DNA of 31,690 nt, taken from positions 1 through 31,690 of the IMG/VR virus record IMGVR_UViG_3300042988_000810, one strand, 5' to 3'. The notes under the pieces were generated by a model. The model worked only from the letters and a program-made list of their open reading frames with translations, did no database searches and was not told where the DNA came from. Shown in pieces: positions 1-31,690 of the stretch (the first letter of the stretch is position 1; each line of letters starts with the position of its first letter). Position numbers and translations under genes: made by a program. Source of the DNA: a virus.

Positions 1-8
1 GCTTCCCT
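1..8. repeat. 8-bp terminal direct repeat (left copy)
   Basis: GCTTCCCT at the extreme left end is repeated exactly at 31683-31690. Such identity of contig ends suggests a circularly permuted or circular molecule, or end-repaired cohesive ends of a cos phage. It could also be chance: an 8-mer match at two fixed places is expected about once in 65,000. Confidence 0.5.
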
Positions 9-56
9 TTTTTGAATTTTTTTTATATTCAGCATTTTTTTTAGAGGATGAACAGA

Positions 57-395
57 ATGGACAGTAAAAAATTTATATTCTATCAAATAATAGAAACAAT
101 AACCTATGCCAACGGTTTAATATTAGAAAAAGAATTTCTATTTCACACAACTAGAAAGTGGCGACTTGACTTAGCACTACAGTCATTTAAAATAGGGTTT
201 GAATATGAAGGTGTATTTGGCACAGGACTAAGCAGACACACAACTAAGATAGGATTTAGTAATGACTGTGAAAAATATAACAATGCTGCTTTATTAGGCT
301 GGCGGATATTTAGGTTTACTGCAAAGGATTTTAGTAATAAACAAGTAGCAAAGACTAGTGCATTTATCAAAGAAATAATAAAGGGCATACTATGA
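57..395 (+). CDS. Small PD-(D/E)XK-like phage nuclease
   Basis: This 112-residue protein resembles the short endonuclease-like proteins common in phages. It has a hydrophobic strand with an Asp (WRLDLAL), a following strand with two acidic residues (FEYEG), and a downstream block rich in His, Lys and a DCEKYN motif, then ALLGWRIFRFT. That order matches the PD-(D/E)XK arrangement, and the last block is typical of DUF559/VRR-NUC-like phage proteins. An in-frame ATG lies at 48, but the AGAGG at 43-47 abuts it with no spacing. The same AGAGG sits 9 nt from the ATG at 57, so 57 is preferred. The end overlaps the next gene by 4 nt (ATGA), so the two are likely co-translated. It may process recombination or replication intermediates. 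The family call is by motif only. Confidence 0.6.
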   Translation: MDSKKFIFYQIIETITYANGLILEKEFLFHTTRKWRLDLALQSFKIGFEYEGVFGTGLSRHTTKIGFSNDCEKYNNAALLGWRIFRFTAKDFSNKQVAKTSAFIKEIIKGIL

Positions 396-610
396 TAGTA
401 ATAATAGAAGCACCAGATAAAGATAATCAAAGGATGACACATAAATTTGTATTTAAAGGTAAAGATATTAAGAATGAACTTTTAATGGGGGATGTTATTC
501 TTGCCCTTAAAAGTATAGTATTTGAAGCAACAGGAACACCGCCATTCTTATATGGTATCTTTTTTAATGAAGAAATATATAGAATTTCAGAAATAAAGTT
601 TGACAAATAA
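392..610 (+). CDS. Hypothetical protein, 72 aa
   Basis: A small soluble protein I do not recognise. It begins with a hydrophobic strand (MIVIIEAP), is followed by charged residues, and has a short central GTPPFLYGI segment. The start overlaps the stop of the nuclease gene by 4 nt, so translational coupling is likely. The last codons overlap the -35 box of a consensus promoter (599-604), so this gene marks the end of one transcription unit and the start of another. No membrane segment, signal peptide or catalytic motif is visible. Confidence 0.6.
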   Translation: MIVIIEAPDKDNQRMTHKFVFKGKDIKNELLMGDVILALKSIVFEATGTPPFLYGIFFNEEIYRISEIKFDK

Positions 611-626
611 ATAATAACAGTATAAT
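599..626 (+). promoter_or_regulatory. Consensus sigma-70 promoter upstream of the methyltransferase gene
   Basis: TTGACA at 599-604, a 16-nt spacer and TATAAT at 621-626: both hexamers are perfect matches. The expected start is near 633, only about 14 nt before the ATG at 647, so the AAGGGG ribosome site (633-638) would lie at the very 5' end of the transcript. Confidence 0.8.
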
Positions 627-646
627 ATAGTTAAGGGGAATAAACT

Positions 647-1846
647 ATGAAGATTAATAAAGAATTTGAAACATTACTTAGTCCATTAACTGAAGAAGAA
701 TTTAGTCAATTAGAATCTAACATTCTTAAAGAAGGTATTAAAGAGCCTTTACAGGTGTGGCAGGACACATTAGTAGATGGACATAACAGGTACGTTATTG
801 CAACGAAGCATAATTTACCATATAAAACAATTGACTTAAACTTTGCGGATGAATATGCAGTAAAGGAATGGATAATAGCCAACCAAATGGGTCGTAGAAA
901 CATAACCGAAGAACAAAAAGAATACCTACGTGGTATGCGGTATAGCTGTGAAAAGCAAAAAGAAAAACAAAGAAATGAAGATGGAACATTTTCACCTGGG
1001 GAACAAAATGTTCCCCAGGCTAAAACAGCAGAACGTCTTGCTAAAGAATACGGTGTAAGCCATATTACAATTAAGCGCGACGAAAAGTTTGCGGACGGTG
1101 TCAACGCTATTGCAGCAATCAACCCAGAATTAAAGACGAAGATATTGCAAGGTAAAAGCGACCTAACAAAACAACAGGTGCAAGATATAGGTAATACTAA
1201 AGACTTATTAACACAACCGATGACTGAAGAAGAAATACTAAGTAAAGCCAAAGAAATAAAGAAGGTTCGTGCAGAAGTAAAGAAAGAAGAAGTTAAAGAA
1301 AAATTAAATAATATTGCAGCAATTAAAGCCAAAGAAATAGAAGGTGTATATGATGTAATAGTAATAGACCCGCCTTGGCAAATGGAAAAGATAGAACGTG
1401 ATGTAGCACCTAACCAAGTAGGATTTGACTATCCTACAATGAACTATGAAGAACTTAAAAAACTATCTATACCGGCAGCAGATGACTGCCATATCTTTGT
1501 CTGGACAACACATAAACATCTTCCAGAAGCATTATCATTAATAAATGACTGGGGATTTAAGTATACTTGTTGCTTTGTTTGGCATAAGAATGGTGGGTTT
1601 CAGCCGTTTAATCTGCCACAATTTAACTGTGAGTTCTGCTTATATTGCAGGAAAGGGTCACCAACCTTTATAGATACCAAGTCTTTTAATGTCTGTTTTA
1701 ATGCTGAAAGGGCAGGACATAGCGTGAAACCTGATGAGTTCTATGCTACATTAGCCCGCACAACAGGCGGCAGGCGTCTAGATATGTTCAATAGAAGGGC
1801 AATAACAGGGTTTGATACCTGGGGGAATCAAGCAAATGGACTATGA
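647..1846 (+). CDS. ParB-domain / MT-A70 adenine-N6 DNA methyltransferase fusion
   Basis: This 399-residue protein has a ParB/sulfiredoxin-like N-terminus (about 1-100, with DGHNRY at 44-49). A helix-turn-helix-like stretch follows at about 127-151 (TAERLAKEYGVSHITIKRD), then a charged coiled linker (about 195-230). The C-terminal MT-A70 methyltransferase domain has the catalytic DPPW at 241-244 and ends with the usual HSVKPDEFY and GRRLDMFNRR blocks. Such fusions are frequent in phages and mobile elements. They are expected to transfer a methyl group from S-adenosylmethionine to adenine N6 in DNA; the target sequence cannot be read from the gene. AAGGGG gives a good ribosome site 8 nt upstream. 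The 3' end overlaps the next gene, a nuclease-like protein, by 11 nt. A striking palindrome lies inside the coding region at 995-1019. Confidence 0.9.
   Translation: MKINKEFETLLSPLTEEEFSQLESNILKEGIKEPLQVWQDTLVDGHNRYVIATKHNLPYKTIDLNFADEYAVKEWIIANQMGRRNITEEQKEYLRGMRYSCEKQKEKQRNEDGTFSPGEQNVPQAKTAERLAKEYGVSHITIKRDEKFADGVNAIAAINPELKTKILQGKSDLTKQQVQDIGNTKDLLTQPMTEEEILSKAKEIKKVRAEVKKEEVKEKLNNIAAIKAKEIEGVYDVIVIDPPWQMEKIERDVAPNQVGFDYPTMNYEELKKLSIPAADDCHIFVWTTHKHLPEALSLINDWGFKYTCCFVWHKNGGFQPFNLPQFNCEFCLYCRKGSPTFIDTKSFNVCFNAERAGHSVKPDEFYATLARTTGGRRLDMFNRRAITGFDTWGNQANGL
983..1019 (+). repeat. Overlapping alternative inverted repeats inside the methyltransferase gene
   Basis: CCTGGGGAACA (995-1005) and TGTTCCCCAGG (1009-1019) form a perfect 11-bp stem with a 3-nt loop. 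GGAACATTTT (983-992) is also perfectly complementary to AAAATGTTCC (1005-1014), giving a competing 10-bp stem. The G/C-rich stem stands out in an AT-rich genome. It lies between the ParB-like domain and the helix-turn-helix of the encoded protein. Confidence 0.75.
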
Positions 1847-2327
1847 AAAACATAATGCTGATAAAGCAAAGGATTCTGCATATGAACAATACGTATGCAG
1901 AACACATGTAATCCCATATTTAAATACAGTAGGTGAATGTAAATGGGAAGATAATAAATGGCAGCAGATTTCAGGCATTGATTACTCCTTTAAAAGAAAT
2001 AATGAAAAAGACTTTCATACTTATGATATTAAGTGCTATAGGAAAGCAACAGACTGCTTCTTTATTGAAACATTAACTAATAGCCATACTAATTCAAAGG
2101 GATGGTATTTTCTAGACGAAAGCGACTATCTAACAATAGCAATGCCAGAACAGGATTATTACAAATTATTTACTATTCTTTTTAAAGACCTTAGAAATAA
2201 ATGTGGGCAAGCAGAAGCATATAAGAAATATAATAATAAATATACAGAAAATAAATCAGAATTTTTTATACTGCCGATTAATCAATGTAAAGATATTATT
2301 AAAACAATTGAATATACAAAGGAATAA
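1836..2327 (+). CDS. PD-(D/E)XK-like endonuclease, 163 aa
   Basis: The most suggestive part is GIDY (D49), then YDIKCY (D64-x-K66) and a strand FFIET (E78). This spacing resembles the PD-(D/E)XK nuclease core. An N-terminal helix contains EQYV, as in related phage restriction-endonuclease-like proteins. The protein lacks a signal peptide and membrane segments. Of two in-frame starts, the ATG at 1836 is chosen because GGGGGA at 1820-1826 precedes it at usable distance; a TTG at 1812 is less likely. It overlaps the methyltransferase gene by 11 nt. The tight pairing of a DNA adenine methyltransferase with a nuclease-fold protein recalls a restriction-modification pair, but this is inference: it could equally act in replication or host-DNA degradation. 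Confidence 0.5.
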   Translation: MDYEKHNADKAKDSAYEQYVCRTHVIPYLNTVGECKWEDNKWQQISGIDYSFKRNNEKDFHTYDIKCYRKATDCFFIETLTNSHTNSKGWYFLDESDYLTIAMPEQDYYKLFTILFKDLRNKCGQAEAYKKYNNKYTENKSEFFILPINQCKDIIKTIEYTKE

Positions 2328-2328
2328 A

Positions 2329-2568
2329 ATGGTAGATAAATATAATTTAACAGTTGAAGAAGAATTGGTAAAATTAATAAAGGATATTCCAGAATTACCT
2401 GTATTATTCTTCAGTAAAGAAAGTTTCATTTATGGTTCTAACATTAAAAGAGTTAGGATAGCGGAATGCATAATGAAAGGCAATATGATTGGATATACTG
2501 CTGATGAAGAAGTATTAAAACATGTGCCAGAACAACAAAAACAAAGGTATATTCACGTAGAAATTTAA
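2329..2568 (+). CDS. Hypothetical protein, 79 aa
   Basis: A small acidic protein of unknown role with no membrane segment. The start at 2329 (MVDKYNLTVEEE) is chosen because AAAGGA lies 7 nt upstream. An open frame continues further upstream, but only within the preceding gene. It starts one base after the stop of the nuclease-like gene, consistent with one transcript. The family is not recognised. Confidence 0.6.
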   Translation: MVDKYNLTVEEELVKLIKDIPELPVLFFSKESFIYGSNIKRVRIAECIMKGNMIGYTADEEVLKHVPEQQKQRYIHVEI

Positions 2569-2580
2569 AAGGAGTGTAGT

Positions 2581-2799
2581 ATGTTAGAAGAAGTGAAAGA
2601 AAAAGTAGGGTGTGGTAAAGATGAAGAGATTTTAGCACTTAAATTAAAATTAGAGCGTATTAGGTTTTTTGTGGAGAAGTTTAGTAAGGAGGGTTTTGCT
2701 GATGTTTGTTTACCTGATAAGGTAGAGTGTATGTGTTTTATACAAGAAAAAGTAGTGGTACAGTTATTAGATATATTAGGAGATGGCAATGGAAAATAA
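2581..2799 (+). CDS. Hypothetical protein, 72 aa
   Basis: A small charged protein, helical at the N-terminus (MLEEVKEKVG), with two cysteines (CLPDKVECMC region) near the C-terminus. It has a strong ribosome site, AAAGGAG, 6-7 nt before the ATG. Its end overlaps the next gene. This gene uses more GTG and GGT codons than its neighbours, a mild shift in style. The function is unknown. Confidence 0.6.
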   Translation: MLEEVKEKVGCGKDEEILALKLKLERIRFFVEKFSKEGFADVCLPDKVECMCFIQEKVVVQLLDILGDGNGK

Positions 2800-3055
2800 A
2801 GAACAATTTATTTTAACTAAAAAGGATGTAGAGATGTTAAAGCATGCTTTACATCATCTAGAATCTAATCGTATAGATATTGAAGGTGCGTGTAGTGGAT
2901 TTTTTTGGGGGGCTAAAGGAGGCTTGCCAGCTTTTCAGAAAAAGCATAAAAAAGCAAAAGAGTTTTTCAAAAAGATAATAGAATCATTAACATCAACGAA
3001 CTGTCAACCAATAGTTGATAGTTCAAAACAAAAGGATGTTTATGAAAATAGTTAA
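2789..3055 (+). CDS. Hypothetical protein, 88 aa
   Basis: A small protein with a helical N-terminus (LTKKDVEMLKHALHHLES), a Gly-rich centre (GACSGFFWGAKGG) and a Lys-rich C-terminus. An in-frame ATG at 2783 abuts AGGAG (2778-2782) with no spacer, whereas the ATG at 2789 lies 6 nt away and is preferred. It overlaps genes on both sides. No family was recognised. Confidence 0.55.
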   Translation: MENKEQFILTKKDVEMLKHALHHLESNRIDIEGACSGFFWGAKGGLPAFQKKHKKAKEFFKKIIESLTSTNCQPIVDSSKQKDVYENS

Positions 3056-3644
3056 ACCAAGTGTAGAGTTAATGTTCCCTGACAAAGATATTGCATTGCG
3101 AATGTTAAAGAACATAGAGTATGCGGGAAGAAATTGTTATCAAACACAAGATAAGATAACAGATACTAGCTATGATAAATTCATAAAGATGATAATAAGC
3201 AAAGGGCATGAGAGTGTATTAGAGCATAGCCTACTTACGTTTGATATTATTACTGATAGGGGAATAATGGCGGAGCTAACGAGACATAGGCATGCTTCAT
3301 TTTCTATAAAGAGCACTAGATATTGCGTAGAAAAAGGGGAGATAGATTTTATAGTTCCATCAGAGTTATTACCTAATAGCTATCAAACATGGCAAAATAG
3401 TATTAGGACCGTTGAAATAAATTATTTTCTTTTAAGTGCTGATGGGAATCCGCCTGAAGTATGTAGAAGCGCTTTACCTTCTTGTACTGCCACACAAATA
3501 GTAATGAGTTGTAATTTCAGGGAAATGCGGCACATATTAAAGTTAAGAAAAAGTAAGGCGGCACATCCAGATATGCGATTATTAATGCAAGACGTGCAAA
3601 GTAAATTAAATGAATTTTTATTAACAGTATTTGAAGGTATATAA
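3042..3644 (+). CDS. thyX: Flavin-dependent thymidylate synthase ThyX
   Basis: ThyX converts dUMP to dTMP using FAD, NADPH and methylene-tetrahydrofolate, supplying thymidine for phage DNA synthesis. The protein carries the family signature RHR-x7-S (R81-H82-R83, S91) followed by STRY, the typical N-terminal AGRNCYQT block, GHESVLEHS, and the C-terminal FREMRHILKLR with a conserved Arg in DMR (R179). Its 200 residues match the usual ThyX length. The ATG at 3042 is chosen for AAAGGA at 3031-3036. The open frame extends to a TTG at 3015 that has no ribosome site. It overlaps the previous gene by 14 nt and abuts the putative small terminase gene. Confidence 0.93.
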   Translation: MKIVKPSVELMFPDKDIALRMLKNIEYAGRNCYQTQDKITDTSYDKFIKMIISKGHESVLEHSLLTFDIITDRGIMAELTRHRHASFSIKSTRYCVEKGEIDFIVPSELLPNSYQTWQNSIRTVEINYFLLSADGNPPEVCRSALPSCTATQIVMSCNFREMRHILKLRKSKAAHPDMRLLMQDVQSKLNEFLLTVFEGI

Positions 3645-4027
3645 TGGCTAAGAAAAAAGACCCATTGCTAATAACCCCAGAAGAATATAATAGAAGACTA
3701 GAAACAGCTAACTTAATAATTAAAGAAAATGAAGCATTAAAGAAAGCTAATGAAGCGAAGAAGGCAGAATTACACGCAGCAAAGCAGCTTATTGACTTAA
3801 ATATTAAGAAAGGTAAGGTAATAGACCTATTAAAACACAAAGAAGAACAGTTGAAATTGGCTAATTTATTTATATCTGCTGTAGATAAATTGCCTGAAAA
3901 GGTGGCGGTAGAAGTAAATAAAATACTACCTAATGGGCTATCCCAGCTACAAACTGAAGAATTATTAATAAAGATGAAAGAATTATTAGCAACAGTAAAG
4001 ATGGACCTATCAAAAACAGATGCTTAA
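3644..4027 (+). CDS. Putative terminase small subunit
   Basis: This 127-residue, Lys/Glu-rich, strongly helical protein is predicted coiled coil through the middle (ENEALKKANEAKKAELHAA). It lies immediately upstream of the large terminase and overlaps it by 8 nt, the usual place of the DNA-recognition subunit. GAAGG precedes the ATG by 8 nt. Several terminase small subunits have a central helical oligomerisation region of this kind. I see no confident helix-turn-helix, so the call rests mainly on position. Confidence 0.5.
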   Translation: MAKKKDPLLITPEEYNRRLETANLIIKENEALKKANEAKKAELHAAKQLIDLNIKKGKVIDLLKHKEEQLKLANLFISAVDKLPEKVAVEVNKILPNGLSQLQTEELLIKMKELLATVKMDLSKTDA

Positions 4028-5924
4028 AGAAGTTAGGGAACTACTTAAAACTTCCGCTGAAAACAATTTAAATGTATTAGACTTTAGTAAACGTTGTAAA
4101 ATACAGGACGATAACGGCAGTACTGTGCAATACAACCCAAATAGCTTTCATATCCAGAAGTTTTACCTAGAAGCGGTAAGCCAAGAGAAGTACCGTGAAT
4201 TTATACTACTTGCCCCAACCCAAATAGGTAAAACTGTTGTTGGTATCTATATGCCAGTAATATTTTCTTTATTTGTACTAAATAATCCTACTATAATTGC
4301 AATGCCTGATGAAAATATTGCAAGTAAATTATACATTACTAAGCTAGCGCCTATGATTACAGATGCAGGATATGGCGAATATATGCCAGATAAAGGTGTA
4401 GGTGCAAGGGCGGGTAGTAGCGTTAGGGGTACATTTAGAATGAAGAATGGTGCTAACCTAACATTTCTTGGGGGCGGTAGAAACAATGAAAGCGCCCAAT
4501 CAGGTATAACAGCCAAATGGATATTCTATGACGAAATAGACAGTATTCCAGACGGTGTGGTAGAAAGAATTGCAGAACGTGCAGCAAGCTTTGGTAATAA
4601 AGCTAGATTCTTTTATTCAAGTACTATTAAGAACGATGATGGTAAATCTAAAATATTAGGTCTTTATAAAAATAGTATTGGATACAGGTTTTATTATGCG
4701 TGTCCTAAGTGCGGTAAATATCAATTAATGGACTGGGAACAAGTAAGGTATGACAATTCAAGTGTTTTAACAGCATATGACAGTGCTAGATATGAATGTA
4801 AGTATTGTAAGAAGCATTTAACTGAATTAGACCGAATAGAAATGATAGGACGTCATAAAGTTGTCGCAAATGGTCAGAAAATAGATAAAGATGGTAATAT
4901 AACAGGACAAGAAATAAAAACTAATATATTTGGCATATACTGGAATGCATTAGAAGTGCCATTAGCACGCGGTAATTTAGGTGTTTTATGCCAGAAACAC
5001 TTTAAAGCAATAGAATCCCTTAATGCGGGGGATGATAGTAAAATAAAGCAGTTTGAACGGGACACATTGGTTAGGGAATATAAACCGAAAGAAACAAAGC
5101 AAACCACCAGTCATAAATTAAATAGGTCGCAATTATCATATATCGCATCATTAAATAAATATAGTATAATAAATGAATATCCTGCATTACAAATAAGAAA
5201 TGATGGTGGCGTATGGCGAAGTGAAGGGAAAAGATATGAAACAGAAATACCAAATCAAGTAAAGGTAATAACAGCAGGTATAGATATTCAGCAAGGTGGT
5301 CAAGAATATAGCCCTAGACTTTATTACTTAATAATGGGCTGGAATGAAGAATTAAATGAAAGTTGGGACTTATCGTGGGGTGAAATACTATCAGGTCCAT
5401 TAGAAACACACGCATTAAAGGACGATACAGTAGAAGCATTCCAAATGTTCCTAGAAAAATACACAGAAATAATAAATAATAATAAATTACAAAGCGGATA
5501 TATAGGCATTGACTGCCAATTCCTACCAGAAGCAGCTTATGAAATGAAAGAAATGCACGATGACTGCTTGTTAGTACGTGGTATAGACCACGAAATGGCA
5601 GCAAAGCCATATGACCAGCCAGGTTGGTTCTATAATAAAAATTCCGTAGCTTGTATACCTGTAAATTCTGCAAGAAAAGCAGTGCAAGCAACATTGCTAA
5701 AAACTTCTGGTAAAAATTCAGGACATATCCCAAAAGGACTAGAAGAATGGGACTTTTTAATTAAACATTATTGTGCGACTATAGAAATAGTTGACGATAA
5801 AAACAAAAGAAGATGGTCTGAAAGTACAAAAGACCGACAATATCATAAAGAATGGTTTAATAGACACGACTACTTAGACTGCAGAATTTATAATTATGTA
5901 ATGTCTAAAATTTACAAAGGATAA
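4020..5924 (+). CDS. terL: Terminase large subunit, GpA family
   Basis: This is the ATP-driven packaging motor and nuclease that cuts concatemers and fills the prohead. The ATPase domain has a Walker A-like APTQIGKT at 65-72 and a Walker B WIFYDEID at 167-174 (D171, E172). Two Cys pairs (C228/C231 and C260/C263) form the zinc-binding insertion typical of lambda gpA relatives. The RNase H-like nuclease domain follows, with candidate metal-binding aspartates in AGIDIQ (D422), IGIDCQ (D498) and HDYLDC (about 617-620). The length of 634 residues is normal for the family. The start overlaps the preceding gene and has a weak ribosome site, suggesting translational coupling. GpA-type terminases usually serve cos-packaging phages, but this is not proof of cos ends. 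Confidence 0.95.
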   Translation: MLKEVRELLKTSAENNLNVLDFSKRCKIQDDNGSTVQYNPNSFHIQKFYLEAVSQEKYREFILLAPTQIGKTVVGIYMPVIFSLFVLNNPTIIAMPDENIASKLYITKLAPMITDAGYGEYMPDKGVGARAGSSVRGTFRMKNGANLTFLGGGRNNESAQSGITAKWIFYDEIDSIPDGVVERIAERAASFGNKARFFYSSTIKNDDGKSKILGLYKNSIGYRFYYACPKCGKYQLMDWEQVRYDNSSVLTAYDSARYECKYCKKHLTELDRIEMIGRHKVVANGQKIDKDGNITGQEIKTNIFGIYWNALEVPLARGNLGVLCQKHFKAIESLNAGDDSKIKQFERDTLVREYKPKETKQTTSHKLNRSQLSYIASLNKYSIINEYPALQIRNDGGVWRSEGKRYETEIPNQVKVITAGIDIQQGGQEYSPRLYYLIMGWNEELNESWDLSWGEILSGPLETHALKDDTVEAFQMFLEKYTEIINNNKLQSGYIGIDCQFLPEAAYEMKEMHDDCLLVRGIDHEMAAKPYDQPGWFYNKNSVACIPVNSARKAVQATLLKTSGKNSGHIPKGLEEWDFLIKHYCATIEIVDDKNKRRWSESTKDRQYHKEWFNRHDYLDCRIYNYVMSKIYKG

Positions 5925-5927
5925 TAA

Positions 5928-6164
5928 ATGAACCCAGTAATAACAGAAAAACTAGACGTAGACTTCAATCAACCACAATTACTAGAAGTGCAATGCAGAA
6001 GATGCGGCAAATATTTCAAACCTAGTCCTTATGCGACATTACATAGGCAAGGGACATATTTAAGATATATTAAATGCAATAAATGTGGCAATAAATTTGT
6101 AATGTACCCAATGGCGTGGGAACGTCTTAAAAAAAGAAGAAAAATAAACAATAATAAGGTATAA
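5928..6164 (+). CDS. Small zinc-ribbon protein, 78 aa
   Basis: Two CxxC pairs (CRRCGKYF and CNKCGNKF), 26 residues apart, indicate a zinc ribbon. The C-terminus is strongly basic (RLKKRRK). It lies between the terminase and the gpW-like gene with a 3-nt gap on the left, and has a good ribosome site (AAAGGA). Small Cys4 proteins at this spot may bind DNA or assist packaging, but no specific function can be assigned. Confidence 0.7.
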   Translation: MNPVITEKLDVDFNQPQLLEVQCRRCGKYFKPSPYATLHRQGTYLRYIKCNKCGNKFVMYPMAWERLKKRRKINNNKV

Positions 6165-6171
6165 TAATAGT

Positions 6172-6408
6172 ATGGATAGGACGACAATATTAAATTTAAT
6201 TGCTAAGTATGAAACAGCATTAGAAAATGCTGCGTCTTTTAAGTCGTTAAGTGCAGATGGTGTAAGTAAAACAAATCACGACCTTAAGGCTATTATGGAC
6301 CAATTACAAAAACTTTATATATTATTAGACCGTGAAGATAATGGTATGTCGCAACGTGGACGAGTTGGTGGCGGTATAGATGTATTTAAAAGTGATAGTG
6401 GGGTATAA
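6172..6408 (+). CDS. gpW-like head-tail joining protein (candidate)
   Basis: This 78-residue protein lies between terminase and portal, exactly where lambda gpW (about 68 residues) lies. It is helical at the N-terminus and has a C-terminal region with RGRVGGGIDVF. gpW binds the portal after packaging to prepare the tail attachment site. Sequence similarity is weak to my eye, so the call is mostly from synteny and size. Upstream is AAGG, with a rather long spacing of about 12 nt. Its last base is the first of the portal ATG (TAATG). Confidence 0.5.
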   Translation: MDRTTILNLIAKYETALENAASFKSLSADGVSKTNHDLKAIMDQLQKLYILLDREDNGMSQRGRVGGGIDVFKSDSGV

Positions 6409-7901
6409 TGGTTAGTATAGTTAGGGCAGTTAAAGCAGTATGGAATAGTATAACAGGTGGATGGAATAGTTGGAATAAGACTAGTTCTTCTGCTAACGGG
6501 GCATATTTCGCCACTGATAGACGCCGTGTTATTATAAATAATAATGATGGTGTTGACGGCACAAGTATTCAAACTACTTCAGCAAACCTAGAAGAACTAA
6601 TAAAACTGTCTAGAACATTTGAAAGAAACCGTGCTGTAGCAAGGGCTGCATGCGAAGGGTTTAAAGCAGATGTAATAGGAAGTGGTATAGGTATTCTACC
6701 AACTACTGAAAATGAAGACGTAAATATTGAATTACAAAAGAAGTTTAACGAATGGGCAGAAACAGCAGGGGTAAATGGTGAAAGTCTTTGGTCATTGCAA
6801 TGGCTAGCAGGCGCAGAAATATTTGTAGCAGGGGCTTCTTTATGGCGTATTATAGTTGATATTAATAAAGAAATTCCAATTAGTATACTTGCATTAGAAA
6901 TAGAATGGCTAAGTACTGAACCTATCAAACCAATTAAAAAAAGTAATTCTTTTGTAAAAGGGATAGAGTTAGATGAATTTCTAAGACCTGTTCAATACCA
7001 CCTAAGAAACCCTATGACAATGCAGGGTGAAGTAGTAGATGCAAAGTGGATAATACATTGCTATGAAAAAAGACGGGCAATGCAGGTAAATGGCGAACCA
7101 ATGTTAACCCCTGTATTAGAAAGAATTAAACAGGACGATGATTTAGTAACTATAGAATTACAAAGTTCTAAACCTGCAAACGCAGTTTCATTACTTGTTA
7201 CAACAATGTCTTCACCAGGGAAATTAGGCAGTAAGAATTATAAGACAATAGATACTTCAGAACGTGAAACAACGGTTGAACCTGGGACTATAACTTATTT
7301 AATGCCAGATGAAAAAGTAGAAGTGGCACAAACAACTAGACCTAATATGAATGTTGCAACATTTCGTGGCACACTTAGGGGCGATATAGCAGGAGCTTGC
7401 CGTGTTAGTCAAATGTGGCTAGACAGGGATTCAAGTAGAAGTAATTATTCTGCTTCAAGAATGGACCAATTAATGGAAAATGTATTAACTAGACCATTAA
7501 AAGAAATGTTTGGCAAACAAATAGCAGGTAAAGTGTATGAATTAGTATTTCCTTACATTGCACCTTATTTAGGTATAAAGGATATGTCATTAGCAAGTAA
7601 ATATGCACTACAACCAGATATGCCTGACTATGTTAATCCTAAAGAAGATATTGAAGCATCTGTCCTAGCAATTGAAAATAATTTATCAACAATAGAAGAT
7701 GAATTAAGTAGAAGGGGCAAACGAACCTTTAAAGAAATAGTCAATAAACGTGCATCAGAAGTAAAAGTTTTAAAAGGACTTGGTTTATTAAACAATGATA
7801 TGGTAGAATATAGTAAAGATGATAAGAAAGATAGTAAAGAAGCGGAACAGGGAACAGAAAACACCAAAGAGGGTGAAGAAGAAGCAGATAATAAAGGATA
7901 A
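6408..7901 (+). CDS. Portal protein, lambda family
   Basis: This 497-residue protein forms the dodecameric ring at the head vertex through which DNA passes. Family marks include the N-terminal helix RNRAVARAACEGFKADVIGSG (about 73-93) and the later block GACRVSQMWLDRD, followed by NYSASR (about 345-350) and a helical stretch. All of these are typical of the lambda gpB/HK97-like portal group. The C-terminus is very acidic and Lys/Glu-rich (KEGEEEADNKG), as is common in portals. It abuts the gpW-like gene and lies 2 nt before the protease-capsid gene, so the head genes form one operon. Confidence 0.9.
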   Translation: MVSIVRAVKAVWNSITGGWNSWNKTSSSANGAYFATDRRRVIINNNDGVDGTSIQTTSANLEELIKLSRTFERNRAVARAACEGFKADVIGSGIGILPTTENEDVNIELQKKFNEWAETAGVNGESLWSLQWLAGAEIFVAGASLWRIIVDINKEIPISILALEIEWLSTEPIKPIKKSNSFVKGIELDEFLRPVQYHLRNPMTMQGEVVDAKWIIHCYEKRRAMQVNGEPMLTPVLERIKQDDDLVTIELQSSKPANAVSLLVTTMSSPGKLGSKNYKTIDTSERETTVEPGTITYLMPDEKVEVAQTTRPNMNVATFRGTLRGDIAGACRVSQMWLDRDSSRSNYSASRMDQLMENVLTRPLKEMFGKQIAGKVYELVFPYIAPYLGIKDMSLASKYALQPDMPDYVNPKEDIEASVLAIENNLSTIEDELSRRGKRTFKEIVNKRASEVKVLKGLGLLNNDMVEYSKDDKKDSKEAEQGTENTKEGEEEADNKG

Positions 7902-7903
7902 CA

Positions 7904-9679
7904 ATGCAGATAAATAGAATAATTGAACAAATAACTACAGCAGAAGATAATAATATTATTGAATTTATTATTGCTACTGAAAGTCCAATAATTAAAACAA
8001 ATAAACAGAAACAAATACTGTTATGTAATAAAGAATCAGTTGATATAAGTGCGGCTAAAACAATAATATTGAACCACGAAGGCAACCAAGTTGTTGGCGG
8101 TATAACAGATATAATGTTCGACAATATCAATGGACTTAATTGCATTAGATGTAAAGGATATATTGACGAAGACGCCAAATTCCCCACAGGTGTGAATGTA
8201 TTAAAGGCAATGAAGTCAAAAATGGTAACAGGATTTTCAGTAGGTGGAAAGATTAATTCTTCATATCTTAATAATGATGGTGAAGAAATAGTAGAAAAAT
8301 GGGAATTGCGTGAAAGCACTATAACGCCAATTCCAGCAGATGTTAATAGTGTTTTAATTCGCCAATTACAACAAAAGGAACATAATATGGCAGAAGTACA
8401 AAAGAACGCTGAAGAAGTTCAAAAGCAATTGGCTTCTTTAGAATTGCAACGTGATATTGCGTTAACCGCCGCATCTATGGGATTAGATGCTGACCCTTAC
8501 ATTAAAGAAGAGTCAATGGTTTCTGCAATTAAACGTATGAATGCTGATAAAGCAGTCAAAAACATCCCCAACCAACAGGTAGCTTTAAACGCCACCGTAC
8601 AAGTAGACGAAGTAGATAAACTTAATCGTGCTTACACTAATGGTTTATTAAATTTGTCAGGGCAAAAAGTTAATGCTGAAGACCTTAAAGGCAACCCTTC
8701 AGTTGGGTATACCAGATTCAGCGACTTAGTTCGTAGCTATGCGGCTAAACGTGGATTTCAATTGTCAAATGATAACAATGTCATTGCACGTAATATAATT
8801 AATCGGGGCAGTAATACAGTTACCGACCAATTTAGTTCATATGTATTAGTTAATGCAATGGACAAAGCTGTAATGAATGGCTATAATGCTTATGGCAATG
8901 AAGCAGTATATTTACAATTCGCTAAATTACGTGATGTTGCTGATTATAAAACATTCTATTCATCCGCTGTTGCAGTTGGTGGATTGACAGAAACCCCAGA
9001 AAATTCCCCATTTGGTGAAATAACTAAGAATGATATGGGATATTCTAATGCATTGGCTATGTTTGGTGGGACTATAAGTCTTAGTGAACAATTAATGGTT
9101 AATGATGATTTAAACCAATTTATGGACCTTATTGCCCGCGCTGGATTCTTAGCTAACCGTGAAATAGATGTACAAGTTGCATATGTTATTGAAAACGCAA
9201 CATGGACTGGAAATACAACTGGTTCTGCTACATTAGCGACCGCTGGCAACCTTGATAAAGTTCGTGCGGCATTCCGTAGTAAAACAGACCCCAGTGGTAA
9301 AATATTAGGTGTAACACCTAAGTTCTTGGTACATACGCCAAGCCAAGCTAAATATGCTGCTGAATCTACTTGGAATGTTACCGCCCCTGGCGCAAGTGCT
9401 TTATTTAGTTCACCTGCTACCCGTGGTATGATACCTGTAGAAAATCCATTCTTAACTGGTACTTCTACTACATACTACTTATTTGCCGACCCAATGGTTG
9501 CGGATAGTGTGTATGTTGCATTCTTACGAGGTCAACGTGCCCCAGTGTTAGAAGAACAAGGTATTACTGCTGTTGCTGGACGTGCATGGAATGTAAAAAT
9601 GCCATTTAAAGCTGGTATTGCAAGTACTACTGTTGCTGGCACTATTTATATGCCCGGCGCACAACAAGGAACCGTTTAA
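7904..9679 (+). CDS. Prohead protease fused to HK97-fold major capsid protein
   Basis: The N-terminal 150 residues match the HK97-type prohead protease: NHEG with H58 as candidate catalytic His, GFSVGG with S112 as candidate nucleophile, and the typical ELRESTITPIPAD strand. A helical scaffold-like segment follows (about 160-215), then the capsid domain to residue 591. The protease presumably cleaves the scaffold segment and itself during maturation. Fused protease-capsid genes are known in phages. Unusually, there is an excellent internal ribosome site and ATG at 8387 (codon 162), exactly at the domain boundary, so a separate capsid precursor may be made in excess. AAAGGATAACA precedes the main ATG. 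It sits between portal and decoration genes. Confidence 0.9.
   Translation: MQINRIIEQITTAEDNNIIEFIIATESPIIKTNKQKQILLCNKESVDISAAKTIILNHEGNQVVGGITDIMFDNINGLNCIRCKGYIDEDAKFPTGVNVLKAMKSKMVTGFSVGGKINSSYLNNDGEEIVEKWELRESTITPIPADVNSVLIRQLQQKEHNMAEVQKNAEEVQKQLASLELQRDIALTAASMGLDADPYIKEESMVSAIKRMNADKAVKNIPNQQVALNATVQVDEVDKLNRAYTNGLLNLSGQKVNAEDLKGNPSVGYTRFSDLVRSYAAKRGFQLSNDNNVIARNIINRGSNTVTDQFSSYVLVNAMDKAVMNGYNAYGNEAVYLQFAKLRDVADYKTFYSSAVAVGGLTETPENSPFGEITKNDMGYSNALAMFGGTISLSEQLMVNDDLNQFMDLIARAGFLANREIDVQVAYVIENATWTGNTTGSATLATAGNLDKVRAAFRSKTDPSGKILGVTPKFLVHTPSQAKYAAESTWNVTAPGASALFSSPATRGMIPVENPFLTGTSTTYYLFADPMVADSVYVAFLRGQRAPVLEEQGITAVAGRAWNVKMPFKAGIASTTVAGTIYMPGAQQGTV
8374..8389 (+). promoter_or_regulatory. 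Internal ribosome binding site and ATG inside the protease-capsid gene
   Basis: AAAAGGAACATAATATG places a strong AAAGGA site before an in-frame ATG at 8387. It closely resembles the sites before the decoration gene (AAAGGAACAATACAATG), the gene at 13139 and the gene at 30384. Initiation here would give a 430-residue scaffold-capsid protein without the protease. Confidence 0.65.
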
Positions 9680-9694
9680 TAAAGGAACAATACA

Positions 9695-10063
9695 ATGTCT
9701 ATTACATTTAATAATTATGCTGATACTGTAGTTAAAACAATCACTGGCACGGCAACTGTTGCGACACTTTATGTGTTAAATGGTCCTGCTTCTACTAGTG
9801 AAGTCGATGGTATTGTTGGTATTGCAACCGACACCGTTACCAATGGCGATGCCACTTATAAAATTGCAGGTCGTGTAGACGGCGTTGCAAAATTAACTGG
9901 CGAAACATTTTCTTTCATGCAAAACTTATTCTGGAATGTTGCTAGTTCTGGATTGACCGCTACTTTTGCTAGTGGTTCAACTACGCCACACGCTGGTCGT
10001 TGTGGTAGCAAAGGTGGCGAAGCTAGTACTTCAAGCACCTGTACTTTATTCTTAAATGCTTAA
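9695..10063 (+). CDS. DUF2190-like capsid decoration/stabilisation protein
   Basis: This 122-residue beta-rich protein follows the capsid gene. Features shared with DUF2190 proteins are an early VATLYVLNG, then GVAKLTGETFSF, LFWNVASSG and a final AGRCGSKGGEASTSSTCTLFLN-type ending, as in small trimeric decoration proteins of the gpD functional class. It would bind the outside of the expanded head. The ribosome site AAAGGAACAATACA is strong, suiting a protein needed in hundreds of copies. A strong intrinsic terminator lies just downstream, which would help uncouple head gene expression from the following genes. Confidence 0.7.
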   Translation: MSITFNNYADTVVKTITGTATVATLYVLNGPASTSEVDGIVGIATDTVTNGDATYKIAGRVDGVAKLTGETFSFMQNLFWNVASSGLTATFASGSTTPHAGRCGSKGGEASTSSTCTLFLNA

Positions 10064-10086
10064 AGTAAAAGTAATTAATTCAATTT

Positions 10087-10152
10087 GTGTGTTATTATTA
10101 AGTTTATTCCCCAATAAATTACAATATTTATTAATAATAACACACTTTTTTT
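10087..10152 (+). terminator. Strong rho-independent terminator after head genes
   Basis: GTGTGTTATTATTAA (10087-10101) pairs perfectly with TTAATAATAACACAC (10131-10145), a 15-bp stem followed by seven T residues (10146-10152). A nested small stem sits in the loop: TTTATT (10103-10108), CCCC, AATAAA (10113-10118). Confidence 0.88.
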
Positions 10153-10162
10153 AAGGTAATAT

Positions 10163-10399
10163 ATGACTATAGGTGCATTTAATCCTGGAGTTTTAACTTT
10201 TAATCCTACAAGTATTGAAGATGTTGGTGATAAAGTGCCAGAAAATATTAAAGTATATGAATTAATAAATTCTGAAGAAATGCCAATAGAAGCAGTTCAT
10301 AAATTACTTAAATGGATAAATATTAAATTAAGTGAAAAAGCATATCAAAGACTTGATGATGCTTTAAAAGAATATTTTAAGGACACACAATGCAAGTAA
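10163..10399 (+). CDS. Hypothetical protein, 78 aa
   Basis: A small acidic protein, first after the head terminator. The C-terminal half is helical (EAVHKLLKWINIKLSEKAYQ); the N-terminus has a repeated FNPG/FNPT element. TTAAGG gives a ribosome site 8 nt before the ATG. Its end overlaps the next gene by 10 nt. The function is unknown; the position suggests a head- or fibre-associated protein. Confidence 0.6.
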   Translation: MTIGAFNPGVLTFNPTSIEDVGDKVPENIKVYELINSEEMPIEAVHKLLKWINIKLSEKAYQRLDDALKEYFKDTQCK

Positions 10400-11103
10400 G
10401 TGAAACTAAAACAGTCTTAATTAGATTAGAAACTGAAGCAGGGGTGGCTTCTTCATATGCAAGTAAAGCACTATTTGAAGCAGCAGGTGGGGCTATTGCA
10501 TTCTATAATTCTACAGGTTCTTTGACAGTAACATACACTTTGTCAGCTATTTCTAATGGCATACATAAGATACAATATGCTCTTCCAGCAGGACAGTATT
10601 GGGCAGTACTTACAGCACCTACAGGTGAAGTGTCTAATGCATATGGATGGACAGATGAAGGATTTATTTACGATACCGATTATATCGGCTCTTTATTAAC
10701 TAGTGGCGATATTGATTTGACAACACTTACAGACACCACGAGTATTTACGAATTTGAATACATAAGCGGTAATAGCATTAAAGAAATAGTTAGTATTAGT
10801 GAAAATGCTTTAACAAGATTAGGTGCAGCTAATTTAGCAGCCTGCACTATTACTTGTTCATGTAAAGACCATGCATTAAAAGATGATGACGAAGCGGCTG
10901 ACTTTACGCTTACTACGGCGGTAGTTACCGATTCTAGTGGGGATAGAACGGTAAGAATCTATGCTGATACATTCCCTGTTGGAGCTGCTTTACCGGATGA
11001 TGTAAATTCTAAGACATTTATTTTTAACGTAGATTTAGTGTATAGCGGTAAGAAATACACCGGGGCAAGCGGCACACTTACAATAACAAAGAAATCTTCT
11101 TAA
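10390..11103 (+). CDS. Putative beta-rich structural (fibre or decoration) protein, 237 aa
   Basis: A Thr/Ser/Ala-rich protein with alternating short hydrophobic strands, no signal peptide and few charged helices. This suits a beta-sandwich virion protein. The end (YSGKKYTGASGTLTITKKSS) looks like a C-terminal strand. The N-terminal half may be a jelly-roll or Ig-like domain, with a middle ISENALTRLGA helix. AAGGA precedes the ATG. It lies between the head genes and a clear fibre-like gene. Base use begins to shift toward the more CG-containing style of the next two genes near its 3' end. Confidence 0.5.
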   Translation: MQVSETKTVLIRLETEAGVASSYASKALFEAAGGAIAFYNSTGSLTVTYTLSAISNGIHKIQYALPAGQYWAVLTAPTGEVSNAYGWTDEGFIYDTDYIGSLLTSGDIDLTTLTDTTSIYEFEYISGNSIKEIVSISENALTRLGAANLAACTITCSCKDHALKDDDEAADFTLTTAVVTDSSGDRTVRIYADTFPVGAALPDDVNSKTFIFNVDLVYSGKKYTGASGTLTITKKSS

Positions 11104-11113
11104 GGCGGTAAAA

Positions 11114-12529
11114 ATGGCGGATTATGTCAATTATATTTTAAGCCCTAATGCAATTTTAGCACGGTGGACGTCGGTAACTTCCGATTATATCGATTTACCT
11201 AATCGGAAACTTACGCATAGTGGGGGTCTAGAGTCTGCTGTAAATTGGGGGGGTGGCGGTGGGTATTTAGCGATTCAAGATGCGTATAACACTAAAACAC
11301 TAGACTGGAAAGATTGTAAAACATACGATAAAAATAACCCTAGTATAGAAAGTTTAAATTGGCATAATAGAACGGCCACAAATTCTAGTGGCAACGAGGT
11401 GATAAACTGGAGTGGGTCGGCGACCGCTATTAAAAAGACTTTAATTTCTGGATATTCTTCTTACTTAGGCGATTATATTTATCAACTAGGGACGGGGGAA
11501 CTTTACATCTATAACGAAGATGAGGTAAGCTACGGGTATTACGACATGTATGCCGACACTGGTGGTGATATGTGGTTTAAATGCTACTCGGCTAGCGAAT
11601 GCCAAGTAGAAATTGCAGCTAAATCCGATTCTTCTTTTGGTAATGCCACTTTAACTTTATATACGGATGCCACGGAGAGTTATGTTAAAATTAGTAATTC
11701 TGCGGCTGAAGACGGTATAAAGATAAATTATACCGACGGGGAAATAATAGCGGAGGGGAGTAGTCTATTTTTATATGCCGATGTTATAGGCGGGCGGGTT
11801 TTCTTTAGAAATGCGGGAAGTACCGTGAAATGTGATGTTGTAATAGATAGCGATACATCGGCGACGGATTACGAAACGGGGGCTTTAACGGTTGTAGGTG
11901 GGATTTCTACACAAGAAAATATATATGCTAAATATAATATATCTGCTGGAGATGGGACTGTTTCACTACCCTCTTTAAGCTTTCACGCAGATACTAATAC
12001 AGGCTTTTACCGCATAGGTGCGGATAATATAGGGATGGCACTTGGTGGTGTTTTACGCATAAATTATAAAGATAGTATTATTTCTATATCGGATCACGAA
12101 AGCTCCGCTCCTTCTGCTAATACAGGGCTAATGAAGGTTGGGATGGGGGGTTTAGTTAGCGATGTTAATTATGCTGGTAATTACGGTTATTACTTAAAGA
12201 ACCACAACAGTGCTGGCTATACTGAATATAACGTAACTAACGATAGCCCGGTAAATGCTAGATTTGGCATAGGTGGTTCTACCGCTGCCGCTGGTTATGC
12301 GGGGAATGCTTATATTTATAGTGCTTCTAATATAAAATTACAGTTTGCTATGAATGGTAATATAAATGCTTATACAGATACTAATGGGATAGGGGCGGCA
12401 ACAGGAAAAGCCTTGTATATCGGGGACGAAAGCACTGATGGTAGTTGGAAGTTTGTTGATAGTGGTGGCACATTAAAGATACAGAAGCGGGTAAGCGGTT
12501 CTTGGGTAGATAAGGGGGCGTTTGTATGA
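11114..12529 (+). CDS. Fibre-like protein with tail-fibre sequence motifs, 471 aa
   Basis: Two motifs widely seen in phage fibre proteins are present: SATDYETGALTVVGG (about 249-263) and NTGFYRIGADNIGMALGG (about 295-312). The C-terminus ends in strands (SWKFVDSGGTLKIQKRVSGSW) suited to a beta-helical trimer. It is likely a host-range or head/neck fibre. No intramolecular chaperone dyad was recognised. AAGGCGG gives a ribosome site. Composition differs clearly from the surrounding genes: many CGG, TCG, ACG and GGG triplets. It also holds the only GATC found in the window (12092-12095). This suggests acquisition from another phage. Confidence 0.65.
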   Translation: MADYVNYILSPNAILARWTSVTSDYIDLPNRKLTHSGGLESAVNWGGGGGYLAIQDAYNTKTLDWKDCKTYDKNNPSIESLNWHNRTATNSSGNEVINWSGSATAIKKTLISGYSSYLGDYIYQLGTGELYIYNEDEVSYGYYDMYADTGGDMWFKCYSASECQVEIAAKSDSSFGNATLTLYTDATESYVKISNSAAEDGIKINYTDGEIIAEGSSLFLYADVIGGRVFFRNAGSTVKCDVVIDSDTSATDYETGALTVVGGISTQENIYAKYNISAGDGTVSLPSLSFHADTNTGFYRIGADNIGMALGGVLRINYKDSIISISDHESSAPSANTGLMKVGMGGLVSDVNYAGNYGYYLKNHNSAGYTEYNVTNDSPVNARFGIGGSTAAAGYAGNAYIYSASNIKLQFAMNGNINAYTDTNGIGAATGKALYIGDESTDGSWKFVDSGGTLKIQKRVSGSWVDKGAFV

Positions 12530-13122
12530 TAGTTATACCAAATTTGAATACCGAAGGCATTAAAAGAAATACAACAACACCCGTATTTACGTGGCGTGAT
12601 AAAGAAGGGTTAATGTACCCTGATTTATCGGGATTAAATGCCGCTACCCTAACTGTGTTTAAGGGAAATTTAAGATTATTTGCCTATGAAGCCAATGATA
12701 AGATGGATTTTAGTATTCATTGGCCTCATGATTGGGCGGTAGGAACTGATACATACATTCATGTTCACTGGCATCATAATGGCTCGGCTATTGCGGACAC
12801 AATGACTTTTACAATTGAAGCCGCATTTTCGAAGCGGGATGCGGTATCGGGTAGTAATATATCTACCACAATCACTAGAAATACCTGGACGGGGGCTAAT
12901 CAGTATTATCACGGGGTAGATGAAGTGCAATTATCAGCCGCTACAGGAACAAGTGCGTTATTTGCTACAGGTGATTTAGATATTGATGGGATGGTATTAG
13001 GGCAACTAACATTAACTACTGCACCTACTGTAACGGCGGGCAGTTTGTTTGTATCTACAATAGATATTCATTACCTATCAACTAATCTAGGCACTGTAAA
13101 CAAAGCGAGCCCATTTTATTAA
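12526..13122 (+). CDS. Putative jelly-roll structural protein, 198 aa
   Basis: A beta-rich protein of one predicted domain, with a His/Trp-rich core (HWPHDW at 65-70 and IHVHWHHN at 78-85). Similar WPHDWxxGTD and HxHW blocks occur in uncharacterised phage virion proteins encoded next to fibres. Clustered His could bind metal or sit at a trimer axis. The ATG overlaps the stop of the fibre gene by 4 nt, and the two share the same unusual composition, so they were probably acquired together. The function is inferred only as a fibre partner or receptor-binding tip. Confidence 0.55.
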   Translation: MIVIPNLNTEGIKRNTTTPVFTWRDKEGLMYPDLSGLNAATLTVFKGNLRLFAYEANDKMDFSIHWPHDWAVGTDTYIHVHWHHNGSAIADTMTFTIEAAFSKRDAVSGSNISTTITRNTWTGANQYYHGVDEVQLSAATGTSALFATGDLDIDGMVLGQLTLTTAPTVTAGSLFVSTIDIHYLSTNLGTVNKASPFY

Positions 13123-13138
13123 AAACAAAGGAACAATA

Positions 13139-13453
13139 ATGGCAATTAAAGACACAATGATTATAAATAAAGCGACGTATAATAACGCTTATATCCGCAT
13201 AGAACGGATAGAACACTTTAAAGAAAAAAGTTTAATAATAGTAGAATTTGCGGTGTATCCAGACCAAGAAAGCACTACTGACGGAACAAAGCCAGTAAAG
13301 ACCGAGCGTGTATATTATAATATAGAAAAAGACCGTGAAGGCAATATAACTAAAGACACATACACACCTGCGTGGGAATCATTAGCAAACTTCTTATCAG
13401 ACGCATATAGTAAGAATAAAACACAGGCACATCCTAATGGTATCGACTGTTAA
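13139..13453 (+). CDS. Hypothetical protein, 104 aa
   Basis: A soluble protein with an N-terminal beta region (INKATYNNAYIRIERIEHF) and a charged central loop containing TDGTKPVKTERVYY. Composition returns here to the style of the rest of the genome. The strong AAAGGAACAATA ribosome site suggests high expression, perhaps of a virion or assembly protein. It overlaps the next gene by 17 nt. The family is not recognised. Confidence 0.6.
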   Translation: MAIKDTMIINKATYNNAYIRIERIEHFKEKSLIIVEFAVYPDQESTTDGTKPVKTERVYYNIEKDREGNITKDTYTPAWESLANFLSDAYSKNKTQAHPNGIDC

Positions 13454-13688
13454 TCCAAAGCTAATTTATTCTTCTGCAATGTATAAACAGTATAAAGTAG
13501 TTATATTATGTAAAACTTGCGTCATTAATGAATTCCCTTATTACAATGACGTAGAATTTTACGGAGTATGGCAAGGGGTTAATACTGGGCAATGCTTTAC
13601 TATGGACCAATGTTTATTAAAATTAAAACACCAAATAGAAAGTGAAAATGCTGGACTGGATAACACTAGAAAAACTAATGACACTTGA
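13437..13688 (+). CDS. Hypothetical protein, 83 aa
   Basis: A small protein with four cysteines (KTCVIN, GQCF, DQCL plus flanking residues) and a helical end (LLKLKHQIESE). The ribosome site is weak and the start lies inside the previous gene, so translation is probably coupled. No family was recognised. Confidence 0.5.
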   Translation: MVSTVNPKLIYSSAMYKQYKVVILCKTCVINEFPYYNDVEFYGVWQGVNTGQCFTMDQCLLKLKHQIESENAGLDNTRKTNDT

Positions 13689-13968
13689 TAATGAAAAAGC
13701 AAAGCAATTAATTAATGAACTAATAACTAAGATTAGGATTAATTATTATTGCAGCGTACAGGACCTACAGAACATATGTTTTAAGATAAGTGATGGGCAA
13801 ATATGTCCAGACCACTGTTCAATAGCTAGGATAGCAAGTTTATTTATGGCAATTGAAAATGAATCTGGTAAAATATGGTATCACGGAACAATAACAGACA
13901 TACTTAAAGTTTATAAAGAATTACTTAAAAAAGAATTTTATGATATGTCTGATTTACATAAGGTGTAA
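13648..13968 (+). CDS. Hypothetical protein, 106 aa
   Basis: A mainly helical soluble protein (NEKAKQLINELITKIR) with three cysteines. The start is uncertain: GTG at 13642, ATG at 13648 and ATG at 13678 are in frame, all with weak ribosome sites. The ATG at 13648 was chosen as the first ATG. It overlaps the previous gene by 41 nt. No function can be assigned. Confidence 0.5.
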   Translation: MLDWITLEKLMTLDNEKAKQLINELITKIRINYYCSVQDLQNICFKISDGQICPDHCSIARIASLFMAIENESGKIWYHGTITDILKVYKELLKKEFYDMSDLHKV

Positions 13969-13969
13969 A

Positions 13970-14173
13970 ATGACCATAAATGAACAAATTGAAAGTCTAA
14001 GGGCTGATGTATATTCTGTAGGTAAATTTACTGAAGATGAAAAAATAAAGAAATGTCTTCTAATTCGTGACCTATTAATAGAAATAGGGGAATTAGAACC
14101 TAGAAAACATGAATACACACGAAGGGACAAGAAATGCCACCATCGCAAACGTCAGGCGAATTTAACAACTTAA
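13970..14173 (+). CDS. Hypothetical protein, 67 aa
   Basis: A small charged protein with a helical N-terminus (INEQIESLRADVY) and a strongly basic end (RRDKKCHHRKRQ). The ATG at 13970 follows AAGGTG by 5 nt and starts just after the preceding stop. It overlaps the next gene by 40 nt. The basic tail could bind nucleic acid. The family is not recognised. Confidence 0.55.
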   Translation: MTINEQIESLRADVYSVGKFTEDEKIKKCLLIRDLLIEIGELEPRKHEYTRRDKKCHHRKRQANLTT

Positions 14174-14475
14174 TTGTAGATTGGCTTACTAGACTAGATA
14201 AAAAAATAGACGACCTGAATAAGAATGTATCTGAAATGTCAGGTCAGCTAAAAACTATTGCTATAAAACAAGCAGATATTGAAGAAGATATAGAAGATAT
14301 TAGGATTAAAGTAAAACAACATAGTGAAAGCATTAAGAAACACGATGAAACTGCTTTAATAAAGAAAGAAAATCCTGCTTTTAATTCTATACTTTGGCTT
14401 ATATTTGCAGGGGCATTAGGCAGTATTGCAACTGCGATAGGTAATTTTATTGTGAATGGTGGATTAAAGCCATGA
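14134..14475 (+). CDS. Coiled-coil protein with C-terminal membrane anchor (XhlA/holin-partner-like)
   Basis: Residues about 15-75 form a heptad-like coiled coil (LDKKIDDLNKNVSEMSGQL and following). Residues about 88-109 form one transmembrane helix (ILWLIFAGALGSIATAIGNFIV), followed by a very short tail. This layout resembles XhlA-type haemolysin/holin-partner proteins of phages, which act at the cytoplasmic membrane during lysis. AGGGAC lies upstream of the ATG. The gene overlaps the following lipobox gene by 4 nt (ATGA), so the two are likely made together. A lysis role is inference from architecture; no endolysin lies nearby. Confidence 0.5.
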   Translation: MPPSQTSGEFNNLIVDWLTRLDKKIDDLNKNVSEMSGQLKTIAIKQADIEEDIEDIRIKVKQHSESIKKHDETALIKKENPAFNSILWLIFAGALGSIATAIGNFIVNGGLKP

Positions 14476-14912
14476 ACTATTTAGTACTGTTGGTATTAGT
14501 ATTTGCTATGTCAGGATGTTTAAATACAACAAGAAAAGAACAGGTATTTGAACAAGAAAGAACTATTTATACTGGGTCAGTCGGGACAAGTAATATTAAT
14601 TTAACAGTACTAAAAGACCGTAAAGAAACAACTACTGCAACAGGTGGCATTATTATGGACGTACCTAATATTGAAGCAGGATTAAATTTATTAAGCATCA
14701 TTGCACCTTTATTGTCAGGCGGTGGCATAGGTGGGGTTATTGCTGTTATTATTACAACATTAATAAAGAATTGGCAAATTAAAGAAATAACTGAAGGTGT
14801 TGAAGAATATCTTAAAGACCCTGCAAATAAAGAACAAGAATCACTTAAAAAGTCATTGTCTAAAAAGATGTCTAAAAATACAAAACAAGTTGTAAGAAAA
14901 TTAAAACCTTAA
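14472..14912 (+). CDS. Lipoprotein with second membrane segment (possible unimolecular spanin)
   Basis: The N-terminus is a lipoprotein signal (NYLVLLVLVFAMSGC) with the modified Cys expected at residue 16. A second hydrophobic stretch lies at about 70-98 (AGLNLLSIIAPLLSGGGIGG and following), then a 48-residue Lys/Glu-rich tail. An outer-membrane lipid anchor plus an inner-membrane segment is the architecture of unimolecular spanins, which fuse the two membranes at the end of lysis; the intervening region here is about 55 residues. The cytoplasmic tail is longer than I would expect, so a holin or superinfection-exclusion lipoprotein is also possible. It overlaps the coiled-coil membrane gene by 4 nt. 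Confidence 0.5.
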   Translation: MNYLVLLVLVFAMSGCLNTTRKEQVFEQERTIYTGSVGTSNINLTVLKDRKETTTATGGIIMDVPNIEAGLNLLSIIAPLLSGGGIGGVIAVIITTLIKNWQIKEITEGVEEYLKDPANKEQESLKKSLSKKMSKNTKQVVRKLKP

Positions 14913-14936
14913 AAATAAACAAATAAACAGTATAAT
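14909..14936 (+). promoter_or_regulatory. Putative promoter before the tail completion genes
   Basis: A perfect TATAAT at 14931-14936 lies in the same AACAGTATAATATA context as the promoter at 621. The best -35 (TTAAAA, 14909-14914) matches only 4 of 6 bases, with a 16-nt spacer. Transcription would start near the ATG at 14943, implying a leaderless message. Confidence 0.4.
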
Positions 14937-14942
14937 ATAATT

Positions 14943-15317
14943 ATGACATTAGTAGAAGATATACGGGGCATTTTAACTAATTTAAATGAATTATTAGACA
15001 ATGTTGTAGCTTACCAAAAGGTAGGTAGTAGTTGGGTAGCAATTACTGCAGCTGTGTATTTTCACGTAGACCCTGGGGGTACAGCATTCTTTAACCCAGA
15101 AACAAACCAATATAACCACATTCAAACTGCAACATTAAGGGTTAGTTCGGCACTTGCTATTATGCCAAATGAAACACTAATTAGCCCAGACAGTGGCACA
15201 ACAATATTCACTATTAAAAGCAGAAGTGTTAATATTGGTCAAACAATTTATAGATTAGAAAAAGTAGAAAAATTCACAACGGAACAAGCAACAGTAATAA
15301 AGCGGGGTAGATTATGA
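14943..15317 (+). CDS. Putative head-tail connector or tail completion protein, 124 aa
   Basis: A beta-rich protein with an N-terminal helix (VEDIRGILTNLNELLDNVVAY) and strands such as AVYFHVDPGG. The size and place, just before the tail-terminator-like and tube genes, suit a head-tail joining or tail completion protein. No Shine-Dalgarno sequence is visible: the bases before the ATG are AGTATAATATAATT, containing a perfect -10 hexamer. The gene may be translated from a leaderless transcript. It overlaps the next gene by 4 nt. The assignment is by position. Confidence 0.5.
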   Translation: MTLVEDIRGILTNLNELLDNVVAYQKVGSSWVAITAAVYFHVDPGGTAFFNPETNQYNHIQTATLRVSSALAIMPNETLISPDSGTTIFTIKSRSVNIGQTIYRLEKVEKFTTEQATVIKRGRL

Positions 15318-15718
15318 CTTGGACTAATCCGCCAACTAAAGTTACTGAACTTAAAACACTTTTACAAGCCAGCACTAGTTTAACTACGGCAGGTATAACT
15401 AATTACCATTACCCATACATAGATACTGAAGTAGATACATTGCCTGCTGTTGTATTAGGGATAAGTAATACTAAAGTACAAAAGCTTTCACCTGGCGAAG
15501 CAGGTATAACAGGTACATTAATATGCGACATATACCACGCTACATACACTATTGGGCGATTAGAACAGCTTGCAGAAGATGTGGCATTTGACCTATGCCA
15601 ATGGTCTGGCGCACATCTTACAGTTGAAGAAGTTGATGTAAGCCCTGCTGTTGAAAGCGAAGTAGGTAATGTAAAACAACATTTAAAAATAACATTAACA
15701 ATTATGTTCCAAATATAA
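15314..15718 (+). CDS. Putative tail terminator protein (gpU-like), 134 aa
   Basis: An N-terminal helix (VTELKTLLQASTSL) is followed by a strand with YHYPYIDTEVDTLPAVVLG, then mixed strands and a helix (LEQLAEDVAFDLCQW). Tail terminators of long-tailed phages share this alpha/beta layout, with a segment of this kind addressing values such as LPAVV near residue 45. They cap the tail tube and fix its length. It lies directly before two tail-tube-like genes and overlaps the preceding gene by 4 nt, consistent with the standard tail order. Confidence 0.5.
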   Translation: MTWTNPPTKVTELKTLLQASTSLTTAGITNYHYPYIDTEVDTLPAVVLGISNTKVQKLSPGEAGITGTLICDIYHATYTIGRLEQLAEDVAFDLCQWSGAHLTVEEVDVSPAVESEVGNVKQHLKITLTIMFQI

Positions 15719-15727
15719 AGGATTTTT

Positions 15728-16144
15728 ATGGCGGCAAATACATACATTTTAAAAAGCTTTAGCTTTAATGGCAGTGCTATTACAGGTATGCAGTCAATGG
15801 ACTTGGGCGAATCAGGTTCTACTGTTGACTTGCAGTCAGATGCTAAAAGCCACATTGATAACACATTTATGGATAGCATTGGCGGTACAGTTAATATATC
15901 CACCACTGACCTTAATGCAATTAAATCATTGCGGGTTGGTGATGCTGGCACTATTATTATGGTCTACCAAAAACGTCTTCGTGGTCGTGGTGCTGACACT
16001 GGGGATATTACCTTCACTAGTGCTGCTACTTGCGTAATTACAGATATTCAAAGACCTGGACCTAGCACTGGGATGTCTAATGGGACTATTAGCTTCCGTG
16101 CAACATCTGCCGATGGTGCTGCTGCTATTTGGACGGTAACATAA
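15728..16144 (+). CDS. Tail tube-like protein, copy 1 (138 aa)
   Basis: A beta-rich protein that is clearly paralogous to the next gene. Shared blocks are MAA-TY-LK at the start, the SGS-VDLQ-DA-SH segment, FMD, STTDL, then RVGD-G followed by YQKR-RGRGAD-G, and DIQRPGPSTG near the end. Position between the tail terminator and the chaperone points to the major tail tube protein. AAAGGA lies upstream. The more compact length suggests this copy is the basic tube subunit, but which copy predominates cannot be told from sequence. Confidence 0.6.
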   Translation: MAANTYILKSFSFNGSAITGMQSMDLGESGSTVDLQSDAKSHIDNTFMDSIGGTVNISTTDLNAIKSLRVGDAGTIIMVYQKRLRGRGADTGDITFTSAATCVITDIQRPGPSTGMSNGTISFRATSADGAAAIWTVT

Positions 16145-16152
16145 GGTAATTT

Positions 16153-16647
16153 ATGGCGGCAAGTACATACTTATTAAAAGTCGTTAAATTTAAACCAAAG
16201 TCAGGTGTAGAAGTAACATTCACAGGTGTTACAGATATGGGGTCAACTGAAAGCGGCAGCGTTGTTGACCTGCAAACAGACGCACAAAGTCATAACAGCA
16301 GCTGCTTTATGGACCAAATAAAGGCGACTGCTACATTTTCTACTACCGACCTAAGCTTGGTTGACGAACTGCGGGTTGGTGACCGTGGCAAGCTTACTTT
16401 AATTTACCAAAAAAGAATACGTGGTAGGGGCGCAGATGCAGGGAATGACATTAAATATGAAACTGTGGATAATAATGATACGGATTCAACCGCAGTTATT
16501 TCTGACATTCAACGACCTGGACCTAGTACTGGGTTTGGTGTCGCTGTCATAACTTTTAGTATTTCAGACGGCGATAATGCACTTGACCCAGAACTTTATA
16601 GCGGATATACTAGCTTCTGGAAAGTTAGTGTTGGTACTTTTACTTAA
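16153..16647 (+). CDS. Tail tube-like protein, copy 2 (164 aa)
   Basis: A diverged tandem duplicate of the preceding gene, 8 nt downstream. It retains the RVGD-YQKR-RGRGAD and DIQRPGPSTG blocks but carries extra residues: an insertion near residue 14, about eight after RGRGADAG, and a longer C-terminal region (DNALDPELYSGYTSFW). The ribosome site is AAGG. Two tube paralogues could build a mixed tube, or one may cap or decorate the tail. The start MAASTYLLK closely matches copy 1. Confidence 0.6.
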   Translation: MAASTYLLKVVKFKPKSGVEVTFTGVTDMGSTESGSVVDLQTDAQSHNSSCFMDQIKATATFSTTDLSLVDELRVGDRGKLTLIYQKRIRGRGADAGNDIKYETVDNNDTDSTAVISDIQRPGPSTGFGVAVITFSISDGDNALDPELYSGYTSFWKVSVGTFT

Positions 16648-16667
16648 TAAAAAACATAGGGGAATAA

Positions 16668-17267
16668 ATGTTCGCATACTTTTACAAACAAATAAAAGCA
16701 ACACAAATAATTGACGATAAAAAAATTATTGCAGATATTGCACACGTTGGCGGTTGGATATATATAGACTTTACATATGAAGGCACAGAAGGCTGCTTAA
16801 TTTACCAAAAAGGATTCCAATTTAAAGCAGAATTTATAAAGAATTGCTATACTGAACAAGTTAATGATAATGTTATATTTCTAATACATAATGATACAAC
16901 ATTAGAAGACCTGGAAAGAACAGGTAATGAAAAAGGGTTATTAATAAACCTGCAGAACGGGTATACTATAACAGTACCTAATGCATTAATTCAATCTAGA
17001 CAATTTAAACTATCATCTAAGACAATGGGTAAGCCACTAACAGAATATGGCAGACTAGCACAAGACCTTCTAACAGATGTTGAACATAGTAATAATATTA
17101 CTGTAGATGATGATAGGGTTATTAGATTAGTTGAACTTGCATTAAATTATAACTATGCTGTAACAAGACACGTCATTGACTTCCTTGAAATTATTTCATA
17201 TGACGACATAGACCCAATCATTTCTGCTGCCTGGGGACTTAAAGATGATATTAAAAAAAAAGAATAA
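16668..17267 (+). CDS. Tail assembly chaperone, short (G-like) product
   Basis: A 199-residue protein between the tube genes and the tape measure, the usual place of the tail assembly chaperone. It ends in IKKKE encoded across a run of nine A residues (17253-17261), directly followed by a -1-frame extension of 57 codons. The C-terminal part is helical (RVIRLVELALNYNYAVTRHVIDFLEII). The short form would bind the tape measure or tube subunits during tail assembly, as lambda gpG does. GGGGAATAA precedes the ATG. The assignment rests on position, size and the frameshift structure. Confidence 0.65.
   Translation: MFAYFYKQIKATQIIDDKKIIADIAHVGGWIYIDFTYEGTEGCLIYQKGFQFKAEFIKNCYTEQVNDNVIFLIHNDTTLEDLERTGNEKGLLINLQNGYTITVPNALIQSRQFKLSSKTMGKPLTEYGRLAQDLLTDVEHSNNITVDDDRVIRLVELALNYNYAVTRHVIDFLEIISYDDIDPIISAAWGLKDDIKKKE
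17253..17262 (+). promoter_or_regulatory. Programmed -1 frameshift slippery site
   Basis: Nine A residues (17253-17261) followed by G, read in frame as AAA AAA AAA GAA TAA. A tandem slip of two AAA codons by -1 opens the frame that runs to the TAA at 17435-17437. The stop codon just two codons downstream fits such a site. Confidence 0.75.
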
Positions 17268-17437
17268 GACAAATTCGTCTGGCTGCTAGACTACTTAATA
17301 TTGAAGATATAGAATTTACCCCCATTGAACTAAACTTTATAACACAATGGGCAATCCATACACAAAAATGTCCTAATATTGAAGAAATGACTTCACAGGA
17401 TGACCGACAAATGAATAAAAACACACTACCCTTATAA
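17261..17437 (+). CDS. -1-frame extension of tail chaperone (T-like part of GT)
   Basis: After slipping, reading continues as RIRQIRLAARLLNIEDIEF and ends ...MNKNTLPL, 57 residues, joined to about 198 residues of the upstream frame for a 255-residue fusion. There is no credible independent start, no ribosome site, and the gap between chaperone and tape measure is otherwise empty, so the extension makes sense only by frameshift. In lambda-like phages the rarer G-T fusion recruits the tube protein to the tape measure. The helical LAARLLNIED and acidic EEMTSQDD segments look protein-coding. Confidence 0.72.
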   Translation, partial: RIRQIRLAARLLNIEDIEFTPIELNFITQWAIHTQKCPNIEEMTSQDDRQMNKNTLPL

Positions 17438-17478
17438 TTAGTAGGGTATATTATTACAATGGCTTAAAAGGGCTGCAA

Positions 17479-18930
17479 ATGGCTACAAATGAAACAAAGT
17501 TAGTATTAAATGCTGTTGGTGGTGAAAAAGCCGCACAAGTTATGTCTTCTATTGGCGATAAACTAGCAAAGGGACTAGACCACGCCAAATCTTCTATTTC
17601 TGCTGCAACAACACAAATTAATAGTCTTGCTAATTCTTATAATAAAGCATCTTTATCTGCAGACCTGCTTGCTAAGAAAACTGAACTTGCTGCTAATGCT
17701 TCTAAGAAATTTTCTGGTGGTGGTGCAGGTGGACGTGGCGGTGCTGGTGGCGGCGGTGCTGGTGGCGGCGGTGCTGGTATGTTATATGGCGCAGGGGCTG
17801 TATTAGGTGGTGGTTATATAGGTAGTCTTTTAAACCTAGGAAGGTTTTTTGCACTTAAAAATGAAGTAGATGCACTAAACGATTTTAAAGGTAAAGAAAC
17901 TACTACATTAGATTTGACTAAACTTTTTTTTAGAAATTTAGGTCAAACAGCTTGGTATGGCAGCGAATCTTTAAAACATTCTAGGACGGCTGAAAACCTT
18001 AAAGAACAGATACGAGCAAACAGCATCAATTTTAGAAGTGGCTTTTTTGAAGGGTCAGATGAAGAGTACACAGAGACACAGGATAGATTGCTACATAATC
18101 AATATATGAAAAAAGACCTAGCAGGTCGTGCAAAATGGAGTCATAGGTTAGGCATTCTTACACCAGCTGTTTTAGCCGGCGGTGCATTAGCAGCAACAGC
18201 AGCACTTGCGGCTATAAACGCCAATACTGAACAATTAAAACAGAATGCTTTGGCAGTCAAAGAATTAAAGTCTAGTATTAAAGAAAATATAAAGTCTAAT
18301 GCTGCTTCAGGTCTTTCATTAATGCAGAATGAACGGCAATCTATGGCTAAGGTCTTTGCTAGTGGACTAACAATGCAAGGATTGAAAGAAAAAGGCATAG
18401 GACTTAAACTAGGCGGATTATTAGCTAAAGGTGGCATAACAGACAAAGAAATGGCATTTGTTAACGCAGCACAAGCAGCAGGGGTTTCACAAGAAGAAAT
18501 ATCTTCAGACTTAGCAAGTAATAAACGACTAATTAATCGTGGAATTAAAAGGTACTTAAAAAGTAAAGGTCTTACTGGTACAGGATTAGCAGGGACTGAA
18601 GCAGGACGATTTATAAACTTTGGCGACCAATATGACAGGGATATTCAATATGCACAAATAGGCACTGAATTATCCACAGCAAGCGGACTAGCTGCTAAGA
18701 AGCTACAGATACAGAAAGCGAATGCAGAAACAAGTGCTGAAGCAATAAGGGGGGAACAAGTTTCAGCACTTATGGAAAATACAGCGGCGTTAAAAGATGC
18801 AGCTAGTAAATTAAGCCCTGTAGGTGCGTTTGTTGAATCTATGAAGTATATGTTTAGTTCAGGTTTATATATGGAAATTTACAAGTCTAGGTCTGAAACA
18901 CAAGCTTTAGTTGAAGCGGACTTAAGGTAG
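17479..18930 (+). CDS. Tail tape measure protein (short)
   Basis: The first long gene after the chaperone frameshift. It is an Ala/Lys-rich helical protein with a Gly-rich stretch at about 79-100 (GGGAGGRGGAGG type) and a hydrophobic membrane-like segment at about 226-246 (ILTPAVLAGGALAATAALAA). Such segments are typical of tape measures, which set tail length and help DNA cross the inner membrane. The 483 residues would predict a tail of about 70 nm if the protein is extended helix at 0.15 nm per residue. AAGGG precedes the ATG. No peptidase domain was seen. Confidence 0.75.
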   Translation: MATNETKLVLNAVGGEKAAQVMSSIGDKLAKGLDHAKSSISAATTQINSLANSYNKASLSADLLAKKTELAANASKKFSGGGAGGRGGAGGGGAGGGGAGMLYGAGAVLGGGYIGSLLNLGRFFALKNEVDALNDFKGKETTTLDLTKLFFRNLGQTAWYGSESLKHSRTAENLKEQIRANSINFRSGFFEGSDEEYTETQDRLLHNQYMKKDLAGRAKWSHRLGILTPAVLAGGALAATAALAAINANTEQLKQNALAVKELKSSIKENIKSNAASGLSLMQNERQSMAKVFASGLTMQGLKEKGIGLKLGGLLAKGGITDKEMAFVNAAQAAGVSQEEISSDLASNKRLINRGIKRYLKSKGLTGTGLAGTEAGRFINFGDQYDRDIQYAQIGTELSTASGLAAKKLQIQKANAETSAEAIRGEQVSALMENTAALKDAASKLSPVGAFVESMKYMFSSGLYMEIYKSRSETQALVEADLR

Positions 18931-18935
18931 GGTGT

Positions 18936-19364
18936 ATGTCTGAAGAAAAACTAACAGAAGTTTCTATAACTTTAGTTAACGGTGGCGGTCCTAATAACCC
19001 TACTGACAGAAAATTTACATTTATTAAACATTCTGGTAATCCGCCAATGCGTGAAGCAATAGGTGAATTTTATAAAAGACTTGGTGGCACAAGAACTATT
19101 AGTAAAATAACTGGTTATTCTGGTAGTGGCACTATTATAGGTGGTAATGGGTTTACAACATACTTCAATGCATTAGAATGGGCAAATAACGCATTCTTAT
19201 GTAAACATAAAGTAGTTAAAGTAAATGGATTTGGCGTGCTGGATGGTGAATACCTGTGTACAAATGTTCGGGTTGTTTCAATTCGTGGATGCCGTGGACT
19301 TAGAAGTCCAAGTGGGATAACCGCCACTGCATATATAGAAGTTGCTTGGGACTTGGTGATATAA
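18936..19364 (+). CDS. Putative tail tip component, 142 aa
   Basis: A mixed alpha/beta protein directly after the tape measure. It includes a MREAIGEFYKRLGG helix and several strands, with two Cys (FLCKHK and YLCTN) and a third in RGCRG. In siphoviruses the genes after the tape measure encode the small tail-tip proteins (lambda M/L class) or the distal tail protein. Sequence did not allow a family call. The ATG follows GGGTG closely, and the TAA stop shares the ATAATG junction with the next gene. Confidence 0.5.
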   Translation: MSEEKLTEVSITLVNGGGPNNPTDRKFTFIKHSGNPPMREAIGEFYKRLGGTRTISKITGYSGSGTIIGGNGFTTYFNALEWANNAFLCKHKVVKVNGFGVLDGEYLCTNVRVVSIRGCRGLRSPSGITATAYIEVAWDLVI

Positions 19365-21856
19365 TGGCTAAAAATAATAAGATAGACTTCCTAGAAATAC
19401 CTAATCCGGTCATAGAAGCAGAAGCATTAGAAGTGTGGATACACCCTTCTGCAATGACTATAAAGAATGAACTTGCTAAATCTTCAGCATCTTCAGAAGA
19501 TATAAAGAATGCTTTATTAAATTTAAAGTTTAACTGGCGAAGTATTAGACGGGCAAATAACCTTATCCCTATTGCATGTAATAAGTCTGACAGGGCAATG
19601 GGTAGTGCTTCATTTCATTTATTAGACGGCAATAGAATTAATGATAATTTTAAAGAAACTGAAATACCTACACCTGATACATTAATTATAATTACTTCAG
19701 GCACTTCTACAATAGAAAGAAATATACCAGATGACCCTAGTGGTGCTAAAGAAACTGTATTAGACGAAGATGCAATACTTTGGTGGGGCTTTGTTGAAAA
19801 TATAAACTATGCTTGGGGTCATTATATAGACAACGAAGGCAACCCGACAGTAGCATATAAAGGGACTGTTTCTGCCAATGAAATAGGTCATTTCTTTGAA
19901 AGAACTAAAATTGCTTATGCTTTAACTTGCCGTTCATTAAGTGAAGATAGCGACACAACAGATGTTGATTATTACACCATAGAAATACCTTCATTTAACT
20001 ATAAACGGGAAAGTGAAGTTATTGGTAATATGGTGAAGTATAACTTAGGCACGGGACTTACCGAAGCAGGTGTATTTTACTATAATGATACTATAACAGA
20101 CGTAAATTCTGGGGTGTTTAATAACCCTGAAAAATGGTGGAAAGCAAAGGTAATTGAACATTTATTTAAAATTAGTATTAAAGTAGCACACCCTATGCTG
20201 CCTTTATTCACTTTTAACGCAAATACTTCATATAATGATAGGGTAAATGATGACGCTATTAATGATGTTTGGGACTTTTCTAATGCTTCATATATGCAGG
20301 CTTTAAATACTTTATTCCCTGCTGAAGACTGGTGGTTTATTAACTTTGACTTAAAAGAAGCAGGCATTGAATGTTCATTTATTAATGGTAATGACTTAAC
20401 AGGCACTGATATTCAAATTAATGACCGTATTGATGTATTTAGCACTGTTGATGTGCCTATTTATGACACAATAGAATTAGTAGGGGATTACCATTATTGG
20501 ACTGCTACATTGCCTTTTAATCTTCGTGATAAAGATGCAATTAAACAACCTTCTGTAATTCCTAATTGGACCGATACACAAGAAGCAGCATATGAAGCCG
20601 CTTATGACGATGATGAAGAAACACCTAATGATAATAAATATGACACAGTATTTCGTGAATACATACTAAATACAACATCTTCTGCAGGACTACTTAAAAC
20701 TGGGGTAGCCGCTTCAACATATAGCAATGTTGGCGAATATGAAACCGATGGTGCACCCGCTTGGCAATTAAATACGGTTGTTTGTCCTAAAATTGTTGTT
20801 GTTGCCGGGACTGCTAAAATAAATAATTCTTATTCAGACCTACCACACCAGTACTGCCAATGTATTCAGAATTCTGTATTTATTGAAGGCGGTAGGGACC
20901 TTTCTACAGGGGCACTTCCTAATGACCAGAAAAGTGGCAGTGACTTTAAAGATATTCTACTGTTCTATAATAATAAAGATAATGAATTAGAATTTATTAA
21001 TGAAACAGACGACCCAGACCTAGCAGGATGCCAAATAAAGCCATTAGACTATGCTGCAGGAATACGCATCCAATTTAAAGAACAGCCTACACTTGCTTTA
21101 AACCACGCTAATACTGGGGAGGAAATACTTGACTATAATAACCTTGCTTGCACCTGCACTATCCGCAGCGAAAGAAGAATGCGGTTTATTTATAACAATA
21201 TACTTGGACTACTTGGCACACAATGCAAAGAAACAGGTATTAGTAAATTAACTGTTGTTGATGAAGAATATAAATTTAATGCTATACTATATGGCACTAT
21301 TTTAGGTATTAATGAAAATAAAGACCCTGAAGAATTTCTAAGGTGGTCAGCACCTGGTAATATAGTAGATACAGGTGACAGCACTACTAGCTGGCACTGC
21401 ACACGTAATGACTATGCAAAGATGTATAAAAAGTTTAACGAAATGATTACTGTCTATACAACATTAAGACGTGTTGCAACTATATCTACACCAGATATTA
21501 TTACTGCCTACCCATTAGGCACATTAATTGAAAATGCTGTCCTTAATTTCGGGGATAATACAGGTAATAATACTAAGGGCGTTGCTGTTAGGACTATTGT
21601 TTCAAATATTAGCTATGACTTAGAACGTGGCATTACAACACTTACAACAACACATAACCCTTCAAAGTCAATTTCTGCTAGAATTTTTAAGAAATATGAT
21701 AATAAGACTAATAAATATGATGTAGACTGGAAAGGGCAGACCGCAAAAAAAACAGCACCACCATTATATAATTACAATGGACGGCTAGATAATAAAAAAA
21801 CAGCTGCAGATTCTATGGAAAGTTTAATAGACAGGTCGGGATATAAACCTTTATGA
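19364..21856 (+). CDS. Putative tail hub / baseplate-type protein, 830 aa
   Basis: A large protein with many short strands and acidic loops. It includes WWGFVENINYAWG near residue 140 and a later RTIVSNISYDLERGITTLTT strand pair, which resembles the end of hub or tail-tip proteins whose beta domains close a ring under the tube. The ATG at 19364 is preferred to a TTG at 19346 because the ATG follows TTGGTGAT and fits the overlap style of this operon. Position after the tape measure supports a tail-tip hub. It overlaps the next gene by 4 nt. Confidence 0.5.
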   Translation: MAKNNKIDFLEIPNPVIEAEALEVWIHPSAMTIKNELAKSSASSEDIKNALLNLKFNWRSIRRANNLIPIACNKSDRAMGSASFHLLDGNRINDNFKETEIPTPDTLIIITSGTSTIERNIPDDPSGAKETVLDEDAILWWGFVENINYAWGHYIDNEGNPTVAYKGTVSANEIGHFFERTKIAYALTCRSLSEDSDTTDVDYYTIEIPSFNYKRESEVIGNMVKYNLGTGLTEAGVFYYNDTITDVNSGVFNNPEKWWKAKVIEHLFKISIKVAHPMLPLFTFNANTSYNDRVNDDAINDVWDFSNASYMQALNTLFPAEDWWFINFDLKEAGIECSFINGNDLTGTDIQINDRIDVFSTVDVPIYDTIELVGDYHYWTATLPFNLRDKDAIKQPSVIPNWTDTQEAAYEAAYDDDEETPNDNKYDTVFREYILNTTSSAGLLKTGVAASTYSNVGEYETDGAPAWQLNTVVCPKIVVVAGTAKINNSYSDLPHQYCQCIQNSVFIEGGRDLSTGALPNDQKSGSDFKDILLFYNNKDNELEFINETDDPDLAGCQIKPLDYAAGIRIQFKEQPTLALNHANTGEEILDYNNLACTCTIRSERRMRFIYNNILGLLGTQCKETGISKLTVVDEEYKFNAILYGTILGINENKDPEEFLRWSAPGNIVDTGDSTTSWHCTRNDYAKMYKKFNEMITVYTTLRRVATISTPDIITAYPLGTLIENAVLNFGDNTGNNTKGVAVRTIVSNISYDLERGITTLTTTHNPSKSISARIFKKYDNKTNKYDVDWKGQTAKKTAPPLYNYNGRLDNKKTAADSMESLIDRSGYKPL

Positions 21857-22329
21857 AATACAATGAACAAATAAGTAAATTAGAACAAAAGATAAATAGG
21901 TTAAAGACCTACACCCCTGAAGTAAGCCAGGGTAATTCACTTCTACAAGTATTAGGTGGTCAAGAATTAATTAGTGGAATATATGGTATAAAACGGGCCA
22001 CAATTCCTACATTGCTGGCAGAAGAATTGTACCCTGGTGCTGTTGATAAAGATGGTGTTGAAACTGTTGCCCCTTCGCCTGCTTATGATAGATGGGAAGA
22101 TGGACTTGGCTTTGGCAATTTATGGCGACCTGGTCATCCACCAAAGCGGGTTATTATTGCTAACTTTAACTATGGTTATAGCTTTGCATACCTGCCTTAT
22201 AATTTAGACTTAATTGCAAATACTAGCTTCAGTTTTTTAAGTGTTGGGTCGGCAAATATTACTTTTAATGTTGATACAACCCCTGCTTCTACACAAACAA
22301 TTCGGTGCTACTTTATAGGGCTTACATGA
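21853..22329 (+). CDS. Tail-associated hypothetical protein, 158 aa
   Basis: The N-terminus is a short coiled-coil-like helix (NEQISKLEQKINRLKTY); the rest is beta-rich with many Tyr and Phe (ANFNYGYSFAYLPYN), typical of small trimeric tail-tip or fibre-linker proteins. It overlaps the hub gene by 4 nt and the Tyr-rich large protein by 4 nt, so the three are probably translated together. No family was recognised. An adaptor between hub and fibre is a reasonable but unproven role. Confidence 0.5.
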   Translation: MKYNEQISKLEQKINRLKTYTPEVSQGNSLLQVLGGQELISGIYGIKRATIPTLLAEELYPGAVDKDGVETVAPSPAYDRWEDGLGFGNLWRPGHPPKRVIIANFNYGYSFAYLPYNLDLIANTSFSFLSVGSANITFNVDTTPASTQTIRCYFIGLT

Positions 22330-25253
22330 AACAATATTTGTTTAATCATAATCCAAATTTACATTATAATTTTAGCATTAATGGCGGCGTTTCAGAATAT
22401 TCCCCTACTGTAATTGCATCGCCACAAACAATAAGAAGAAATGTACCTTATTCAGATATTACTAATAATACATATAATCTTGTGTATTATAAAGATAATA
22501 ATAATTCTGCTTTTGGTCTTGGGATGGGCAATAGTGTTTTACCTTATAAATACTGCACTACAACATACGCAAATAAAACAGGATTAAAAACATATGGTGT
22601 TGATATTGATGACCTAATTGTTGGTAAAAAACCATATAATTTAATATTTGGGTCAGGGTATAGCATAGACGGTATTATGACTGCTGTACCACTTACAGGC
22701 GACATAGCAAAGCATATTCTTCGCTTTGTTCGTTATGGTGGTTATTATAAAAATAATTACCTAATTAATGTATATGCTACTGGTAATTATGTTGTTGGCG
22801 AAGATGAGTTTACTTTATATTGGGAAGCTAAAACACTTGCTAATGTTGCAATTAATAGTGGCACTTATACTATTAAAACTAAGAAAAACGACACTTTAGC
22901 ATTAGCACAAGATGGGCTTTCTTATGATTATGAATGGGGTGGTTATTTAATTAAAATTACTCCAGGCATTTATATTATCTTATTAGATGGGCACGAATTC
23001 TTTGCACATCCTACATATTATTATAGCTGTTATGTTTATGACGACCCTAGTTCATTGACGTACTACAGTAATGTCTGGTTTGAGCAAGATATTGATAAAG
23101 TTGTAAGAATTGACGCTTATTACAGTAGCCCGGCTAAGGGGATACTACCTTTTGGAACATACTTTGGCGATGCAGGATATTCTAATAGAATGTTTACTGC
23201 TGTTATTGGCAAAGGTGGGGATGATATACCCGCAATAGATAACACTATTAGTAATTACGCATTACAAACATATGATAATAATTACCCTGCTATTGGCAGT
23301 TCTTATGACAATGAAGAAACTTGTAATGTAATTCAAGACATTGCTTCATTAGGTCTTGCTTATGCAAAGTCTAATAATTGTTATAGGGCTTTCTGTAGAC
23401 CATTAGGTGAAGATATAACAACATTACATTTGTCCCAAGGATATAGGGCTGAAGGGGTGTTCTATAAGCTAAGACAGACTAGTAAGACACCAGATACTTG
23501 GGAATTAGTTGACGGGGATTGGGAAAAGACTGCTGATGGCGACCATACTTTTAATGATTATACTTTTAATTCTACTTTGCGGTTTGACTTCACAGAATTA
23601 AGCGACCCAGATGAATGGAATGAATATTATTATGTATATTGTGAAAACTATAGCACTACCTTTACTGTTAGGGATTATATCTTTAATTATGAAGTGGGTG
23701 GACAATGGTATAGTGTTTATTTAAGCGACTATTACATCCCTGGGTGGTCATTAAGCGACTATGAAAGCTACTTTTTTTACGAATTTTACTACGACGACTT
23801 TAATTGGGACTATAATGAATATGAACATACTTGGTTATGGTCAGGTTTAGCTAACCAATTCGGTGGATATAACCCTATTAGTAATACTATTGCTTTCGCT
23901 AAAAGTGAATATGAAGATGACCTGACAGAATATTATGAACAACCAAGCGACTATACGCCAACTTATGTATGGACGGCTGAAGATGATTACCCATTGTTTA
24001 TTGGTGAAGACCTTGCAGACCCTGCTGTCGTTTATTATGACGAATATTATAATAATAATGACTGGTTAGTTAAAGATACTGGTTATATGTATAGTGTCTT
24101 TAAACAAGAAAATATCTGGGACTTAGGCACTGCAACTACTGGATACGTTATTTCAAGCACTAATATTAAAACCTACACTGACTATGGTTATAGCACTAGC
24201 GGTTCAAATATAATAGGTAATTGCCTTTATTTAAATAGACAACGCGGCACACAACAATGGTCTTATAATTCTGGTGATGATGTCTGGGAAGGTGCCACGT
24301 TTATTGATGATGTTGACGATGGATATATTGACTTTGCATATAATTTGGTGCATACTACCACTTCTTCTACTAAATACCTAGTCATTGATAATAATGATAA
24401 AGAAATATTAATACTTGGTAATGATATTCCATATGAATTAAAACAATATAATATTACTTCACCAGTGTCATTATATAAATTACAATACAAATCTGCAGAA
24501 TTTCCAAGTATGAAAAGAATTGGTGAAGGCGGGCTTTATACTGGTACTTATGTAGGGTTATTATATGCCAAACAAGTATATAAAGCTATAACAGCCATAC
24601 CTAGCCAATTAAGCCCTACTTTAAGCATTACTAACACCACTATATCTACAACACATAACATAACCACCAGTAATATTATTACTGACCTTAAAATGTATTC
24701 AGACGGGGGCAACACTAAAGACAGGTTCACTATTTATAAAGCAGGAAAAGCACTTCAAAGATACCCAGTAATTAGTAAAGCTGCAGGGGCAGCTGTTGCA
24801 TTTGACGCCGCATATGTAGGACAACGTGGATTTAATTCAAGCAATGCTTGGTCTACTAATTGGTCATATTATAATTACATGACTAAAAGTAATTACAGCA
24901 CACAACAAGAAATTAGACCTGAAATAACTGAAAGTAATTTATCTGCGGATAGGGGGTCGGTAGACTTTGAAGACTATAAATACAACACAACGGACCTAAC
25001 TAGCAGCGTTTCATTATATAAATACTGGAATGGCTATTCTTGGCATTCTACTGCAGATGACGCTAAGGCTGCCTTGGCTGCACTTAATGAAAGTGGCGTT
25101 GTTTATATGTATGGTATTATGGACGGGGCTTTATTCCCTACCCAGTCAGCTGGTGTAGTTCGTGTTGTTGTTGATGATACATTGGCTGCAATGTCACAGA
25201 CATTCGCTAATAACAGACGTATAATTTACCACCTAGAACTTTGGGGGACATAA
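22326..25253 (+). CDS. Tyr-rich receptor-binding / tail fibre-like protein, 975 aa
   Basis: A very long protein, extraordinarily rich in Tyr, Asp and Asn, especially around residues 440-620 (YESYFFYEFYYDDFNWDYNE type). Hydrophobic strands alternate with polar loops throughout. A large, aromatic, repeat-like protein at the end of the tail operon fits a receptor-binding fibre or tip; aromatic surfaces often bind carbohydrate. The ATG at 22326 overlaps the prior stop (ATGA) and follows ATAGGG; a GTG at 22305 is less likely. I found no catalytic motif for a depolymerase. The next gene begins in its stop codon. Confidence 0.55.
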   Translation: MKQYLFNHNPNLHYNFSINGGVSEYSPTVIASPQTIRRNVPYSDITNNTYNLVYYKDNNNSAFGLGMGNSVLPYKYCTTTYANKTGLKTYGVDIDDLIVGKKPYNLIFGSGYSIDGIMTAVPLTGDIAKHILRFVRYGGYYKNNYLINVYATGNYVVGEDEFTLYWEAKTLANVAINSGTYTIKTKKNDTLALAQDGLSYDYEWGGYLIKITPGIYIILLDGHEFFAHPTYYYSCYVYDDPSSLTYYSNVWFEQDIDKVVRIDAYYSSPAKGILPFGTYFGDAGYSNRMFTAVIGKGGDDIPAIDNTISNYALQTYDNNYPAIGSSYDNEETCNVIQDIASLGLAYAKSNNCYRAFCRPLGEDITTLHLSQGYRAEGVFYKLRQTSKTPDTWELVDGDWEKTADGDHTFNDYTFNSTLRFDFTELSDPDEWNEYYYVYCENYSTTFTVRDYIFNYEVGGQWYSVYLSDYYIPGWSLSDYESYFFYEFYYDDFNWDYNEYEHTWLWSGLANQFGGYNPISNTIAFAKSEYEDDLTEYYEQPSDYTPTYVWTAEDDYPLFIGEDLADPAVVYYDEYYNNNDWLVKDTGYMYSVFKQENIWDLGTATTGYVISSTNIKTYTDYGYSTSGSNIIGNCLYLNRQRGTQQWSYNSGDDVWEGATFIDDVDDGYIDFAYNLVHTTTSSTKYLVIDNNDKEILILGNDIPYELKQYNITSPVSLYKLQYKSAEFPSMKRIGEGGLYTGTYVGLLYAKQVYKAITAIPSQLSPTLSITNTTISTTHNITTSNIITDLKMYSDGGNTKDRFTIYKAGKALQRYPVISKAAGAAVAFDAAYVGQRGFNSSNAWSTNWSYYNYMTKSNYSTQQEIRPEITESNLSADRGSVDFEDYKYNTTDLTSSVSLYKYWNGYSWHSTADDAKAALAALNESGVVYMYGIMDGALFPTQSAGVVRVVVDDTLAAMSQTFANNRRIIYHLELWGT

Positions 25254-26080
25254 TGGAATTAAAACTACCTATCCTTAATGTAAAGACTGTTAAGCCATTT
25301 GCTATAGAAAAAAGGACATATAACAGCATTATTAGTTCTAGCTTGTTTACTGCTATGCTTGGATTCTATGACAATTATTATTACCTTAGGTTCACTGACT
25401 ATGCTGCACAGAACTTAGGGTATGTATATCCTAAAAGCAGGGGACAGGCTAAGACTATAGAAAGGGATGTATTCTATTCATTAGTGAATGACCCTATCTA
25501 TACCAAGCACTTTCAAGTAATTGCTGACAAGTTCTTTTTACCAGATATTGGATTCTTAGGTCCTATTGCATTTGACGGTAATTTACAAGAACAACCTTTA
25601 ATGGTAAAACAAGCTTTCTTTAAAGGTGCCAAACAATTTATACCTGTTGAAGACCCAAAAAGATACCCTACTAAAGTTATAAAAATAATGAAGGGAATGT
25701 TGGTTAATGTTGTTAGACAATTTAGCAATAATAATAAACTTAAAAGACCACTTGTGAAGACTGGGACAATGCAATATTACGCATTAACAGCGCCTAATAT
25801 TAGTGCCACTGCTAAGCGGGCGACACTTAAGTACCGCTATGGTCATCCTGTGCCAGCTAATGTTGTGGCTGTGGCAACCGCAATGACGCCCGTTGAATTA
25901 TCCTATGTTGCTGATTTGTTCACTGTAAAACACAATGAACTATTACTTGAAGCAATACAAAGTAAAGGTGCTTTAAAGCACGTCCTTACTTCTTCTACTA
26001 GACCTGCCAAAGTAAAAGGTGTTAGAAGCACCAACACCTTCCAGACTTCATATAGCAGGTCAATGAATAAAGCACAGTAA
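25253..26080 (+). CDS. Hypothetical protein at end of tail operon, 275 aa
   Basis: A basic protein with a Phe/Tyr-rich middle (FYDNYYYLRFTDYAAQNLGY) and a Lys/Arg/Thr-rich C-terminus (RPAKVKGVRSTNTFQTSYSRS). It lacks a signal peptide or clear membrane segment. The last gene of a tail operon often encodes a fibre accessory protein, fibre chaperone or lysis protein; none can be confirmed here, and I see no lysozyme, amidase or transglycosylase motif. The ATG at 25253 is preferred to TTG 25241 because GGGGG (25243-25247) lies at correct spacing. Its stop abuts the convergent leftward small gene. Confidence 0.6.
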   Translation: MELKLPILNVKTVKPFAIEKRTYNSIISSSLFTAMLGFYDNYYYLRFTDYAAQNLGYVYPKSRGQAKTIERDVFYSLVNDPIYTKHFQVIADKFFLPDIGFLGPIAFDGNLQEQPLMVKQAFFKGAKQFIPVEDPKRYPTKVIKIMKGMLVNVVRQFSNNNKLKRPLVKTGTMQYYALTAPNISATAKRATLKYRYGHPVPANVVAVATAMTPVELSYVADLFTVKHNELLLEAIQSKGALKHVLTSSTRPAKVKGVRSTNTFQTSYSRSMNKAQ

Positions 26081-26227
26081 TTATTTATATTGTTTAATAC
26101 TGCTTAATTCAGATAATAATTTTACAGAATTATTATAATTATGCTGTTGTGCTATTATGGCTGTTATAGCTAATACTAGTATTGCAGCACTTATCCCTAT
26201 AAATTCAATTAATAATATATTTTTCAT
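26081..26227 (-). CDS. Small single-membrane-segment protein, 48 aa
   Basis: Reading leftward from ATG at 26227, the protein begins MKNILLIEFIGISAAILVLA and continues to a hydrophilic tail ending SSIKQYK. Residues about 4-26 form a transmembrane helix, so it is a small inner-membrane protein. It starts one base after the stop of the antirepressor-like gene, with GGAATAAA before its ATG, so it is probably translated by coupling. Size and position allow a holin-like, toxin-like or exclusion role; none is established. Its stop abuts the stop of the tail operon. Confidence 0.6.
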   Translation of the reverse strand: MKNILLIEFIGISAAILVLAITAIIAQQHNYNNSVKLLSELSSIKQYK

Positions 26228-26228
26228 T

Positions 26229-27074
26229 TTATTCCACTTTATTTAATCTTGTTATTATTTCTTCATTCCATTTAATACATTGTTTTTCTTTATTAGATTT
26301 ACCACCTAATGTAATATTAATTTTAAAGTATCTACCATATGACATACCTTCTTTAGTCAATACCCATTCTTCGCCTTCTTTTCTTTGAAGTCCTGCATTA
26401 GATAGTGTTTTATTTACCTTTATTGCACTTATATTTACCTTCCTGCCTATTTCTGTTGGCGTTAAATAAAAAACTTTTTCTGTTTCTTCTATTTGTTGCT
26501 TTGCTTCTATTAATTTTTTTACCGCCTGCGATGCTGTGTTCATTGCTTGGGCTTCACGCTTAGAACCAATGAAAGATTTAGTCCTTATTGCTTCGTCACG
26601 TTCTGCTGTTATTCTGTCATTCTTATCGGCTAATTCAAGTAACATCTTTGCTACAGCACGTGGGTCATTCATTAATGATTCAATATTGACTTGATTCCCA
26701 TACCCACCAGTCTTTCTAATACTAGGTATAACTTCAAAGTCTAGCCATTCTTGAAACTTTTCTGCTACTGGACTTTTTGTTGTTCGCATTAATTTATTAA
26801 ACCCTGCTTCAGTTAAGAATGTTTCACCTTGTATATTAAATACACGGTTTTTTACGTTGTGCATTTCATGCACTATAGTATAAGTATCTACATTTTCATT
26901 AGTTAGTAATACTTTATAGTTACTATCCCAGTCACGTGTTGTGCTACCAATTTGCACTAACCCTAATGCTTCACCAAGTTGTCGTTGGTTTATTAAGAAT
27001 GAATTATTATGTGTTGGCAACACTTCTACATTAAAATATTGTGTTGCTAATGGTTGATTGATTATATTTTTCAT
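26229..27074 (-). CDS. BRO-type antirepressor-like DNA-binding protein
   Basis: This 281-residue protein has a BRO-N-like N-terminus (about 15-125), including FLTEAGFNKLMRTTKSPVAEKFQEW and the close VIPSIRKTGGYG, a hallmark of phage antirepressors. A helical linker (about 150-200) follows. The C-terminal part (TPTEIGRKVNISAIKVNKTL) resembles a helix-turn-helix as in ANT/KilA-C-type domains. Such proteins inactivate or bypass a prophage repressor or regulate early genes. No repressor or integrase lies here, so its partner may be a host or co-resident prophage protein. AAAGGGGAATAAA precedes the ATG. It lies downstream of the primase in the same leftward operon. Confidence 0.8.
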   Translation of the reverse strand: MKNIINQPLATQYFNVEVLPTHNNSFLINQRQLGEALGLVQIGSTTRDWDSNYKVLLTNENVDTYTIVHEMHNVKNRVFNIQGETFLTEAGFNKLMRTTKSPVAEKFQEWLDFEVIPSIRKTGGYGNQVNIESLMNDPRAVAKMLLELADKNDRITAERDEAIRTKSFIGSKREAQAMNTASQAVKKLIEAKQQIEETEKVFYLTPTEIGRKVNISAIKVNKTLSNAGLQRKEGEEWVLTKEGMSYGRYFKINITLGGKSNKEKQCIKWNEEIITRLNKVE

Positions 27075-27102
27075 TTTATTCCCCTTTGTTTGTTGGTTTG
27101 GT

Positions 27103-29652
27103 TTATTTTAATGATAATGAAATTAATTTTCTTTCATATTGCAATAAAAATTTTTCTATTTGGTTTTTTAATTTTATATTATTTATATTAAAATCAATAG
27201 ACCATTTTGTAGAATATTTCTTAATAAATTCAATTAATTTATTAACTTCATTAGTCCACACTACTGCATCATTTTCTATTTTAATTATACCTGTGGTAAT
27301 GGCATTTGCGTCCATCCATAACCACCAAGTTGTAAATTCTACTTCCCCTTTTACTACTTCGCCCTTAATTTTACTTAGTACTTTTTCTTCTACATCTTTA
27401 ATAGAATAACCAGTAGGTTGCTTGACTTGCACTGGTGCTGGTGCTGGTGCTGGTGCTGGTGCTGGTGCTGGTGCTGGTGCTGGTGCTGGTGCTGGTGCTG
27501 GTGCTGGTGCTGGTGCTGGTGCTTCTTCTTTAGGTTGTTCATATACCCAAAGATTACCTAAACTAGTGCGGCGTTTAACCCAATTAAATGATTTAAGTCT
27601 ATTAGCTATAACCACATCGCTTTCTTTAATATCACGACCGAAGTGGATTTGCATTCTTTTTCTAATTTCTTTAATAGAAACGCCATTGGTTGGCGAACCA
27701 TTCATTTCTACAACAATTGGCATACCGTCCATACCAACTATTTCACCTTTAACGCATATTACTTTCCATTGTTCTTCGTCAAGCCAAACTTCAACGTCTG
27801 ACTTCACGCGTAATTCTTCTTGTGATTGTAGAATTTCATCATCAATGCTAATATCTTTGTCAATATCAACGCCTTGCCATAAAGCTTCATAGTCAATGCT
27901 ATTTATTTCTGAATAATCTTTTACCCCGTCCTTCATAACAAAGGTATTTTTACAATTAATTTGGACAAATCTTCTAATACCTGAATTATCTTTAATTAAT
28001 TCATTAATAGAAAAATTACTATCACCAATAAATGAACAACGGTTTTTATAAGAAACTGCTGTTTCTGAAAACATTTTTCTGCCTGATACTTTTTCAGCAG
28101 ATATTAAACGTTTAAGCCCATTGGCGTCAGCCCTTGAAAAACCTTGCATTTCTTCAGAATAATTCACTAGGTTATCCGCTAAAATATTTTGACTAAATTT
28201 ATCCGACACAAGGACGTCTATTGGCGTTTTACTAACTTTATTTAACTTGTCTAATGGCTGTAATAATAAACGGATAGCCATTGACTTCCCCGTCCCTTGT
28301 TTACTAAAAAATACTGGCATTATATGGTTATATACTTGTTTTTCATAGAAGTTCTTTTTAACATTTACTATAAATTTATATAAAGTATTATAGCACTTCA
28401 TTACATCTTCTGGAACTGCAATTGCTTTACAGAATTTCATTAAATTATCATTAATATCTTCCTTGTAATTTAATAAATTATTTAAGTCAATTCTTTGCTT
28501 ATGTAAAAAATCATTATGTTTCTTTGCTGTGTAATTAGCAATTACTTCTTTAATTTCATTAATACGGCATTTATGTCCAATAGTTCTTAATGTAATTAAT
28601 GTTTGTTCAGCAACACTTGTTTGTTTAATTTTATTAAAATAAAATGTATCTTCTGATATTACATATTCATATTTATTAATTAGGTTTATTATTGCTTTTT
28701 CTAATTGAATGAAGCGGGCTGCTTCTTCTTTATCAACTATAAGGTCAACAGATACTTGGTTATTTAAAAAGTGGTCCAATGTCTTGTCCGCACCTACACT
28801 AATTACCATATCGTTGAAGTCAGACCCCTTTTTACCAACGTCTAATGCAACAACATATTTACCTTGGACGTCTTGTAATGCGTGCTTCGCTTCATTTTCA
28901 CTTTGATGTTCTGGGTCGTTGTCGCAAGCAATAATAACATTTTTATTATGATTTAATAATTTAACAATTCTTGGTATTGACCCGCAGTCAAAGCAAATAA
29001 CAATACAGTAATCAGTGCTTAATATAGAAGCTAATGACGCACCTGTTGCATATCCTTCACAAAAAACATAATTAGGGGCTTCAGCCTTACCTATTAAAAA
29101 ATAACCCTTTTTACAACCAGGCGAAAACCGCTTCTTTGTTGTTCCATCTTCATTATCAATGATTTTCTGAAATCCACACACTACCAGTTCTTCGTCAAAC
29201 ATTGGAATATAAACAGTATTAGAAGTTGCTTCTGCCATACCTAATTCACTACCCATTAAAGATACTTTTTTTCTATTAAGATATGGCGTTGTTTTACATT
29301 TATTCTGTATAGTTAAAAATTCTTCTACTGCTTTAATACGGGCTTCTTCGTGTTGCTTAAAACCGTCCTTGACTAACCAGTCGTTTAATGAATAGTCAAC
29401 TTTATTTCTTGGTGTCGTTGCTACACCTTTGACTTCAGGACGACGAAAGTTGTAATAAAGAATGGCGTGACCTTTACCAGCCCGCTTAAGACTTATTGCT
29501 TTATTGCCTTTAAATGAATTAACATCGTCAATTCTTATTGCACGGTCGCTTTTAGATGTAAATATTTTATCTATAAAATCTATAGATATTGGTTGTGATA
29601 ATGCAAATGATAATTCCTTTGCAATATGTTCATAAACAGTTGTTATACCCAT
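27103..29652 (-). CDS. Primase-helicase (TOPRIM plus P-loop helicase) with Ala-Pro linker
   Basis: An 849-residue replication protein. A TOPRIM-type catalytic core runs from about 195 to 285: FCEGYATG with E199, ACDNDPE with D244 and D246, and KGSDFNDM (D278). A P-loop helicase of the VirE/SF3-like primase group follows, with SKQGTGKS at 450-457, NYSEEMQGF near 497-505 as candidate acidic box, and IGDSN at 542-546 with GIRRF as sensor/arginine region. A tandem Ala-Pro linker of about 15 units, encoded by the repeat at 27434-27523, separates a roughly 110-residue C-terminal domain (KQPTGYSIKDVEEK and onwards). It would prime and unwind DNA at the adjacent origin. GAAAGG precedes the ATG. Confidence 0.88.
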   Translation of the reverse strand: MGITTVYEHIAKELSFALSQPISIDFIDKIFTSKSDRAIRIDDVNSFKGNKAISLKRAGKGHAILYYNFRRPEVKGVATTPRNKVDYSLNDWLVKDGFKQHEEARIKAVEEFLTIQNKCKTTPYLNRKKVSLMGSELGMAEATSNTVYIPMFDEELVVCGFQKIIDNEDGTTKKRFSPGCKKGYFLIGKAEAPNYVFCEGYATGASLASILSTDYCIVICFDCGSIPRIVKLLNHNKNVIIACDNDPEHQSENEAKHALQDVQGKYVVALDVGKKGSDFNDMVISVGADKTLDHFLNNQVSVDLIVDKEEAARFIQLEKAIINLINKYEYVISEDTFYFNKIKQTSVAEQTLITLRTIGHKCRINEIKEVIANYTAKKHNDFLHKQRIDLNNLLNYKEDINDNLMKFCKAIAVPEDVMKCYNTLYKFIVNVKKNFYEKQVYNHIMPVFFSKQGTGKSMAIRLLLQPLDKLNKVSKTPIDVLVSDKFSQNILADNLVNYSEEMQGFSRADANGLKRLISAEKVSGRKMFSETAVSYKNRCSFIGDSNFSINELIKDNSGIRRFVQINCKNTFVMKDGVKDYSEINSIDYEALWQGVDIDKDISIDDEILQSQEELRVKSDVEVWLDEEQWKVICVKGEIVGMDGMPIVVEMNGSPTNGVSIKEIRKRMQIHFGRDIKESDVVIANRLKSFNWVKRRTSLGNLWVYEQPKEEAPAPAPAPAPAPAPAPAPAPAPAPAPAPAPVQVKQPTGYSIKDVEEKVLSKIKGEVVKGEVEFTTWWLWMDANAITTGIIKIENDAVVWTNEVNKLIEFIKKYSTKWSIDFNINNIKLKNQIEKFLLQYERKLISLSLK
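27434..27523. repeat. 15-unit GGTGCT hexanucleotide microsatellite
   Basis: Fifteen exact tandem GGTGCT units (90 bp). On the coding (minus) strand each unit encodes Ala-Pro. There is no synonymous variation, which suggests recent expansion or ongoing slippage. Gain or loss of units keeps the reading frame. Confidence 0.95.
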
Positions 29653-29713
29653 AATAAACCTTTCTTTATTTTATTGTTTACTTTATTTTTGTTGAAGTTT
29701 TATTTATAGCCAG

Positions 29714-29777
29714 TAAAAGTGTTGACTAGTGCTGCCAACAAAATAAAGGGAAACCAAACAGCACTAGTTCACTTTTA
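29714..29777 (-). promoter_or_regulatory. Long inverted repeat at start of leftward transcript
   Basis: TAAAAGTG (29714-29721) and ACTAGTGCTG (29725-29734) are complementary to CACTTTTA (29770-29777) and CAGCACTAGT (29759-29768): 18 base pairs with a 3/1 internal loop and a 24-nt terminal loop. The predicted transcript begins about 4 nt before it. It could be a 5' stabilising stem or paired operator sites. Confidence 0.7.
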
Positions 29778-29787
29778 TTATAATTAC

Positions 29788-29816
29788 ATTATAACACATA
29801 CCTGTTTATTTGTCAA
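29788..29816 (-). promoter_or_regulatory. Consensus sigma-70 promoter for leftward operon
   Basis: On the minus strand TTGACA (29811-29816), a 17-nt spacer and TATAAT (29788-29793): perfect hexamers with ideal spacing. Transcription would begin near 29781 and give a leader of about 130 nt before the primase ATG. Confidence 0.85.
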
Positions 29817-29908
29817 GTACTTTTTTTTAATTAGTATATAGTTATAACTGTGCCAATGACTATTATACGTGTTTTACCGTGTTTATTTATTTTTAATGCT
29901 ATTAGATA

Positions 29909-29953
29909 GCAACTTAGTTGCGCAACTTTGTTGCAAATCAGCAACTTAGTTGC
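29909..29953. repeat. Three 13-bp palindromes (GCAACTTAGTTGC type)
   Basis: GCAACTTAGTTGC at 29909-29921 and again at 29941-29953, with the variant GCAACTTTGTTGC at 29922-29934. The first two are adjacent; a 6-nt gap precedes the third. They look like binding sites for a dimeric regulator or origin-binding protein. Confidence 0.75.
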
Positions 29954-29995
29954 ATTAAGAAGCCACTGCTTTAATAAACCATTCATTAAAAATAC

Positions 29996-30019
29996 AACTA
30001 TACATTAAACTATACATAA
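29996..30019. repeat. Two 12-bp direct repeats
   Basis: AACTATACATTA at 29996-30007 is followed directly by AACTATACATAA at 30008-30019, one mismatch apart. They are short AT-rich direct repeats in the probable origin region. Confidence 0.6.
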
Positions 30020-30070
30020 AGAAAAATAAGGAAAATTACTGTATATTATATTTATTTATATTCTTTTATG

Positions 30071-30097
30071 GATAGTATGAATAGTATGAATAGTAGT
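30071..30097. repeat. Three 9-bp tandem repeats
   Basis: GATAGTATG, AATAGTATG, AATAGTAGT in tandem. They may be part of an iteron-like array or simple slippage in AT-rich DNA. Confidence 0.55.
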
Positions 30098-30251
30098 TTA
30101 TATTATATATATAAAGAAATAATACTATTTTATGTACATCATATTTAGTAAAATATATATAGAATAGAAAGGGGGGTGTTTGCTTCCATACTATACAATA
30201 AATTAGAATTAATACTGTTTTTATAATACTAAATCGTATGTATGGTTTAAA

Positions 30252-30307
30252 ATGTAGGGTATAATAAATTAATTGAATTAATTATAAGTGAAGGGGGTCC
30301 CCTACAT
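30252..30307. repeat. Separated inverted repeat upstream of rightward early promoter
   Basis: ATGTAGGG (30252-30259) and its reverse complement CCCTACAT (30300-30307) flank a 40-nt AT-rich segment that includes TATAAT (30260-30265). They lie 20 nt before the -35 box of the next promoter, so they may be operator half-sites. Confidence 0.45.
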
Positions 30308-30327
30308 ACCCTGCATAAAAATACTTC

Positions 30328-30354
30328 TTGACAATAAATAAATTTCTATATAAT
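30328..30354 (+). promoter_or_regulatory. Sigma-70-type promoter for the rightward early operon
   Basis: Perfect TTGACA (30328-30333) and TATAAT (30349-30354) with a 15-nt spacer, shorter than ideal. The start is expected near 30361, with AAAGGAACAATT before the ATG at 30384. Confidence 0.72.
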
Positions 30355-30383
30355 ATTATTATGTTAAACCAAAGGAACAATTT

Positions 30384-30671
30384 ATGAAATACTTTAACAA
30401 GGTACGTGTTGACGGTGAACTTCAGTCAATGACAACAGAAACAAAGACGTCTAAGAACGGCAAGCAATACTATTGCACTAATATAGAAGTTGCAACAGGT
30501 GCAGTAGATGCGGACATAGTTATCCGTGCCCAATTAATAACATTCACACCACCAGTTAAAGTCCAACCAGGACCAGTAACACTAATAGGTGAAGTTAGGG
30601 CAATATACAAAGAATACCCAAGCGACATTAAATGGCATTCAATTGAACAATATAAAGAAAAAGGTAATTAA
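30384..30671 (+). CDS. Small early protein, possible single-strand DNA-binding-like, 95 aa
   Basis: The first gene of the rightward early operon. Beta strands (KVRVDGELQSM, then YYCTNIEVAT and a PPVKVQPGPVTLIGEVRA end) could form an OB-like fold, as in single-strand-binding proteins. The segment TKTSKNGKQYY is reminiscent of their basic loop. There is no acidic C-terminal tip, so this is only a possibility. AAAGGAACAATT is a strong ribosome site. The next ATG follows its stop by 1 nt. Confidence 0.5.
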   Translation: MKYFNKVRVDGELQSMTTETKTSKNGKQYYCTNIEVATGAVDADIVIRAQLITFTPPVKVQPGPVTLIGEVRAIYKEYPSDIKWHSIEQYKEKGN

Positions 30672-30672
30672 T

Positions 30673-31077
30673 ATGGACCATTATATTATAAATAACAAAG
30701 AAGACTTAGCAGAAGTTGTTAATGCCTATGAAGAAAACACTCCATTGTATTATGAAGAAAAGGCATTTTTATTTTGTAATGGGGTTAGTGGCAAAGAAAT
30801 AGTTAGAATTACTAAGAAGACATTAATGAACCTTTTTAATGAAGGTAGTATTAAGCAAGCTAGGGAAGCATTAGTCATTGACCTACCAGACAATACGTCA
30901 ATGGCAGGTACAATGGATAAACTAATGGACATATGTGAAAACGTGTTGCTTAGAAGTAGTATAGAAGTGCCATATGACGTAAAGATATCATTAAAGCACG
31001 AACTATACAACAGTCTTAAAGAACTTGGTTATATTAAATATGCAGTAGTCTTCTATGAAGCACAGGACAAACAATGA
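30673..31077 (+). CDS. Hypothetical early protein, 134 aa
   Basis: A mainly helical soluble protein with a charged N-terminus (NKEDLAEVVNAYEENTPLYY) and a short ITKKTLMNLFNEG segment. The ATG at 30673 lies 7 nt after AAAGG. An open frame extends into the previous gene but without a better start. It overlaps the next gene by 4 nt. No family was recognised; the place suggests a host-takeover or replication accessory role. Confidence 0.6.
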   Translation: MDHYIINNKEDLAEVVNAYEENTPLYYEEKAFLFCNGVSGKEIVRITKKTLMNLFNEGSIKQAREALVIDLPDNTSMAGTMDKLMDICENVLLRSSIEVPYDVKISLKHELYNSLKELGYIKYAVVFYEAQDKQ

Positions 31078-31337
31078 ACTACTATAAGTTACCTGAAGAC
31101 TGCAAAGAAATACATCAAGTATGTTCTACCTGTACATATAATGTAGGTACAGCAATAGCATATCTATATCGTGCAGGTAAGAAACAATACATTAATAATA
31201 AAGATAATGAACCATCTGAATTATTATCAGCTGAAGCAGATATAAATAAAGCGATTAATCACCTACAGTTTGAATTAAAAAGAATTAAAAGTGAATGCAC
31301 TAAAGAACTAATCAACATTGCTTATGAACACGGATGA
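31074..31337 (+). CDS. DUF3310-like protein, 87 aa
   Basis: The central segment YNVGTAIAYLYRAGKK, followed by ADINKAINHLQFEL, fits DUF3310-type phage proteins, in which GN-x-IKYLWRAGKK is followed by a DLKKAxxYL helix. These are small soluble proteins common in phage early regions; their biochemical role is not established to my knowledge. It carries two Cys (VCSTC). It overlaps the previous gene by 4 nt, and its stop lies just before the next ATG. Confidence 0.65.
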   Translation: MNYYKLPEDCKEIHQVCSTCTYNVGTAIAYLYRAGKKQYINNKDNEPSELLSAEADINKAINHLQFELKRIKSECTKELINIAYEHG

Positions 31338-31338
31338 T

Positions 31339-31593
31339 ATGAAGAACTTAGAAGGTGTTGTGCTGACTGAAGACCAAGCTTTACTTTACCTTGCACTTGC
31401 AGTGTGGGGTAAAGAAGTAGCATTAACACTAGAACAACAGTGGCATCTACTTAATGAAGAAGAAATTGAATCTGCTTTTAAAGAAATAAGAATTAAAAAC
31501 ATCTTAACAGATAGGGAATTTACCAATCTAAAACAGTCTTATGAACAGTATATATCCTTATTAGAAACCACTAAAATTGAAAGGACTTTCTAG
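31339..31593 (+). CDS. Hypothetical early protein, 84 aa
   Basis: A helical, acidic protein (LTEDQALLYLALAVWGKEV). The start was chosen at 31339 because CGGA lies before it; an in-frame ATG at 31324 lies inside the previous gene and has no ribosome site. Its stop TAG (31591-31593) lies inside a small hairpin that masks the ribosome site of the following small frame. The function is unknown. Confidence 0.55.
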   Translation: MKNLEGVVLTEDQALLYLALAVWGKEVALTLEQQWHLLNEEEIESAFKEIRIKNILTDREFTNLKQSYEQYISLLETTKIERTF

Positions 31594-31596
31594 TCC
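31583..31596 (+). promoter_or_regulatory. Hairpin covering a ribosome site
   Basis: GGACT (31583-31587) pairs with AGTCC (31592-31596) around a TTCT loop. It overlaps AAGGA (31581-31585), the ribosome site for the ATG at 31597, and the stop codon of the previous gene, so a ribosome finishing the previous gene would open it. Confidence 0.4.
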
Positions 31597-31690
31597 ATGT
31601 ATAATGCTGTATATTTTTATGCGGTTTTTACAGGGCTATTATGGGCGGGTCCTTTTTCGGGTTTTTGTGCAGATTACAAGTGGCTTCCCT
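31597..31690 (+). CDS. Partial small membrane-like protein running off the right end
   Basis: From ATG 31597 the frame reads MYNAVYFYAVFTGLLWAGPF and continues open to the end of the window. If the molecule is circular and the 8-bp end repeat is counted once, the frame continues through positions 9-67 and stops at TAA 65-67 (about 50 residues, ending FFLEDEQNGQ). If the repeat is kept twice, it stops at TAG 42-44. Both joins stay open, so the choice is not settled by the frame. The protein is hydrophobic and aromatic, with one or two membrane segments. AAGGA at 31581-31585 may serve as ribosome site. Confidence 0.45.
   Translation, partial: MYNAVYFYAVFTGLLWAGPFSGFCADYKWLP
31683..31690. repeat. 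8-bp terminal direct repeat (right copy)
   Basis: GCTTCCCT, identical to positions 1-8. See the left copy for interpretation. Confidence 0.5.

Follow-up and report, generated by a model that had tools for sequence, protein, structure and literature searches.

A probable internal start for the capsid precursor in a fused phage protease-capsid gene

When the prohead protease and the major capsid protein of a phage are encoded by one gene, how does the phage avoid a protease on every subunit of its shell? This question is raised by a fused gene in a virus record of IMG/VR, of which the stretch of 31,690 bases analyzed here is termed the window. A first-pass annotation had pointed to a ribosome site with an in-frame ATG at codon 162 of this gene and had read it as an internal start for the capsid precursor. 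This reading was examined in the window and among related fused genes.

The fused gene and its internal site

The gene is preceded by terminase and portal genes, and its product was matched by NF045541 (NCBIfam, prohead protease/major capsid fusion proteins) and by phrog_4523, 'major head and protease protein' (Table 1). The NF045541 score of 156.5 is below the curated cut-off of 525, and thus the window protein is a divergent member. A prohead protease and an HK97-fold capsid domain of Pfam Phage_capsid_4 (PF25209, aa 307-565) were found in one ORF, which places the gene among the prohead protease/major capsid fusions. In an AlphaFold model built on a 48-sequence alignment, the protease was followed by a disordered linker, a helical region and a capsid domain whose best Foldseek matches were encapsulins and HK97-fold phage capsids. 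Residues H58, S112 and E137 were invariant in the alignment, with the catalytic residues of the U35/S78-type protease intact; judged by sequence, this fits an active serine protease of that type.

Table 1. Features of the fused gene in the window (positions of the window), and of related genes in other contigs (contig handle before the position).
Feature	Position	Strand	Basis or remark
Fused prohead protease/scaffold (delta-like)/HK97-fold major capsid gene	7904..9679	+	591 aa; NF045541 1e-45, phrog_4523 2.7e-47, PF25209
Upstream Shine-Dalgarno (SD; AAGGA, 5 nt spacing) and ATG of full-length protein	7894..7906	+	Overlaps portal gene end
Protease domain, aa 13-152	7940..8359	+	TIGR01543 aa 54-149; alignment; AlphaFold pLDDT mostly >88
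Disordered linker, aa 154-168, holds M162	8363..8407	+	AlphaFold pLDDT <50
Internal SD, AAGGA, 7 nt 5' of internal ATG	8375..8379	+	Kept in relatives
Internal in-frame ORF from M162, predicted 430-aa scaffold-capsid precursor	8387..9679	+	Frame, SD and conservation
Helical scaffold/delta-like region, aa 169-300	8408..8803	+	AlphaFold secondary structure
HK97-fold capsid domain, aa 303-591	8810..9676	+	PF25209; Foldseek matches
Second fused family, PF04586 and PF05065	L252-L254, L256, L259-L338		Conserved boundary Met, often MKEKILRDxxGN, behind SD
Separate protease and capsid genes in close order	L388:1664-2400; L075:264-1000		Protease stop codon overlapping capsid SD

The predicted site was readily located: positions 8373-8389 read AAAAGGAACATAATATG, in which the in-frame ATG (8387-8389) is codon 162 of the fused gene. 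That this ATG lies precisely at the end of the protease also held, as the TIGR01543 match ends just before it and the modelled protease at about residue 152. Since a disordered linker separates the modelled domains, M162 is in a flexible joint between protease and scaffold region. The product predicted from M162 would have the layout of HK97 gp5, a delta-like region and a capsid domain.

Among the 125 in-frame internal ATGs of the 26 rightward genes in the window, only three were found to have an SD match of at least 5 nt, and M162 is the sole AAGGA-type site of these three. SDs of this type precede many real genes in the window, where 14 of the 26 rightward genes start behind an SD of at least 5 nt. 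The pattern AAAGGA-N4-9-ATG was detected 14 times in the window compared to 2.9 expected, a count reached in none of 100 shuffles, and many of these occurrences are gene starts. Similarly, AAAGGAACA...ATG was also found 5' of the genes at 9695, 13139 and 30384. The internal and upstream SDs of the fused gene are equally strong, so the sequence by itself does not show the short form to be in excess.

Two other genes of the window were noted. A gene at 647-1846 (+ strand) encodes an N-terminal region that appears ParB-type-like by eye, together with an MT-A70 adenine methyltransferase domain (aa 235-395). A primase/helicase-like protein with Toprim_3 and VapE-like domains is encoded at 27103-29652 (- strand); the protein has a long (PA)n repeat near aa 705-743, through which a repetitive ORF (27422-27892) is also open on the antisense strand.

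The boundary start among related fusions

Whether related fused genes retain the ribosome site had been named as a check of the internal start, and the site passed it strongly. No relatives were detected when viral contigs were scanned with single sequences, those of the capsid and terminase proteins of the window; alignment-based scans of viral and genome contigs raised the set to 307 fused genes, which formed 161 clusters at 80% identity. The boundary was searched from -6 to +60 residues relative to the protease end. By this approach, an ATG behind an SD of at least 4 nt was detected at the boundary in 150 of the 161 clusters, with proteases of the U35/S78 or ClpP type, and behind an SD of at least 5 nt in 97 of the 161, figures that are inflated, since SD strength guided the choice of the boundary Met in this count. 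A clear boundary SD was absent in the other 11 clusters. Clustering at 40% identity left 26 clusters, of which 24 kept the boundary ATG and SD. Likewise, 11 of 11 divergent fused genes, namely that of the window and those of ten phage records with 17-26% identity to it, had an ATG at the protease/scaffold joint behind an SD of at least 4 nt (five with U35-type and six with ClpP-type proteases; the longest SD spacing, 11 nt, was that of the Paenibacillus gene). In mEp460, a coliphage of this family that grows in E. coli K-12, the boundary Met is residue 188. When the internal SD was compared to the best SD before the protease across relatives, it was longer in 61 genes and shorter in 25, with 24 ties, a comparison that carries the same inflation.

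Controls in which boundary ATGs were not selected by SD are free of this inflation and were performed on the first 123 clusters. An SD of at least 5 nt preceded 32.8% of the unselected boundary ATGs, compared to 5.1% of ATGs in the protease, 1.8% in the scaffold and 2.1% in the capsid region. Random capsid windows of equal size contained such a site in 2 of 123 clusters, compared to 75 of 123 at the boundary.

A second family of fusions, in which the capsid domain is PF05065 instead, is represented by coliphage ECO1230-10, Acinetobacter phage Alexa and Halomonas phage phiHAP-1. Here, the boundary Met was defined by a protein motif with the SD disregarded, and an SD of at least 4 nt was found at this Met in 30 of 35 fusions, compared to 88 of 724 control ATGs. 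Candidate boundary starts were also noted in Microbacterium phage Pondwater (AGGA-10-ATG at codon 166) and Arthrobacter phage Hunnie (codon 160), as weaker evidence from single or near-identical examples. We consider it somewhat probable that a general rule applies, by which head protease/capsid fusions (PF25209 with U35/S78- or ClpP-type proteases, PF05065 and those of small actinophages) keep the capsid start, hundreds of 'single' fusion genes each specify two proteins, of which the full-length one serves as a low-copy shell subunit that delivers the protease.

A related capsid gene of a virus of the archaeon Methanoculleus (L255:2414-3601) is annotated 'prophage Clp protease-like protein'; its 396-aa ORF seemingly comprises the capsid part only, and a strong GGAGG precedes the start.

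Alternative readings and the proposed nested pair

The conserved boundary could be read as a feature of the protein, with the full-length polyprotein as the only product and the joint acting as a peptide linker or self-cleavage site by which capsid protein is freed from a 1:1 fusion in the procapsid. Deposited records annotate the fusion as one protein, and the residues before the boundary Met are often KE, QE or EF. To separate peptide from nucleotide constraint, codons were shuffled synonymously with the peptide preserved: 49.5 +- 4.1 genes retained an SD of at least 5 nt (maximum of 200 shuffles, 59) compared to the 75 observed. Thus, constraint on the peptide accounts for some of the SD signal and leaves the rest unexplained. 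Moreover, many differing peptides were found to spell the SD, in all three reading frames (one frame dominant, 89 of 112), in a tally for which the boundary Met was again picked by SD strength. Where a Glu codon makes up the SD in the ClpP clade, it was GAG in 29 of 29 genes, compared to 48% gene-wide, whereas the next Glu codon was mixed. A cleavage site would also leave unexplained the Met itself and two further signals at the boundary that are not inflated by the SD-based choice of Met. Predicted RNA structure was weaker at the boundary Met than at other internal Mets (-6.45 vs -12.78 kcal/mol; weaker in 143 of 150 genes), and Pro followed the boundary Met in 56 of 114 cases, compared to 60 of 1962 other internal Mets. 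The base profile at the boundary was that of a ribosome-site logo, with AGGA at -11 to -8, a profile sharpened by the same choice of Met. A pure peptide motif or cleavage site is therefore disfavored by the synonymous shuffle and by the diversity of peptides and frames, and a polyprotein as sole product appears unlikely.

The site might alternatively be a relic, left when loss of a stop codon fused two genes and since then unused or only weakly used as a capsid start. Two rare relatives with separate protease and capsid genes (L075 and L388) share the same start: their capsid genes open at the position homologous to the boundary, and the stop codon of the protease overlaps the capsid SD, in junctions that read TGAGGAG...ATG, or TAGGAGG with GTG or TTG as the start. 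Thus, fused and separate forms differ by little beyond the stop codon, and the capsid start is kept in both. Some other separate-gene cases (L033 and L214) might reflect errors of sequencing or the decay of prophages. A relic of recent fusion would be expected to decay, yet the site is retained at the depth of the 40% identity clusters and under synonymous constraint, by which we regard this explanation as very improbable.

A chance match in an AT-rich genome, in which about three AAAGGA-N4-9-ATG patterns are expected per window, can be dismissed as having next to no likelihood, since the site falls exactly at the domain boundary, is kept in GC-rich relatives, and is set apart by the region and shuffle controls, the cluster conservation and the motif counts of the window.

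The internal start proposed by the first-pass annotation is supported by its conservation and by the RNA structure, codon choice and second-residue signatures of a true start. We conclude that the gene very probably encodes a nested in-frame pair, in which a start at M162 makes the scaffold-capsid precursor and the full-length protein is a minor subunit that carries the protease. From these comparisons we infer that translation initiates at M162, and likewise the ratio of the two products, their co-assembly and the direction in which the arrangement evolved. Ribosomes starting at 7904 would produce a minor protease-scaffold-capsid protein, and those entering at the internal site would produce an abundant scaffold-capsid precursor, the true precursor of the major capsid protein. 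The full-length form would co-assemble with this precursor through the shared scaffold and capsid domains, and thus a few protease domains would be placed inside the procapsid, where they would cut off the scaffold region. Since the scaffold/delta region is expected to be lost from the mature capsid protein, virions would not display the N-terminus at M162. The arrangement would act as a protease gene and then a capsid gene without an intervening stop codon, with the ribosome site of the capsid gene retained. Because more than 90% of distantly related fused genes have the same device, it is very probable that this phage makes plain shell precursors in large numbers and only a few protease-bearing copies.

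Relation to known nested and fused head genes

Protease-scaffold-capsid fusions have been described as 'common in small-genome siphoviruses' (PMC9671004). The window gene shares its architecture, a related capsid domain and the boundary SD and ATG (at codon 221 in the Gifsy-2 fused gene) with the Gifsy-2 / MD8-type fusions (PMC8508860), and differs in its protease, which is of the U35/S78 type rather than the ClpP type. In the MD8 paper the fusion is treated as one protein, and an internal start is not mentioned (PMC8508860). Our literature search, mostly of open-access papers, found no report of an internal start that makes the capsid protein itself in protease-capsid fusions, and such a start was annotated in none of the deposited fusion records examined. 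If the proposed pair is correct, it would explain how a phage whose protease and capsid protein share one gene keeps from putting a protease on each subunit of its shell; the widespread annotated family of NF045540/NF045541 and phrog_133/4523 then probably conceals a second start, and with it the actual capsid precursor.

Lambda C/Nu3 and Mu I/Z are known cases of a scaffold start nested within a protease gene, and such starts have been proposed for Mu-like phages of Pseudomonas (PMC4378225). The likeness to lambda C/Nu3 drawn by the first-pass annotation applies to the device and not to the product. Lambda C/Nu3, Mu I/Z and the window gene have in common an in-frame internal start that is served by a separate SD and lies where protease and scaffold join; the short product made from it lacks the protease. 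By contrast, the short product of lambda C/Nu3 and Mu I/Z is scaffold alone and the capsid gene is separate, whereas the frame in the window continues through the capsid domain to 9679, and the predicted short product is scaffold plus the whole capsid protein. This product corresponds in layout to HK97 gp5 (delta domain and HK97 fold), although the gp4 protease and gp5 of HK97 are encoded by separate adjacent genes instead of a fused one. Herpesvirus UL26/UL26.5 likewise gives 3'-coterminal nested products of which the short form is abundant and the protease-bearing long form minor, as proposed for the window; unlike the window, it uses separate promoters and transcripts, and its product is scaffold and not capsid. 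Thus, the proposed pair extends the known trick of lambda C/Nu3, Mu I/Z and UL26/UL26.5 from the scaffold to the capsid protein.
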